Source: Celeribacter naphthalenivorans (GTDB lineage Bacteria > Pseudomonadota > Alphaproteobacteria > Rhodobacterales > Rhodobacteraceae). From it: a stretch of 64,000 nucleotides of DNA. Within the stretch, counting starts at the first letter, position 1. Each line of letters begins with the position of its first letter. The notes under the pieces were generated by a model that was not told the origin of the DNA, did no database searches, and saw nothing but the letters and a program-made list of their open reading frames with translations. The stretch is taken from assembly GCF_020524585.1 (NCBI RefSeq), contig NZ_JAIVLK010000006.1, positions 186,001-250,000 of the forward strand, in the 5' to 3' direction. Shown in pieces: positions 1 to 64,000 of this stretch. The position numbers and the translations under genes were made by a program.

Positions 1-1151
1 TCGGCGAAGACGCTTTGCAGACCGGAGGCGCGCATCGCATCCCAAACCGGCGGTAGCGTGCGGTTGAGACCGCCAACATCCTTGGCCAAAAGGGTTTTCT
101 CGAAGTCCTGCAACACGTCGATCCGGTCCCAGATGCCGCCAGAGGCCGCCGGAAGGTGTTCCGACCAGATGCCAAGCCAGCGGTTCGGCGAGAGCGCCCC
201 CACGCGGGCCAGCCGTTCGGCGGCGGTGGCGCGGGCCTTCCAGCCGGAGCTGGCGCGCAGATCGCTTTGCGCAAAGGCCAGCGGCAGCGCGGTCGTCGGC
301 AGCGGCTCACCGATGGCCTCCATCAGGCGAAATGTCAGTGGTGTCGGATGCTCAGGCGTCGGCAGATGCGGCTCGCCCTCGAACAGCTCGGGATCCAAAA
401 AACGTGCCAAAAGCTCGCCCTGATTGTCGCGAATGAGCCCAAGCGCCTCGCCGGTTTCCAAGGTGAGCGCCGCCGCGTCCCAATCGCCACTGCGCGCCAG
501 ACAGAAAATCCGCGCCTGCAACGTGGGCGATAACCCCGGCGTGTGGGTCAACCGTCCGCAGGCTTCGTCCTCAGTGCCGAGCAGGAGTTTGGTGTCGAAA
601 GACCGGCGGAAAATCTCAGGCGTGCTGAGCCCGGCCAGCGACATCAGCGAATCCGCCTCGTCCAACAGGCCCTGCGACAAGAGCGCATCGATCCGGGCGA
701 GGAACAGCCGCCCGTCTCGATCCGACAGAACCGGCGGGTCGAGCTCCGCCAGGACCAGCGTATTGAGCAGACGCCGCGAGGCGGGCAAAAGGTCCGGCCG
801 TGTGGAAATCGTCCTGATCCGCCGCGCGATGTCGCTGGCGGTCGAGGCGCCCCAAAGCCCGCGAGGGAGGCCTGTGACCGAACTGGGCAACAGCCCGGCC
901 TGATCGGGGTCGGGCGCGTCCAGGGGCAGGACGCTGACGTCTTCGGGCAGGGCGCTCAACGCGATATCACCGGCCGTCGGCGGGGCCACAGGGCGGGGAG
1001 CGTCCAACGTGTCGGACAGCCAATCGATGGCGGAAAGCGGCCGGTCGTCACCGTTTGTTTGTGCGACACTCGGCTCTGCTGTGAGCACGAAAGCCAAACA
1101 CAACGGCGCGCAACTGATGAAAAACCGGGAAGAACCTGGGCGTTTGCTCAC
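1..1151 (-). CDS. Secreted hypothetical protein, 3' end off the left edge
   Basis: About 383 codons are visible without a stop, so the gene continues beyond the window. It starts at GTG 1151, which overlaps the TGA of the upstream 45-aa gene in a GTGA arrangement and suggests coupled translation. The N-terminus has a basic start (SKRPGSSR), a hydrophobic stretch and a possible cleavage site near SVAQT at about residue 31, so export is likely. The rest is rich in Leu, Ala and Arg, looks helical, and shows no catalytic motif I recognise. Codon use matches the neighbours. It diverges from aroK-aroB. I cannot assign a function. Confidence 0.75.
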   Translation of the reverse strand, partial: MSKRPGSSRFFISCAPLCLAFVLTAEPSVAQTNGDDRPLSAIDWLSDTLDAPRPVAPPTAGDIALSALPEDVSVLPLDAPDPDQAGLLPSSVTGLPRGLWGASTASDIARRIRTISTRPDLLPASRRLLNTLVLAELDPPVLSDRDGRLFLARIDALLSQGLLDEADSLMSLAGLSTPEIFRRSFDTKLLLGTEDEACGRLTHTPGLSPTLQARIFCLARSGDWDAAALTLETGEALGLIRDNQGELLARFLDPELFEGEPHLPTPEHPTPLTFRLMEAIGEPLPTTALPLAFAQSDLRASSGWKARATAAERLARVGALSPNRWLGIWSEHLPAASGGIWDRIDVLQDFEKTLLAKDVGGLNRTLPPVWDAMRASGLQSVFA

Positions 1152-1285
1152 TTCAGTTCGATCTCCGTGGGCACCACCTGCTCGGACCGTTCGGGCGACA
1201 AATCGCCGACATAGGCAAAGCCGATAAAGCCGATGAAGCCCAACAAAATAAGGATGGCCAAAAGGCGAAAGAGAAATTTACGCAA
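1148..1285 (-). CDS. 45-residue single-span membrane protein
   Basis: TTG start at 1285 with a strong GGAGG site 8 bases upstream; 45 codons to TGA at 1148-1150. The product begins MRKFLFRLLAILILLGFIGF, a basic N-terminus followed by a hydrophobic span of about 20 residues and a short acidic tail (SPERSEQVVPTEIELK). It is probably a membrane-anchored micropeptide with the tail outside. Its stop overlaps the GTG of the next gene by four bases, so the two are likely co-translated. Function unknown; the ribosome-binding site and coupling make it a real gene. Confidence 0.7.
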   Translation of the reverse strand: MRKFLFRLLAILILLGFIGFIGFAYVGDLSPERSEQVVPTEIELK

Positions 1286-1557
1286 GGTCGACTGCCTCCA
1301 ATCGCGCCCATTGTGGGCGGTTTTATTCCCGATCTTTGCCGGAGTTTGCCTCCGAACCGGGTTTCTTTGGCTTTATATATGGCATTTTTCGTGAGATCAC
1401 GCCATTGAGAGAACGAAAATTTGATAAGCGGGATTTTGCCGTGCCGGCGTGTTTGGGCCAGTCCTTTGGCCATAGCTTGGGGCAGGGCATGTCCCACGGC
1501 AAAGGCAGTTGCGCGCAGGGCCGTGGCAGGGTAGGCGAAGGCGGTGAGACAAGAGGG

Positions 1558-2124
1558 ATGGCACAGGTGGCTGGAGGGGCCGGGGCATTGAAGAAAACCG
1601 TTGCACTGGTCGGCATGATGGGCGCCGGAAAAACCGCTGTGGGCAAGGCCTTGGCCGCGCGTCTTGGCGTGCCGTTTCTGGATTCGGATGCCGAGATCGA
1701 AAAAGCCGCCGACCGCACCATCGCGGAGATTTTCACTGAGCATGGCGAGGCGTTTTTCCGCAGCCGCGAGACCGAGGTGATCGGGCGTTTGCTGGAAAAC
1801 CACCGCGCGATCCTCTCGACCGGCGGCGGCGCGTTTCTGTCTCAGACCAACCGCGAGATGATCGCCGAAAAAGGCGTGGCGGTTTGGCTGAAGGCCGATC
1901 TCGATTTGCTGTGGAACCGCGTGAAACACAAAAGCACCCGGCCGCTTTTGCGCACTGAAAACCCTTACGAGACCTTGAAAGAGCTGGTCGCGGCGCGCGA
2001 GCCGCTTTACGCGCAGGCCGGGATCGTGGTGGAGGCAGAGCCGAAGCTTTCGATCGAGGGCATGGCCGATAAGGTCGTCGAGGCGCTTAGGGCGCGCGGC
2101 GGTATTCTGGAGGAAGATCAATGA
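1558..2124 (+). CDS. aroK: Shikimate kinase
   Basis: Phosphorylates shikimate with ATP to shikimate 3-phosphate, fifth step of the chorismate pathway, in the cytoplasm. The 188-residue product has the Walker A motif GMMGAGKT near residue 18, the shikimate-binding DSDAEIE segment, and the GGGAF substrate loop. ATG 1558 was chosen because it leaves the usual short lead before the P-loop; earlier in-frame starts would add a low-complexity extension, and TTG 1588 is another option. The stop overlaps aroB by four bases (ATGA), so the two are co-transcribed and probably co-translated. Confidence 0.95.
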   Translation: MAQVAGGAGALKKTVALVGMMGAGKTAVGKALAARLGVPFLDSDAEIEKAADRTIAEIFTEHGEAFFRSRETEVIGRLLENHRAILSTGGGAFLSQTNREMIAEKGVAVWLKADLDLLWNRVKHKSTRPLLRTENPYETLKELVAAREPLYAQAGIVVEAEPKLSIEGMADKVVEALRARGGILEEDQ

Positions 2125-3242
2125 CCTATCAGGCTCAATTCGAGGCCGTCCACGTGCCTTTGGGAGATCGCGCCTACGATGTGCGGATCGGTGAGGGGCT
2201 TGTGGCCGAGGCGGGCGCCCATATCGCACCGCTTTTGGGCAAGAAGAAAAAGGTCTTTGTGCTGACCGATGAAACCGTCGCGGGGTTGCATCTCGAGGCT
2301 CTGCGCGCGGGGCTTGCAAACGCGGGCATCGACATGGTCGCGCTGGCGCTTCCGGCGGGCGAAAGCTCCAAGGCCTGGCCGCAATTCACCCGCGCGGTCG
2401 AATGGCTTTTGGAAGAGAAATGCGAGCGTCGCGACATCGTTGTGGCCTTTGGTGGCGGTGTGATCGGCGATCTGGCGGGGTTTGCGGCCTCCGTGCTGCG
2501 CCGGGGCGTGCGGTTTGTGCAGGTCCCGACGACGCTCTTGGCGCAGGTCGACAGTTCGGTCGGCGGCAAAACCGGCATCAACGCGCCGCAGGGCAAGAAC
2601 CTGATTGGCGCCTTTCACCAGCCTTCTCTGGTGCTCGCCGATATTTCGATCCTCGGCACGCTGACCGCGCGCGATTTCCTTGCGGGCTATGGCGAGGTGC
2701 AGAAATACGGGCTTTTGGGCGACGAGGCGTTCTTTGAATGGCTCGAAGAGAACGGCCCCGCGCTGGCCGCCGGTGATCTGGCGCTGCGGGCCGAGGCCGT
2801 GCGTCGGTCGGTGCAGATGAAGGCCGACATTGTCGAACGTGACGAGACCGAACAGGGCGACCGCGCGCTTTTGAACCTCGGGCACACGTTCTGTCACGTG
2901 CTGGAATCCGCGACCGGCTATTCCGACCGGCTATTGCATGGCGAAGGCGTGGCCATCGGCTGTGCTCTGGCGTTTGAACTGTCGGCGCGTTTGGGGCTTT
3001 GTTCGCAAGAGGCGCCTTCGCGGGTGCGCGCACACCTCAAAGCCATGGGGATGAAATGCGATCTCTCTGACATTGAGGGCGATTTGCCCTCCGCCGAAGA
3101 GCTTGTCGATCTCATGGCGCAGGACAAGAAAGTCGTTGATGGCCAGCTGCGTTTCATCCTGGCCCGCGGCATCGGGTCGGCTTTTGTGACCGCAGATGTT
3201 CCGCGTGAGGCGGTTCTCAAGCTGCTGAAAGATGCGCTTTAA
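2121..3242 (+). CDS. aroB: 3-dehydroquinate synthase
   Basis: Converts DAHP to 3-dehydroquinate, second step of the shikimate pathway, with NAD and a divalent metal. The 373-residue product has the family signature FGGGVIGDLAGF near residues 110-121, the VPTTLLAQVDSSVGGKTGIN segment and the metal-ligand region LNLGHTF. Length is normal. It overlaps aroK by four bases. Together with the class II DAHP synthase at 60 kb, the window holds three shikimate pathway enzymes at two places. Confidence 0.97.
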   Translation: MTYQAQFEAVHVPLGDRAYDVRIGEGLVAEAGAHIAPLLGKKKKVFVLTDETVAGLHLEALRAGLANAGIDMVALALPAGESSKAWPQFTRAVEWLLEEKCERRDIVVAFGGGVIGDLAGFAASVLRRGVRFVQVPTTLLAQVDSSVGGKTGINAPQGKNLIGAFHQPSLVLADISILGTLTARDFLAGYGEVQKYGLLGDEAFFEWLEENGPALAAGDLALRAEAVRRSVQMKADIVERDETEQGDRALLNLGHTFCHVLESATGYSDRLLHGEGVAIGCALAFELSARLGLCSQEAPSRVRAHLKAMGMKCDLSDIEGDLPSAEELVDLMAQDKKVVDGQLRFILARGIGSAFVTADVPREAVLKLLKDAL

Positions 3243-3375
3243 TATTCGGAAAAGACATTTTATTGCGCCTTGTCGCCGGTATGGTCGGGAAACGGCCAAC
3301 GGTTAGCGCTATAGGCTTTGGCCGCGTCGCACCTTGGACCATAGTGATCTTGTGGTTAAAGATTTGGGCGATTCT

Positions 3376-4500
3376 ATGCGCGGGCAACGTCGTATCAAAA
3401 CGGGCTTTTCCGTCCCGACAGATTTGGGTGCGCCGAGGATCGCCAAGTTCATGGCGACGGTCAGCCTGCTGATCCTGCCGATTGCCATCGTGAAATATGC
3501 GATGAGCGGGAATTCTTGGCTTGCAGGCTATTACCTCTTTCTCTGTGGGCTCATCCTGTTTGATTTGCGCGCGTATTTGAGTGGCAAGCGCTTGCCGATC
3601 AATGCCGCCATTCTCTTGATCGCCGTCCAGATCGGTGACCTGATTCTGATCCGACATCATGGCACCTCTGCGGCCTTTTGGCTGTTTCCGATCACCGTGG
3701 CCGGGTTCTTTTACTGCGCGCTCTGGGTGGCAACCAGCATCGGGGTGGTCGCCATGGTGCTTGGCCCCGTCCTGAGCTATCTGGCGTCGCAAGACCCTTG
3801 GTTCGCCTTTCGTTTGGGGGTGGCACTTGGCACAGTGATCCTCTTTGTGCGGTTCATGTTGACCACGATGTGGGCCATGCAGGCCAATCTCGAACATGCG
3901 CTGGAGCGTGACGCCTTGACCGGTTGCTACAATCGCCGGGCCTTCATGCGGCTGATCCGGGGCGATGTGCCGGTGAGCAGCGGCGCCTTATTGTTCGTCG
4001 ACATCGATCATTTCAAAAAGATCAACGACCGCCATGGCCATATCGTCGGGGACAAGGTGTTGGTCGTCGTGGTCGAGGCGATGCGCGAGGTGTTGAAGGG
4101 GCAGGGCCATATCTACCGCATCGGCGGCGAGGAATTCGCCCTTTTGATGCCCAACACGCCCATCGAACTGGCCGCGATGATCGCGGAACGCATGCGGCGT
4201 CATATCAGCCAACAGGCCATGCCGGGCGAGGCGGGTGAGGCAGACCGGGAGGCGCAAGGCACGGTGAAGACCCGGGTCACTGTCTCAATCGGGGTCGAAA
4301 AATTCAGTTCCGGCGAAGAGATTGAAGCCGCCCTGTCACGGGCGGACAATCATCTCTACCGGGCCAAACACGCCGGGCGGGACCGCGTGATGTCGTCCAT
4401 GTCCGCCAGTGATGACGGTCCCGCGCGCGGAGAGCCGTCGCGCTTTAGCCGCGAACGACCAGAAGATCACAGCGCGGATCGCGAATCTGTGCTTCGGTAA
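3376..4500 (+). CDS. Membrane-bound diguanylate cyclase (GGDEF)
   Basis: Predicted to make cyclic di-GMP from two GTP. From ATG 3376 the product has 374 residues: about six membrane spans in residues 20-175, then a GGDEF domain beginning DALTGCYNRRAF, with FVDIDHFKKIND and the active-site motif GGEEF. The position where an RxxD inhibitory site would lie reads K-G-Q-G, so product inhibition through the I-site is not expected. No sensory domain beyond the membrane region is visible. A TTG at 3334 would add 14 residues. The last 56 bases overlap the 3' end of the opposing universal stress gene. Confidence 0.88.
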   Translation: MRGQRRIKTGFSVPTDLGAPRIAKFMATVSLLILPIAIVKYAMSGNSWLAGYYLFLCGLILFDLRAYLSGKRLPINAAILLIAVQIGDLILIRHHGTSAAFWLFPITVAGFFYCALWVATSIGVVAMVLGPVLSYLASQDPWFAFRLGVALGTVILFVRFMLTTMWAMQANLEHALERDALTGCYNRRAFMRLIRGDVPVSSGALLFVDIDHFKKINDRHGHIVGDKVLVVVVEAMREVLKGQGHIYRIGGEEFALLMPNTPIELAAMIAERMRRHISQQAMPGEAGEADREAQGTVKTRVTVSIGVEKFSSGEEIEAALSRADNHLYRAKHAGRDRVMSSMSASDDGPARGEPSRFSRERPEDHSADRESVLR

Positions 4501-5272
4501 ATCCACCAAGCAGGCTGGGCGACAAAGGCATGCGGCCATGGGCGCCAAGCGCGAAAAGATCGGCTCCGCTGTCTGCCAGAGCGGTGGTGAACACATCGTT
4601 CACACTTGCGGCGCTGATCTCGGGTTTCGGCAGACCTTCTGGAAGCTCGGCCACCTCCCACCAACCGTCGAGATGGGCCTGAGCCTCTTTGACAAAAGGC
4701 GCGAGGTGTTTTGCGCTCTCATCGCGCGCAATCAGGCCGCGATAGGGCACGTGGACCGCGTGAAACGTGGTGATCTTGGCCTCCGGCGCAAGCGCCATGG
4801 CCGTCCGCCCCGCCTCAAGACAGGACGGAGACAAATCGATACCACAGAGGACCGAGCCATAGGGGGCCGTCACCGGGTCACGCACCAAAAGCACGGGGCA
4901 ATTCAAGGCGCGCACCAGACGTTCCATCGTGGTGCCTGCAAACATGTCCCAAAACGGCCGCGGACGGTGGACACCCAAGACCACCAGATCGGCACCGATC
5001 GTGTCAGTCATCTCGGCGATGGTGCGCACCGGCTCGCCAGTCTCCACCGTGATCTCCGCATCCTCGGGCGCATGGGCCGAGGTGAGCACGGCGCGCATCG
5101 TTTCTTCTGCCGTCTGGCGCATTTGCGCCACGACCGTCGAGGGCAAATCGTCGTCGATCACAGTCATGACCACGATTTTCGCCCCATGTTGGCCTGCCAA
5201 TTGCACCGCGCGCTCCACGGCACGGTCAGACCGCGATGACAGGTCGCTGGCCACGAGAATACGTTTGATCAT
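4445..5272 (-). CDS. Tandem universal stress protein (two UspA domains)
   Basis: A 275-residue cytoplasmic protein with two UspA folds: residues 1-145 (MIKRILVASDLSSRSDRAVE start, VVLGVHRPRP) and about 150-275 (SVLCGIDLSPSCLEAG start, ALGAHGRMPLSPSLLGG end). The usual G-2x-G-9x-G(S/T) nucleotide motif is degenerate in the first domain and ends in GG in the second, so ATP binding is uncertain. ATG 5272 has the typical UspA start and a nearby GGAG (agaggagacc). It is convergent with the diguanylate cyclase and overlaps it by 56 bases. Stress-related role is inferred from the family only. Confidence 0.9.
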   Translation of the reverse strand: MIKRILVASDLSSRSDRAVERAVQLAGQHGAKIVVMTVIDDDLPSTVVAQMRQTAEETMRAVLTSAHAPEDAEITVETGEPVRTIAEMTDTIGADLVVLGVHRPRPFWDMFAGTTMERLVRALNCPVLLVRDPVTAPYGSVLCGIDLSPSCLEAGRTAMALAPEAKITTFHAVHVPYRGLIARDESAKHLAPFVKEAQAHLDGWWEVAELPEGLPKPEISAASVNDVFTTALADSGADLFALGAHGRMPLSPSLLGGFTEAQIRDPRCDLLVVRG

Positions 5273-5420
5273 GATGGTCTCCTCTTTCGTTGTCACGTGA
5301 GGCCGCTCCTCTGCGGGCCTCATCGTATATGTAGGAATTCTAAACACATTTTCGAGAGTGGTGAGACGAGTGGTCGCAGGTGAAATATCGTTTGCAGCTC
5401 AGAGTGTGCCGCCAGAACCA

Positions 5421-5450
5421 AAAATGCCCCGCACAGGGCAGGGCATTTTA
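5421..5450 (-). terminator. Rho-independent terminator of ssb
   Basis: Inverted repeat AAAATGCCC (5421-5429) and GGGCATTTT (5441-5449) just downstream of the ssb stop. Read on the minus strand the right arm runs into a T tract. Confidence 0.8.
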
Positions 5451-5476
5451 TCAAGTCTGGTCTGTAATCGTTTGGA

Positions 5477-6010
5477 TTAGAACGGGATTTCGTCGTCATC
5501 CAGGGACGGACGCGAGCCGCCGCCAGAGCCACCGCCCTGCGAGCCGCCGCCGTAACCGCCGTCATCGTAGCCCCCCGACGGGCCTTGGTCATAGCCACCG
5601 CCGTAGCCGCCACCGCCGCCTTGGCCGCCGCCATAGCCGCCGCCGTCACCGCCGCCCGAGCGGCCGTCGAGCATCACCATGGTCGAGGTGTAGGGGCGCA
5701 GAACGACTTCGGTCGAATAGCGGTCCTGACCGTTTTGATCCTGCCATTTGCGGGTCTCGAGCTGGCCTTCGAGATAGACCTTGGAGCCTTTGCGCAGATA
5801 TTGCTCTGCGGTGCGCGCCAGAGGTTCGGAGAAAATCGCCACCGTGTGCCACTGCGTGCGGTCGCGGCGTTCGCCGGTGTTGCGGTCTTTCCAGCTCTCG
5901 GAGGTGGCAATCCGCAGGTTGCAGACCTTGCCGCCGTTCTGGAACGTGCGCACTTCCGGGTCGGCGCCCAGATTGCCCACGAGGATGACTTTGTTCACGG
6001 ACCCGGCCAT
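5477..6010 (-). CDS. ssb: Single-stranded DNA-binding protein
   Basis: Binds single-stranded DNA in replication, repair and recombination. The 177-residue product has an OB-fold starting [20 protein letters not shown], the internal ERRDRTQWH motif, a glycine-rich linker of about 55 residues (low-complexity GGGYGGG repeats) and the conserved acidic tail DDDEIPF that contacts partner proteins. ATG 6010 matches the family start; the longer frame upstream lacks family similarity. It is monocistronic, with its own terminator. No GTTC-N7-GTTC box was seen directly upstream. Confidence 0.97.
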
Positions 6011-6168
6011 GCGATTTACTCCCTGAGATTCTAAAACTTGAGCGCACCTTACACCAAACCATCGTGCGAGAGGAAAGGCCAAAAACCGCCTGTGACACGC
6101 ATGGGCTTTGAAACTTTGGCTTTTGCCCCTATATTGCGCGCGAAGAATAGCGGTGATTGGATTTTCAT

Positions 6169-6816
6169 ATGCGTGCAGGGCTTGGGGTTTCGGCGGTCAA
6201 ACGCCGGGAGAGCGGTGTTCGTCTGGGCTTTATGACATTTGGGGTAATCGCGGGGCTTTTGGGATCTGCGGTTTTGACGCCCACAGAAGTCGGGGCCGAG
6301 GATATTTTCTCCACCCGCAACCGTATGGCGATCTTTGACTCACAGCTTTCCGTCCTCGATGGCCGTGCCGCCGATCAATATTCCAACTCCGTGACCTATC
6401 AGCCCGAACGTTTTGGTGGCGACACCGGCACCGCCCGCTACTCTGGCGCTTACAAAGGTCAATGGCTGCCCGTCGCCGAGAAAATGGCCAACAAACACGG
6501 CATTCCGTCCGATCTTTTCCTGCGCCTTGTGCAGCAGGAGAGCGGCTGGAACCCGACGGCGCGCAGCCCGAAAGGCGCCACAGGTCTCGCCCAGCTCATG
6601 CCTGACACCGCGCGGCAACTGGGCGTGAACATCAACGATCCGCATCAGAACCTCGAAGGCGGCGCGCGCTATTTGCGGATGATGTACAACCGGTTCGGCA
6701 ACTGGCGCCTGGCGCTTGCGGCCTATAACGCCGGGCCTCTGGCGGTCGAGAAATACGACGGCATTCCGCCCTACAAAGAAACGATGAATTACGTGCGGAT
6801 CATCTACGGGTCGTAG
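6169..6816 (+). CDS. Lytic transglycosylase, SLT domain
   Basis: Predicted to cleave the MurNAc-GlcNAc bond of peptidoglycan in the periplasm. A 215-residue product with an N-terminal hydrophobic export segment (about residues 15-40), a linker, then a compact SLT domain: catalytic Glu in [10 protein letters not shown], then [19 protein letters not shown] and [10 protein letters not shown]. Start at ATG 6169; an ATG four codons upstream (6157) is also possible. It stands alone between ssb (divergent) and a periplasmic orphan. Whether it serves turnover or an apparatus cannot be told. Confidence 0.92.
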
Positions 6817-6912
6817 GCCCAATAGGTCTTATTCGGAACTTTTCGCTCGGTGCCGGGTTGTCCTTTCAATGCATCGCGACGCCCCGCGTCGCTGATTGGA
6901 AAGGATAAGACC

Positions 6913-7467
6913 ATGATGAACTCTGCGAAACTGACTGCGAAACGTACCGCTCTGTTGTCCCTGCTGGCTTCTGCGTCTTTGGCTGCGACGCCTCTGATGG
7001 CCGAACCGCTCGACATTTCCTCGGTTGAGGTGACCGCCAATCTCGAAGCCGTCGATTCCAACGCGCTCGACCGCTGGCCCGACATCGCCGAAGACCTGAC
7101 GTTGATGATTTCCGCCGGTCTCGACGAGCAGATGTCCGAGGATGGCCCCTATGACGTCCGCGTCGATGTGACCGAGATTTCCAACCTCGGCACCACCTAT
7201 CTCAGCGATGAAGGCGAGTTCAACACGCTCGAAGGTTGGGTCTATATCGACGGGCCGGACTCTGATGAGGCGCTGAAGAAAATGCATGTCATGCTCAAGG
7301 CCGAAGAGCTGGACGGTGTGACCGCGATCAACGCCACCATGGTGCCGCCGGACCGCGCCGCGTTCTATGATGCTCTGGTGATGGGTTTTGCGACACAGGT
7401 CGTGGGCGAGGTCACGGAGCTTCAGACCCAATGGCTTGAACCGGATCAGGCCGAAGACAATTCGTAA
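6913..7467 (+). CDS. Periplasmic protein of unknown function
   Basis: A 184-residue product starting at ATG 6913 behind AAAGGA. Residues 1-32 form a signal peptide (basic KLTAKRT, hydrophobic LLSLLASASLAA, cleavage after PLMA). The mature part is acidic, with alternating strand and helix character and segments such as YDVRVDVTEISNLG and GWVYIDGPDSDE; it has no cysteines or enzyme motifs. It is followed by a strong terminator. I do not recognise the family. Confidence 0.8.
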   Translation: MMNSAKLTAKRTALLSLLASASLAATPLMAEPLDISSVEVTANLEAVDSNALDRWPDIAEDLTLMISAGLDEQMSEDGPYDVRVDVTEISNLGTTYLSDEGEFNTLEGWVYIDGPDSDEALKKMHVMLKAEELDGVTAINATMVPPDRAAFYDALVMGFATQVVGEVTELQTQWLEPDQAEDNS

Positions 7468-7474
7468 GACAAAG

Positions 7475-7506
7475 AAGGCGGGGACATTCCCCGCCTTTTT
7501 CTTTTT
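7475..7506. terminator. Terminator between convergent genes
   Basis: Perfect 9-bp stem AAGGCGGGG (7475-7483) and CCCCGCCTT (7489-7497) with a 5-nt loop and a plus-strand T tract. It ends the periplasmic orphan gene and may serve the opposing AraC gene. Confidence 0.88.
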
Positions 7507-7521
7507 GGTTTTAGCGATGCT

Positions 7522-8490
7522 TTACGTTGCGCGCCGGAAATCGCGTGGCGAAATGCCGGTGTGTTTGTGAAAGGCCCGGCTGAAATAGGCCGCCGAATGA
7601 AAGCCCAGTTTCTCGGCGATCTGGTTGATCGGCAGATCGGTCTCCCGCAGCATCCGTCGGGCTTCATAATGCACCCGGTCGCTCAAAATGGCCGAGGCCG
7701 ACCGCCCACAGGCCACATTGCAGGCCCGCGTCAGATGGGTCGGGCTGACGCCCAGCTCGGCGGCGAAATGCGCCACCGTGCGCCCGTCGCGCAACTCATT
7801 TTCCACCAGCGCCGTGTAGGCGGCGGCTAGTCGGCGCGAGGCATCTGGCGTCAGGTCATACTCGGGCATGATCGACATTTGCCGCTCCAACCAGACCGCA
7901 ATCATCCCGGCCTGAAACGCCATGGCGCGGTCACGCCCCGGGCGATCGCCCTCGATCTCGCGTTGCAATCCTTCGATCAGGCCGGTGATTTCATTTTGCT
8001 GGATCACCTCGCGAAACCGCATGTGCAGCGGCTCCTCGGGCAGGGCGAGCGTCGGATCGTCGGGCAGGTGAACGGCAAAGCCCATGACCTGACCGACGGG
8101 TTCAAAAGCGTACATGGTGCGGGTCGGCAGGTAGACCAGATTGTGCGGTCCAAAGCCGCGCGTCACGCCCGCGACTGTGATCCGGCCTTGCCCTCGGGTG
8201 AACCACAACAGCGTCGGTGTGCGGTGGCTGCGCATTGCTTCGGTGCGCCATTTGTTTTCCGTCGACAGCGTGCCGGAACCGCGGCCCAGAGTGGTGACGC
8301 GATAGGCGTTTTGTAGAGGAATATCTGGAATGCTCGCCTCGCGACGTTTGCGCGGCTTGGCGGGTTTCGCGGTTTTGTCTTTCGTGGTGTCGCCAGCGGC
8401 ATTGGCAGGCTTTGAGAGACCTTGCGCGGGCTGACCCATTTCCCCCAGCGGTAAGGTTTGAAAAATTCTAAGGGGTTTGGACTCGGGCAT
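7522..8490 (-). CDS. AraC-family transcriptional regulator
   Basis: A 322-residue DNA-binding regulator. Residues 1-60 are a Pro/Lys-rich lead (AKPAKPRKRREA), residues about 80-190 resemble an AraC-type cupin ligand domain (TPTLLWFTRGQGRITVAG), and the last 100 residues hold the two helix-turn-helix motifs (VAHFAAELGVSPTHLTRAC and INQIAEKLGFHSAAYFSRAF). Start set at ATG 8490 (MPESKP); an ATG at 8538 lies in frame. Ligand and targets are unknown. It has no obvious target operon beside it, so it may act elsewhere. Confidence 0.88.
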   Translation of the reverse strand: MPESKPLRIFQTLPLGEMGQPAQGLSKPANAAGDTTKDKTAKPAKPRKRREASIPDIPLQNAYRVTTLGRGSGTLSTENKWRTEAMRSHRTPTLLWFTRGQGRITVAGVTRGFGPHNLVYLPTRTMYAFEPVGQVMGFAVHLPDDPTLALPEEPLHMRFREVIQQNEITGLIEGLQREIEGDRPGRDRAMAFQAGMIAVWLERQMSIMPEYDLTPDASRRLAAAYTALVENELRDGRTVAHFAAELGVSPTHLTRACNVACGRSASAILSDRVHYEARRMLRETDLPINQIAEKLGFHSAAYFSRAFHKHTGISPRDFRRAT

Positions 8491-8614
8491 GGCGGCACAT
8501 TCTGTTCGGTTTGTACAATTCTGACCGAGACTAGCCATGGTTTGGAGTGAGTCAAAGAAAACATTGTGTTTTCAATGAGATATGCCCTTCCCTTGGCGAT
8601 TCCGCAAAGGCTGC

Positions 8615-9502
8615 TCAGGGCAGCGATATCTTGTGGTAGGCTTTCATGCGCGCTCTAAACCAAGTGCGTTGCCGCTTGGCATATTGCCGTGTGGCGATGG
8701 TAGCGGCCTCTTTTGCCTCTTCAAGCGTCAGTTTGCCTTGCAGATAGGCAATCAATTCCGGCGCGCCGATGGCTTTTGAGGCGGGCGCGGCGGGGTCCCA
8801 AGTGGCCAGATTGGCCTCCGCCTCCTCCAAAGCGCCCTTTTTGATCATGATCTCGAATCGCCGTGCGATCCGGTCGTTGAGCCATTCCTTGTGGGCATCG
8901 AGCACCACGGGGAATGTCTTCGCGAGCGGCAAAAGCGGCGGCGGCGTGTCGGCCTGCCAGGCGGCCAGACCCCGCCCCGTGGCCCGCAGCACCTCCCAGG
9001 CGCGTTGCACCCGCATCGGGTTCAGCCGGTCGATCTTTTGCGCGGTCTCGGGGTCTTCGGCATCGAGATCGGCCAACAGACCGGCGTGCCCGCCCTCATC
9101 GGAACGCCTCTGGTCGGCCTCTGCGCGAAGCTCCGCCGGTGTCTCGGGAATTTCGACCAACCCTTCGGTCAGTGCCGCAAAATATAGCCCCGTGCCGCCG
9201 ACGATGATCGGCCGATCCGGGCCGGTGAGATGAGGTGCGACATCGCGCAGCCAATGGCCGACGGAATAGGCCTCGGTTCCGGGCACATGGCCGTAAAGCA
9301 CATGCGGCGCACGGGATTCGTCGACACAGGAGGGGCGCGCGGTCAAAACCCGCCAATTGTCAAAGACTTGAAGCGCATCCGCATTGATGATCACACCGCC
9401 CTGACGCTCCGCAATCTCGAGCGCGAGAGCGGATTTACCGGAGGCGGTGGGGCCCGCGATCAACACGGGCTGATGAGGGGCAATATCAAAGGGCACGACC
9501 AT
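8615..9502 (-). CDS. miaA: tRNA dimethylallyltransferase
   Basis: Transfers dimethylallyl to N6 of A37 in tRNAs reading UNN codons, which then carry i6A or ms2i6A. The 295-residue product has the P-loop GPTASGKS near residue 17, NADALQVF where many homologues have [18 protein letters not shown], and the C-terminal [12 protein letters not shown] motif. Length is normal. It is divergent from pyrH with about 130 bases between. Confidence 0.95.
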
Positions 9503-9633
9503 GAAACTGCGGTGGCAAAGACTGCGGCATTTGTCCAGAGGGCAAAGGGGAAAAATATCTTGCTGCGTCCATTGATCCCAGCCCGGTTTTGGCCCATTTT
9601 GCCGACAATCACATTTCAGTTCGGGGACATCTG

Positions 9634-10383
9634 ATGAGCGACGCAGAGCTTGACACGGGCACGGGACATCCGGCCACGAAATATAAACGTGTGCTGTTGA
9701 AAATCTCGGGCGAGGCGCTGATGGGCGACCAGGGCTTTGGCCTGCACCCGCCGACGGTGGAGCGGATCGCCCGCGAGGTGAAATCCGTGCATGACCTCGG
9801 TGTCGAGATTTGTATGGTGATCGGGGGCGGCAACATCTTTCGCGGGCTTCAGGGCTCGGCGCAGGGGATGGAACGCACCACCGCCGACTATATGGGCATG
9901 CTCGCCACCGTGATGAACGCGCTCGGTATGCAGGCCGCTTTGGAGGCGCTCGGCATCCACACGCGGGTGATCTCCGCGATCACGATGAACGAAGTGGCAG
10001 AGCCCTACATCCGCCGCCGCGCCGTGCGTCACCTTGAAAAAGGCCGGATCTGCATCTTTGCGGCGGGCACGGGCAACCCCTATTTCACCACCGACACGGC
10101 GGCCACGCTGCGCGCCAACGAGATGAATTGCGAAGCGATTTTCATGGGCAAGAACGGGGTGGACGGGGTCTATGACAAAGACCCGAAAACCAATCCGGAT
10201 GCGAAACGCTACGACGAGGTCAGCTATGACGAGGTGCTGCGCAAGAACCTCAAAGTCATGGACGCCTCCGCCATCGCTCTGGCGCGCGACAACTCCTTGC
10301 CGCTGATCGTTTTCCCGCTCGATGCAGCGGGTGGGTTCCAGTCGATCCTCGCGGGTGAAGGCACCTATACATTGGTGAAATGA
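9634..10383 (+). CDS. pyrH: UMP kinase
   Basis: Phosphorylates UMP to UDP in pyrimidine nucleotide synthesis. The 249-residue amino acid kinase-fold protein shows [15 protein letters not shown], the GGGNIFRG loop and [15 protein letters not shown] 9634 (MSDAEL) follows a GGGGA site; a longer frame from 9589 lacks family similarity. First gene of the long same-strand envelope and translation cluster; its stop overlaps the ATG of the next gene. Confidence 0.96.
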
Positions 10384-11201
10384 TGCGCTTTGCGCCGAGA
10401 GGGGCGATCAGGGTGTCGTCGTTGGGAGCCTGTGCGGTCCTGATTGGGGCCGCGTCACCCGCGCTCTCTGACACCTCTGTCTATACCGGATTTCTGGAGA
10501 CCCATGGCTGCACCTATGGGCCAATGCTCGATGCGGAGGTTCGTGCCGCCGGGTTGACGCCCGAAGGCTTGGCCAGCCATGCCCGAACGGCGGTGCAGTC
10601 CGGCGCGGCGGAGCAGAATGGCGATTGGGTGGTGTTTGACGCCTCTGTTTGCACGATCAAACTGCCGGAGATCACCAGCCCCTATGAGATCGCCGACGAT
10701 GTCCTCGCGCCCTACATCAATAGGGTGAGCGATCCTGCCTATGAGGCGGGGTGTTATCTGAGGGATTGGCAGAAGGCATTTGAGGCGATCGGACTCGACG
10801 CCGATGCGGCCTTTGCCGACGGGGTGGAGTTTCTCGCCGCCGAAATCACCGCTGGCCGGATGTCGTTCTATAGCGATAGCCCGCTCAGAACGCCCTTCGG
10901 TTTCCAGACCATAGTGCTGGAAGGATGCGACCAGGGCGCGCGGGCCGAGGCCATCAAGGCGTCTTCCGGCGATCTGGCCCAACTGTTCGACACCTATGTC
11001 CGCATGTCCTATGCGGCAAACACCTGTGGTGATGGGCAAAGTGGCGATATGGCTTTTTCTGAAGCTGTGCAGGACAGCACCGACAATGCCTGGATGTTAA
11101 TGGACGCGATGATGCTCACCATGGCTGCCGGATGGCACGAGGGGATGACGGCGCAGAACAAGGGCCTGCCACGCCCGCCTCTGTGTCACATCACGCCATA
11201 A
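10380..11201 (+). CDS. Secreted protein of unknown function between pyrH and frr
   Basis: A 273-residue product whose start (ATG 10380 or 10383) overlaps the pyrH stop, so it is translationally coupled. Residues 1-30 form a signal peptide ending near SPALSD. The mature protein has several Cys residues ([44 protein letters not shown]), suggesting periplasmic disulfides. No known domain is recognised. pyrH-frr is normally an uninterrupted pair, so its insertion here is notable. Confidence 0.85.
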
Positions 11202-11280
11202 GCGGAGCCGCGCCTAAACACTGGCAGCCCGAAACCAAACCCGCTATAGCGGGGCAAAGACGATACAAAGGGGAAGACCC

Positions 11281-11841
11281 ATGTCCGAAGATTTCGAACT
11301 CGACACCGCCGATCTGTCCAAACGCATGGACGGCTCGCTGAGCAACCTGCGCACGGAATTTGCCTCGCTGCGCACGGGCCGGGCCTCGGGCTCGATGCTG
11401 GAGCCGATCATGGTGGACGCCTACGGCTCGATGACGCCGATCAACCAGGTTGGCACCGTCAACGTGCCGGAGCCGCGCATGGTGACGATCAACGTCTGGG
11501 ACAAAGGTCTGGTGAATAAGGTCGAAAAAGCGATCCGCGAATCCGGCCTCGGCATCAACCCGCAGCTGAACGGCACGATTATTATGCTGCCGATCCCGGA
11601 GCTGAACGAAGAGCGTCGTCGCGAGTTGACGAAAGTGGCCGGCCAATATGCCGAACACGCCCGCGTCGCCGTGCGCAACGTGCGTCAGGACGGCATGCAG
11701 CAGATCAAGAAGAACAAGGACGGCATGTCCGACGACGACCAGAAATTCTGGGAATCCGAGGTGCAGGAGCTGACCGACAAGCACATCAAGCTGATCGACG
11801 ACCTTCTGGCGCATAAGCAAGAAGAGATCATGCAGGTCTGA
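11281..11841 (+). CDS. frr: Ribosome recycling factor
   Basis: Splits the post-termination ribosome together with EF-G. The 186-residue product has normal length and clear family segments: [20 protein letters not shown], the [20 protein letters not shown] stretch and the C-terminal helix with [22 protein letters not shown] 11281 follows AAAGGGGAAG. It lies in the pyrH-frr-uppS-cdsA-dxr order usual for many Proteobacteria. Confidence 0.97.
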
Positions 11842-11952
11842 GCGGGGCTTGGGCCTTTTACGGCCCTTTACCAACCCTGTGCGAGTGATTTGAAAGGGTT
11901 GCAGACGGAAACAAGAGCGTGTTTCATGAAGCAACCTGTTACGAGAGGCCCT

Positions 11953-12696
11953 ATGAGCGACATGAGTCCAGCCACACCCGATGAGGTCAATTCCGGCGGA
12001 CCGACCCATGTCGCGATGATCATGGATGGCAACGGTCGTTGGGCGCAGTCGCGGGGCAAACCGCGGCTGTTCGGCCATCACGCGGGCGCCAAAAGGGTCA
12101 AGGAAATCGTCCGGGCCTGTCCCGATCTGGGCGTCAAATATCTGACGATCTTTGCCTTTTCGACCGAGAACTGGAAACGCACCCAGACCGAAGTGTCGGG
12201 CCTCATGAGCCTGTTTCGTCGCTATATCCAGAACGAGATGCGCGGCCTTGTGGCGGAGGGCGTGCGGGTGCGCTTTATCGGCGACCGGGTGCGGCTCGAC
12301 AAAAAACTGATCGCGTTGATGGACGATCTCGAAGAGGTCACGCAAGAGAACACCAAGGTGCATCTCACCATCGCGATCAACTACGGTGGGCGCGATGAGG
12401 TGTCGCGGGCTGTGAAAGATCTGGCCTGTGACGTGGCGCGCGGCGAGTTGGACCCGGAGACGGTCGATGAGACCACGCTCACGCGCTATCTCGACACCAA
12501 AGTTTTGCCCGACCCCGATCTGGTGATCCGCACCTCGGGCGAGGCGCGGATTTCGAACTTTCTTCTGTGGCAATCCGCCTATGCCGAATATGAATTCATC
12601 GACACGCTCTGGCCGGATTTCACCGCAGAGGTCTTTGCCCAATGCGTATCCCGCTACGCCGGGCGCGACCGTCGGTTTGGCGGGGTGAAAAAGTGA
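11953..12696 (+). CDS. uppS: Undecaprenyl diphosphate synthase
   Basis: Cis-prenyltransferase making the C55 lipid carrier for peptidoglycan and other envelope polymers. The 247-residue product has the catalytic Asp in MIMDGNGRWA (about residue 25), the HHAGAKRVKEI segment, FAFSTENWKR and the C-terminal RTSGEARISNFLLWQ. ATG 11953 follows GAGAGG at good spacing; upstream in-frame ATGs (11890, 11926) would add non-family sequence. It overlaps cdsA by four bases. Confidence 0.96.
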   Translation: MSDMSPATPDEVNSGGPTHVAMIMDGNGRWAQSRGKPRLFGHHAGAKRVKEIVRACPDLGVKYLTIFAFSTENWKRTQTEVSGLMSLFRRYIQNEMRGLVAEGVRVRFIGDRVRLDKKLIALMDDLEEVTQENTKVHLTIAINYGGRDEVSRAVKDLACDVARGELDPETVDETTLTRYLDTKVLPDPDLVIRTSGEARISNFLLWQSAYAEYEFIDTLWPDFTAEVFAQCVSRYAGRDRRFGGVKK

Positions 12697-13385
12697 CCTC
12701 CAAGACATCTAAAAACGGCAAGTGGCGCGATCTGATGCCGCGTCTGCTCTCGGCTGTTGTGATGGTGGCGGTGGGGCTTGGCGCCGTGCTGTCCTCGCAT
12801 CTGGCCTTCACAACGCTGGTCGTCGTGGTCGGCTGTGTCGGGCTTTGGGAACTGTGGCGCATGCGTCAGGTGAAACTGGCCGCATCGGGCCTGAACACCG
12901 CAGACAGCCTCAACCTCGCCGCCTATCTCGCCGTTCTGGTTCTGGGCTGTCTTGGCCTCATCACACTTTCTGCCGAGGGCGGCCGCGCGCTTTTGCTCTA
13001 TGTCATCGGCCTCGTGGTGGTGACGGACAGTATGGGCTATCTGGTTGGCAAAACCCTTGGCGGCCCGAAATTTTGGGCGCGGATCAGCCCGAACAAGACA
13101 TGGTCCGGCGTCCTTGGCGGCTGGGTCGGGGCAGGGGTTCTGGCCTATTTCTGTCACCCCTTCATGCCCGACGGCTTCGTGCGTCTGTGGTTCTTTGTGT
13201 CCTCCTCGATGGTGCTGTCTTTCGCCTCGCAACTGGGCGATATGGCGGAAAGCGGCCTCAAGCGCCGGATGGGGGTCAAGGACAGCTCCAACATCATCCC
13301 CGGCCACGGCGGCGTGCTCGACCGGTTTGACGCGCTCTTGGCCTTGGGCGCGCTGGCCTATGTGCTCAATCTGATTTTCGGCTGA
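12693..13385 (+). CDS. cdsA: Phosphatidate cytidylyltransferase
   Basis: Makes CDP-diacylglycerol from phosphatidate and CTP at the inner membrane. A 230-residue polytopic protein with about seven hydrophobic spans and the family signature near its C-terminus (QLGDMAESGLKRRMGVKDSS, then IIPGHGGVLDRFDAL). GTG 12693 was chosen because it gives a GTGA overlap with the uppS stop. It is slightly shorter than E. coli CdsA, mainly at the N-terminus. Confidence 0.94.
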   Translation: MTSKTSKNGKWRDLMPRLLSAVVMVAVGLGAVLSSHLAFTTLVVVVGCVGLWELWRMRQVKLAASGLNTADSLNLAAYLAVLVLGCLGLITLSAEGGRALLLYVIGLVVVTDSMGYLVGKTLGGPKFWARISPNKTWSGVLGGWVGAGVLAYFCHPFMPDGFVRLWFFVSSSMVLSFASQLGDMAESGLKRRMGVKDSSNIIPGHGGVLDRFDALLALGALAYVLNLIFG

Positions 13386-13392
13386 GGCAGAC

Positions 13393-14559
13393 ATGCGACG
13401 CATTTCCATTTTCGGCGCGACGGGCTCCATCGGGCAATCGACCATCGACCTGATCCGCCGGGATCGCGAGGCTTACGATGTGGTGGCGCTCACCGGGGGC
13501 GGCAATATCGATTTGCTGGCGAAAGACGCGATTGATCTCGGTGCGAAAGTCGCCGTCACTGCCTATGAGGATCGCCTCGCGGAGCTCAAATCCGCCCTCG
13601 CAGGTTCTGGCATTCAGGCCGCCGCGGGCGAACACGCGCTGATCGAAGCGGCGGATCGCGAGGCGGATTGGATCATGTCGGCCATCGTCGGCTCCGCAGG
13701 CCTCGCGCCGGGTCTTCACGCGTTGCGCCACGGCACCACGCTGGCGCTGGCCAATAAAGAAAGCCTTGTCACCGCCGGGCCGCTTTTGATGCAATCGGCA
13801 CAAAGCCATGGCGCGCGGGTTCTGCCCGTCGACAGCGAACATTCCGCCGTTTTCCAAGGCCTCGTGGGCGAGGATCAATCGGAGGTCGAGCGCGTCATCA
13901 TCACCGCTTCCGGCGGGCCGTTCCGCGACTGGTCGCTGGACCAGTTGAAAGGCGCGACACTGGCGCAGGCCTGCAAACACCCATCTTGGGATATGGGCCA
14001 ACGGATCACGATTGATTCCGCCTCAATGTTCAATAAGGCGCTGGAAATCATTGAGACCAAAGAATATTTCGGGTTTTCTCCCGATCAGATCGAAGTGCTC
14101 GTGCATCCCGGGTCCTACGTCCACGCCCTTGTGGGCTTTCGCGACGGGGCCTTGATGGCCCATCTCGGCGCGCCGGATATGCGCCATGCCATCGGCTATG
14201 CGCTGCACTGGCCGGAGCGGCGCGATTTGCCGGTCGAACGTTTGGACCTCGCCAAAGTAGGTCAGTTGCGCTTTGAAGCGCCCGATGAGACCCGTTTCCC
14301 GCCGCTGCGCCTTGCGCGTCAGGTGATGGAGATGGGCGGTTTGGCCGGAGCTGTTTTCAATGCCGCGAAAGAGGCCGCTTTGGACCTTTTCATCGCCCAA
14401 AAGATCGGGTTTCTCGACATGGCGCGCCTCACCGAAGAGGTGCTCAATCAGATGTCAACGGATGTGAGCCAGCCCCAGACCAACATGAGCTTGGACACGG
14501 TGCTCGCAGCCGATAAAGAAGCGCGGGCGCGTGTGATGGCGCTGCAAACGAAGCAATAA
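13393..14559 (+). CDS. dxr: 1-deoxy-D-xylulose 5-phosphate reductoisomerase
   Basis: NADPH-dependent first committed step of the MEP isoprenoid pathway, supplying precursors used by UppS and MiaA. The 388-residue product has the nucleotide-binding start FGATGSIGQSTIDLI, LANKESLVTAG, metal-binding PVDSEHSAVFQ and the PSWDMGQRITIDSASMFNK motif. Full length and intact. Seven bases separate it from cdsA. Confidence 0.97.
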   Translation: MRRISIFGATGSIGQSTIDLIRRDREAYDVVALTGGGNIDLLAKDAIDLGAKVAVTAYEDRLAELKSALAGSGIQAAAGEHALIEAADREADWIMSAIVGSAGLAPGLHALRHGTTLALANKESLVTAGPLLMQSAQSHGARVLPVDSEHSAVFQGLVGEDQSEVERVIITASGGPFRDWSLDQLKGATLAQACKHPSWDMGQRITIDSASMFNKALEIIETKEYFGFSPDQIEVLVHPGSYVHALVGFRDGALMAHLGAPDMRHAIGYALHWPERRDLPVERLDLAKVGQLRFEAPDETRFPPLRLARQVMEMGGLAGAVFNAAKEAALDLFIAQKIGFLDMARLTEEVLNQMSTDVSQPQTNMSLDTVLAADKEARARVMALQTKQ

Positions 14560-14571
14560 GGACGATCTCGA

Positions 14572-15930
14572 ATGGATGTAACCAGCCTTCTCAGCAGCCT
14601 CGGCGGTACGGCCTTTACGCTGGTGTTTTTCATTGTCGCCCTGTCGATCATCGTCACGGTGCATGAATATGGCCATTACATCGTCGGGCGCTGGTCGGGG
14701 ATCCGGGCGGATGTCTTCTCTTTGGGCTTCGGCAAACCGCTGTGGCAGCGCACCGACAAACGCGGCACGGTCTGGCAGATTGCGGCGCTTCCCTTTGGCG
14801 GCTATGTGAAATTCGCAGGCGACGCCAACGCGGCGTCGGCGCCCGATGCCCATGCTGTCGAAGGCATGAGCGCGGAAGAGGCCCGCCACACCATGCCGGG
14901 CGCGCCTTTGTGGGCCCGGACCGCGACGGTGGCCGCCGGTCCGATCTTCAATTTCGTGTTTTCTTTCATCGTCTTCACCATCTTTGTGTTGATCGCAGGC
15001 AAGGCCGCGGACACCTTGGTGGTCGATGAGGTCGCGCCTGTGCCCTATGAGATTGGCCTGATGCCCGGCGATGAAATCACAGCCATCGCAGGGCAGGAGG
15101 TGCCGGAACCGGGCGCGCTTTTGGGCTTTTTGCAAGAACTGCCGCGCGAAGGCGCCGTGTCCTACACTGTCGCGCGCGAGGGGCAGGAACTGACCGTCAC
15201 GGGGCCCTATCCCTATCCGGTGATCGTCGCAGGCGTGTCGCCGAAATCCGCCGCACGCGATGCGGGGATCAAGACCGGCGACGTGATCACCCAGATCGAT
15301 GGCGCGCCGATCACCACGTTTTGGGACCTTCAGGACTATGTCACCAGCCATGATGGCGCGCCGATGACGCTGACCGTTTGGCGGCCCAATGGCGAGACAT
15401 CTGCGGAGGGCGGCGAGACCTTTGAGACCACGCTTGAGCCGCGTCGCCGCGATCTTCCGACCGATGATGGCGGGTTCGAGACCCGTTGGTTGATCGGCAT
15501 CACTGGCGGTCTGCTGTTCTCGGTCGGCACCGAACCGGTTGGCCTCGGCGCAGCGCTGTTGGCCGGTATCCAAGGCGTGTGGCAAATCATCACCATGTCG
15601 CTCTCGGGCATGGCGCATATGATCACCGGCGCGATCTCTGCCTGCAACCTCTCGGGTCCCGTGGGCATCGCCGAGGTGGTGTCGACCTCTGCCTCCGATG
15701 GTGTGGCGAGTTTCCTGTCCACCGTGGCGCTTCTGTCGACCGCGATTGGCCTGATGAACCTCTTCCCGATCCCGGTTCTGGATGGCGGGCATCTGGTGTT
15801 CTACGCCTATGAGGCGGTGCGCGGCAAACCCCTGCCGGATCGGGCGGTGAATGTCATGATGACCATCGGTTTGGCTGTGATCCTGGGCTTTATGGTGCTG
15901 GGACTGGGATCGGATTTGTTCTGTAAATAA
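14572..15930 (+). CDS. rseP: Site-2 zinc protease of the inner membrane
   Basis: Intramembrane metalloprotease that cuts anti-sigma factors or remnant signal peptides. The 452-residue product has the zinc motif HEYGH at residues 31-35 in the first membrane span, two PDZ-like regions in the middle (around GLMPGDEITAIAGQEV and RDAGIKTGDVITQIDG), and the third ligand motif LDGGHLVFY near the C-terminus. Placement between dxr and bamA is conserved in Proteobacteria. Its substrate here is unknown; no anti-sigma gene is nearby. Confidence 0.96.
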   Translation: MDVTSLLSSLGGTAFTLVFFIVALSIIVTVHEYGHYIVGRWSGIRADVFSLGFGKPLWQRTDKRGTVWQIAALPFGGYVKFAGDANAASAPDAHAVEGMSAEEARHTMPGAPLWARTATVAAGPIFNFVFSFIVFTIFVLIAGKAADTLVVDEVAPVPYEIGLMPGDEITAIAGQEVPEPGALLGFLQELPREGAVSYTVAREGQELTVTGPYPYPVIVAGVSPKSAARDAGIKTGDVITQIDGAPITTFWDLQDYVTSHDGAPMTLTVWRPNGETSAEGGETFETTLEPRRRDLPTDDGGFETRWLIGITGGLLFSVGTEPVGLGAALLAGIQGVWQIITMSLSGMAHMITGAISACNLSGPVGIAEVVSTSASDGVASFLSTVALLSTAIGLMNLFPIPVLDGGHLVFYAYEAVRGKPLPDRAVNVMMTIGLAVILGFMVLGLGSDLFCK

Positions 15931-16120
15931 TCCGCCGTTTTCTCGGAGACTGTTGCCAAAACCCCGGCAAAATCCCCGCGTATTTTGCGGAATTACGCAG
16001 TCTTAGTCCAAATCTCGCCACAATCACGGCGTATCTCCTGAACTCAGAGCGGTCGGCTTTTGCGGACCGCAGAGGGTATGTGTGGCAGGGTAAGCCTGTC
16101 GATGACTGAGGAGGGCCTCG

Positions 16121-16252
16121 ATGACCGCAATCCGTGCTGGCTACCAAAGCCTGTCGCAACTGGCCGATCTCAACTGGGATCGTCTGCTCTATGCCGCAAC
16201 CATCGTCGTCGCACTGGTGGCCGGGTCCTTTTTCGGACAGCTTTTCCTCTAA
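16121..16252 (+). CDS. 43-residue single-span membrane protein
   Basis: ATG 16121 follows a strong GAGGAGGG five bases upstream; 43 codons to TAA 16252. The first 20 residues are polar (MTAIRAGYQSLSQLADLNWD) and the second half is one hydrophobic span (LLYAATIVVALVAG) ending in FFGQLFL. It lies between rseP and bamA on the same strand, with about 190 bases upstream and 260 downstream. Function unknown. The ribosome-binding site, codon use and position support a real gene; no motif is present. Confidence 0.65.
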   Translation: MTAIRAGYQSLSQLADLNWDRLLYAATIVVALVAGSFFGQLFL

Positions 16253-16386
16253 GGGACGCGACGTCGTGTTTGGACCCGTAGAGGTCTGAGCCACGAGTCT
16301 TTCGACCTGCCTTTCAAACGGTCGGTTCAACACCGAAAAAAGGCGAGGGCGGAAATCCGCTAAACACCTGACAAACGCTACAAGTA

Positions 16387-16411
16387 GGGCTTTCGCTTTC
16401 GGCGAAGGCCC
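16387..16411 (+). terminator. Hairpin before bamA, possible terminator
   Basis: GGGCTTTCGC (16387-16396) can pair with GCGAAGGCCC (16402-16411) with one G-T pair and a 5-nt loop. There is no clear T tract after it, so termination is uncertain. Confidence 0.35.
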
Positions 16412-16515
16412 TTATGCTGTGTCTCAAAGCCGTTTTTATGGTCGATCGCTTTTGACAAGGGGCGGTATTGCCGTTACTCAGCTAGGAACAAGTGGGGAAT
16501 ATCGAGAAAGCTGCC

Positions 16516-18870
16516 ATGTTGCCATTGAATCACCGTTCGATCCGCGTGAAACCACGTTTTGTAGCACGTGCCTTTGCGCTGTCTTTTGCGGCTTTCGCAG
16601 TCACAACCGTCTCTTACACCGCATTTCCGGCGCCAGCCGAGGCGCAATCCTTCAATTTCACCAATGTGGTGGTCGAAGGCGCGCAGCGGGTGTCGGCAGG
16701 CACAATCCTGTCCTACGCGGGAATCACACGCGGTCAGACGGTGTCCGGCGGCGAGCTGAACGACGCCTATCAGAACGTCTTGGGCACCGGATTGTTCGAG
16801 ACGGTGGAATTCACCCCGCGTGGCAACACGCTTGTGATCAAGGTCGCTGAATTCCCGGTCGTGTCGCGCATCGCCATCGAAGGCAACCGCAAGGTCAGCG
16901 ATGACGCGCTGATGCCCGCGCTCACCACCAAGGTCCGTCAGGTCTATTCGCCCTCTGTCGCCGAAGCCGACGCCGCCACGCTGACGCAGATTTACGAGAC
17001 CAGAGGCCAGTTGGTCGCCACCGTGACGCCGAAGATCATTCGCCGGTCCGACAACCGCGTCGATGTGGTGTTTGAGGTGACCGAGGGCAAAGGCGTCGAA
17101 ATCGAGCGTCTCAGCTTTGTTGGCAACCGTGAATATTCGGATTCGCGTCTGCGTCGCGTGCTTGAAACCAAACAGGCAGGCGCGCTGCGCTTTATCATCG
17201 GGCGTGACACCTACACCGAGGATCGTCTCCAGTTCGACAAACGCGTGCTGACGGATTTCTACACCTCGCGCGGCTATATCGATTTTCAGGTGCTCAACGT
17301 CGCCGCCGAGTTTTCGCGTGAGCGCAACGCCTATTTCCTGACCTTCAACGTGCGTGAGGGCCAGAAATACGACTTTGGCAAAATCTCCATCTCTTCCGAG
17401 ATGGCAGGTGTCGACGCCGCCGACTTTGCCAAGGTGACCAATATCCGCGCCGGCCAGACCTATTCGCCGCTGGCGGTGGACAATATGATCGACCGCATCG
17501 AAACGCTGGCGACCAAAAAAGGCATCGATTTCCTGCGCGCCGAGCCGCGTGTGACGCGCAATCCCCGCACGCAGACGCTTGATGTTGATTTCGTGCTGGT
17601 GCGCGGGCCGCGCATCTTTGTCGAACGCATCGACATTGAGGGCAATGCCACGACGCTCGACCGTGTGGTGCGTCAGAAATTCAAAACCGTCGAAGGCGAC
17701 CCGTTCAACCCGCGCGAGATTCGCGCTGCCGCGGACCGCATCCGGGCGCTCGGGTTCTTCTCGAACGCCGATGTGAGCACGCGTCAGGGCTCCGCAGCCG
17801 ATCAAATGATCGTCGATGTGAACGTCACCGAAAAACCGACCGGGTCGTTCACCTTCGGCGGCAACTACTCCGTGTCCGAAGGGGTCAACCTGATTGCCTC
17901 CTTCAGCGAAGCCAACTTCCTGGGCCGGGGCCAGCGCCTGTCCTTCAGCCTGACCACGGACGTCGAAGACGGCAGCCTGTCGTTCAATTTCGTCGAACCA
18001 GCTTTCCTGGGGCGCGATGTCGCCTTTGGTCTGAGCGCGGGTCTCGGGACGTCGCAACCGTCTTATGCCGAGCATGAGCTGCGTCGCGCCTATATTTCGC
18101 CGCGCCTGACTTTCCCGGTCTCTGAAAACGGCGCCTTGACGATCAATTATCGCGGTGAGATCGCCGAGATTGTCGAAGATGGCGATTATACCGATGCTGG
18201 CTACAGTTACCCTGTGCAAATTCAGAACGACATCGACGAAGGCCGCTATTCGACCCATTCTCTGGGCTATTCCTATAGCTACGACACGCGTCGCAACGGG
18301 TTGAACCCGAACGCGGGCATGTTGTTCAAGTTCGGTCAGGATTTCGCGGGTCTCATTGGCGGCGATTCAGAGTATATCAAAACCTCCGCCGAGGTGACCG
18401 GCGAGATGAAGGTCTGGAACGAAGAGGTGACCCTGCGCGCCACCGTCGAAGGCGGCGTGATCGACGCCGATGGCGACAGCCGCGTCTCCGAGCGGTATTT
18501 CAACAGCACCTCGATCATGCGCGGCTTTGAGCCGGGCGGTATCGGTCCGCGTTCGAACAACAACGATCTGGCGCTTGGCGGCAACATGTATGCCGTGGCC
18601 CGTCTTGAGGCGAATTTCCCGCTGGGTCTGCCCGAAGAATACGGTCTCTCCGGGGGCCTGTTCTTTGACTACGGCTCGGTCTGGGGGCTCGACGACACCA
18701 CGAATATCATCGCCGGCTCCGACGATCCGAACTGGCGCTCTGTCATTGGGGCGTCCGTCTTCTGGACCACGCCTCTGGGTCCGCTGCGCTTTAACTTCAC
18801 CAAGGCGCTCGACAAAGAAGACTACGACAAGGAACAGAGTTTCGACCTGACCATCTCGTCGAGCTTCTGA
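16516..18870 (+). CDS. bamA: Outer membrane protein assembly factor BamA
   Basis: Core of the machine that inserts beta-barrel proteins into the outer membrane. From ATG 16516 the product has 784 residues: a signal peptide ending near PAEAQS, five POTRA repeats over about residues 45-440 (first starting FNFTNVVVEGAQRV), then the Omp85 barrel ending in the aromatic C-terminal signature LTISSSF. GTG 16492 has a better AGGA site and would add eight residues. skp follows after one base. Likely transcribed with skp and possibly with the fabZ-lpx genes. Confidence 0.96.
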   Translation: MLPLNHRSIRVKPRFVARAFALSFAAFAVTTVSYTAFPAPAEAQSFNFTNVVVEGAQRVSAGTILSYAGITRGQTVSGGELNDAYQNVLGTGLFETVEFTPRGNTLVIKVAEFPVVSRIAIEGNRKVSDDALMPALTTKVRQVYSPSVAEADAATLTQIYETRGQLVATVTPKIIRRSDNRVDVVFEVTEGKGVEIERLSFVGNREYSDSRLRRVLETKQAGALRFIIGRDTYTEDRLQFDKRVLTDFYTSRGYIDFQVLNVAAEFSRERNAYFLTFNVREGQKYDFGKISISSEMAGVDAADFAKVTNIRAGQTYSPLAVDNMIDRIETLATKKGIDFLRAEPRVTRNPRTQTLDVDFVLVRGPRIFVERIDIEGNATTLDRVVRQKFKTVEGDPFNPREIRAAADRIRALGFFSNADVSTRQGSAADQMIVDVNVTEKPTGSFTFGGNYSVSEGVNLIASFSEANFLGRGQRLSFSLTTDVEDGSLSFNFVEPAFLGRDVAFGLSAGLGTSQPSYAEHELRRAYISPRLTFPVSENGALTINYRGEIAEIVEDGDYTDAGYSYPVQIQNDIDEGRYSTHSLGYSYSYDTRRNGLNPNAGMLFKFGQDFAGLIGGDSEYIKTSAEVTGEMKVWNEEVTLRATVEGGVIDADGDSRVSERYFNSTSIMRGFEPGGIGPRSNNNDLALGGNMYAVARLEANFPLGLPEEYGLSGGLFFDYGSVWGLDDTTNIIAGSDDPNWRSVIGASVFWTTPLGPLRFNFTKALDKEDYDKEQSFDLTISSSF

Positions 18871-18871
18871 G

Positions 18872-19534
18872 ATGTCGCTTTTGCGCCCCCTTTGGATGGC
18901 AGGCCTGTTCAGCCTTTGTGCGACAGGCCTGTTCTCCCAAGATGCAACACAAGACCAGCCGACCTCGCAAGAGGCCGCGCCCGCTGCGCAACCGGGCCAA
19001 CGGACGTCTGAGCCGAAACTGGTGTTTCCGGTTCTCGTGTTCGACCGCGCCCGCGTGTTGAACCAAAGTCAGGTGGGCGCCGCCCTTGAGGCGGAGATCG
19101 ACGACGCCCGCGCAGCGCTTTTGACGGAAAACGACCAGATCTACGCCGATCTCGAGGCCGAGGAGCAAGAGATCTCCGACGCCAAACCCACGATGACCGA
19201 GGCGGACTTTCGCGCCCGCGCGCAGGCCTTTGACGAAAAAGTGACTCAGGTTCGCCAACGTCAGGACGAGAAGGCGGGCGAGATTCAGACACTTTATGAC
19301 GACGGTCTGGCCGAGATTGAACAACAGATGAACACGATCCTTGCCCAGATCGCCCGCGATCTCGGGGCCGTCGTGGTCTTTGAACGCAACCAGGTTTATC
19401 TGATGAACGGCGCAATCGACATTTCGCGCATCGCGATCGAGAAGCTCGATGCGCAAGAGGGTGTGCAGAGCGGCGAGACGATGCAGCCGTTGGACGGCGA
19501 AGGCACGCCGGAGACACCGCCCACGCAGGAGTGA
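18872..19534 (+). CDS. skp: Periplasmic chaperone, OmpH/Skp family
   Basis: Holds unfolded outer membrane proteins on the way to BamA. The 220-residue product has a signal peptide (residues 1-22, ending LFSQ), a Gln/Pro-rich linker, the conserved strand PVLVFDRARVLNQSQVG, a charged coiled-coil middle (about residues 70-145), and the returning strand VVVFERNQVYLMNGAIDIS. It ends in a low-complexity tail (EGTPETPPTQE). It follows bamA by one base, as expected. Confidence 0.9.
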   Translation: MSLLRPLWMAGLFSLCATGLFSQDATQDQPTSQEAAPAAQPGQRTSEPKLVFPVLVFDRARVLNQSQVGAALEAEIDDARAALLTENDQIYADLEAEEQEISDAKPTMTEADFRARAQAFDEKVTQVRQRQDEKAGEIQTLYDDGLAEIEQQMNTILAQIARDLGAVVVFERNQVYLMNGAIDISRIAIEKLDAQEGVQSGETMQPLDGEGTPETPPTQE

Positions 19535-19684
19535 GCTGGCGCGCCATTGCCTTGTCACCTCGGGCGACGGTTGATAGGAAGGTGGCCAGAGATTTTGCGC
19601 CTCATGTGGGGCATTGGATCGCATGGGCTTTAAGGGCCCATCGGTCCACAATATAAAGAAGACCAAAAGGCCCAGGGACAAGAT

Positions 19685-20152
19685 ATGACCGAGACCACCA
19701 AACCCAGCATCGCCGACATCGACCTGATCCAGCGCATCCTGCCGCATCGCTATCCATTCCTTTTGGTGGACCGCGTGGTGGATATCGTCTGCCCCGAAAG
19801 CTGCACCGGCATCAAGAATGTGACCTATAATGAGCCGCATTTTCAGGGGCACTTCCCCGGCGAGCCTGTGATGCCCGGCGTGACCATCGTCGAAGCGATG
19901 GCCCAGACAGCGGCGGTCATGGTCGGCGTTCACATGGACTTGGCGGATAAGGAATTCAACGTCTATTTCATGAACATCGACGGCGTGAAGTTCCGCCGCA
20001 AGGTGGTCCCCGGCGACCAGCTCAAGATGCATGTCACGGTGAAACGCGGTGGCGGCAAGGTCTGGAAATTCGACGGTCGCGCTGAGGTCGATGGCGAATT
20101 GGCCTGTCAGGCGGAATTCACCGCGATGATGGATCTGACGCCGAAATCCTGA
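19685..20152 (+). CDS. fabZ: 3-hydroxyacyl-ACP dehydratase FabZ
   Basis: Dehydrates 3-hydroxyacyl-ACP in fatty acid synthesis and competes with LpxA for 3-hydroxymyristoyl-ACP. The 155-residue hot-dog protein carries the catalytic His56 in [11 protein letters not shown] and Glu70 in VEAMAQTAA. Start at ATG 19685. A 150-bp gap without a gene separates it from skp; lpxD, which often sits there, is absent. lpxA follows after 13 bases. Confidence 0.96.
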
Positions 20153-20165
20153 GAGGATTGACACG

Positions 20166-20966
20166 ATGAGCACAATTGATCCGAGCGCCAAAATCCACCC
20201 GTCTTCGGTGATCGAAGAGGGCGCCGTCATCGGTGCGGGCTGCGAGATTGGCCCGTTCTGCCTTGTCGGCCCGAAGGTGCGGCTTGCGGATCGCGTGACG
20301 CTCAAATCACACGTTGTCGTCACCGGCGTGACCGAGATCGGCGAAGACACCATGGTGTTCCAATTCGCCTCCATCGGGGAGATCCCGCAGGATCTCAAAT
20401 TCCGCGGCGAAGAGACCAAACTGATCATCGGCAAGCGCAACCGCATCCGTGAGTATGTCACCATGAACACCGGCACCGAGGGCGGTGGCGGGGTGACGCG
20501 CGTCGGCGATGACGGGCTGTTCATGTCGTCTTGTCACGTGGCGCATGACGCCCAGATCGGCGACCGGGTGATTTTGGTGAACTCTGTGGCCGTGGCCGGC
20601 CATTGTCACATCGAAGACGACGTGATCATCGGTGGGCTGTCGGGCATTCACCAATGGGTGCGGATCGGGCAGGGCGCCATCGTGGGGGCGCTGTCCATGG
20701 TCACCGCCGATGTCCTGCCCCACGCTTTGGTGCAAGGGCCGCGCGCGGAACTCGATGGTCTCAACCTCGTGGGCCTCAAACGCAAAGGCGTCGCCCGCGA
20801 CGACATCAATCAGCTCCGCGCCGCCTTCCAGATGCTCAAACAGGGCGAAGGTGCTTTCAAAGATCGCGCCGAGCGCCTCAAGGACGATTTTAACAGCGAT
20901 TACGTCGCCCGCATGGTCGATTTCGTCATGGGCGACAGCGACCGCGGCTTTCTGACGCCGAAATAG
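20166..20966 (+). CDS. lpxA: UDP-N-acetylglucosamine acyltransferase
   Basis: First enzyme of lipid A synthesis; transfers a 3-hydroxyacyl chain from ACP to UDP-GlcNAc. The 266-residue product is a left-handed beta-helix of hexapeptide repeats (IDPSAKIHPSSVIEEGAVIG onward), with the catalytic His in SSCHVAHDAQIG and a C-terminal helical domain. Intact and of normal length. It sits between fabZ and lpxI. Confidence 0.96.
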   Translation: MSTIDPSAKIHPSSVIEEGAVIGAGCEIGPFCLVGPKVRLADRVTLKSHVVVTGVTEIGEDTMVFQFASIGEIPQDLKFRGEETKLIIGKRNRIREYVTMNTGTEGGGGVTRVGDDGLFMSSCHVAHDAQIGDRVILVNSVAVAGHCHIEDDVIIGGLSGIHQWVRIGQGAIVGALSMVTADVLPHALVQGPRAELDGLNLVGLKRKGVARDDINQLRAAFQMLKQGEGAFKDRAERLKDDFNSDYVARMVDFVMGDSDRGFLTPK

Positions 20967-20970
20967 CGCC

Positions 20971-21753
20971 ATGACCCGGACCGCGATTATCGCCGGATCG
21001 GGCGCGCTGCCCCGGCTTTTGGCGGAGGCGCTTAACGATCCCGTCTATGTCACCTTTGACGACACGCCGGTGCCGGGCGGTCTGACGCATGTTCCTGCGC
21101 GGATCGAGAAACTCGGGCGGTTGTTCAAGGAGCTGAAATTCCATGACGTGGGTGCGGTCACTTTTGCAGGCGCGATGAGCCGCCCGAAAGTGAACCCGGT
21201 GCTGATGGACCGCCATGCGCTGCGCCTCGCGATGGCGTTGAAAAAAGGTGATGACGGCTTGCTGCGCGAGGTGCTGGCGCTCTTCGAGGATCAGGGCTTT
21301 CTCATTCGCGGCGCGACCGAAATTCGTCCCGATCTGGTGCTGGAGCCCGGAACGCTTTGGGGCCGCAAACCAACGCGCGAAGATTTGGACGATGCCGCCC
21401 GCGCGCAAGCCGTGCTGGACGTCTTGGGGCCGCTCGACGTGGGCCAGGGCGCGGTCTGTGCGGGCGGGCAGGTGCTGGGAATCGAGACGCTTCAGGGCAC
21501 GGATGCGATGCTGAATTTTGTCAAAGCCACGCCGGACCGCCTGCGCCGCGCCAAGGGCGTTTTCGTCAAAGCGCCCAAGCCCGGACAAGACATGCGTATC
21601 GACGTGCCGACCATTGGTATGGCCACCATCGAGGCGGTGATCACCGCAGGTCTCGGCGGGCTAGTGATCCCGGCGGGCGAGGTGATCGTGCTGGACCGTA
21701 ACGCCGTGGAAGCGCGCATCAAGGAGGCAGGTCTCTTCCTGAAAGCGCAATGA
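20971..21753 (+). CDS. lpxI: UDP-2,3-diacylglucosamine diphosphatase LpxI
   Basis: Hydrolyses UDP-2,3-diacylglucosamine to lipid X, the step done by LpxH in E. coli; LpxI (formerly DUF1009) is the usual alphaproteobacterial form. The 260-residue product starts TRTAIIAGSGALPRLLAEAL and contains FAGAMSRPKVNP, EDQGFLIRGATEI and GQGAVCAGGQVLGIE. It lies 4 bases after lpxA and overlaps lpxB by four bases. Confidence 0.94.
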   Translation: MTRTAIIAGSGALPRLLAEALNDPVYVTFDDTPVPGGLTHVPARIEKLGRLFKELKFHDVGAVTFAGAMSRPKVNPVLMDRHALRLAMALKKGDDGLLREVLALFEDQGFLIRGATEIRPDLVLEPGTLWGRKPTREDLDDAARAQAVLDVLGPLDVGQGAVCAGGQVLGIETLQGTDAMLNFVKATPDRLRRAKGVFVKAPKPGQDMRIDVPTIGMATIEAVITAGLGGLVIPAGEVIVLDRNAVEARIKEAGLFLKAQ

Positions 21754-22904
21754 GCCTCTCCACGAGACTTAAGGTCTTTGTCATCGCGGGTGAACCCTCC
21801 GGCGACCGGTTGGGTGGCGCGGCGATGGCGGGTCTCAAAGCCCTCACCGATGTCGAATTTCGCGGCGTCGGTGGCGCGGCCATGGCGGAGCAGGGGCTCA
21901 CCTCGCAATTCCCGATGTCCGAACTGTCGCTCATGGGGATTGCGGAAATCCTGCCGAAATATTTTCACCTCAAACGCCGCATTCGCGAGGTGGCCGAGGC
22001 GATATTGGACTGGAAGCCGGACGTGGTTCTGACCATCGACAGCCCGGATTTTTGCCTGCGCGTCGCGGATATTGTCAAAGCGCGAAGTGACATCCGCATG
22101 TGCCACTACGTCGCGCCGACGGTTTGGGCTTGGCGGCCCGAACGGGCGGCCAAGCTCGCAAAGCGCGTGGATCAGGTGCTGGCGCTTTTTCCTTTTGAGC
22201 CGCCGTATTTCGAGAAAGAGGGCTTGCGCTGTGATTTCGTCGGTCATCCGGTGGTGACCGAAGATGTCGCCACAGAGTCCGAGGTCGCGGCCTTCCGCGC
22301 GGCGCATGACATTGGCGACGCGCCTTTGATGCTGGTCCTTCCGGGGTCACGCCGAGGCGAGGTCACGCGCCTTGCGCCGATCTTTGGCGAGACGCTTGGG
22401 CATTTTGCCAAACATCACCCGGAGGCGCGTTACGTCCTGCCCATGGCGCAGAATGTCGAGCCGCTGGTGCGTGAGGTGACGCGAGAGTGGAAGGTCGCGC
22501 CGATCCTGATCGAGGCGACGGACAAAGCGGGCAAAGCCGCCGCTTTCCGCGCCGCCGATGTGGCGCTGGCGGCCTCGGGAACGGTGTCTCTTGAGCTTGC
22601 GGCCAACGACACACCGATGGTGGTGGCCTATCGCATGGCCTGGCTCACCGAGCAGATCGTCAAACGCAAGCTGTTGATCGACACGGTGACACTGGTCAAT
22701 CTGGTCTCTGAAACCCGTGTGGTGCCGGAATTTCTGGGCGCCGACTGTATCCCACAAAAGATCGCGGCAAGCCTGTCGCATGTGTTGAACGCGGGCGCGG
22801 ATCAACATGCCGCCCTCGCTTTGACCATGGGGCGTCTGGGCCGGGGCGAAGAACCACCGGGTCTGCGGGCGGCGCGGGCTGTGTTGGATGGGTTGGCCAA
22901 GTGA
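21750..22904 (+). CDS. lpxB: Lipid A disaccharide synthase
   Basis: GT19 glycosyltransferase joining UDP-diacylglucosamine and lipid X. The 384-residue product has the family start VFVIAGEPSGDRLGGAAMAG, CHYVAPTVWAWRPERA, LLVLPGSRRGEV-type motif (here LVLPGSRRGEV) and ASGTVSLELAANDTPMVVAY. Normal length. It overlaps lpxI (ATGA) and the following cytochrome gene (GTGA). Confidence 0.96.
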   Translation: MSLSTRLKVFVIAGEPSGDRLGGAAMAGLKALTDVEFRGVGGAAMAEQGLTSQFPMSELSLMGIAEILPKYFHLKRRIREVAEAILDWKPDVVLTIDSPDFCLRVADIVKARSDIRMCHYVAPTVWAWRPERAAKLAKRVDQVLALFPFEPPYFEKEGLRCDFVGHPVVTEDVATESEVAAFRAAHDIGDAPLMLVLPGSRRGEVTRLAPIFGETLGHFAKHHPEARYVLPMAQNVEPLVREVTREWKVAPILIEATDKAGKAAAFRAADVALAASGTVSLELAANDTPMVVAYRMAWLTEQIVKRKLLIDTVTLVNLVSETRVVPEFLGADCIPQKIAASLSHVLNAGADQHAALALTMGRLGRGEEPPGLRAARAVLDGLAK

Positions 22905-23191
22905 GTATTTTCACTGCAATGAAGACGGCGGCGCTCTTAGTCGTGATGGGCGCGCCTCTTTTTGCAGGGGATGTAACAGGGGACGCCGAAAACGGCGCTG
23001 TGCTCTATGCGGAAAGCTGCGCGCGCTGTCATGGGGTGTCGATCGATATGGTGGTGTCGCCAGAGGACGCGCCGCGTTTGGCTTCGTTTCTGGCCAGCCA
23101 TAAAATCCGTTTTGACCCGAGCCGCAGTGATCAGGACAACGCCGATCTTGCGGCCTATCTGGTCAGCCTCTCACCGCTTCAACGCAACTGA
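22901..23191 (+). CDS. Small monohaem cytochrome c-like protein
   Basis: From GTG 22901, which overlaps the lpxB stop in GTGA, the product has 96 residues; ATG 22919 gives 90. It has a signal peptide ending near LFAGD, the haem motif CARCH, and a helical remainder ending YLVSLSPLQRN. A class I fold with a distal Met is not evident: the only Met downstream lies close to the haem motif (SIDMVVS). It is short for a soluble cytochrome c. Possibly a periplasmic electron carrier; partner unknown. Its 3' end overlaps the opposing LprI-like gene by 13 bases. Confidence 0.78.
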   Translation: MSIFTAMKTAALLVVMGAPLFAGDVTGDAENGAVLYAESCARCHGVSIDMVVSPEDAPRLASFLASHKIRFDPSRSDQDNADLAAYLVSLSPLQRN

Positions 23192-23568
23192 GATTCGATC
23201 TCTTTGGTCCGCGCTCGGGTCAGCTCGACCTTGCACGAGCGGATCGCGATTCCGGTGCCGGAGCCGCCGCCAAAGCCTGCGCCGACATAATCGCATTGCG
23301 CATCGCGGTAGGTCTCCCAAGCGGTTTGCGAGGCCTCCAAGGCGGGCAGGGCAACCACGCGCCCGGTCATCTCATCAAGCTCCTGCGCCGAGCTTTTGGC
23401 GAATTCGAGCATCATCTCCATCGCACGGGTGGCTTTGATCTCGGTGGCCGCCACGCAATCCGCGATCTCCACCTGAGAGCCAAGATCCAGTGCGCATTCC
23501 GAAGAGGCGTCGGCGACGGCCGAGACCGGAGACAGGGTCAAAAGCGCGACGAGGACAAAGCGGTTCAT
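23179..23568 (-). CDS. LprI/DUF1311-family periplasmic protein
   Basis: A 129-residue product starting at ATG 23568, one base after the mnmA stop, so it is in an operon with mnmA. Residues 1-20 form a signal peptide ending SAVADA. The mature part shows the DUF1311 pattern: Cys pair in SECALDLG and ADCVAATE, then QTAWETYRDAQCDYV, a GGGSGTG stretch and SCKVELTRARTKEIE. Some family members inhibit host lysozyme, but that role is not proven for this branch. Confidence 0.85.
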   Translation of the reverse strand: MNRFVLVALLTLSPVSAVADASSECALDLGSQVEIADCVAATEIKATRAMEMMLEFAKSSAQELDEMTGRVVALPALEASQTAWETYRDAQCDYVGAGFGGGSGTGIAIRSCKVELTRARTKEIESQLR

Positions 23569-23569
23569 C

Positions 23570-24715
23570 TCAGTTCCCTTTCCAAATCCACCCGCCGCCA
23601 TAGATGCGCGGGCTCTCCGGATCGTAGAACACACAGGCCTGTCCTGGCGAGACCCCTTCTTCGGCGACGATGAGTTCGACCTCGGCTTCGGTCTCCGAAA
23701 TCGGGCGCACGATGGCTTCGCGCGGCGGGCGGGTGGAGCGGACTTTGACGTCCAGCACCCATTCGTCGCGCGAGGTGAACGGTTCATCCCCCAGCCAGTT
23801 GATCTCACGCACCGGGATTTTGCGGGTGGCAAGCATGTCTTTCGGGCCGACCACCACTTGGCGGTTGTCGACATCGAGTTTCACCACATAGAGCGGATCG
23901 GCAAGCCCACCGATACCAAGCCCGCGGCGTTGGCCGATGGTGTAATGAATGACGCCTTTGTGTTTGCCCAGCACATTGCCATTGTGATCGACGATCTCGC
24001 CGGGTTCGGCGGCGCCGGGGCGCAGTTTCTCGATGACTTGCGCATAATTGCCGTTGGGCACGAAACAGATGTCCTGGCTGTCGGGTTTATCCGCCACCGA
24101 GAGACCGTATTTCGCGGCCAGCGCGCGGGTGGCGTCTTTCGACGGCAGGTGCCCGAGCGGGAAACGCAGGTAAGACAGCTGTTCGGGCGTGGTGGAGAAC
24201 AGGAAATAGCTCTGATCGCGGTTTGCATCGGCCGCCGAATGCAGCTCAGGGCCGGTGTCGCCCATCACGCGCTGAATATAATGCCCGGTCGCCATGCAAT
24301 CGGCGTCGAGATCCTTGGCGGTGTTCAACAGGTCTTTGAATTTCACCCGCTCGTTGCAGCGGATGCAAGGAACGGGCGTCGCGCCCGCGAGATAGCTGTC
24401 GGCAAATTCATCAATCACTGCGTCTTGGAAAATGTTCTCGTAATCCAGAACATAATGCGGGAAGCCCATTTCCTCGGCCACGCGGCGTGCGTCGTGAATG
24501 TCACGCCCGGCACAACAGGCGCCTTTCTTGGCCAGAGCCGCGCCGTGGTCGTAGAGCTGAAGCGTCACGCCGACCACGTCATAGCCCTCTTCGGCCAGCA
24601 TGGCCGCGACGACAGACGAGTCGACGCCCCCCGACATGGCCACAACCACGCGGGTGTCTTTCGGGGCTTTCGCAAAGCCCAGGGAGTTCAGCGGGTGTGC
24701 GCCGTCGTCAAACAT
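23570..24715 (-). CDS. mnmA: tRNA-specific 2-thiouridylase
   Basis: Adds the 2-thio group to U34 of tRNA-Lys, -Glu and -Gln. The 381-residue product has the PP-loop [15 protein letters not shown] near residue 30, the first catalytic Cys region [11 protein letters not shown] and the second in [10 protein letters not shown]. Start ATG 24715 follows AAAGGA at 7 bases; TTG 24721 is an alternative. trmFO and gluQ elsewhere in the window also modify tRNA wobble or loop positions. Confidence 0.96.
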
Positions 24716-24841
24716 GAACAAATCCTTTCGGGAACAGACCCGCTATATAAGAAAATTCGACCTATTCTCAAGGCCCGGCTTCACCCCCCATTAAGAGGAT
24801 TGAGTCACAAAGGCTGTGCAATTCAAGACGAGGGTGAGCCC

Positions 24842-25120
24842 ATGTATCTCAAAAAAGTCGATGGCCCGCGTGCCGTTACGCTTCCCGACGGATCAATCAT
24901 GACCCGTGCCGACCTTCCGCCAAAGGAAACCCGCCGCTGGGTGGCCTCTCGCAAGGCTCTGGTGGTCAAGGGTGTGGTCTTCGGACTGATTCCCCTGACG
25001 GAAGCTCTGAAAATGTACGGATTGTCCGAAGAAGAGTTCAATTCGTGGAAAAATGCCATTTCCGAGCATGGTGAAGCGGCTCTTAAGGCCACTGCGGTGC
25101 AAAAATATAGACAACCTTGA
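24842..25120 (+). CDS. sciP: SciP-like CtrA regulator, DUF1153
   Basis: A 92-residue helix-turn-helix protein of the DUF1153 family. Key segments are DGSIMTRADLPPKETRRWV, RKALVVKGVVFGLIPLTEAL and EEFNSWKNAISEHGEAALKA. In Caulobacter, SciP binds CtrA and blocks activation of CtrA promoters. It lies about 117 bases upstream of ctrA on the same strand. One GAGTC (a GANTC CcrM site) occurs at 24802-24806 in its upstream region. Function by homology; binding here is inferred. Confidence 0.88.
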   Translation: MYLKKVDGPRAVTLPDGSIMTRADLPPKETRRWVASRKALVVKGVVFGLIPLTEALKMYGLSEEEFNSWKNAISEHGEAALKATAVQKYRQP

Positions 25121-25147
25121 GTTGAAAATGCGAAAAGGTTAAAACTG

Positions 25148-25166
25148 GTAACGTGTAGTTAACCAT
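25148..25166 (+). promoter_or_regulatory. Near-consensus CtrA box upstream of ctrA
   Basis: GTAA-N7-TTAA at 25148-25162 differs by one base from TTAA-N7-TTAA, and an exact TTAACCAT runs from 25159 to 25166. It lies 70-90 bases before the ctrA ATG, a place fitting autoregulation. Confidence 0.55.
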
Positions 25167-25237
25167 TTTTGACCATCTTCCTAATGAGCGAACGCAACAA
25201 GAACACATTTGGAAGATAGCAACGGAGACCCACGGTT

Positions 25238-25957
25238 ATGCGAATTTTGCTGGTCGAAGACGATCCCACCACCTCGAAAAGCATCGAGTTGATGCTGTCT
25301 CACGCCAACCTGAACGTCTATACGACGGATCTTGGCGAAGAGGGGATCGATCTCGCGAAACTTTATGATTACGATTTGATCCTTCTGGACCTCGGTCTGC
25401 CGGATATGAACGGACACGACGTGCTGCGCCAATTGCGCCTGGCCCGTGTCGACACGCCGATCCTGATCCTCTCGGGCGCCGATGACACCGAGAACAAGAT
25501 CAAAGGATTCGGCTTTGGTGCCGATGACTATCTGACGAAACCCTTCCACCGCGAAGAGCTTGTGGCGCGTATTCACGCCATCATTCGCCGCTCCAAAGGG
25601 CATTCCCAATCCATCATCCGCACCGGCAAGATCGAGGTCAATCTCGATGCCAAAACCGTCTCCGTCGGCGGCAAGCCTGTGCATCTGACCGGCAAGGAAT
25701 ACCAGATGCTGGAGCTTCTCTCCCTGCGCAAGGGCACGACGCTCACCAAGGAGATGTTCCTCAACCACCTCTATGGCGGCATGGACGAACCGGAACTCAA
25801 GATCATCGACGTGTTTATCTGTAAACTTCGCAAGAAGCTCGCCAATGCGACTGACGGTGAAAACTACATCGAAACCGTCTGGGGCCGTGGCTACGTGCTG
25901 CGCGATCCGGAGCCGGGCAGCGGTCATGGCGACGAACAGATTGCGATCGGTGCCTGA
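25238..25957 (+). CDS. ctrA: Cell cycle/motility response regulator CtrA
   Basis: OmpR-type response regulator, 239 residues. The receiver has the acidic pocket (LLVEDDPTT), phospho-acceptor Asp in [13 protein letters not shown] and Lys in [13 protein letters not shown]; the winged-helix domain has [32 protein letters not shown] and the ending [11 protein letters not shown]. In Rhodobacterales it is generally non-essential and controls motility, gene transfer agent and signalling genes. The adjacent SciP-like gene and a CtrA-like box suggest feedback control. Confidence 0.95.
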
Positions 25958-26084
25958 CGCTGGCTTGAAATTTCTGTAGCCGGCGACCTCTGCGCCGCCG
26001 GTCTGTACCCCGTCGAGGTGTTTTTTCCTCTCACTTTTCCGACCCGTGGATATCTGACTGGACCTCCCCGTGCGCCTCTCCTAA

Positions 26085-28256
<2,172 letters not shown>

Positions 28257-28260
28257 GCGC

Positions 28261-30354
28261 ATGAGCACGGGCCGCCCGGATATCCTCTTTCCGCTCTTTG
28301 CCGGACTTGAAACTCTGGCTGGCATCGGTCCGAAAACCGCTAAGCTCATGCCTGCGCTCGCGGTGGAACGCCCGCGCGATCTTTTGTTCACCCTGCCCAA
28401 TGCCGTGGTGGATCGGCGGCGACGCGACAGCCTGCGCGAGGTCTCACCCGGGATGATCGCCACGGTCGAAGTCACCGTGCTGCGTCACCAACCGCCCGCG
28501 CGCAAAGGGCTGCCGTATCGTGTGATCGTCGAGGATCGAGAGATCGCCTTTCAGGTCGTGTTCTTTCGCGGGTCCCCGAAATGGATCGAGGCGCAATTGC
28601 CCGTGGGCGAGCGGCGTTTGCTGTCGGGCAAGGTCGAAATATATGACGGCCAATATCAGATGCCGCACCCGGATTATGTTCTGACGCTTGAGGAGTCTGA
28701 CGATTTGCCGGGCTATGAGCCGGTCTATCCGTTGACAGCGGGGGTGACCCAGAAAACCATGGCCAAGGCGAGTGCGGCGGCGTTGGAATTGGTTCCTGAT
28801 CTCGAGGAATGGATCGATCCGGCGTTGAAGGCACGCGAAGGTTGGCCCGATTTCAACGCAGCTTTGGCGCAGGCGCATCGCCCGCTGTCGCAAAATGAAA
28901 TCACCCCCACCAGTGCCGCGCGGCAAAGGTTGGCCTATGACGAACTCTTCGCACATCAGGTGACGCTGGCTCTGGCGCGGGCGCGGGTGCGGCGGGGCAA
29001 GGGACGGGTGAACGAAGGCGACGGGAATTTGCGCGGTAAGGTGTTGAAAAAGCTGCCCTATCGCCCGACCGGCGCGCAGGCCCGCGCGATGGATGAAATC
29101 GCCACGGATATGGCCGCCCCGCAGCGGATGAACCGGCTGTTGATGGGCGATGTGGGGTCGGGAAAGACCTTGGTCGCGCTCTTTGCGTTGCTGGTGGCCG
29201 TCGAAACGGGCGGGCAGGGTGTTATGATGGCGCCGACGGAAATCCTTGCGCGTCAACATCTTGAGGGACTTAAACCTCTGGCTGAGGCTGCCGGTGTGGT
29301 GTTGGAGCTCTTGACCGGGCGCGATAAAGGTCGCGCACGGGCGGAGAAATTGGCGGCTTTGAAACGCGGGGACATTCACATTCTTGTCGGCACCCATGCG
29401 GTGTTTCAGGACGATGTCGAATTCCATGATTTGCGCCTGTCGATCATCGACGAACAGCACCGTTTCGGCGTCACGCAGCGTCTGGCGCTGGCGCAAAAGG
29501 GCGAGGCGGTGGATGTTCTGGTGATGACCGCGACGCCGATCCCCCGGTCGCTTTCGCTGGCGCATTACGGCGATATGGATGTCTCCGTGTTGGACGAAAA
29601 ACCGCCCGGGCGCACACCCGTCAAGACGGCGCTGAGTTCTATTGAGCGGATCGATGAGGTCGTCGCGCATCTCAAAGGTGCGATTGCGCAGGGGCGGCAG
29701 GCCTATTGGGTCTGTCCGCTGGTCGAAGAGAGCGAAGTCGTCGATATGATGGCCGCCGAAGAGCGGTTCAAAACGCTGCGCGCAGCCTTTGGCGAGGGTC
29801 ATGTCGGCTTGGTGCACGGTCAGATGGCGGCCGAGGACAAGGATCGCACCATGGCGGATTTCGCCGCCGGTCGGCTGTCTGTTCTGGTCGCCACGACGGT
29901 GATCGAGGTGGGGGTCAATGTGCCCAACGCCTCGATTATGGTGATCGAACGGGCGGAACATTTTGGTTTGGCGCAGCTGCACCAGTTGCGGGGCCGGGTG
30001 GGGCGCGGCGATATCGCCTCGACCTGTTTGCTGTTGTACAAACCGCCTCTAACAGAAACCGGTCGGCGGCGGTTGGAGATTTTGCGCGAGACCGAAGACG
30101 GGTTTCGTATTGCCGAGGAAGATTTGGCGATGCGCGGCGCGGGCGATGTCTTGGGTACGGCGCAATCGGGGCTGCCTCGGTTCCGTGTTGCCGACCTGGA
30201 ACGGCAATCGGCCCTCATGGCGCTGGCGCAATCGGATGCGCGAAAACTGCTACATGACGATCCGAAACTAGAAACGGAACGAGGAGACCATGTGCGTGTT
30301 CTTCTTTGGCTCATGGGCAAAGATGAAGCAATCCGTTTGATTTCAGTGGGTTAA
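28261..30354 (+). CDS. recG: ATP-dependent DNA helicase RecG
   Basis: Branch-migrating helicase that remodels stalled forks. The 697-residue product has an N-terminal wedge/OB region, then superfamily 2 motifs: Walker A LLMGDVGSGKTLVAL, motif II IIDEQHRFGV, motif III VMTATPIPRSL, and motif VI region LHQLRGRVGRGD. Full length. It is downstream of ligA and upstream of the putative SOS-controlled peptide. Confidence 0.97.
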   Translation: MSTGRPDILFPLFAGLETLAGIGPKTAKLMPALAVERPRDLLFTLPNAVVDRRRRDSLREVSPGMIATVEVTVLRHQPPARKGLPYRVIVEDREIAFQVVFFRGSPKWIEAQLPVGERRLLSGKVEIYDGQYQMPHPDYVLTLEESDDLPGYEPVYPLTAGVTQKTMAKASAAALELVPDLEEWIDPALKAREGWPDFNAALAQAHRPLSQNEITPTSAARQRLAYDELFAHQVTLALARARVRRGKGRVNEGDGNLRGKVLKKLPYRPTGAQARAMDEIATDMAAPQRMNRLLMGDVGSGKTLVALFALLVAVETGGQGVMMAPTEILARQHLEGLKPLAEAAGVVLELLTGRDKGRARAEKLAALKRGDIHILVGTHAVFQDDVEFHDLRLSIIDEQHRFGVTQRLALAQKGEAVDVLVMTATPIPRSLSLAHYGDMDVSVLDEKPPGRTPVKTALSSIERIDEVVAHLKGAIAQGRQAYWVCPLVEESEVVDMMAAEERFKTLRAAFGEGHVGLVHGQMAAEDKDRTMADFAAGRLSVLVATTVIEVGVNVPNASIMVIERAEHFGLAQLHQLRGRVGRGDIASTCLLLYKPPLTETGRRRLEILRETEDGFRIAEEDLAMRGAGDVLGTAQSGLPRFRVADLERQSALMALAQSDARKLLHDDPKLETERGDHVRVLLWLMGKDEAIRLISVG

Positions 30355-30393
30355 GATCAGGCTCAGATTCTGCTCCTACTTTTGTTCACAAAT

Positions 30394-30408
30394 GTTCTTA
30401 AAAAGTTC
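30394..30408 (+). promoter_or_regulatory. LexA-type SOS box (GTTC-N7-GTTC)
   Basis: GTTC 30394-30397 and GTTC 30405-30408 separated by seven bases match the alphaproteobacterial LexA operator. An extra GTTC lies at 30384, and GAAC-N7-CAAC (one mismatch, inverted) at 30432-30446. The site is 68 bases before the ATG of the 40-aa gene and 40 bases after recG. Confidence 0.65.
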
Positions 30409-30475
30409 TTTACAGGTCGCGTGCAATATGAGAACAAATTAGCAACAAGTCATTAACCATACTGGTGAGGATGCT

Positions 30476-30598
30476 ATGATCAAAGACCTGAAATCTATTG
30501 TTGCCCGCTCCCAAGCGACGCTGTTCGAAGATATGTTGGGTGCCCTTGCTCTCTTGGTGATCCTTGTCGGTGGGCTAACACTGCCCGCTCTGGTTTGA
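30476..30598 (+). CDS. 40-residue membrane peptide, possibly SOS-induced
   Basis: ATG 30476 follows a GGTGAGG site; 40 codons to TGA. The first 20 residues are amphipathic and polar (MIKDLKSIVARSQATLFEDM), the last 20 are one hydrophobic span ending TLPALV. No known domain. A GTTC-N7-GTTC box and a TTAACCAT half-site (30453-30460) lie upstream, and a strong terminator follows at 30759, so this is a short independent transcript. By size and topology it resembles SOS-induced division inhibitors such as Caulobacter SidA, but there is no sequence-based proof of that role. Confidence 0.7.
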   Translation: MIKDLKSIVARSQATLFEDMLGALALLVILVGGLTLPALV

Positions 30599-30758
30599 GC
30601 CCCCCCCAGTCTCTGACTTTTCTTTCTGCCTCCGATCTGACCCCGACACACTTGGCTTTCTATGAGCTTGTTCTGACGCTTTACCTGTTCCTGTCAGATG
30701 TGGCGCCCTCAACCGCCATTGCCTCTTGCCTATCCCCTGTGACATCAGATCATGCCTG

Positions 30759-30793
30759 CCGCCGCCTTCTTTTGAAGTGCGGCGGTTTTTTTT
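30759..30793. terminator. Terminator between 40-aa gene and chemoreceptor
   Basis: CCGCCGCCTTC pairs with GAAGTGCGGCGG (one bulge) around a TTTT loop, followed on the plus strand by eight T. It ends the small transcript and abuts the stop of the opposing chemoreceptor gene. Confidence 0.85.
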
Positions 30794-32210
30794 AAAACGT
30801 ATAGCCGAGGCGCAAGCCGCCCCAATGTTGACCATCGACGAAGATCGGCGCCGAGAGATCTTTCATCATCACGAATGTCCCGGCGCCCATGTCCCGGCGA
30901 TAGACCTGCAACAGAAAAGGCTCCTTGTTGCGCCCGGCCTTTAGCCCCACGCGATCATCGAACATCCGACGGTTGCGGGAATTGGCGGCGTTCCAGACAG
31001 GATCCTTGCCCTGCGGTTGCGAGAATTTCTTGTTGTGGGTCGGTAAATAGCCGTTCGGGTCAATCGCGACACAGAACACGACTTTCGGATCGAAGGTGAG
31101 CATGGCTTCTTGCACGCCCGGCAAGACCTCATCCGTGAAACTGGTGAACCGCGCCATATGCTGCGCCGGGTCGGTGCCCGCAAGTGGTGTATAGCTCCGG
31201 TCGAAGAGATCGCCACGACTGATCCGCCCACTGGCAATCCCGGAACTGAACAGCTCAGAAATTTGCGATGCCGCCTCTTGCACTCGGGTAATGAACCCCT
31301 GATCCTCGCTCGCCCCGCCCAAAGCCACGGTGGTTTGAAAGATTGTCTCAGAGGTGTCGATAAGGTCCTCCACACGGGTATTGGCGACATGGATGCCTTC
31401 CGCCGTGCCGCGCGCAGATTTTCCGATCTCGTCAAACGCCGGTTGAAAGGCCTCGACAGCCTGTTGCACCTTATCTGCCTCCGCCGCCACCACTCGGGTT
31501 GCGCCATGGGATTCCTGAACGCCCTGCGCGATTTCCGTCAGCGCCCGGTCGGCCTCAACGGAGGATTCGATCACATGGCTTGCGTCATTGGACACGCCAG
31601 AGGCCTCTTCACGCAGGCGCCCGACCCAGGACGAGAGGGTTTCGATGTTTTCCTCGATGCCCTCTGCGGCGCGGGCGGTCTTTTGCGACAGCTCATTGAT
31701 CGCTTCGGCCACGACACCAAAGCCGCGGCCACTGTCGCCCGCACGCGCGGCCTCGATTTTGGCATTGATCGCGAGGATGTTCACCTGACGGGCAATGTCG
31801 GCGATATTGGCATTGTTGGCCTCGACCGCCTCGAGAGAGGTCGCGACACGCTCCATCCGCGCCGCAAGCTCCTTGACCCATGAGGCGACGGTTTGCGATT
31901 TTTGCCCGGTTTCGCGCACGAAAGCGACCGATCCCTCGACACGTTGCAAAGTCCGGTTCGTGATGTCCGTCACACGGCCAAGCGCATCTCGCACGGCGCC
32001 ATTGGCGATCATCACCTCGGAGGCAGAGGTTTGGACGCGCCCGAGGACGGAAATCTGATGCTGTGACTGTTGATCGACACTGTCGAGAAAGCCCGCAATA
32101 TCTACCACTTCAAACCCAAGACGGCCGGCATATTCGGCCAGTTTCGTCATACGCGGGTCGGTGGACTGAGATGTAGACTGCGCGTCGGTAAATTCAGGAT
32201 TTGGAATCAT
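30792..32210 (-). CDS. Soluble methyl-accepting chemotaxis protein with C-terminal sensor
   Basis: A 472-residue receptor without membrane spans. The signalling coiled coil comes first (about residues 40-300), with the hairpin tip INAKIEAARAGDSGRGFGVV at about 148-167. The C-terminal 140 residues look like a Cache/PAS-type sensor: DPKVVFCVAIDPNGYLPTHN, NRRMFDDRVGLKA, YRRDMGAGTFVMMKDL and GQHWGGLRLGYTF. ATG 32210 follows GGAGGAG. The output-before-sensor order and lack of anchors suggest it reads a cytoplasmic signal. No che genes are adjacent. Confidence 0.88.
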   Translation of the reverse strand: MIPNPEFTDAQSTSQSTDPRMTKLAEYAGRLGFEVVDIAGFLDSVDQQSQHQISVLGRVQTSASEVMIANGAVRDALGRVTDITNRTLQRVEGSVAFVRETGQKSQTVASWVKELAARMERVATSLEAVEANNANIADIARQVNILAINAKIEAARAGDSGRGFGVVAEAINELSQKTARAAEGIEENIETLSSWVGRLREEASGVSNDASHVIESSVEADRALTEIAQGVQESHGATRVVAAEADKVQQAVEAFQPAFDEIGKSARGTAEGIHVANTRVEDLIDTSETIFQTTVALGGASEDQGFITRVQEAASQISELFSSGIASGRISRGDLFDRSYTPLAGTDPAQHMARFTSFTDEVLPGVQEAMLTFDPKVVFCVAIDPNGYLPTHNKKFSQPQGKDPVWNAANSRNRRMFDDRVGLKAGRNKEPFLLQVYRRDMGAGTFVMMKDLSAPIFVDGQHWGGLRLGYTF

Positions 32211-32284
32211 GCGCTCCTCCGATATGGCCGCCAGTTTTACGCAGCGGGTCTTACGGGAGAGTTAAGCAAAGCCTCGAAAATCGC

Positions 32285-32752
32285 CTATGCGCGTTGGCTT
32301 GCGAGCTCTTCAAAGCCGCGACAGGTGGCCCGGAGCGCCAAGAGGATGGAATCGTGCCGGTTCTTGAAATCGCGGGCGGGCAGGAGGGCCTCGAACCCCT
32401 CAAAGGGCGCAGAGGGCACGGGGCCGCTGTCTTTCAGAAACGCGGTCATTTCATCGCGCGCGCGGATCATTTCGGCCTCTGTCCGACCGAGGACATGACG
32501 CCCGAGCACAGAGGCCGCAGCCTGACCCAGAGCGCAGGCTTTCACATCCTGCGCAAACCGCGTGATGCGCCCGTCCTCGACATCCATCTCGACCGTCACG
32601 GTGGAGCCACAGAGCGGCGCGCGCTCCTTGATCGACACCATGGGGTCCTCCAGCCGTCCGGTCAGCGGAATATCGGCGGCCAGCGCCAGAAGCTTGCCGG
32701 AGTAGAGCTGTGCGAGGTCCGTGGTGGAGGGCGGCGGCGATTGCGTGGACAT
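32285..32752 (-). CDS. IscU/NifU-type iron-sulfur scaffold-like protein
   Basis: A 155-residue protein resembling the NifU N-terminal scaffold. Three Cys sit in the expected positions: APLCGSTVTVEMDVEDG, VKACALGQAAASVLG and RATCRGFEEL. This suggests transient Fe-S cluster assembly, but no isc or suf genes are adjacent, so it may be a specialised or divergent member. Start at ATG 32752. Divergent from hisI with 64 bases between. Confidence 0.82.
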   Translation of the reverse strand: MSTQSPPPSTTDLAQLYSGKLLALAADIPLTGRLEDPMVSIKERAPLCGSTVTVEMDVEDGRITRFAQDVKACALGQAAASVLGRHVLGRTEAEMIRARDEMTAFLKDSGPVPSAPFEGFEALLPARDFKNRHDSILLALRATCRGFEELASQRA

Positions 32753-32816
32753 GGTTTGCCTTTCGAGATCGGAGCTCATAGATAGGGCAAACACCCGCGC
32801 TTGGAAAGGACGGACC

Positions 32817-33197
32817 ATGTGTTCCGAAGAGAGTTTTGGCACATTCGATGCCGCCCAGCTGAAATACGATGACAAGGGGCTGATCCCGGTGATCGCGCAG
32901 GACCATGCGACCCACGAGGTGCTCATGATGGCCTGGATGAACGAAGAGGCGGTGAATAAGACGCTGGAGAGCGGCAAGGTGACCTATTGGTCGCGGTCGC
33001 GTCAGGCATTCTGGGTCAAGGGCGAGACCTCTGGCCATCTGCAAAAGCTGGTCGATTTCCGCTATGATTGCGACAGCGATTGCATTCTCGTTCTGGTCGA
33101 TCAAACCGGCCCCGCGTGTCACACCAACCGTCGGTCGTGCTTTTACCGTGCGGTGCGAGATGGCGGGTCGGTGGAGCTTATGACGCCAATGGGCTGA
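32817..33197 (+). CDS. hisI: Phosphoribosyl-AMP cyclohydrolase
   Basis: Opens the adenine ring of PR-AMP in histidine synthesis. The 126-residue product has the family motifs MMAWMNEEAVNKTL, TYWSRSRQAFWVKGETSGH and metal-binding YDCDSDCILVLVDQTGPACH with NRRSCFY. It is the stand-alone type, without a HisE fusion. ATG 32817 follows AAAGGA. A long inverted repeat follows the stop. Confidence 0.96.
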   Translation: MCSEESFGTFDAAQLKYDDKGLIPVIAQDHATHEVLMMAWMNEEAVNKTLESGKVTYWSRSRQAFWVKGETSGHLQKLVDFRYDCDSDCILVLVDQTGPACHTNRRSCFYRAVRDGGSVELMTPMG

Positions 33198-33203
33198 CAG
33201 GAT

Positions 33204-33261
33204 TGAGTATTTTTCCAGCAAAGGAGACGCGTTTCGTTTCCTTTGCTGCCTCAAATACTCA
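33204..33261. repeat. Long imperfect inverted repeat between hisI and gluQ
   Basis: The left arm begins TGAGTATTTTTCCAGCAAAG (33204 on) and the right arm ends CTTTGCTG...AAATACTCA (to 33261). The arms pair with two small internal loops, leaving a loop of about 10 bases. It can act as a bidirectional terminator. The TGAGTATTTT arm recurs at 22902 and, inverted, at 55643-55653. Confidence 0.7.
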
Positions 33262-34113
33262 TAAGCCAATGAGGGCTTTGACCTCTTTAGGGCTCAGGCC
33301 TTCTTCGCGAAATTTCGAGATTGCCTTGGCGTCCGCGCGTTTGGCAAGACGTTTTCCGTCGTCGTCGCGGATCAGGCGGTGGTGGTGATAGGCGATCTCC
33401 GGCAGGTCCAGAAGCGCCTGCAACAGCCGGTGGATTTGTGTGGCTTCCATGAGATCCGCGCCGCGCACGGCCTCTGTGACGCCTTGGGCCGCGTCATCAA
33501 TCACGACGGAGAGGTGATAGGCGGCGGTGCCGATGTCCTTGCGTGCGATCACGATGTCACCGACGCCATGGACCAGTTGATCGGCGTCGAGGCGATGCGT
33601 TCCGGTCTCATAGGGGCCGGTTTCCTGCCATGAGAAACGGCTGACATCGCCCAGAAACTCAACGGCTTTTTGCATATTGAGGCGAATGGCCTCGCCGGGC
33701 CCAAAGCTCTTCATCTCACGGTGCCGACAGGTGCCGGGATAAATCACGCCATCGGGGCCCATCGGGGCGCCTTCTTGCGGGGCGGAAAGCGCATTTATCA
33801 CGTCGCGGCGGGTGCAGGAACAGGGATACATGAGGCCCAGTTCTCCCAGTAATTCCAAAGCACTTGCGTAGATATCTTCACGTACCGTGACGTGCAAAAC
33901 CGGGTCGGGCCAGGTGATCCCGAGCCACCTGAGATCGGCATAGATCAGCGCCTCCCACTCGGGACGACAGCGGCTGATGTCACCGTCTTCGATGCGGAGA
34001 AGGAACGTGCCGTTTTGGGCCTGCGCGCGGGCATAGGCGGTGAGCGCGGAAAAAGCGTGACCCAGATGCAGAGGCCCTGTGGGGCTGGGCGCAAACCGGG
34101 TCACGTAGGGCAT
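33259..34113 (-). CDS. gluQ: Glutamyl-Q tRNA(Asp) synthetase
   Basis: Attaches glutamate to queuosine-34 of tRNA-Asp. The 284-residue protein is a glutamyl-tRNA synthetase catalytic domain without the anticodon-binding part. It has RFAPSPTGPLHLGHAF with the HLGH motif, zinc ligands in YPCSCTRRDV and IYPGTC, and KRLAKRADAK as the KMSKS-like loop. Its ATG overlaps the trmFO stop by one base (TAATG), so the two form an operon. Confidence 0.93.
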   Translation of the reverse strand: MPYVTRFAPSPTGPLHLGHAFSALTAYARAQAQNGTFLLRIEDGDISRCRPEWEALIYADLRWLGITWPDPVLHVTVREDIYASALELLGELGLMYPCSCTRRDVINALSAPQEGAPMGPDGVIYPGTCRHREMKSFGPGEAIRLNMQKAVEFLGDVSRFSWQETGPYETGTHRLDADQLVHGVGDIVIARKDIGTAAYHLSVVIDDAAQGVTEAVRGADLMEATQIHRLLQALLDLPEIAYHHHRLIRDDDGKRLAKRADAKAISKFREEGLSPKEVKALIGL

Positions 34114-35459
34114 TAGGATTGCCCCTCAAGCCATTGATTAAAATCTTCTTTGGCGCGATCCGTGTAGCCTTTGTAGCGCTCTTTTCGGCCCTTGCGACCA
34201 CCGCGCAGACCGTCCAGCGGCGGGAAGAGACCGAAGTTCACATTCATCGGCTGGAACGTCTTGGCCTCCGCGCCGCCGGTGATGTGGTTGATCAGCGCGC
34301 CCATGGCGGTGGTGAAGGGCGGCGGTGGCAGGTCGCGGCCCAGCAGTTCGGCAGCGGCCATCCGGCCCGCGAGCAACCCCATGGCGGCGCTTTCGACATA
34401 GCCCTCAACGCCCGTCACCTGACCGGCAAAGCGAATGTTCGGCCGCGATTTCAACCGCATCTGATCGTCCAAAAGTGTGGGCGAATTCAGGAAAGTGTTG
34501 CGATGAATGCCGCCCAGACGGGCAAAGGAGGCGTTCTCAAGACCGGGGATCATTTTGAACACCTCAGTCTGCGCTCCGTATTTCATTTTTGTCTGAAATC
34601 CGACGATGTTATAAAGCGTTCCTAACGCATTATCGCGGCGCAATTGCACCACCGCATAAGCCTTATCCTCGGGCTTATGCGCATTGGTCAGGCCGATGGG
34701 TTTCATCGGTCCGTGGCGCAGAGTTTCGCGGCCGCGTTCGGCCATGACCTCGATCGGCAGGCAACCGTCGAAATATTTCGCCGTCTCGCCCTCGTGGAAC
34801 TCGGTCTTATCCGCGGCCAAAAGCGCGTCGATGAAGGCTTCGTATTGGTCCTTCGTCATCGGGCAGTTGAGATAGGCTTTCTGCTCTTCCTCGGTCTCGC
34901 CCTTGTCGTAGCGGGACTGCAACCAAGCCACGTCCATATTGACGCTCTCGGCATAGACAATCGGCGCGATGGCGTCGAAGAACGCCAGCCGGTCAGCGCC
35001 AGTTTCCTTCGCGATGGCCTCGCCGAGCGCCGGAGAGGTCAGCGGGCCGGTGGCGAAAATCCACATGCCGTCTGAGGGCAGTTCGGTGATTTCGCCGTAC
35101 TCAACGGAAATGTTCGGATGCGCCTCAAGCGTGGCGGTGACGTGATCGGCGAAGGCCTCGCGATCCACCGCCAAGGCACCGCCCGCAGGCAGTTTATGCT
35201 TGTCCGCCGTCGCCATGATCAATCCGTTCGCGGCGCGCATTTCCCAATGCAGCAAGCCCACGGCATTCTGTTCGTCATCGTCCGAGCGGAAGGAGTTGGA
35301 GCACACCATCTCGCCGAATTTACCGCTTTGATGCGCGAATGTTTCGACCTCGGGCCGCATCTCATGCAGCACGACGTTGAGGCCCAGATTTGCGGCCTGC
35401 CAGGCGGCTTCGGAGCCCGCCATGCCGCCGCCGACGATGTGAAGTGTGTTCTGTGTCAT
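34113..35459 (-). CDS. trmFO: Folate-dependent tRNA (uracil-5-)-methyltransferase
   Basis: FAD and methylenetetrahydrofolate-dependent enzyme making m5U54 in the T-loop of tRNAs. The 448-residue product has the FAD motif [37 protein letters not shown], and [21 protein letters not shown] 35459 (MTQNTL) was chosen; the longer frame upstream lacks family similarity. gluQ overlaps its stop. Confidence 0.95.
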
Positions 35460-35847
35460 GTGCCGGGATGTAGCTTTTGTGGGGCAGGGAGGAAAGAGAA
35501 AAAGCTGAACATTGACCTTCATGCGAGTCCGTTTGAGCGCGGTGGGAGCACCGCTGCATAGAGGGTCACTTTTTTGCAAAGTGGTATTGCATCAGTGGGA
35601 CACAGTCCTCTATGACTGAAATATTACTCGCGCTCGCTTTGCCTCAATGCTCATCGCATTTTGAGCAGATGACCAAAGCCGGGCATGACGCCTGACACTG
35701 TTAAGTCTCGCGTTGATAAACAATTTTACCCTATGTGAAAATGTACAAGTACGGCCCATGCGTAGCAGGTTGTGGCCTTACTGTTTTGTCATACATGGTT
35801 AAGGTTTCAACCGGAGATTGAGTCCTTAGGGAGGTGAAGGCGCAGAC
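35460..35847. other. Gene-free gap between trmFO and LysR gene
   Basis: 388 bases without a convincing gene; the only small open frames lack ribosome sites. It should hold the divergent promoters of trmFO-gluQ and the LysR gene. ATGGTTAA (inverse of the CtrA half-site TTAACCAT) occurs at 35795-35802. Confidence 0.5.
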
Positions 35848-36696
35848 ATGGATCGTTGGGATGATCTGAGATTCTTACTGGCCATCGACAAATACGGGAC
35901 GATGGCGGCGGCGGCACGTATGCTTGGGACGAATCCTGCAACAGTGTCGCGCCGTATGGAGCGTATGGCGGATGAACTCGGGATGAACCCTGTCATCAAG
36001 ACGTCTATGGGGTGGGGACTCAACCCAGAGATGCACGAATTGATCAAGGCTTCTGAGACCTTTGATGAGATTATTCGCGGGGAGCAGAACCGGTTGCGGA
36101 TGCGTGCGGGGATGAAAAGCAGCGAGATCCGTGTTGCCTGCTCGCCAATGATGTTGCGCCGCATCCTTGCGCCAAACATGAAACATTATGCGACAGAATT
36201 GGCACATATCCGTCTGAGTTTTTCCAACCGGTCGCTGATCACAACATTGTCTGGGCACGATATCATCATCTCGGCGGCGCCACCCGAAAGCGGGCGGATC
36301 CTGTCGCGGAAAATTGGCGTGTTCGCCCTGGAGGCCTATGTCCCGAGTGATGATAAGGACTGCCGTGAATGGGTGGGGTTGTCCGCCGATTTCAAAGATT
36401 TTCCCATTATGAGAAAATGTGAGCAGCACTTCAAAGGGCCTGCAAGGATCGAAGTGGATACCTTGAGTCAGCTGTACGACGTGATGACCTCCGCCCGTAT
36501 AGGGGGATTTATTCCGGTGATGGCAGCGCAAAATCTTGAGGGATTTGATGCCGTCGAGGACAGCTATAGCACCACGGATATTTTCATGAGCTATCATGAA
36601 AGTCGTCGCAGCGATCCGGCGCTCACGGCTGTGACGGCATTTATAGTCGAGAGCTTCGCCCAATCCCCGTGGGCTCAGGCACGTGCGAAGGTTTGA
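35848..36696 (+). CDS. LysR-type transcriptional regulator
   Basis: A 282-residue regulator. The N-terminal winged helix is clear (DDLRFLLAIDKYGTMAAAAR, LGTNPATVSRRMERMADELG). The effector-binding part (about residues 90-275) is divergent and rich in Met and Arg, so a ligand cannot be guessed. Start ATG 35848 lies behind GGGAGGTGAAGG. No divergent target gene stands directly beside it; the DoxX-like gene downstream could be a target but is 180 bases away. Confidence 0.85.
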   Translation: MDRWDDLRFLLAIDKYGTMAAAARMLGTNPATVSRRMERMADELGMNPVIKTSMGWGLNPEMHELIKASETFDEIIRGEQNRLRMRAGMKSSEIRVACSPMMLRRILAPNMKHYATELAHIRLSFSNRSLITTLSGHDIIISAAPPESGRILSRKIGVFALEAYVPSDDKDCREWVGLSADFKDFPIMRKCEQHFKGPARIEVDTLSQLYDVMTSARIGGFIPVMAAQNLEGFDAVEDSYSTTDIFMSYHESRRSDPALTAVTAFIVESFAQSPWAQARAKV

Positions 36697-36874
36697 CGTC
36701 TTTGCCTGATCAGTGGCCACAAATCGAGCCGCGAGACGCCGTCTGGACACGATAAAATGGTTCATTCGGCACGAGTTTATATTTTTGCAAATCCGCAACG
36801 TCGAAAACAACTATAGGTAATACGCAAAGTCTTCGTCATGGTTGCCAAAAGACTTGAAAAACTTGAGGCACATC

Positions 36875-37315
36875 ATGATCAAATCCCCCTCAGTGGCGCG
36901 GTACCTGTCCGACGTTTGCTGTCTAGGGTTGCGTCTGGCACTTGCGGGCACACTTCTTCTTCATCCGGTGACGCTGGCCTTGCGTCTGGATGAACCGATG
37001 CGGGCCAATGCCAGCACCTTCACCCCACGACCTTCGGTCTTCCTCCTGCAATTGAGCGACATCCGAAATCTTGTCGTGGCAATGTTGTTCGTGCTGATCG
37101 GGGTATGGATCATGTTTGGCATTCACACCCGCGTCATGGCACTGATCTCGGCGGCTCTTCTCGTCACCTTCCATTTCGCAGTATCTCGCAACCCGATGAT
37201 GCTGACACCTGAAACCCTGCAAGTGATGATCGCCGTTCTCTTCGCCATTCCACTTATTTTCCTTGGCGGCGGGAAGTTTTCGCTTTTGCGCGCGGGCTGG
37301 TCAAGATTGATCTGA
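36875..37315 (+). CDS. Small DoxX-like membrane protein
   Basis: A 146-residue polytopic protein with about four spans: residues 15-35 (LGLRLALAGTLLL), 70-92 (VVAMLFVLIGVWIMFG), 96-112 (MALISAALLVTF) and 122-140 (LQVMIAVLFAIPLIFLGG). ATG 36875 follows GAGG; TTG 36842 is possible. The layout and the closing LGGGKFSL segment resemble DoxX-family proteins, whose role is often redox-related, but similarity is weak. Otherwise unknown. Confidence 0.68.
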   Translation: MIKSPSVARYLSDVCCLGLRLALAGTLLLHPVTLALRLDEPMRANASTFTPRPSVFLLQLSDIRNLVVAMLFVLIGVWIMFGIHTRVMALISAALLVTFHFAVSRNPMMLTPETLQVMIAVLFAIPLIFLGGGKFSLLRAGWSRLI

Positions 37316-37356
37316 CTGGCAGGAAACCATGCCGTTTTTCAGTTCAAAGAATATAA

Positions 37357-37378
37357 AAGGCCCGCATTTGCGGGCCTT
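37357..37378. terminator. Bidirectional terminator
   Basis: Perfect 9-bp stem AAGGCCCGC (37357-37365) and GCGGGCCTT (37370-37378) with a 4-nt loop between the convergent DoxX-like and outer membrane protein genes. Confidence 0.85.
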
Positions 37379-37407
37379 CCATTTCTTTTCTAGAATAGTG
37401 CATCGAC

Positions 37408-38334
37408 TTAGTAGTCGAAGGTCAGTGCCGTTTTGAGCACATTAGTCACGCGGTCGATCTGAGTTTCATAGGAGCCTGGTTTGTCGCCGAAATCCATTGA
37501 AACACCAAAGGAGAACCCGTCAATGTTGCCCGATACACCATCTGCATCTGCATAAGTGTAATCGGCAAACAGCTTATATGTGTCGTTCATCGCGTAAGAA
37601 GCGCCGATGCGCATCAGGTTCGCATCAATTCCGAGATCGGCAAAGGTGTAAGCACCGTAGACGGACCACTCATTTGTGAAGTCATAGCTACCACCAAGAG
37701 TTGCAATGGTCAGATCTGTACCAGAAATCTTAGTGGACAAGGCTTCCAGTTCAGCATCCCAATTTCCCGCATCGTAGCTGCCGGACAGAATAAAGATCGG
37801 ATTTACGCCTGAGACATCACCATCGACGCCATGTACGGAGAGAGAGATTTCCGCAGCATCAGAGAAGTTATAGCCTGCGGTCAAGCCATATAGGCCATCG
37901 AATTGACCACCTGTGTCCTGATTGAGAGCAGCATAGGCAAGGCGTCCGTAGTATGTGCCGTTGTCGTAGGCGATCCCGAACTCATCGACGCCGATATTGA
38001 TTCCAAAAATAGCGCCGGCGCTCAAATCCGTCGAAGAAGCGTCAACACGGAAGCCGTTTCCGAAGGAATAGCCCGCGCCGATGGTCAGCAAGTCGGCATT
38101 CAAGTTGGCAGCTAGGCCATCCACATCTGCCGAGATCTGAGTTCCGGATACCCAGAAATCAAACGCATCAATCGCCACGCCGAGCTCTGCATCGAGAATG
38201 GAGGCGTCGAAGTCTGCGCCAGGCGTCGAAAAAGTACCGTAGCTTGCCATCAAACCACCGTAGGTAATTTCCTGAGCCGATACGCCGGTTGCTGCACCGC
38301 AGACCAGTGCAGTAGTAAGCATGAGATTTTTCAT
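37408..38334 (-). CDS. Outer membrane beta-barrel protein (porin-like) 1
   Basis: A 308-residue product with a signal peptide ending near GVSAQE and many alternating 8-12 residue strands rich in Gly, Tyr, Asp and Ala (GLTAGYNFSDAAEISLSVHG, TLGGSYDFTNEWSVYGAYTF). It ends KTALTFDY, with an aromatic last residue typical of outer membrane proteins. It is probably a porin or small-solute channel; substrate unknown. It resembles the protein encoded at 39035-39913 in size, start and strand pattern. Start ATG 38334 follows GGGGGAAAT. Confidence 0.82.
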   Translation of the reverse strand: MKNLMLTTALVCGAATGVSAQEITYGGLMASYGTFSTPGADFDASILDAELGVAIDAFDFWVSGTQISADVDGLAANLNADLLTIGAGYSFGNGFRVDASSTDLSAGAIFGINIGVDEFGIAYDNGTYYGRLAYAALNQDTGGQFDGLYGLTAGYNFSDAAEISLSVHGVDGDVSGVNPIFILSGSYDAGNWDAELEALSTKISGTDLTIATLGGSYDFTNEWSVYGAYTFADLGIDANLMRIGASYAMNDTYKLFADYTYADADGVSGNIDGFSFGVSMDFGDKPGSYETQIDRVTNVLKTALTFDY

Positions 38335-39034
38335 ATTTCCCCCTTTGTCGCCATTGCAACGATTACATTTAGATTACTTATTAGTATTACGGAGCGCATA
38401 CAAATAGATTTTTGGGGCTCCATATTAACGCTTTATTAACTATATCGAAGTTATGCTTTGTGTGCGATGCACCTGCTTCTTATGCATTGTATTTTTTGAT
38501 CTACGATCGACAGAACTGTCACATCTCTGCAACCATTTCTGTTATAGGTTGTATACTTTTTGTCTTTATTCTTGCTTTGGTAGATGAGGGTCGACAGGTT
38601 TCGGGGCTAAAATGAGAATCTTGTCACGATGAGTTCTTATTTATTTCCGCCACGTGCCTGGATGTATTAATCAGCGCACAAGTGTCCAATATCCGCGCTC
38701 TGAAGCAGGCTTTCTGCCTATGACCTGAGACATCATATCAAAGAAAGGCGTGTGCGATGTTTAGGTGTTGCTCTTCGTTCGACCAAAAGCTGTGATCCAA
38801 GTATGTTGTCGAACGTTTGAAAATACAAATTTTGATCAAATGCTGCGTTAAACCCTCTGTATGTTGCTCAGGCTATGGCAGTCCCTGATATCACAAGTGA
38901 AAGTCAGCTTAACATGATAAAACTTGGTACAAACTCGAGATGCATGATGCCAGATTAAGTGAAGCGACAAAAAAGGCCCCGCGATTGCGGGGCCTTTTCT
39001 TTTTATGCCTGATATTTAACGAGAGAAGGTTGGA
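38335..39034. other. AT-rich 700-bp gap between two barrel genes
   Basis: No convincing gene. A 67-codon plus-strand frame at 38412-38615 lacks a ribosome site and alphaproteobacterial codon use. The stretch is AT-rich compared with its surroundings and ends in a strong terminator at 38971. It must include the promoter of the first barrel gene and could hide a small RNA ending at that terminator. Confidence 0.5.
38971..39003. terminator. Strong terminator, readable both ways
   Basis: Perfect 12-bp stem AAAAGGCCCCGC (38971-38982) and GCGGGGCCTTTT (38987-38998) with a 4-nt loop; T tracts flank it on both strands. It ends the second barrel gene. Confidence 0.9.
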
Positions 39035-39913
39035 TTAGAGCGAGCCGCCCAGATTCAGACCGTAGAGCGGGGAAACGTCGCTCACATAGTCTTCGACCTG
39101 ATCGATCACGCGCAGACGACGGGAACCGTTTTCCCATTTCAGAGCGACGGTGAAACCATCTTGATCGTTGTCATAGCCAAAGGACTCACCGTAGTTGGCT
39201 TCGAGAGAAACGGTGTCGGTGAAGTTGTAGGTGCCGCCGATGGTGGCGATGCCGTAATCCCCGAAATCCTCGTTCTCGGTCATCAGAGAGACGCCAAAGG
39301 TGAAGGTGTCGTTGAAGTCATAGGTGGAGGCGATGTAGGTTTGACCATCATCGAAATCGTCGCCCCATTCGCTGGCCAGATCGACGTCCCAGTTGGAGGC
39401 CTCGTAGGTGTAACCCAGGAGGTATTCATCTTCGTCGCCGGCAGCGGCGTCGATGTTGGAATAGCGGGCGTAGACCGTGGAGGCACCGAAGCCGTAGAAA
39501 CCGGCGAGGGTTGCGACATCTACGTCGCTGTCGTCCCAGGAACGATAGTCGACGGCGACACCGTAGTTGGCGGCTTGGTATTCGAGGCCGAGACCCAGAG
39601 CGGTATCGTCACCGTTATTGTCGGAGTCGTAATAGTCGACAGCACCGTAAACGGTCAGGCCGGGGATGATGGCGTAGCCGACGGTCAGGTCAAGTGCGCT
39701 CGCATCGTCGAAATCAGAGGTCACGTAACCAGCAGCGCCGGTGAAGGAGAAGTTGCCGGTCACATAGTCGAAAGCGCCGGTCAGAGCTTGCGCGTCGTTG
39801 CCGTCGATGTCGTAGTAGGTGCCTTCAACGGTGCTGTAGGTCAGACCGTTTGCGGAGGCTGCACCAGCGGCTGCCAAAAGAGCCAACGTGATTGCGGAAG
39901 TATGTTTCAGCAT
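39035..39913 (-). CDS. Outer membrane beta-barrel protein (porin-like) 2
   Basis: A 292-residue product with a signal peptide (residues 1-21, ending GAASAN) and a very acidic barrel of repeated strands, Asp-rich in the turns (DYYDSDNNGDDTALG, EWGDDFDDGQTYIAST). The C-terminus has a basic segment (SRRLRVIDQVEDYV) and ends NLGGSL, so it lacks the usual terminal Phe. It looks paralogous to the protein encoded at 37408-38334. Acidic turns fit a marine porin, but the solute is unknown. Confidence 0.82.
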   Translation of the reverse strand: MLKHTSAITLALLAAAGAASANGLTYSTVEGTYYDIDGNDAQALTGAFDYVTGNFSFTGAAGYVTSDFDDASALDLTVGYAIIPGLTVYGAVDYYDSDNNGDDTALGLGLEYQAANYGVAVDYRSWDDSDVDVATLAGFYGFGASTVYARYSNIDAAAGDEDEYLLGYTYEASNWDVDLASEWGDDFDDGQTYIASTYDFNDTFTFGVSLMTENEDFGDYGIATIGGTYNFTDTVSLEANYGESFGYDNDQDGFTVALKWENGSRRLRVIDQVEDYVSDVSPLYGLNLGGSL

Positions 39914-40052
39914 GGGGAGTTGCCTTTAATAAGTTGCTATAGCGCTGATCTAGATCCGCACATGAAAGAGTTAAAGTTGTGCGGTTTGAGAAAAATTATC
40001 GCGTTACTTTTTTGTCACAAAACTTTTTGTGATGCTCTGTGAGGTAAAGAAA

Positions 40053-40082
40053 AACCGGATGACGAAATTTCGCCATCCGGTT
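40053..40082. terminator. Terminator downstream of gyrA
   Basis: AACCGGATGACG (40053-40064) pairs with CGCCATCCGGTT (40071-40082), one G-T or mismatch pair, around AAATTT. Minus-strand reading ends in TTTTTC; the plus strand also has a T tract. Confidence 0.85.
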
Positions 40083-40131
40083 GATTTTTAAGCCTAAATT
40101 TAACCTCAGGCGATCACGAAATGAGGAGCGA

Positions 40132-42873
40132 TCAGCTCTCTGCCTCATCCTCATCTTCACTTTCCGCGATCCAAGCGACGGAAACGACCTCCTCGCCCTT
40201 GCCAGTGTTGAACACCTTCACACCACCCGCGCCACGCGAGCGGAAAGAGATGCCATCGACAGGGCAGCGGATCGACTGGCCTTTCGAGGTGGCGAGCATG
40301 ATCTGATCCTCCATGCCGACCGGGAAGCAGGCGACGATCGGACCGCCGCGCATGGTTTTCTCCATCGCGGTTACGCCCTGACCGCCACGGCCACGGACCG
40401 GGTAATCATGCGAGGAGGACAGCTTGCCGATGCCGCCCTTGGTGATGGTCACCAAAAGCTCCTCGGCGGCTTTCATCTCTTCGAACCGCTCCATGGAGAT
40501 CGAGCCTTCTGCGACCTCTTCGTCCTCATCCGACACCTCGGCCTCATCTGCGCCGACCTGTTGGCGACGCATTTTGAGATAGGCCTGACGCTCATAGCTT
40601 TCCGCGTCGAAGTGACGGATCACGGACATAGAGACGACCTCGTCGCCCTCATTCACAAGTTTGATGCCGCGCACACCGGTGGAAGAGCGCGAGTTGAACA
40701 CCCGCACATCCGGCACGGGGAAACGGATCGCGCGACCGCTGGACGTCACCAGCATCACGTCATCGTTTTCATCGCAAATCCGAGCGTTGATCAGGCGGGT
40801 GCCTTCGTCTTCGCCTTCGAATTTCATCGCGATCTTGCCGTTCGACTTCACATTGGTGAAATCCGACAGGCGGTTGCGGCGGACGGAGCCTTTCGAAGTG
40901 GCGAAAACGATCTGGAGATCGTCCCAATCCTTCTCGTCACGGTCCACGGGCAGGATCGCCGCGATGGACACGCCCTGCGGGATCGGCAGGATTTGCAAGA
41001 GCGGCTTGCCCTTCGCCGTCCGGCCGCCTTGGGGCAGGCGCCAAGTCTTCATCTTGTAGGCCATGCCATCGTCGGTGAAGACCAGAAGCTGGGTGTGGGT
41101 GTTCGCCACAAACAAGGTCGTGATCACATCCTCATCCTTGGTCGACATGCCCGACAGGCCTTTGCCGCCGCGTTTTTGCGCGCGGTAGTCGGCCAGAGGC
41201 GTACGTTTGGCCCAACCGGATTGAGTCACGGTCACCACCATGTCCTCTTTCTCGATCAGATCCTCGTCGTCCATATCGCCGGACCAGTCGACAATCTCGG
41301 TGCGACGCGGCACGGCGAATTGCGCTTTCACGTCGATCAGCTCGTTCGAGATGATCTCCATGATCCGCTCGCGGGAGGCGAGAATTTCGAGGAATTCCTT
41401 GATCTTGGCAGCCAACTCTTGCAGCTCGTCGGTGACTTCTTTGACACCGATTTGTGTGAGGCGTTGCAGACGCAGATCGAGGATCGCGCGGGCCTGAACT
41501 TCGGACAGGTTATAAGTGCCGTCCTCGTTGGCCTTGTGGTTCGGATCGTCGATGAGCAGGATGTAGGGCAGGATCTCCTGCGCCGGCCAGCGCCGCTCCA
41601 TCAATTTGATCCGCGCCTCGGAGGCATCGGCAGAGGAGCGAATGGTCGCGACCACTTCGTCCACGTTCGACACAGCCACGGCCAGACCACAGAGGATATG
41701 CGCCCGGTCACGTGCTTTGCGCAGCTCAAACGCCGTGCGGCGCGCCACCACTTCCTCGCGGAAGGTGATGAAATGCTCAAGGAAGTCGCGCAGCGTCAGC
41801 TGCTCCGGGCGACCGCCGTTCAAAGCCAGCATGTTGCAGCCGAAAGAGGTCTGAAGCGGCGTGAATCGGAAGAGTTGGTTCAGCACCACCTCAGCGGTCG
41901 CATCGCGTTTCAGCTCGACCACGACACGCACACCGTTGCGGTCGGATTCGTCTTGGATATGCGCGATACCCTCGACGCGTTTCTCGCGCACCAGCTCCGC
42001 GATCTTCTCGATCATCGTGGATTTGTTCACCTGATAGGGAATTTCCTCGACGATAATGGCGTAGCGATCCTTGCGGATTTCCTCGATCTTGGTCTTGGCG
42101 CGCATCACCACGGAGCCGCGGCTTTCCAGATAGGCTTTGCGAATGCCAGAGCGTCCAAGAATGGTCGCACCGGTCGGGAAGTCCGGCCCCGGGATGATTT
42201 CCATCAACCGCTCGGTCGACACGTCCGGGTTCTCAATGAGCGCCAGCGTCGCGTCCACGACCTCGCCCAAGTTGTGTGGCGGAATATTCGTCGCCATACC
42301 GACCGCGATCCCGCCCGCGCCGTTGACCAGCATGTTCGGGAATTTCGCAGGCAGAACAGTGGGTTCGCGTTCCTTGCCGTCGTAGTTGTCCTGGAAATCG
42401 ACGGTGTCCTTGTCGAGATCGTCCAGAAGCGCGCGCGCCGCCTTGGCCAGACGCGATTCCGTATAACGCATGGCCGCAGGCGGATCGCCATCCATCGAGC
42501 CAAAGTTGCCCTGACCGTCGATCAGCATCAAAGACATCGAAAACGGCTGCGCCATCCGCACAAGCGCGTCATAGATCGCGCTATCGCCATGCGGGTGATA
42601 GCTGCCCATCACATCGCCCACGGATTTCGCGGATTTGCGGTAGGGTTTGTCGTGGGTGTAGCCGCCTTCTTGCATCGCAAAGAGAATGCGGCGGTGCACC
42701 GGCTTGAGCCCGTCGCGCAGATCGGGGATCGCGCGGGACACGATCACGGACATCGCGTAATCGAGGTAGGAGGTTTTCATCTCCTGTGTGATGGAGATTT
42801 TCGGCCCATCCCAAGCCATCGGTTGGCGCGGGTTTTCTTGTTCGTTTTCAGGGGTTTCGGGTGTATCGCTCAC
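40132..42873 (-). CDS. gyrA: DNA gyrase subunit A
   Basis: Breakage-reunion subunit of gyrase, which introduces negative supercoils. The 913-residue product has the catalytic Tyr in [10 protein letters not shown] (about residue 137), the quinolone-determining segment [15 protein letters not shown] with Ser98 and Asp102, both the sensitive-type residues, and the GyrA box QKRGGKG in the C-terminal beta-pinwheel. The tail is acidic ([10 protein letters not shown]). Full length, with its own terminator. It is divergent from usg. Confidence 0.98.
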
Positions 42874-42936
42874 GTTGTCCGCCTGTTGTCTTTCATGTGA
42901 CGGGGAAGCCCCCCGTATCTCGTTGTGTCACACTCT

Positions 42937-42957
42937 ACCCCATACCGGATATGGGGT
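42937..42957. promoter_or_regulatory. 8-bp inverted repeat between gyrA and usg
   Basis: ACCCCATA (42937-42944) and TATGGGGT (42950-42957) form a perfect dyad with a 5-nt spacer, 64 bases upstream of the gyrA start. Size and place fit an operator; the protein is unknown. Confidence 0.4.
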
Positions 42958-43105
42958 GCAATGGCGGATACTCTCGCGCGGTGGCAGCCAGCGGACAAGA
43001 GTGACAACATACTGTTTTTATTGACAGTTAACCAATCTGTGGCAGGATTTTTATGGGAGGCGCAAAAAAGGCCGAAAAACGGCCCCACCAACAGGAGACA
43101 TGCAC

Positions 43106-43393
43106 ATGACACACACCACGTCGCAGGACATGAGCGAAATGGAGATGATGCTCTCGGGTTACGGGCTCACACTTGCGGAATTCACCTATCGAATGCCGGA
43201 TCACCAAAGTGTGCTGAACACGTTTTCATGGCAACTGTTCGATCTGGCCCCGGATTACCCGAAGCTCTTTAAATTCATCGAATTCTGGCAGGAGAACATC
43301 GAAGGTCCGCTGCACCATGTCCGATTCACCCACCGCAAACTGATCGCGCCGGGTGAATGGCGCAATTGCGTGGGCGAATTTACGGTGCATTGA
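43106..43393 (+). CDS. usg: Usg family protein
   Basis: A 95-residue protein of the Usg family, first described beside trp genes in alphaproteobacteria. Segments are LSGYGLTLAEFTYRMPDHQS, WQLFDLAPDYPKLFKFIEFW, and GPLHHVRFTHRKLIAPGEW. ATG 43106 follows GGAG at 8 bases; ATG 43100 lies too close to it. A TTGACA -35-like element is at 43021-43026. Biochemical function is unknown, and no trp gene is here. Confidence 0.85.
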   Translation: MTHTTSQDMSEMEMMLSGYGLTLAEFTYRMPDHQSVLNTFSWQLFDLAPDYPKLFKFIEFWQENIEGPLHHVRFTHRKLIAPGEWRNCVGEFTVH

Positions 43394-43399
43394 GAAGAG

Positions 43400-43585
43400 T
43401 TAAAACCGCTTCAACAGCTTTTTGAGCGGCGTTGTCGCATCGCCCGTTTGGCTGTCTTGCGACACTTTTTTAAAGCGTTGGCGCAGCGCCTCCGCGCGGG
43501 TGTCTGCCAATGTGCCGCCAACCCGCTTGCGCGCGCGGCGCGCGGTGGGAAAGGGGATGACGGATTTGATTTTACGCTGTGTCAT
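43400..43585 (-). CDS. Small basic protein of unknown function
   Basis: 61 codons from ATG 43585 (another ATG two codons earlier). Strongly basic: TQRKIKSVIPFPTARRARKR at the start and TPLKKLLKRF at the end. Codon use is typical of the genome, but no clear ribosome-binding site is visible. It fits in the gap between usg (convergent) and dsbB. Possibly nucleic acid-binding; otherwise unknown. Confidence 0.45.
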   Translation of the reverse strand: MTQRKIKSVIPFPTARRARKRVGGTLADTRAEALRQRFKKVSQDSQTGDATTPLKKLLKRF

Positions 43586-43627
43586 GAACAAAAGATGGGG
43601 TGGATTTTCCCAAATCTCAAGCCTGTC

Positions 43628-44131
43628 TCACATCTGTTTTGCAGCTTTTCTCCAGGCGATGAACCAAAGTGCTGCAAAAACCAGCGAAAACACGAAGTTC
43701 CAGCCCGCCATGGTGATGCCAAGACCCCAGGTGTCCCAAACGATCTGATCGCAAAGCACCAAGCCCGGATCGCCTGCGCCACCGGGCAAAAGATCCATGC
43801 CGGACAGGCCAGACAGCGCGTCACCGGAGCCGGTGCAAGACGTAGGACCCGGCCACCATTTTTGCTCGACGCCCGCGTGGTAAAGGCCGAGGCCTGCGGA
43901 GACCAGCATGGTGAGCATCCCCAAAAGCGTCAGAACCCTGAGCCGCACCACCGCAAACAGAACCCCGATCGCAATGGCGATGGCATGGGGCCAGCGCTGC
44001 CATATGCACATGGGGCAGGGCGCAAAGCCAAAGGCCTGAAACACGAAGGCGCCCGAGAGGATCGCCAAGGACCCGACAGAGGCGGCGAGGGCAGGTTGGA
44101 GCGCGGCAAAATCGGAGGAATCTTTGGTCAT
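43628..44131 (-). CDS. dsbB: Disulfide bond formation protein B
   Basis: Inner membrane enzyme that reoxidises DsbA and passes electrons to quinone. The 167-residue product has four spans, the first Cys pair in FAPCPMCIWQRW and the second pair in PTSCTGSGDA and LVLCDQIVW. ATG 44131 overlaps the stop of the DedA-like gene by four bases, so they form an operon. No dsbA is adjacent. Confidence 0.9.
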   Translation of the reverse strand: MTKDSSDFAALQPALAASVGSLAILSGAFVFQAFGFAPCPMCIWQRWPHAIAIAIGVLFAVVRLRVLTLLGMLTMLVSAGLGLYHAGVEQKWWPGPTSCTGSGDALSGLSGMDLLPGGAGDPGLVLCDQIVWDTWGLGITMAGWNFVFSLVFAALWFIAWRKAAKQM

Positions 44132-44706
44132 AGGTATTTCACGGCATAGAAGCCGCCCAGGAAGATGACGATGAGAAGGGTGAAGACGAGGCCGAGACGG
44201 CGCTCGATAAAGTCGCGGATCGGGTCGCCGAATTTCCACAAAAGCGCCGCGACAACAAAGAACCGAAGCGCGCGTGCGGTGATCGAGGCGACGATGAAGA
44301 CCGGCAAAGACAGGCCCGTGGTGCCCGACAAGATGGTGATCACCTTATAGGGGAAGGGCGTCACCCCCGCGATCAACACGGCCCAGGCGCCATATTCGTT
44401 ATATTTCACGGCGAAGTCGTCGAAATAGGCATCTTTGCCATAGAATTCCAACACCGGGCGGCCCAGCGTTTCAAAGGCACTTGCGCCGATCCAATAACCC
44501 AACATGCCGCCCAAAACAGAGGCCACGGTGGCGATACCCGCGATTTTGAAGGCCTCGCGCGGGCGGGCGACGATCAGCGGGATCATCAGGATGTCGGGCG
44601 GGATCGGAAAGACGGAGCTTTCGATAAAGGCCACCAGAGCCAGCGCCCAAAGCGCATGCGGGCTTTCGGCCAGGGACATGGTCCAGTTGTAAAGCCGTCT
44701 GATCAT
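44128..44706 (-). CDS. DedA/YqaA-type membrane protein
   Basis: A 192-residue polytopic protein of the SNARE-associated (DedA) superfamily. It shows FIESSVFPIPPDILMIPLIV, GGMLGYWIGASAFE, and the reentrant-like GVTPFPYKVITILSG. YqaA-type proteins may act in lipid flipping or membrane homeostasis; the exact substrate is unknown. ATG 44706 gives the family start. Coupled to dsbB. Confidence 0.87.
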   Translation of the reverse strand: MIRRLYNWTMSLAESPHALWALALVAFIESSVFPIPPDILMIPLIVARPREAFKIAGIATVASVLGGMLGYWIGASAFETLGRPVLEFYGKDAYFDDFAVKYNEYGAWAVLIAGVTPFPYKVITILSGTTGLSLPVFIVASITARALRFFVVAALLWKFGDPIRDFIERRLGLVFTLLIVIFLGGFYAVKYL

Positions 44707-44862
44707 CGCTGTCCCTATGTGCTGACGCGTCTTTGGCTCTTTAGGCCCCATTCCTGTCGCGGGGTCAAGCATACCCCGGGTCGGACGTGGCGCTTTGACC
44801 TTGTCCCGTCGGTTCCTGACGATATTGTGAGCACAGGTTTATTTTGGAATGGGGTGGTTGCG

Positions 44863-45726
44863 ATGAAATGGCAAGGGCGGCGCGGCTCGCGCAATATCGA
44901 GGATCGGCGGCGCGCTGGTGGCGGTGTGAGAGGCGGCAAGGCCGTCGGCGGTGTCGGCGGCGTCGGGCTTTTGGCCATTGTCGTGATCGGCTATTTCCTC
45001 GGTATCGATGTGACACCTTTGCTCGAACGCGCGGGGGATATCTCCAGCTCCTCGCAAACGGTTGAAATCACACAGGCCGATGAGCAGGCGGCGCAATTCG
45101 TCTCCGTCACCTTGGCGGACACCGAAGAGATCTGGACCGACGTGTTCGACACCCAATTGGGCGGCGAATATATCCCGCCCATTCTCGTGCTCTATAAAGG
45201 TGTGACGCAAAGCCCCTGTGGTTCGGCCTCGGGGGCCACTGGGCCGTTCTATTGTCCCGGCGATCAAAAGGTCTATCTCGACACCGCGTTTTTCACCACC
45301 ATGTCCCGGCAGTTGGGCGCAGGCGGCGATTTCGCGCAGGCCTATGTCGTGGCCCATGAGGTCGCACACCATGTGCAAAACGAGTTGGGCATCCTCGGTC
45401 AAGCCAACGCCTATCGCGCCAAGGCCTCTCAGGCCGAAAGCAACGCCGTCTCCGTGATGATCGAGCTTCAGGCCGATTGCTTTTCTGGCATCTGGGCGAA
45501 AATGGCCGATGAGAAATTCGGTTCCGTCGAGCATGGCGATATTCGCGAGGCTCTGAACGCGGCGAAACAGATCGGCGACGACACATTGCAAAAGAACGCC
45601 GGTCGCGTACCGCAGCCGCACACCTTTACCCATGGCTCCGCCGAGCAGCGCCAACGCTGGTTTGCGACAGGGTATAAGACGGGATCCGTCGAGGCCTGCG
45701 ACACGTTTTCCGCCGACAGGCTTTAA
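44863..45726 (+). CDS. YpfJ-type neutral zinc metallopeptidase
   Basis: A 287-residue membrane-anchored protein. Residues 1-30 are basic and Gly-rich, one span follows (about residues 33-48, VGLLAIVVIGYFLG), and the rest is periplasmic. The zinc motif HEVAHH is at residues 165-170, with the downstream ELQADCFSGIWA helix giving the third ligand. Two Cys in SPCGSASG and FYCPGD may pair. The family is conserved but its natural substrates are unknown. Confidence 0.9.
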   Translation: MKWQGRRGSRNIEDRRRAGGGVRGGKAVGGVGGVGLLAIVVIGYFLGIDVTPLLERAGDISSSSQTVEITQADEQAAQFVSVTLADTEEIWTDVFDTQLGGEYIPPILVLYKGVTQSPCGSASGATGPFYCPGDQKVYLDTAFFTTMSRQLGAGGDFAQAYVVAHEVAHHVQNELGILGQANAYRAKASQAESNAVSVMIELQADCFSGIWAKMADEKFGSVEHGDIREALNAAKQIGDDTLQKNAGRVPQPHTFTHGSAEQRQRWFATGYKTGSVEACDTFSADRL

Positions 45727-45867
45727 GTCGGCAGACGCGCACAGGGGTAACGCAGGGGGAAGCGCGTGGGAGAAGCGCGGATTTTTTCAAAAACCGTGAC
45801 GATCCCTCTGGACGTCGCCCGCGCGCTTCGCTAAACGCCTTGTACTGCGCAGCTTTTGCGGCGCTCT

Positions 45868-45954
45868 GCCCGTGTGGTGGAATTGGTAGACACAGGGGAT
45901 TCAAAATCCCCCGGCTTTGCGGCCTTGCCGGTTCGAGTCCGGCCACGGGTACCA
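45868..45954 (+). tRNA. tRNA-Leu (anticodon CAA)
   Basis: 87 nt with encoded CCA. Acceptor GCCCGTG pairs with CACGGGT, the anticodon stem is GGGGA/TCCCC with loop TTCAAAA, there is a long variable arm (GGCTTTGCGGCC) typical of class II tRNAs, and the T-arm is GCCGG-TTCGAGT-CCGGC. Decayed insertion sequences follow directly downstream. Confidence 0.96.
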
Positions 45955-46244
45955 ATTAAATCAAGGAGCTATCCACCAAGCTCCTGATCTGTGAAGGGTG
46001 TGTGTGAAAGTTGCTCACACACCTTACTCACACTTTCCCGTTTCATTTCCCGTCTGTTCTGCTTGATGATTTTCTTGGGGGTTGAGTTGAGGGCGGGGAG
46101 CGGACATTCGCTGCGCCTTGAATAAACGGCAGCAGTGTGCAGATTGCGGACGCGCACTGAGCGAAACGCGCAAAGCCTGTAGATATGCCATTACTCGCAG
46201 GATATTTTCTTGTACCTCCCGGATTTAGGAAACGGAAGATGTCC

Positions 46245-46555
46245 ATGACCAAAGATCAACGCGAAATCCAACGTAAATTTCGGATAATTCGATCCGCGGA
46301 AGAGATCGGCGGGTCAAACTCTTACCGATGACGCCAAGCCTAGGCTGTACACCGCGAAGCTGGCCTAATCAATGGCGCCACCGATCCCAAATGGCACGCC
46401 AACAGGACGTCGCCTGAGCGCGAGGAAAAGGTTCTCTATTGACGCCGCAAATATCATCTGGGGCCCATACGGATCGTTTGGTAGATGGAGCGTTACCATA
46501 ACGTTAAGAGGTCTGACGTGACGGTTTCCCTCATTTTGCGCCGTCATCGACTGTA
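46245..46555 (+). pseudogene. Decayed IS481-like DDE transposase fragment
   Basis: The plus strand reads MTKDQREIQRKFRIIRSAEE from 46245, then a stop. After a short deletion it resumes in another frame as GEAGLINGATDPKWHANRTS, KVLY, stop, RRKYHLGPIRIVW, stop, MERYHNV. These match, in order, the N-terminal helix-turn-helix part of IS481-type transposases. At least three stops and a deletion show it is dead; the catalytic core is missing. It abuts the opposing IS5-like remnant. Confidence 0.7.
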
Positions 46556-46905
46556 ACCGTCTCGATCTCTTCGCCGGTAGGGATCTGCATCAGCAGTTCC
46601 GGCAGGATCGGGCTGTCACCATGCCTGCTGGAAGTGAATTCGGTCGTGCGGATATCTCCAGTGGTTCTGTCCATCGCAAGATGCACCTTGTGCCAGTCAC
46701 GTTGGCGCGTCGTGCCATGTTTACGGGCGAGACATTCGCCCGGTGCCACGAAAGCAGATGCCGGTGCTGTCGATCAGCAGTTTCAGCGGCGCACCAGAGC
46801 GCCGAAACGGGATATGCACCGAGATACACGCCTGACGCCGACACAATGTCGAATAGTCGAGCTCGGATCGAAGCAGAAGCAAAACGATCCTCGCAGCTTC
46901 TCAAT
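46540..46905 (-). pseudogene. Decayed IS5-family transposase fragment
   Basis: The minus strand reads LDYSTLCRRQACISVHIPFR then LKLLIDSTGICFRGTG, followed after a frameshift by ECLARKHGTTRQRDWHKVHL, AMDRTTGDIRTTEFTSSRHG and TGEEIETVTVDDGA. This is the middle of an IS5-type DDE transposase, broken by one frameshift and cut at both ends (the C-terminal half is missing after DDGA at about 46543). It separates the 449-aa gene from the other remnant. Confidence 0.75.
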
Positions 46906-48250
46906 GAAAGTGACGTTGTACGCGGGCGTTTGCCTCATCATGCACACGCCAGAGCCACAGCATCAACATTACGCCAACGAAACATATTACGATCGGGAAA
47001 TACGGCCAAATCACCGATTCTGCGCGCTTCAATTTATCGTATCTTACGCGGAATTCCGCGACCTGCTCGGTCGTGGCAATCTGGATTTTGTTGGCATATC
47101 TGAAGAAGGCGAGCTGCTGAAATCTCGCGTGGCTCTCGGGCGCAACAAACTGGGCGTCGAGCGGCACGCAGTCAGCGCTGAAATACCAATCCCTGCCGAG
47201 AAGAGCGACTGTGTCGTTCCATTTCCTGTCAGTACGAAACATGGGGACTTCGGACCAATTTCTGTCGAGATAGGACGCGATCGCACGGCAATATTGCAAA
47301 GTCTGGAAGTCCATGCTGGCCTCTGACGTAGATATTCCGCACACGATGGGGGCCGGATCAGGATGGAGGCCCCTCATGCCGCAGCCCTCGAACATTGATA
47401 CCGGCAATTCGCCTTGGATATCAAAAATCTCTTTGATCTCGTAATTCAGAGATTTCAGATAGTCCTTATAGACGACGATAAAGGCGCCGCTGAAGAGCAC
47501 CCCAAGTCCCAGCAAATAAACGCCGTTGGCCGCCAGTTTAAAGACGCGGGAATGGGCTCGCAAAATGGGCAGCCGTGCTTTGACGTCTGCGGTGACGGAA
47601 TAGTCTCCCAATCGCACGATATGGCTGCCGAAATCCGTGATGACAGCATCGGCTCGCGAAAGCATATCGCCGGTATTCTTGTGGGCTGTCTTCTGCCAGT
47701 AGATAGCGTCCGTCGCACCCGGAATGTAGGCGATTTCGAAATCTTGCTTGCTTTCCGCGCGCTCAACATCCTCGCGAAAAGACTTCATCCAATGGTCTGG
47801 CAGATCGACATAAATCGGGTGTCCGTAGAATGTATATATATCGTTGTTCAGGGACCAGTGCAGATGCTGCATTGCAAGAGTGTCGGATACGCCAAAAACC
47901 TCAATCTCGTCGGGGACCCGCAGAATCGGCCTGACTTTCAGAAATTGTGGGAATACCTGCCTCAGCCAGAGGCCGGTTACAAAAATCATAAATGCGGCGA
48001 TCGAGCCCATGAACAAGCGAAGCCCCAGATCCTGGCTATCGTCTAGCGAAATACCCACCAGGAGCCCGACGGGGGCCACAAAGGCAACAGTAAGAACCAC
48101 CTGATAAAACCAGAACATCGCATAGCTTAGCAGCCTGATCCGGTTGAAACGGCGCAGATAAACGACTTCCTCCAACGTTGCCAGCCTGTGAGTGGTGGCA
48201 ACCTTGCGCAAGAGCTGTTCGACGGGTTGATCGGGCGTGATGACGGGCAT
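46901..48250 (-). CDS. Orphan membrane protein, 449 residues
   Basis: Not recognised. Hydrophobic spans appear near residues 40-65 (LLSYAMFWFYQVVLTVAFVA), 80-98, 250-270 (GVYLLGLGVLFSGAFIVV) and 412-432 (IWPYFPIVICFVGVMLMLWL), leaving two large soluble parts between them. These include HWSLNNDIYTFYGHPIYVDL and EGCGMRGLHPDPAPIVCGIS. Several Cys occur in the second soluble part. The stop lies at the edge of the IS5 remnant, so the C-terminus may have been altered by the insertion. Base and codon use are less GC-biased than in the neighbours, consistent with transfer. Confidence 0.72.
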   Translation of the reverse strand: MPVITPDQPVEQLLRKVATTHRLATLEEVVYLRRFNRIRLLSYAMFWFYQVVLTVAFVAPVGLLVGISLDDSQDLGLRLFMGSIAAFMIFVTGLWLRQVFPQFLKVRPILRVPDEIEVFGVSDTLAMQHLHWSLNNDIYTFYGHPIYVDLPDHWMKSFREDVERAESKQDFEIAYIPGATDAIYWQKTAHKNTGDMLSRADAVITDFGSHIVRLGDYSVTADVKARLPILRAHSRVFKLAANGVYLLGLGVLFSGAFIVVYKDYLKSLNYEIKEIFDIQGELPVSMFEGCGMRGLHPDPAPIVCGISTSEASMDFQTLQYCRAIASYLDRNWSEVPMFRTDRKWNDTVALLGRDWYFSADCVPLDAQFVAPESHARFQQLAFFRYANKIQIATTEQVAEFRVRYDKLKRAESVIWPYFPIVICFVGVMLMLWLWRVHDEANARVQRHFH

Positions 48251-48966
48251 AATTGGGGGAAATGAATGAGACTAGAAATGAATTGATATCTTTCGTCCTA
48301 AGGCAGGGCTGATCAGAATTCAACTTTGGGCATTGGTGTCAAATGGCTCTGATGCTGGTCGCGGCGAGGATCAGTTAATGCGAAGGAACAAAGGCCTTCG
48401 ATGCATGAGTACGCAAACCAGATCATTATCTTGAGCGCCTTCTGTTGCGCTCGACCGGACAACAAAGGGCTGATGGGGGCCTGTGCCGCCATCCTGTCTG
48501 AAAACGACTAAAAATGTGCGAGCGCAAACGGTTAAAGTCTCGATTCGGCTCAGCAATTTAGATTGTTCGTAAAACTTCCAAAATTTGCCCGAAAAGCCCC
48601 GATTGGTTCCACCTCACAGGGAGTGCCTTCATTTTGCCACATTTTAGGACGGTTCCTTAAGGCGCGCGCGGCGGAAACTTAACCCATGGTAAACAGCCAC
48701 TCTAATGACCCTCAAAAGAGACATTAAGGTTTTGTTATTAATGTATTTTTTGTTAAAATAATGACGCTGAAAATTGCCCTGAAAGCTGTAAGATCACAGT
48801 ATTTTCCTGTGATGAAGGACACTTCATTGCCATATTTGATCACAATCCCGCCTTTTTTCCTGTTGTTTGGTCGCAATTTTGACTTATCCAGTAGGAGCCC
48901 ACTGGGGGGCATTTAAAAGGCCACGGGGGCGGCCGCGTGAATCGAGTTCCGGGAAGGAGCCGACTT
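48251..48966. other. Gene-free AT-rich region
   Basis: About 716 bases without a credible gene; the 48.72-48.87 kb part is very AT-rich. It contains TTAA-N7-TAAA at 48679-48693 (one mismatch to a CtrA box) and a 7-bp dyad ATCACAG (48793-48799) / CTGTGAT (48807-48813). It may be a regulatory region or decayed island DNA. Confidence 0.5.
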
Positions 48967-49119
48967 GTGCGTCCGTTGTGGAAATGGATTGACCTGCTGC
49001 GGGTCTGTCTGCTGCTGCATATTGAGACGATTGCGAGTGTTGCCACTGGCCTCTTAGGTCGTTTCTTTCCCTCACATATTCGGTCTGTGCGGACGTTTGT
49101 TTGGCCTCAAAAGGGTTGA
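48967..49119 (+). CDS. Possible 50-residue membrane-associated protein
   Basis: GTG 48967 lies 7 bases after AAGGAG (48954-48959). The 50-codon product has an amphipathic or membrane-associated helix (WIDLLRVCLLLHIETIASVA) and a basic tail. It sits 85 bases upstream of the RTX gene on the same strand. The strong ribosome-binding site is the main support; nothing is known about function. Confidence 0.35.
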   Translation: MRPLWKWIDLLRVCLLLHIETIASVATGLLGRFFPSHIRSVRTFVWPQKG

Positions 49120-49204
49120 GCCGTTCGGGCGTATCCCGGGCAAATGGTTACCGTTGCACGGGGGGATGTATGCCCGCGTTAACGAGGTGTGAAGGAGAGA
49201 GACG

Positions 49205-51985
49205 ATGACATATAATCACCATGATCATGATGGTTGCGATCCTTCCGATCCGACCGATTCGGCGCTGGACGGGGTCGTTTCGGGGACATCCGGCGACGAT
49301 CTGATCGACACCGCCTATACGGGTGATCCCGAAGGCGACATGATCGACGCGGGCGACAATGCGGCTGGCAATGACGACGACGTCGTGATTGCAGGCGGCG
49401 GAGATGATACTGTTTTTGCAGGCAACGGTGACGATATTGTCTATGGCGACGGCGGCGCGGGGTCCTCTTATGAGGCACAAGACGCTGATCCGCTGGTTCT
49501 GTCTTACAACAACTACCTCTACGGCAGCGACACCTCTTGGGGCAATAACAATGCCAAGCCGGGTGACAGCGCCATCTATAAGAATGTCACCACGCTCGAA
49601 GACGGCACCGTGGTCAACGCGCGTCTGGTCTTGGTCGAGACCTCTGATCCGAACCTCGATGTTGATCTTTCCGGCGGCAATGGCTCCGAGATCCTGTTGA
49701 ATGGCTACAACTATTCCAGCCAGGGCGGCATGACCGCGACCTTCCGCATGGAATTCTACAACGCCGAAACCGGCGAGCCGGTCACGATCAACTCCACGGC
49801 GACTTTCAACGACATCGACAGCACCCGCAGCGATGGGCTCGATCCCGAATCCGTCACCGTGGATGGGTCCTCCTTCACCAACTTCGGCGTGAGCGGCGAC
49901 AGCTCGCTGATCGTTACAAATGAGGACGGCACGGTCTCTGCGACCGGCACCGAACCCAACAGCCCAAGCGACCAGGACGCCTGGTTCTCCGCCTCTTTCG
50001 AAGGTCAAAGCTCGATCACCTTCACGCTCACCTCGCGTGATGTGAATTCCGGCTATTCCATGAATGGCGATCTGATCGACGATGCGGTCGTGACCCCGAT
50101 TGTCGAGGGCAACGATTACATCGATGGCGGCGCCGGCAATGACACGCTCTACGGCGAAGGCGGCGACGACACTTTGGTCGGCGGCACCGGCACGAACTAC
50201 CTTTCGGGCGGTTCGGGCGACGACACTTTCATCGGGGGTGCGGGGGCGGACACCTTCAACGGTGGCACAGGTCAGGACAACATCGACTACTCTGCCTCTG
50301 ACTCTGCGGTGAACGTCAACCTCTCCACCGGTGAGCTTTCCGGCGGTGATGCAGACAATGACACCATTGAGAGCGGCATCGACGGTGTGATCGGTTCCGA
50401 ATATGACGACACGCTCATTGGCTTCGACCATCAGGGCACCCATCCGGATGACACCTACACCAACGAATTCTGGGGCATGGGCGGTGACGACACCATCATC
50501 GGCGGTGGCGGTGACGACTACCTCAACGGCGGTGACGGTCAGGATTATATCGAAGGCGGTGACGGCGACGATGTCATCTACGGCGGGCCGATCGGCAGCC
50601 CGGATCGCGGCTATGGCCCCTATATCCCCGGCGATTCCGACACGGAGAACGACAAGGATACGATCTTTGGCGGCGCGGGCAATGACACCATCTATGGTGG
50701 CGACGACGATGACTACATCGACGGCGGCGAGGGTAACGACTTTATCGACGGCGGCTTCGATGATGACACCATCTTCGGCGGCGGCGGCAACGATACGATC
50801 ATCGGCGGCGAAGGCTCCGACACCATCTACGGTGGGGACGGCGACGACATCATCTACGGCGGCCTGCATCCGGATTATCCCGATGCGCTGAACGTGCCGG
50901 ATGACGAAGGCGATCTCGAGGTCGAAAACGGCAAGGACATCATCTACGGCGGCGCTGGCAACGACATCATCTATGGTCAGGACGACGACGACCTGATCTT
51001 TGGCGGCGACGGCAACGACATCATTTACGGTGGCATCGACAACGATACCATCCATGCAGGTGCCGGAACCGACTATGTCTATGGCGGTGAAGACAATGAC
51101 ACCATCTATGGTGGCGGCGACAACGACGTTTTGGATGGCGGTGACGATCAGGATACGTTCTATATCACCTTCAGCGATGTCACCTCGGGCGTCTATAACA
51201 CCACCGTCCACGGCGGTTCGGGTGGCGTCGATTGGGACACGCTGAACCTCTCCGAGCTTTTGTCCAACGGCTGGGTGATCACCCACCACGTGCAGAACCC
51301 GGACAGCGATGGCAATGGCTATGACGGCCAGATCCAGCTCTACAACGCTGACACCAATGAATATGCCAACATCAACTACACCAACATCGAAGAGATCATT
51401 CCCTGCTTCACGCCGGGCACTTTGATTGCGACGCCGAAAGGCGAGATGAAGGTCGAGGAGCTGAAGATCGGCGATCGCGTCATCACCCGTGACAATGGCA
51501 TTCAGGAAATCCGCTGGATCGGTCACAAGGTGCTCACCGGCGCCGAATTGGCCGCTCGCCGCGCATTGATGCCGGTTCTGATCCGTCAGGGCGCGCTTGG
51601 CGCCGGTCTGCCGGAGCGTGACATGGTCGTCTCTCCGAACCACCGGATGCTGGTCTCCAACGAGAAAGCCGCGCTTTTGTTCGAAGAGCACGAAGTTCTC
51701 GTGGCCGCCAAACACCTGACCCGTATGGAAGGTGTGGATGTGGTCGAGGCCTCTGGCGTGACCTACATCCACGTGATGTTCGACCGCCACGAAGTGGTTC
51801 TGTCGGACGGCACCTGGTCGGAAAGCTTCCAGCCGGGCGACTACACGCTCTCCGGCATCGGCGATGAGGCCCGCGAAGAACTCTTCGCGATCTTCCCGGA
51901 ACTGGCCGAAGTGTCGACCCGTGGCGGGTTCTCCGCCGCACGTCGCATCCTGCGCAAACATGAGGCGGAGCTTTTGGTCTCCTGA
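49205..51985 (+). CDS. RTX calcium-binding protein with C-terminal Hint domain
   Basis: A 926-residue, very acidic protein. A short RTX block lies near residues 60-85; a 200-residue domain follows (about 90-295), then many GGxGxDxUx calcium repeats over about 300-650. A Hint_2-type domain starts at Cys734 (CFTPGTLIATPKGEMKVEEL) and contains SPNHRMLVS. RTX repeats suggest type I secretion and calcium-driven folding outside the cell; Hint domains can self-cleave. ATG 49205 follows GAAGGAGAG. No type I exporter genes are adjacent. Adhesin, matrix or surface-layer roles are possible. Confidence 0.9.
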   Translation: MTYNHHDHDGCDPSDPTDSALDGVVSGTSGDDLIDTAYTGDPEGDMIDAGDNAAGNDDDVVIAGGGDDTVFAGNGDDIVYGDGGAGSSYEAQDADPLVLSYNNYLYGSDTSWGNNNAKPGDSAIYKNVTTLEDGTVVNARLVLVETSDPNLDVDLSGGNGSEILLNGYNYSSQGGMTATFRMEFYNAETGEPVTINSTATFNDIDSTRSDGLDPESVTVDGSSFTNFGVSGDSSLIVTNEDGTVSATGTEPNSPSDQDAWFSASFEGQSSITFTLTSRDVNSGYSMNGDLIDDAVVTPIVEGNDYIDGGAGNDTLYGEGGDDTLVGGTGTNYLSGGSGDDTFIGGAGADTFNGGTGQDNIDYSASDSAVNVNLSTGELSGGDADNDTIESGIDGVIGSEYDDTLIGFDHQGTHPDDTYTNEFWGMGGDDTIIGGGGDDYLNGGDGQDYIEGGDGDDVIYGGPIGSPDRGYGPYIPGDSDTENDKDTIFGGAGNDTIYGGDDDDYIDGGEGNDFIDGGFDDDTIFGGGGNDTIIGGEGSDTIYGGDGDDIIYGGLHPDYPDALNVPDDEGDLEVENGKDIIYGGAGNDIIYGQDDDDLIFGGDGNDIIYGGIDNDTIHAGAGTDYVYGGEDNDTIYGGGDNDVLDGGDDQDTFYITFSDVTSGVYNTTVHGGSGGVDWDTLNLSELLSNGWVITHHVQNPDSDGNGYDGQIQLYNADTNEYANINYTNIEEIIPCFTPGTLIATPKGEMKVEELKIGDRVITRDNGIQEIRWIGHKVLTGAELAARRALMPVLIRQGALGAGLPERDMVVSPNHRMLVSNEKAALLFEEHEVLVAAKHLTRMEGVDVVEASGVTYIHVMFDRHEVVLSDGTWSESFQPGDYTLSGIGDEAREELFAIFPELAEVSTRGGFSAARRILRKHEAELLVS

Positions 51986-52121
51986 TCCTCAAAGGTTCGC
52001 TCTGATCGACGCGGTGGGGGTGCTTGGGCACAAAGCGTCGATCCTGATCGTCCCCCTCGGGAGTTTCCGGGGGAGACGGTTTCGAGCATTGTTACGAGTT
52101 GTTTGCTTTTCAGAACATAGA

Positions 52122-52156
52122 AACACCGCTCAGGGGGGCCTGGGCGGTGTTTTTCT
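52122..52156 (+). terminator. Terminator after the RTX gene
   Basis: AACACCGCTCAGG (from 52122) pairs imperfectly with CCTGGGCGGTGTT (to about 52151), followed by a T tract. It lies between the convergent RTX and MocA-like genes. Confidence 0.78.
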
Positions 52157-52169
52157 TTCCAAAGTGGGC

Positions 52170-52757
52170 TCACATCTGGCGCCAATCCTCCGGCGTATTC
52201 ACATGCCAACAGGGCGCCTCCGACGGCATCTCGACCCGTTTCGCGCCGTGCCGTTCGACCAGGACCTGCACGCCCTCGTCCCCCGTCAAATCCTCGAATT
52301 CCGGCAAGACCGACGCCGGGAAAATCACTGGATAACCTTCGCGCCCGCTTTGACATTGCGCACGCACGATCCGTGTGCCGCCGAAGGTCTCGAACAGAAT
52401 GACCAAGGTTTCCAAATGGCTGGCGGTGATAAACGGCATATCGGCCATGATCACCGCAAGCCCATCCGCTTGTCGCGCCATGGCTTCGCGGGCGAGGGCT
52501 TTGAGCGTTTCGGACATCCCCAGATCGCTGTGATCCACCGTGATGAAATCGTCATGCGACCGCAACACATCGCGTCGGTTCTGGTGATAGGGATGGCTTT
52601 GGGCGGGCAGGGCGACGACAAAGGGCTGGCCCCGCGCCGCCGACACCGCCCGGCTCAACAACGTGTCCGGGGAATGCAAGGAGGGCGCGGTCGAGAGTTT
52701 ATCGAACCCCATCCGCGCCGAATTTCCAGCGGCACAAATGCCTGCGAGAAGTTTCAT
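52170..52757 (-). CDS. MocA/MobA-like nucleotidyltransferase
   Basis: A 195-residue GT-A fold nucleotidyltransferase. The N-terminal loop LLAGICAAGNSARMGFDKL is the NTP-binding motif of the MocA/MobA group, and VIMADMPFITASHLETLV is the metal-binding segment; SGREGYPVIFP also fits. It may load CTP or GTP onto molybdenum cofactor, but the first motif has AAGNSARMG rather than the strict AGGxSxRMG, so another sugar or cofactor substrate is possible. No moe or xdh genes are adjacent. Confidence 0.8.
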   Translation of the reverse strand: MKLLAGICAAGNSARMGFDKLSTAPSLHSPDTLLSRAVSAARGQPFVVALPAQSHPYHQNRRDVLRSHDDFITVDHSDLGMSETLKALAREAMARQADGLAVIMADMPFITASHLETLVILFETFGGTRIVRAQCQSGREGYPVIFPASVLPEFEDLTGDEGVQVLVERHGAKRVEMPSEAPCWHVNTPEDWRQM

Positions 52758-52902
52758 GTCGAATGCCTCATGGTGTGCGGCTTGGGCGCCGCTGTAGAGT
52801 AGGAGAGAGAGACGGGGACGCCGAAAGGTTTTTCAGCACAACGCCGTTTCATATCTGCGCGCATCAGCGCAACGTCGGGCAACCACCCACACCATTACGG
52901 AA

Positions 52903-52942
52903 AAAAGACCCGCGCGCATGGGGGGGCACGCGCGGGTCTTTT
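52903..52942. terminator. Terminator of the liv operon
   Basis: A 14-bp perfect stem: AAAAGACCCGCGCG (52903-52916) and CGCGCGGGTCTTTT (52929-52942), 12-nt loop, T tracts on both strands. It directly follows the livM stop. Confidence 0.9.
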
Positions 52943-52944
52943 GC

Positions 52945-54273
52945 TTATTTCTCGGGCAACAAACCACGCGGCGAGAACCGCAGCACGACCAACAAAATCA
53001 CGCCCATGGTCAGGTAGCGCATATAGGCCACGCGGTCCATCAGCCCGGCCTTGAGCGCGGAGTCATCGGCCAGACCAGAGGTCAGCACACTCACGATCCA
53101 GGCGCCGATGGGTTCGACCTCGACCCAAAGGAACCAGATCAACATCCCCCCCAGAACCGCACCCCAGTTGTTGCCGGAGCCGCCAACGATCACCATGACC
53201 CAGACCAGAAACGTGTACCGCAATGGCTGGTAGGTGGTGGGCGTCAACTGGCCGTCGAGCGTGGTCATCATCGCGCCGGCAAAGCCGATGATCGCCGCCC
53301 CCAGAACGAAAATCTGAAGGTGCCGCCCGGTAACATCCTTGCCCATGGCCTCGGAGGCCACTTCATTGTCGCGGATCGCGCGCATCATCCGGCCCCAGGG
53401 GCTTTTGAGCGCCAGCTCCATCGCCAGAACGATGATCCCGATGACCGCCAAAAAGAACCCGGCATAGAGCAGTTTCACGAAAATCGATGAGCCAATGACC
53501 GGATCAGCGCCGATCTTGGCCATCAGGGACAGGAACCACTCGCTCTGCTGAAGGTCGATCTCATAGGGCACCGGACGCGGCAGGCCGTTGACGTTCTTCA
53601 CGCCGCGCGACAGCCAATCCTCGTTTTTGAGCACAGCGAGGATGATTTCCGCGATGCCCAAAGTGGCGATGGCAAGATAATCTGAACGCAGGCCCAGAGC
53701 CGTCTTGGCCACGATCCACGCCGCTCCCGCAGCCAAAAGCGCACCGACCGGCCATGCCAGCATAACCGGAAGCCCCAACCCACCGAGATAGCCCGCCGTG
53801 GAGGCATCCACCGCCTCGATCGCAGCAACCGCCGGATCAAAGAGCGTGCGGTAGATGAAAAATCCCACGACAAGAAACGCGGTGAGAAACAGCCCGCGCA
53901 CACGGGTTTTCGGAAGACGCGGATAGATCAGAACCGCACCGATGATGGTGCCAAGCCCGACGAGCAGCGCAACGATCATGCGGCCGCCACCGGCAGCCCA
54001 AGCGGCTGGCACAGGCGGCATGGAGGTCAAGACCACGGCCAAACCACCCAGCGCGGTAAAGCCCATGATGCCGACGTTGAACAGACCCGCATAGCCCCAT
54101 TGCAGGTTCACGCCCAAGGCCATGATGGCCGAGATCAGCCCCATGTTGAGAATGGCAAGCGCCGAGTTCCACGATTGCAAAACCCCGACCGCAATGATGA
54201 GCGCCGCCATGGCCGCAAAATAAAGAGGTGCGCGGGGTAGGGGTTTGGCGGAATGTGTCGATGTATGGGTCAT
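52945..54273 (-). CDS. livM: Branched-chain amino acid ABC transporter permease LivM
   Basis: Inner membrane permease for branched-chain amino acids or a related substrate. The 442-residue product has about ten spans and the LivM features: GLFNVGIMGFTALGGLAVV near residue 52, DYLAIATLGIAEIILA, and the cytoplasmic EAA-like loop SPWGRMMRAIRDNEVASEAM contacting the ATPases. Its ATG overlaps the livH stop by four bases. Longer than the smallest LivM proteins, mainly in the periplasmic loops. Confidence 0.95.
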   Translation of the reverse strand: MTHTSTHSAKPLPRAPLYFAAMAALIIAVGVLQSWNSALAILNMGLISAIMALGVNLQWGYAGLFNVGIMGFTALGGLAVVLTSMPPVPAAWAAGGGRMIVALLVGLGTIIGAVLIYPRLPKTRVRGLFLTAFLVVGFFIYRTLFDPAVAAIEAVDASTAGYLGGLGLPVMLAWPVGALLAAGAAWIVAKTALGLRSDYLAIATLGIAEIILAVLKNEDWLSRGVKNVNGLPRPVPYEIDLQQSEWFLSLMAKIGADPVIGSSIFVKLLYAGFFLAVIGIIVLAMELALKSPWGRMMRAIRDNEVASEAMGKDVTGRHLQIFVLGAAIIGFAGAMMTTLDGQLTPTTYQPLRYTFLVWVMVIVGGSGNNWGAVLGGMLIWFLWVEVEPIGAWIVSVLTSGLADDSALKAGLMDRVAYMRYLTMGVILLVVLRFSPRGLLPEK

Positions 54274-55280
54274 ATGTTTTGCCCCTTGAAGAGACCTGTC
54301 GGTTTGAACAGCAGGACGATGATCAGGATGGCGAAGGAGACGGCGAATTTGTAATCCGTCGACAGAAGCTGCACCAACCCGTCCGGCACCCAGCTGTCAG
54401 GGCCGAGATAGGTCACGACTTTTTTGAAGGCGTAGGTCAGGGTCACTTCCGAGAAGGCAATGACAAAGCCGCCCGCGATGGCGCCCAGCGGATTGCCGAT
54501 GCCACCGACGATGGCCGCGGCGAAGACCGGCAGGAGAAGCTGCTGGAAAATGAAAGGTTTGAACGATTTGTCGAGGCCATAAAGAGCGCCTGCGATGGTC
54601 GCCAAAGCCGCCACCAAAAGCCAGGTGATCGTCACGACGCGCTCCGGGTTGATGCCCGAGAGTAGCGCGAGATCCTCGTTGTCGGAATAGGCCCGCATCG
54701 ACTTGCCGGTGCGGGTTTTGTTCAGGAACCAAAACAGCGCGGCCACGGTGATCATCGCGACGACCACGGTGATGACCTGCGTCGTGCGGATCGCGAGCCC
54801 TTCGGAGAGGCCCGACCATTCCTTGAAATCGCGGGCATTGACCACGAACCGCGCGCCATCGGCAAAGCGACGGTCGTCGGTGCCGACGATCATCCGCACC
54901 ACGCCGTTGAGCACGAACATCACGCCGGTGGAAACGATCACGAGCATCACCGGCGCGGCTTTGACTTTGCGGTAGAACTTGTAGACCACCTTGTCGGTCG
55001 CCAAGAGCAAAAGCGCCGTCACCAAGATACCAAAGGGCAGGGCCAAAAGCGCGGTGGGCAGGACGCCCAGCGAAATCCCCCAGCTTTGGAACAGCCCCGT
55101 GACCAGCACCACAACCATGGCCCCGAAGGACATGGTTTCACCGTGAGCAAAGTTCGAGAACCGCAACACGCCGTAGATCAGCGTGACGCCCAACGCGCCA
55201 AGCGCGAGCTGCGCGCCATAGGTCGTGGCCGGAACCACGACGAAATTTGTGAACGCAACCAATGCGTTGAGAATATCCAT
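54270..55280 (-). CDS. livH: Branched-chain amino acid ABC transporter permease LivH
   Basis: Second permease of the system. The 336-residue product has about eight spans, the LivH-type start ALGALGVTLIYGVLRFSNFA with HGETMSFGAM, the cytoplasmic TRTGKSMRAYSDNEDLALLS loop, and GGIGNPLGAIAGGFVIAFSE. Its ATG overlaps the stop of the small secreted-protein gene by one base, and its stop overlaps livM. Confidence 0.95.
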   Translation of the reverse strand: MDILNALVAFTNFVVVPATTYGAQLALGALGVTLIYGVLRFSNFAHGETMSFGAMVVVLVTGLFQSWGISLGVLPTALLALPFGILVTALLLLATDKVVYKFYRKVKAAPVMLVIVSTGVMFVLNGVVRMIVGTDDRRFADGARFVVNARDFKEWSGLSEGLAIRTTQVITVVVAMITVAALFWFLNKTRTGKSMRAYSDNEDLALLSGINPERVVTITWLLVAALATIAGALYGLDKSFKPFIFQQLLLPVFAAAIVGGIGNPLGAIAGGFVIAFSEVTLTYAFKKVVTYLGPDSWVPDGLVQLLSTDYKFAVSFAILIIVLLFKPTGLFKGQNI

Positions 55281-55654
55281 CAGACAACCTCCTGACAGAT
55301 GCCACCAAAGGGCAGCATTTCTACCCCCGGCGTCGGATCTTGGATGACAACATCGACATAGCCGGTCATCAGACCGTCTTCGCGCAGGTCCCAGAACCCC
55401 TTGCTGTCGATATGTTGATAACGGTGGGTGGCGGGGGCCTCGGCCGTTGTCTCGACGAGACAGGTGGCCTCCTGAGCGCCTTCTTCGCGCAGATATTTCG
55501 CGCAGCTCACGCCGTTGCCTTCCTCAAAGGAAAACCGCCAAGGCGCGCCGCCGCCTTGGACTATGACGGTACATTGCTCTGCGGCCATTGCGGTCGCGGG
55601 CAGGGCGGCGATCACGAGCGCGGCGCATGTCTTTTTCTTGGGAAAAATACTCAT
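55280..55654 (-). CDS. Small secreted protein inside the liv operon
   Basis: A 124-residue product starting at ATG 55654, four bases after the livF stop, and ending at the livH start. Residues 1-24 form a signal peptide (MSIFPKKKTCAALVIAALPA, cleavage near TAMAAE). The mature part has four Cys (EQCTVIV, VSCAKYLR, ATCLVETT, GGICQEVV) and no known domain. The start codon overlaps the TGAGTATTTTT motif also seen at 22902 and 33204. It is clearly an operon member but its role is unknown. Confidence 0.8.
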   Translation of the reverse strand: MSIFPKKKTCAALVIAALPATAMAAEQCTVIVQGGGAPWRFSFEEGNGVSCAKYLREEGAQEATCLVETTAEAPATHRYQHIDSKGFWDLREDGLMTGYVDVVIQDPTPGVEMLPFGGICQEVV

Positions 55655-55658
55655 GCCC

Positions 55659-56366
55659 TCATCCCCCCAAGAACGTCCGGCGCACGTCCGGGTTCGCCAA
55701 AAGGTTCGCGCCGGTGTCGGTATAGGCATTGGCGCCCTGAACCAGAACATAGCCTTTGTCTGCAATCTCAAGCGCTTGGCGGGCGTTCTGTTCCACCATG
55801 AGGATCGAAATGCCGGTCTTGGCGACCTCGATGATGCGGTCGAACAGCTCGTCCATCACGATGGGCGACACGCCCGCGGTCGGCTCATCGAGCATCAACA
55901 ACTTCGGCTTGGTCATCAGCGCGCGCCCTACGGCGACCTGTTGGCGTTGCCCGCCGGACAGCTCGCCCGCATTCTGGTTGCGTTTCTCATAGACCGCCGG
56001 GAAAAGCTCGTAGACCTGTTCAATCGTGGGTTCGATGTCGTCCTTGCGGATAAACGCCCCCATCTCAAGGTTCTCGCGCACCGTCATGGTCGGGAAAATA
56101 TTGTGGGTCTGCGGCACAAAGCCCATGCCCTTGTAGACACGTTCCTGTGGGCTGAGGCGGGTGATGTCCTCACCATCGAGATGCACATGCCCCTCGCGCA
56201 GGTTCAGCATGCCGAAGACCGCCTTCATCGCGGTCGATTTCCCCGCACCATTCGGCCCGACAATCACGGCAATCTCGCCCTTTTGCACGGTCAGCGTACA
56301 GCCGTGCAGAATATCCGCGCCTGAGCCGTAGCCGCCGCGCATTTCATTGGCATGGAGGAAACTCAT
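55659..56366 (-). CDS. livF: Branched-chain amino acid ABC transporter ATPase LivF
   Basis: ATPase of the transporter. The 235-residue protein has Walker A GPNGAGKSTAMKAVFG, Q-loop LSPQERVYKGMGFVPQTHNI, the signature LSGGQRQQVAVGRALM, and Walker B LLMLDEPTAGVSP. Typical LivF length. Its ATG overlaps livG by four bases. Confidence 0.96.
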   Translation of the reverse strand: MSFLHANEMRGGYGSGADILHGCTLTVQKGEIAVIVGPNGAGKSTAMKAVFGMLNLREGHVHLDGEDITRLSPQERVYKGMGFVPQTHNIFPTMTVRENLEMGAFIRKDDIEPTIEQVYELFPAVYEKRNQNAGELSGGQRQQVAVGRALMTKPKLLMLDEPTAGVSPIVMDELFDRIIEVAKTGISILMVEQNARQALEIADKGYVLVQGANAYTDTGANLLANPDVRRTFLGG

Positions 56367-57151
56367 TCGCTCGCCTCCTCGGTTTTCTTGTTCTTCACAC
56401 CAGTGCCGAGATAGGCCTCGATCACCGCTTCGTTTTGCATGATTTCGTCAGCGGTGCCGGTCGCCATGACCTGACCCTGCGCCATGACGATCACCGGATC
56501 GCAAAGCTGTTTGATGAACTCCATGTCGTGCTCGATCATGCAGAATGTGTAGCCGCGCTCGACGTTCAGGCGTTTGATCGCGTCGCCAATCGTGTACAAA
56601 AGCGTGCGGTTCACACCTGCGCCGACCTCGTCGAGAAACACCATTTTGGCATCGACCATCATCGTACGGCCCAGTTCCAAAAGCTTTTTCTGGCCGCCGG
56701 AAATCTCGCCCGCTTTCAAATCCGCGATATGGGAAATCGTCAGGAACTCAAGCACTTCGTCGGCTTTGGCCCGCAGAGCCCGCTCCTCATTGGCGATGCG
56801 CTTGCGCCCGAACCATGTGTTCCACAACGTCTCGCCCGATTGGCCCGACGGCACCATCATCAGGTTCTCGCGACATGTCATAGAGCCGAATTCATGCGCG
56901 ATCTGAAAGGTGCGCAGAATGCCCTTGTGAAACAGCTCATGCGGTTTGAGCCCCGTGATGTCCTCACCGTCGAACAGCACTTGCCCCGAGGTCGGTGTCA
57001 AGACCCCCGCGATACAGTTGAAAAGCGACGTTTTCCCCGCGCCATTGGGCCCGATGAGCCCCGTGATCGAGCCTTGCTCAAGCGTGAGCGAGGCGCCGTC
57101 AACCGCGCGAAAACCGCCGAAATGCATGTGCAAATCACGCACTTCGATCAT
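56363..57151 (-). CDS. livG: Branched-chain amino acid ABC transporter ATPase LivG
   Basis: Partner ATPase. The 262-residue protein has Walker A GPNGAGKTSLFNCIAG, Q-loop region GILRTFQIAHEFGSMT, the signature EISGGQKKLLELGRTMM, and Walker B MVFLDEVGAGVN (DE present; the usual Pro after it is Val). Length is normal. A hairpin separates it from livJ. Confidence 0.95.
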   Translation of the reverse strand: MIEVRDLHMHFGGFRAVDGASLTLEQGSITGLIGPNGAGKTSLFNCIAGVLTPTSGQVLFDGEDITGLKPHELFHKGILRTFQIAHEFGSMTCRENLMMVPSGQSGETLWNTWFGRKRIANEERALRAKADEVLEFLTISHIADLKAGEISGGQKKLLELGRTMMVDAKMVFLDEVGAGVNRTLLYTIGDAIKRLNVERGYTFCMIEHDMEFIKQLCDPVIVMAQGQVMATGTADEIMQNEAVIEAYLGTGVKNKKTEEASE

Positions 57152-57204
57152 TTTATCTGTCCCCTAGATGTTTCGGCCAAAGTGCAAGCTGGCCGAAAAA
57201 GTCA

Positions 57205-57231
57205 GCCCGGGGAGCCTGTTACCCCCCGGGC
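57205..57231 (-). terminator. Hairpin between livJ and livG
   Basis: GCCCGGGG (57205-57212) and CCCCGGGC (57224-57231) form an 8-bp stem with an 11-nt loop and no T tract. It may stabilise livJ mRNA or terminate part of the transcripts. Confidence 0.55.
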
Positions 57232-57251
57232 CATATCATGTGACCTCCGGC

Positions 57252-58424
57252 TTAGCGGATGTCGATGGTCTCATAGGCCCCATCGGTGATCGTGTAGTAG
57301 CGGTAAGATCCCGCAGCTTCACCCGGCCCGATCAGTTCCACATTGGTGGCGCCGACATAGTCGATGTCACCGCCTGCGGCGAGAATATCGAGCGCTTTCT
57401 CGAAGTCACCCGGAAGGATTTTTTCGCCCGGCGCATTGGCCACATCGAGAAGGTTGGCCGCCACGGCCTCTTTGGTCGCTTCGCCGCCTTTGGCCATCGC
57501 AAGAGCGATCAGAGCGCCCGCGTCATAGCTTTCGCGCGTGTAGGTGCTGTCGACCAGAATGCCGGCTTCGGTGCCCAGCTCGGTGAAACGATCAGTGCCT
57601 TCGCCCTCGGCCCAGGGAACGACGCCCAGCGAACCTTCAACCATATCGGCAAGCCCCAGAAGGCTCTGACCATACATACCGTCGCCCACGAGGAAGGTGT
57701 CAAACGCGCCGGTGTCGATCGAAGATTGCAGAATGTTCTTGCCGCCCTGATCGATGTAGCCCAGCACCACAAGCATTTCACCGCCTGCGGAGGCCAGTGC
57801 AGCCACCTCTGCGGAATAATCTGCCTTGCCATCTTCATGCGAGGCGCTCAGCGTGATTTCACCATCGTAATTGGCGGCGAAAGCATCGGCGAGGCCTTTG
57901 CCGTAGTCGGAGTTGTTGTAGGTCACGGCCACGGAGGTGATGCCTTTTTCTTCCAGCACATCGGCCAGAATTTCGCCCTGACGCGCGTCAGAGGGCGAGG
58001 TGCGGAAGAACAGACCGTTGTCTTCGATCGAGCTCAGGCCCGGCGAAGTTGCGGAGGGGGACACCATGACCACGCCGTTCGGCACGGCCACATTGGACAG
58101 CACAGCCCCCGTCACGCCGGAACAATCCGCGCCGACAATCGCGAGTACGCCATCGGAGGTCACCAAACGCTCCGCCGCCGCCGTGGCCGCAGAGGCATCC
58201 ACACAGGTGCTGTCCGCGCGCACGGAGGTGATGGTCGAGCCATCGAGGAATTTGCCCGTCTCGGAAATTTCCTTGAAGGCCAATTCGGCGCTGTCCGCCA
58301 TATGCGGCATGATGGTTTCAAGAGGCCCGGTGAACCCGAGCAGGATACCAATCTTGACATCTTCGGCAGAGCCCGCGCCCGCCATGAGGGTCGCAGCGGT
58401 GGAAGCCAGAAGCAGCTTTTTCAT
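57252..58424 (-). CDS. livJ: Branched-chain amino acid ABC transporter substrate-binding protein
   Basis: Periplasmic receptor of the system, 390 residues. Signal peptide residues 1-20 (MKKLLLASTAATLMAGAGSA) followed by a type I periplasmic-binding fold: VKIGILLGFTGPLETIMPHM, GVTGAVLSNVAVPNGVVMVS, GLFFRTSPSDARQGEILADV and YNNSDYGKGLADAF. First gene of the operon, so its promoter is in 58425-58736. Ligand could be Leu/Ile/Val or another amide or amino acid. Confidence 0.94.
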   Translation of the reverse strand: MKKLLLASTAATLMAGAGSAEDVKIGILLGFTGPLETIMPHMADSAELAFKEISETGKFLDGSTITSVRADSTCVDASAATAAAERLVTSDGVLAIVGADCSGVTGAVLSNVAVPNGVVMVSPSATSPGLSSIEDNGLFFRTSPSDARQGEILADVLEEKGITSVAVTYNNSDYGKGLADAFAANYDGEITLSASHEDGKADYSAEVAALASAGGEMLVVLGYIDQGGKNILQSSIDTGAFDTFLVGDGMYGQSLLGLADMVEGSLGVVPWAEGEGTDRFTELGTEAGILVDSTYTRESYDAGALIALAMAKGGEATKEAVAANLLDVANAPGEKILPGDFEKALDILAAGGDIDYVGATNVELIGPGEAAGSYRYYTITDGAYETIDIR

Positions 58425-58736
58425 ATGGAAATACTCCCTGTTTTGGATCTTGTCCTAGGGCGGAGACTAGACGGGCTTTGATCGGATGGAAAGATATGCC
58501 GCGGCGTTTCGCGCTCGGATTTGGGGCATTTGCTCAAATTCTTCCGGGCCTGCGGGTCTGGTGGGTGCCGTTGCTGCGGGTTTTTGCCGTTCGAAGGGCT
58601 TGGGGCCCTGACCGACTCGGGCAGGCCTCGCCACCGCACCTTTCATTTGAAACCGGCAAAATTCGTATTACGTCAGACAAAACACCGAAAACCAAACACT
58701 GAGACCTTCCCCCCGACCTGAGAAAGGCCTTTTTCG
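58425..58736. other. Gene-free gap with divergent promoters
   Basis: 312 bases between livJ (minus) and the sugar dehydrogenase gene (plus). No gene with a ribosome site or proper codon use was found. It must contain both promoters, but no operator is obvious. Confidence 0.5.
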
Positions 58737-59840
58737 ATGTCTCTCATCCTCTCCCGTCTTGTCACGCCGCTTATTGCCAGTGTGTCTCTCGTTCTTCCCA
58801 CGTCGTCATTGGCCGCAGATCGCATGGCCGGGACCACGCCCGTTGCCGTCACCGAGGTTGTGAGCGGTCTGGACGAGCCTTGGGCGATTGCGTTCCTGCC
58901 TGAAGGCGGCGTGTTGATCAGCGAGATCGATGGGCGGCTTTTGCATGTCCAAAACGGCGCGGTCACCGTGGTCAAAGGCACGCCGGAGGTCTGGGAAAGT
59001 GGGCAGGGTGGTCTTTTGGACATCATGATCCCGCGTGATTTCTCTGAGAGCCGTGAGGTGTTTCTCAGCTATTCCAAACCGATGCGCGGCGGTGCAGGCA
59101 CCGCGCTTGGTGTCGGGCGGCTCGAAGACGACCGGCTTGTTGATTTTCAGGATCTCTTTGTGATGGCGGAGGGCAGCCGTAAAGGCCAGCATTTCGGCTC
59201 CCGCATTGTCGAGGCGACGGATGGCACGATCTACCTCACTGTCGGCGAACGTGGCGAGCGTGAGGCGGCGCAGGACAAGAGCCGCGCCAATGGATCGGTG
59301 CTGCGGATCAATCGTGACGGCACCATTCCGGCGGACAATCCGTTTCTGGGCGATGACGTCCTCCCCGCGCTCTGGTCCTACGGCCACCGCAACCCGCAAG
59401 GCGCGGCGCTTGACGGGCAGGGCCAGCTTTGGGTCAACGAACACGGGCCACAGGGCGGTGACGAGATCAATCTGGTCGCCAAAGGTGCCAACTATGGCTG
59501 GCCTCTGACGAGCTACGGCGAGAATTACGGCGGCGGGCGTTTCGCGCCTCAGACGCTTGACGGCACAGAGCCGCCCGCCCATCAATGGACCCCCTCCATC
59601 GCGCCCTCGGGCTATGCGATCTACGAGGGCGATCTTTTCCCGGAGCTCAAAGGCAAGCATCTGATCGGGTCGCTGAAATTCGACTATATTTCGGTGATGG
59701 ACCCGGCCAGCTGGCAAGAGGAGCAATGGTCCTGGCCCGAAACAGGCCGCGTGCGCGACATCGCCTTGGCGCCGGATGGGGCGATCTGGTTTCTCTCGGT
59801 CGGGGAGGGTGCCGCCTACCGGATTGCACCGCGCGATTGA
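58737..59840 (+). CDS. PQQ-dependent soluble aldose dehydrogenase-like protein
   Basis: A 367-residue periplasmic beta-propeller of the YliI/Asd group. Signal peptide ends near SSLAAD. Family motifs include LDEPWAIAFLPEGGVLISEI, GQGGLLDIMIPRDFSESREV, HFGSRIVEATDGTIYLTVGE, WSYGHRNPQGAALDGQGQLW, NEHGPQGGDEINL and NYGWPLTSYGENY. It probably oxidises aldoses with PQQ; PQQ synthesis genes are not in the window, so the cofactor might come from elsewhere in the genome or the medium. Confidence 0.9.
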   Translation: MSLILSRLVTPLIASVSLVLPTSSLAADRMAGTTPVAVTEVVSGLDEPWAIAFLPEGGVLISEIDGRLLHVQNGAVTVVKGTPEVWESGQGGLLDIMIPRDFSESREVFLSYSKPMRGGAGTALGVGRLEDDRLVDFQDLFVMAEGSRKGQHFGSRIVEATDGTIYLTVGERGEREAAQDKSRANGSVLRINRDGTIPADNPFLGDDVLPALWSYGHRNPQGAALDGQGQLWVNEHGPQGGDEINLVAKGANYGWPLTSYGENYGGGRFAPQTLDGTEPPAHQWTPSIAPSGYAIYEGDLFPELKGKHLIGSLKFDYISVMDPASWQEEQWSWPETGRVRDIALAPDGAIWFLSVGEGAAYRIAPRD

Positions 59841-60020
59841 CGTTTCCGCGCAGGAATTAGGCGTTTGCATGGGATTTCTACGCCCACTCCCGATTGTTTT
59901 GGGTTTTCTCGCAGGCGTCTCGCCTCTATAAGTCTTCAGACTTCGTGCGCGCTACCGCTAACACTGGCGGATTTGGGCACATGAGGGAGGAGAATAAATA
60001 ACCGTTTTGGAGAAAAGACG

Positions 60021-61391
60021 ATGACGGATTGGGTGAAAACCGCATGGCGCAACAAACCGCGTGTGCAAATGCCCGACTATACGGACGAGGCCGCGCTGAA
60101 CGCTGTTGAGGCGCAGCTTGCCAAATATCCGCCGCTCGTCTTTGCAGGCGAGGCGCGCACCCTCAAGCGGGATCTGGCGAAAGCGTCGCGTGGCGAGGCC
60201 TTCCTTTTGCAAGGCGGCGATTGCGCCGAAAGCTTTGCCGAATTCGGTGGCGATCAGATCCGCGACACCTTCAAAGTCATGCTGCAAATGGCGATGGTTT
60301 TGACCTTTGGCGCGAAAGTGCCGGTGATCAAGGTGGGTCGCATGGCCGGCCAATTCGCCAAACCGCGCTCGGCGCCGACCGAGACCGTGGGAGGCGTGGA
60401 ACTGCCGTCTTACCGGGGCGACATCATCAATGGATTCGAATTCGATGAGGCCTCGCGCATCCCCGATCCGAACCGTATGCTGCAGGCCTACACACAGGCG
60501 GCGGCCTCGCTGAACCTGCTGCGCGCCTTCTCCAAAGGTGGTTTTGCCGACATTCACCGGGTGCACTCCTGGACGCTGGGCTTCACCGAATCCGATGAGG
60601 CCGAGAAATACCGCGACATGGCGAACCGCATTCAAGATGCGCTCGACTTCATGAAAGCGGCGGGCATGACGGCGGAACACAACCCCGATCTGCAAACCGT
60701 GGATTTCTACACCTCGCATGAGGCGCTTTTGCTGGAATACGAAGAGGCGCTGACCCGTGTGGACAGCACCACCGGCGCTACGATTGCGGGCTCCGGTCAC
60801 ATGATCTGGATCGGCGACCGCACGCGTCAGCCGGACGGCGCGCATGTCGAATTCTGCCGCGGCGTTCAGAACCCGATCGGCCTAAAATGCGGTCCCTCGA
60901 CCACGGCCGAAGACCTCAAGGTGCTGATGGGCAAACTCAACCCCGAAAACGAGGCCGGGCGTCTGACGCTCATCGCGCGTTTCGGTGCGGGCAAAGTGGC
61001 CGATCACCTGCCGCGTCTCATTGAGACGGTGAAAGCGGAAGGCGCCAATGTCGTCTGGTCCTGTGACCCGATGCATGGCAACACGATCAAATCCGAGAGC
61101 GGCTATAAAACCCGCCCCTTCGAACAGGTGCTTTCCGAGGTGCAGGAATTCTTCGCCGTGCACCGCGATCAGGGCACCATCCCGGGTGGCGTGCATTTCG
61201 AGATGACCGGCAAAGATGTGACCGAATGCACCGGCGGCCTGCGCGCGGTGACCGACGAGAACCTCGCCGACCGTTACCACACCGCTTGCGATCCGCGTTT
61301 GAACGCCTCTCAGTCGCTGGAACTGGCGTTCCTTGTGGCCGAAGAGCTGCAAAAAGGTCAGACCCCGGAGACGGTGGCGGCAACCGCCTAA
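60021..61391 (+). CDS. Class II 3-deoxy-7-phosphoheptulonate (DAHP) synthase
   Basis: Condenses phosphoenolpyruvate and erythrose 4-phosphate, first step of the shikimate pathway. The 456-residue product is the class II (plant and actinobacterial) type, with [46 protein letters not shown] and the C-terminal [18 protein letters not shown]. Metal ligands and PEP-binding residues of the class appear present. Monocistronic, with its own terminator. Often called aroG or aroF; I give no symbol because naming varies. Confidence 0.95.
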
Positions 61392-61414
61392 GGTCTTGCA
61401 AAATCAAGATGTTG

Positions 61415-61445
61415 AAAGCCGGGCTTTATGTCCGGCTTTTTTTAT
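61415..61445 (+). terminator. Terminator of the DAHP synthase gene
   Basis: AAAGCCGG (61415-61422) and CCGGCTTT (61432-61439) form a perfect 8-bp stem followed by a long T tract. Confidence 0.9.
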
Positions 61446-61456
61446 TTTCCGCGCTG

Positions 61457-61861
61457 TCAGTCGCCGCGATGGAAGATGAAGCAATTCTCAACCAACTCAT
61501 ATCCCGCCGCCTCATAGAACGACATCGCGCCGGGCGCGGAGAGCAGCAGATGCGTTTTGACCTCCGGCGCCGCTTTGACGGTTTCGCGCAACAAAGCCTT
61601 GCCGATGCCGCGCCCCTGAACCCGCGCGTCCACCGCGAGGTCGGAGCAATAGAGGCAATAGGAGAAATCGGTGACAGAGCGTGCCACGCCCACCAAATGC
61701 CCCGCCGTATCGCGTGCGGTGACGATCAGGTCGGAGTTCGCCAACATCTTGGCAATCCACTGCGGCTGATCGACCGGACGGCGTTCGGCCAATGTTGAGG
61801 CGGCCAGCAGCGAGAGAAATTCAGAGGCGGAGAGGTCGGGCTCGATGGCGTAGGTGATCAT
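61457..61861 (-). CDS. GNAT-family N-acetyltransferase
   Basis: A 134-residue single-domain acetyltransferase. The acetyl-CoA motif is AVDARVQGRGIGKALLRETV, preceded by the strand CLYCSDL; the C-terminal part ends FYEAAGYELVENCFIFHRGD. ATG 61861 follows AAAGGAG. The substrate cannot be told; amines, antibiotics and protein N-termini are all possible. Confidence 0.87.
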   Translation of the reverse strand: MITYAIEPDLSASEFLSLLAASTLAERRPVDQPQWIAKMLANSDLIVTARDTAGHLVGVARSVTDFSYCLYCSDLAVDARVQGRGIGKALLRETVKAAPEVKTHLLLSAPGAMSFYEAAGYELVENCFIFHRGD

Positions 61862-61909
61862 GGGCGCTCCTTTATGTCCCCGAGAGGAGCATGTGCCCGG
61901 CGAATTGAA

Positions 61910-61960
61910 AAGCAAAAAGGCGCGGCTCTCCGCCCCCCAATTGTCGGAGTGTGCCGCGCC
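61910..61960 (-). terminator. Terminator of the PAS_5 gene
   Basis: GGCGCGGC (61919-61926) pairs with GCCGCGCC (61953-61960), with an inner CTCCG (61928-61932)/CGGAG (61945-61949) stem. On the minus strand the outer arm is followed by TTTTTGCTTTT. Confidence 0.82.
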
Positions 61961-62006
61961 AGATGACCGTTGCCCTCACGGGGCAGGTCATATGAAATCC
62001 TGTTGC

Positions 62007-62732
62007 TTACTCGTCCGTTTTGACCAGACGCAGCACCGGCTTTGCGGGGCGCGGGGTCTCTTCCACCTTGTCCTGCGTCTCAGAGGTGGTGGATTTGCTG
62101 TCCTCATAGGCTTTTTTGGCCTCGGCGAAACCGGCAGGCACCGGCGTGCCTTTCGGCGTGGTGTCAAAGCTCTGATCCGCCGGATTGCCCAAGAGCGGGC
62201 GAGGCTGGATGTCCACCACTTCAAAACGGCGCGGCTGACGGCCAATCTCACCTTTGGACTGCAAGCACCCCAACACGCGGTTCACATCGCCCAAATCGGA
62301 TTTCAGCGGGCAGAGCAAAAGCTGCGCATCCATCGCGCCGCGCCCGATGCCGCGTTCAGCCTTAAGCGTGATAACGGTGATTTGCGGGGTCTCGAACACG
62401 GCTTCAAGCGCCTCGGAGAGTTTCGCGCGGCTTTCCGGCACGAACATCGCCGTCAACGGCATGCCGCGCACTTCCATCCCCATGAGATCGGTCAAATGCA
62501 TGCCAGCAAGGCGGAACCGGGCCACGCCGGGGGCAATGCGTTCGAGGATGAAAGCGAATTCCAGCGCCGATTGCATGCCGCGCGGGTCCACTTCGGAACG
62601 CGCCGGAACCGGACGCCCGTTACGCAGACCTTCCCAATAGGCCTCGACGGTTTTCAACGCCGGGAAATGCATCTCATTGCGGCGGGGCATGAGGGAGACG
62701 ACGTTGGAGCCACTGATATATTCAATTTTCAT
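62007..62732 (-). CDS. PAS_5-domain protein
   Basis: A 241-residue cytoplasmic protein whose first 155 residues form a PAS_5-type domain (FPALKTVEAYWEGLRNGR, PVPARSEVDPRGMQSALEFA, RFRLAGMHLTDLMGMEVRGM). The remaining 85 residues are charged and low complexity (SKSTTSETQDKVEETPRPAK), with no output domain. Single-PAS proteins of this kind include regulators linked to CtrA in Caulobacter (MopJ), but the relation is not shown here. A near-consensus CtrA box lies about 200 bases upstream. Confidence 0.85.
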   Translation of the reverse strand: MKIEYISGSNVVSLMPRRNEMHFPALKTVEAYWEGLRNGRPVPARSEVDPRGMQSALEFAFILERIAPGVARFRLAGMHLTDLMGMEVRGMPLTAMFVPESRAKLSEALEAVFETPQITVITLKAERGIGRGAMDAQLLLCPLKSDLGDVNRVLGCLQSKGEIGRQPRRFEVVDIQPRPLLGNPADQSFDTTPKGTPVPAGFAEAKKAYEDSKSTTSETQDKVEETPRPAKPVLRLVKTDE

Positions 62733-62931
62733 CTCAACACCTATTCAACTGTGCGATCCGGGGCCCGTGCCGGGTCCTCAAGCGGGTCTTATTATGGGGT
62801 CGGGCGGGCGTTCTGCCGCTGGCGAAAGGGGCACTGGACCGCTTTGGCTCCCGACGTTGTTTTGTGCGACGATCTCTCATCGCTGGCTTGACCTGAATAT
62901 GCCACGAGATTGCCTAAATTGGTGGAAAATC

Positions 62932-62946
62932 CTAACCATTGGTTAA
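62932..62946. promoter_or_regulatory. Near-consensus CtrA box (CTAA-N7-TTAA)
   Basis: CTAA-CCATTGG-TTAA at 62932-62946 has one mismatch to TTAA-N7-TTAA and is itself near-palindromic (TAACCATTGGTTA). It lies 200 bases upstream of the PAS_5 start and 390 bases upstream of gmk. Confidence 0.45.
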
Positions 62947-63143
62947 CATCTCGCAACAAAGCCTCGACAATACGGGGGTAAATCTTAGGAAACTGTAAAG
63001 GGTAACACCTCTGACGCGATACATTATCATTACATATCAATGCATTAAGATTTTTACGTCAGAAAAGATCGTTATCAGAGTTTTAACGTGATGCAGTTTT
63101 CTAAAATTTTATAGAACTCTCACAAAGCTGACAAAATAAGAAA

Positions 63144-63270
63144 GCCTGCCGCAAAAAAGGCAGAAATGTGACGCTGCATCTGCAAAGTGAGTCTCTTTGC
63201 GGCGGTCTAAAATCCAACGTTGCCACATTTGCCGCCCGTGCCGATGCTGGTCATGCCGCCAACGGGCGGC
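63144..63270 (+). promoter_or_regulatory. Stem-loop-rich leader region before gmk
   Basis: Three short inverted repeats follow one another: CTGCC/GGCAG (63146-63163), GCAAAG/CTTTGC (63182-63200, with GAGTC in the loop) and GCCGCCCGT/ACGGGCGGC (63231-63270, 22-nt loop). Their role is unknown; no known riboswitch is recognised. Confidence 0.35.
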
Positions 63271-63334
63271 TATAGACGAGACAAGAGCGCCGCCATAGAG
63301 CCATGGCAGGCACCAAACATGCGAAGGGTTCACT

Positions 63335-63997
63335 ATGCGCAGTGCAAACACGTCAGCCGAGCGACGCGGTCTTCTCATCATCCTGTCGTCGCCCTCGGGC
63401 GCCGGAAAATCGACGCTGGCGCGGCGTTTGATGGATTGGGACGAGACGCTGAGCTTTTCGGTCTCCGCCACCACACGCGCGCCGCGCGCGGGCGAAGAGG
63501 ACGGCGTGCATTACCATTTCGTCGACGAGCCGCGTTTCAAACAGATGGTCGCCGAGGGCGAAATGCTGGAGCACGCCCATGTGTTCGGCAATTTCTACGG
63601 CTCTCCCGCCGCACCAGTGCGCAAGGCCATAGAAGAGGGGCGCGATGTGCTCTTTGATGTCGATTGGCAGGGCGCGCAGCAAATCGCCAATTCCGTGCTG
63701 CGCGATCACGTGTTGTCGATCTTCGTGCTGCCGCCCTCGATCAAGGAGCTGCGGCGTCGGTTGGAAACCCGCGGTCAGGACAGTGCCGAGACCATCGGCA
63801 AGCGGATGGAGAAAAGCTGGGACGAGATCAGCCATTGGGATGGCTATGATTACGTGCTGGTGAATGACGATCTTGAGGTCAGTTTCGAGCGCCTCAAGAC
63901 GATCATCGCCGCCGAACGCCTGCGTCGGGTGCAACAGCCCGGTCTTATGGGGTTCGTGCGCGGACTTCAGTCGGAATTCGAGGAGGTGGAAGGATGA
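63335..63997 (+). CDS. gmk: Guanylate kinase
   Basis: Phosphorylates GMP to GDP, needed for GTP and thus for cyclic di-GMP. The 220-residue product has the P-loop [15 protein letters not shown], the GMP-binding [20 protein letters not shown] and [16 protein letters not shown]. Length is normal. ATG 63335 was used; no strong ribosome site is visible. The stop overlaps the ATG of the next gene. Confidence 0.95.
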
Positions 63998-64000
63998 CGC
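63994..64000 (+). CDS. Start of an unidentified gene cut by the right edge
   Basis: ATG 63994 overlaps the gmk TGA by four bases and follows GGAGGTGGAAGG. Only two codons are in the window (Met-Thr), so the product cannot be named. The overlap and ribosome site suggest a coupled gene. Confidence 0.4.

Follow-up and report, generated by a model that had tools for sequence, protein, structure and literature searches.

A 40-aa open reading frame downstream of recG in Celeribacter naphthalenivorans raises the question of whether it is a real gene under SOS control, and of what its short transcript might produce. We examined it within a window of 64,000 nucleotides (contig NZ_JAIVLK010000006.1, positions 186,001 to 250,000), to which all coordinates below refer. 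A first-pass annotation of this sequence had proposed a LexA-controlled, one-span membrane peptide, citing a GTTC-N7-GTTC box, extra half-sites, a CtrA half-site and a terminator of its own. The upstream neighbour is a 697-aa ORF that we take to be recG, the same name that the annotation gave. The features of the locus are as follows:

28261-30354, + strand: recG (presumed), the upstream neighbour, ORF of 697 aa
30384-30387, + strand: additional GTTC half-site, six bases before operator 1 (sequence; conserved across loci)
30394-30408, + strand: candidate LexA operator 1, GTTC-N7-GTTC, reading GTTCTTAAAAAGTTC (sequence, conservation, LexA matrix)
30432-30446, - strand: candidate LexA operator 2, inverted, GAAC-N7-CAAC, 38 bp after operator 1 (LexA matrix, conservation)
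30454-30461: CtrA-type half-site TTAACCAT (sequence)
30467-30471, + strand: ribosome binding site GAGGA, four bases before the ATG (sequence)
30476-30598, + strand: gene for a predicted 40-aa one-span membrane peptide (profile search, selection, structure prediction)
30624-30751, + strand: structured 3′ RNA, Celeribacter variant (fold z score, covariation in genus and family)
30626-30630: CUGCC motif of the Celeribacter RNA
30634-30640 with 30745-30751: closing helix P1 of the Celeribacter RNA
30672-30698: hairpin P3 of the Celeribacter RNA, with UUACCUGUUCC in the loop
30700-30719: hairpin P4 of the Celeribacter RNA
30758-30793, + strand: intrinsic terminator, a hairpin (bulged U at 30778) followed by a U-run (sequence, fold, helix pairing)

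Judged by comparison with its relatives, the 40-aa ORF is a coding gene under purifying selection: pN was below pS in 188 of 190 Celeribacter pairs, and across the 47 unsaturated species pairs of this genus pN was 0.092 versus a pS of 0.468. A single-sequence search recovered the peptide in 31 of 61 relatives, with 20 of 20 in Celeribacter (its own genome counted). Using a profile built from 28 sequences, we detected it in 263 of 296 Rhodobacteraceae genomes, sampled at nearly one per genus, and in 113 of 121 genomes of the order; the profile counts are a floor. L341 (G063) was scored as peptide-negative, yet both operators are retained there, along with a short, diverged peptide that the profile missed. 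Outside the family we found no credible homolog, the one match among 189 genomes of the class lying inside a 908-aa frame. Searches of Pfam and NCBIfam gave no family match for the peptide (only two weak matches to DUF2124, E 0.16), and no PDB sequence matched it. A phage or plasmid gene was rejected, given the lack of any tblastn match in phages or plasmids and a single weak PHROG match (E 0.042) from 1 of 28 members.

We then asked how firmly LexA can be placed upstream of this gene. Operator 1 is separated from the peptide ATG at 30476 by 67 bases. Within the window, GTTC-N7-GTTC occurs four times versus 2.45 expected, a number that 23 of 100 shuffles reach, and a LexA matrix ranks the two boxes 7th and 13th, with moderate scores, among 127,948 positions and strands. 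A chance box, which is not significantly disfavoured by the window alone, was rejected on conservation. Loci were picked by peptide and not by motif, using the better-scoring peptide matches (97 loci, or 95 without duplicates), and the exact box was found 69-110 bp before the start in 93 of these 95. The box that the first-pass annotation had noticed is present at 30394-30408, and its conservation in relatives, on which that proposal had been staked, was borne out by the same loci. As a positive control in the same genomes, the equal box type was found at lexA in 30 of 30 cases and at recA in 29 of 30.

The matrix itself has 27 columns, was built from 59 lexA and recA operators, and was scored against a background of upstream sequence that is mostly recG coding. 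Operator 1 exceeds the 99.9 percent level of this background in 95 of 95 loci and operator 2 does so in 94 of 95, and the best site in the upstream region is operator 2 in 74 of 95 loci and operator 1 in 15. Among 93 aligned loci, 84 have the GAAC of operator 2 at exactly +38 from operator 1. In most genera this second operator has the form GAAC-N7-CAAC, and in L050 and L293 it is the exact GAAC-N7-GAAC. Both extra half-sites reported earlier, GTTC at 30384 and GAAC at 30432, are indeed there, but the GAAC is not a mere half-site and belongs to the inverted operator. The GTTC six bases before operator 1 is conserved at G92, T98, T95 and C98 percent across the 93 aligned loci. No convincing -10/-35 pair was recognisable in the conserved promoter block, 30400-30432 included.

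To gauge how widely this arrangement extends, we searched for the pattern GTTCTNAAAAAGTTCTTTAC at up to two mismatches and found it in 217 of 296 family genomes, as a single copy in most of them, versus 16 of 296 for its reversed control. Class-wide, 10 of 192 genomes carry it, and two of these belong to the family itself; this is near the reversed-control level, and for this reason the unit looks confined to Rhodobacteraceae among the genomes sampled; a generic sequence reaching beyond the family was rejected, as the pattern is not above control outside Rhodobacteraceae. In L103, a Muribaculaceae MAG, the 20-base pattern is present without the peptide gene, probably as a chance match. Profile search, box and LexA-matrix comparison together strongly support LexA control of a genuine one-span peptide gene, in agreement with the original proposal.

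The CtrA half-site at 30454-30461 also exists, but the link to CtrA that it might imply found no support. Among 20 Celeribacter, 17 retain TTAACC; TTAACC/GGTTAA occurs in just 27 of 95 loci, and the full TTAA-N7-TTAA in 1 of 95; CtrA control was rejected on this pattern of a half-site common in Celeribacter and sparse across the family. Elsewhere in the window, a LexA-like GAAC-N7-GAAC box at 25190-25215 lies 34-48 bp before a response regulator gene at 25238-25957, which we presume to be ctrA. In genomes with compared coordinates, ctrA shares contig and strand with the peptide gene and lies some 4.5-6 kb upstream of it. The box before ctrA was found in 8 of 14 Celeribacter and in 0 of 12 other genera, and on this comparison it may tie LexA to CtrA in Celeribacter.

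Across 95 sequences of the peptide, D19, G22, L34 and P37 never vary, the residues K6, R11 and T15 are kept at 82-97 percent, and positions 21-40 contain no charged residue in any sequence. AlphaFold predicts a single helix over residues 2-39 (mean pLDDT 87, pTM 0.44), and the N-terminal half is amphipathic with a mean moment of 0.40. Helical clustering of the conserved positions is weak (p 0.025 for 1-40, 0.16 for 19-40); their placement suggests one docking face on a membrane partner. By this model the product would be a small membrane-inserted peptide with one span, as in SidA-type inhibitors.

Several small membrane proteins provide points of comparison. YneA and SosA are also SOS-induced small membrane division inhibitors, belong to Gram-positive bacteria, and are compared here by description. 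Both are larger than the 40-aa peptide, and we know of no structured 3′ RNA for sidA. SidA of Caulobacter crescentus is reported to be an SOS-induced one-span division inhibitor (PMC4211646), and our peptide can be likened to it, by description and not by sequence, as an alphaproteobacterial, very small one-span membrane peptide under LexA-type control. The same report describes DidA of Caulobacter as a small membrane division inhibitor that is made after DNA damage independently of SOS, through DriD (PMC4211646); the peptide resembles DidA as a small membrane peptide probably tied to DNA damage and differs from it in that the operators here are LexA-type.

Downstream of the peptide gene, the earlier claim of a dedicated terminator was correct insofar as a hairpin and U-run exist, but these begin about 160 bases 3′ of the peptide stop, outside the range that had been reported. 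A simple terminator scan missed this element (0 found). Its helix is 97.3 percent paired in 17 Celeribacter sequences, and 108 of 116 loci show a terminator-like end after the peptide gene, the remaining eight being three duplicates and five without one. In most genera in the alignment, a single bulged base stands between the GAAG-type and GCGGCGG halves of the terminator. The first-pass annotation had overlooked the structured RNA before the terminator as well as the inverted second operator.

Comparison across genera identifies the stretch between stop codon and terminator as a conserved structured RNA. A plain MAFFT alignment of 28 cores yielded 0 pairs in RNAalifold, a result that we put down to misalignment; because of it we adopted covariance models and an alignment-free arm-swap test, in which the own arms of a helix are compared with arms from other genera. 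Genera outside Celeribacter have a long closing helix P1, hairpins P2, P3 and P4, and then the terminator, and 0 of 2000 shuffles matched own-arm pairing for P1 (n=79), P2 (62), P3 (59) or P4 (59), with P1 beating shuffled arms at z < -2 in 61 of 79. A first covariance model with 9 seed sequences found the RNA at E <= 0.05 in 60 of 97 loci, 51 of them outside the seed, and missed 37. A second model (R2), built from those 60 loci, detected the RNA at 62 of 100 named loci (117 fetched) and missed 38. All 62 matches share the strand of the box and lie 191-301 bases beyond it, and 3 of them exactly repeat a sequence used in the model. Being fitted to the model, both resulting alignments favour it, a bias of which the arm-swap test is free: the first had 92.3 percent of cells paired versus 74.3 in shuffles and 225 versus 47 double-sided changes, and the second 91.7 versus 68.0 percent and 298 versus 70 double-sided changes, with a covariation score of 0.539 versus 0.05-0.09 for slid structures.

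All 9 of the positive genomes that gave a strong match carry the RNA once, next to the peptide gene, and a search of 20 peptide-negative genomes with the second model, G063 among them, gave one weak match (E 0.43). In Rhodobacter-like and Paracoccus-like members the 3′ part is short and retains at least one CTGCC/CTGTCC motif. The second covariance model also missed the RNA of our own window. By comparison within the genus, the Celeribacter RNA is a divergent variant whose helices also covary: in the arm-swap test 4 of 5000 (P1), 71 of 5000 (P3) and 0 of 5000 (P4) shuffles matched, and across 17 species 90.4 percent of pairs formed versus 87.4 (0/500 shuffles), with 21 double-sided changes versus 10.6 (0/500 shuffles) and no rise in further pair types (404/500). 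The fold of 30624-30793, terminator included, has a z score of -4.33.

A recurrent sequence motif accompanies this fold. Across 87 RNAs there is a mean of 3.9 TGCCT/TGTCC copies per RNA, CTGCCT occurs 137 times versus 11.8 in dinucleotide shuffles, and the motifs are unpaired with probability 0.75 versus 0.47 for other C/U positions. Rfam gave no match in this region of the window at E up to 1, and in 14 relatives it gave one match far below cut-off, inside an upstream coding region, and none to the RNA. Parallels come from Rhodobacter sphaeroides, where the gene for CcaF1, a 71-aa DUF1127 RNA-binding protein under RpoHI/RpoHII control, is co-transcribed with the structured 3′ RNAs CcsR1-4 (PMC10253847, PMC8625941). 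That system, from the same family, likewise joins a small-protein gene to structured 3′ RNA; our locus differs from it in having a 40-aa membrane peptide, LexA-type operators, and one multi-hairpin RNA instead of four sRNAs. UdsC is similarly a 3′ RNA behind a small hypothetical protein gene (RSP_7527), and is described as 67 nt including its terminator and RpoHII dependent (PMC9779115, PMC8625941, PMC6238624); we rejected it as the same RNA, as size and sigma factor differ, a separation made by description and not by orthology.

Coding, the LexA-type operators, the RNA fold and the structure of the unit are established by this comparative evidence, in which peptide, operators, 3′ RNA and terminator make up a stand-alone unit. 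The best explanation of it, to which we assign somewhat less than an even chance, is a LexA-repressed unit that yields a division-delaying peptide and a folded 3′ RNA that probably binds RNAs or a protein. LexA bound to two inverted operators 38 bp apart would hold the promoter shut, and DNA damage, by way of LexA cleavage, would open it. The transcript would then yield two products, the 40-aa peptide and the folded 3′ RNA. The peptide would place its amphipathic N-terminal helix in the cytoplasm and cross the membrane with one uncharged span, N-terminus inside; D19, G22, L34 and P37 suggest docking on a partner in the membrane, for which late division proteins of the FtsW/FtsI/FtsN type are the likeliest candidates, and the docked peptide would delay division during repair. 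The folded RNA would display CUGCCU/CUGUCC loops, and probably binds other RNAs or a protein in trans. We take the peptide as the core output because lineages with a reduced RNA still have both the operators and the peptide.

Other readings assign these parts differently. The GTTC array might bind another regulator or be chiefly a promoter element, leaving the gene outside SOS control, and three features are congenial to this: an A-tract in the operator 1 spacer is conserved here and absent from recA/lexA operators, CTTKAC after operator 1 is conserved beyond what those operators show, and the third GTTC keeps its 6-base spacing. In the window, the base preceding the second half of operator 1 is A, and it is mostly T in recA/lexA operators. 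We nevertheless regard this reading as very improbable, as a matrix trained on recA and lexA operators finds both boxes far above background in almost all loci and the exact GAAC-N7-GAAC replaces operator 2 in two genera. The peptide could instead lower the membrane potential and slow growth after damage, in the manner of TisB and type I toxins, with the 3′ RNA limiting its translation or stability. TisB, of the tisB/istR system of E. coli, is an SOS-induced one-span peptide with a structured mRNA, and depolarising peptides of its kind have charged or polar residues in their membrane span. A one-span peptide under SOS-type control, its structured transcript and the amphipathic N-terminal half are in keeping with such a function, but the membrane half is uncharged in 95 of 95 sequences, the conserved fold here is 3′ and not 5′, and no toxin was matched in Pfam or NCBIfam, which makes this reading quite unlikely.

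The remaining readings concern the 3′ RNA. It could be the main product, a small RNA released by cleavage from the 3′ part, pairing with mRNAs or sponging a protein through its CUGCCUGUCC loops, with the peptide as an accessory in an arrangement like that of CcaF1 and CcsR; the covariation of its helices, the abundance and unpaired state of its motifs, and the 3′-derived sRNAs beside small-protein genes reported in R. sphaeroides all point this way, but we find it doubtful given that loci with a short RNA, or with one unlike the model, still have the operators and the peptide. Alternatively, the fold could act in cis alone, as a stability element and terminator of a short mRNA, which would accord with its directly abutting the terminator and with its single copy beside the peptide in every strong-match genome; mere stability does not explain the repeated unpaired CUGCCU/CUGUCC motifs, however, and we judge this rather unlikely. 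The LexA-repressed unit with a division-delaying peptide and an RNA-binding or protein-binding 3′ RNA remains our preferred reading. More tentatively, and with somewhat less confidence, we suggest that it represents a family-wide SOS dual-function RNA, encoding a new membrane checkpoint peptide and carrying CUGCCUGUCC-type loops that would act in trans by mRNA pairing or protein sequestering.

The available portion of a survey of LexA sites in D. shibae names lexA, recA, dprA and others, and does not name the peptide locus (PMC6473078). The main texts of PMC4809877 and PMC5107571 make no mention of recG, LexA or SOS. Within the open-licence PMC literature, the scope of our search (subscription papers and supplements lying outside it), we found no report of the peptide gene or the RNA.

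Rhodobacteraceae are abundant in the sea and harbour gene transfer agents, the production of which has been linked to LexA. With the peptide kept next to recG in most genera and the RNA usually present, the unit looks like an unrecognised part of the damage response of this family. If our reading is correct, it would be a Rhodobacteraceae SOS effector conserved like the recA and lexA operators and lying outside the searched profile libraries, and would offer a testable explanation of how division is held back during repair in these bacteria. The RNA would likewise be a new structured class tied to DNA damage, in a family with known 3′-derived small RNAs beside small-protein genes. If the dual-function reading also holds, one small gene would let DNA damage set both division and post-transcriptional control.
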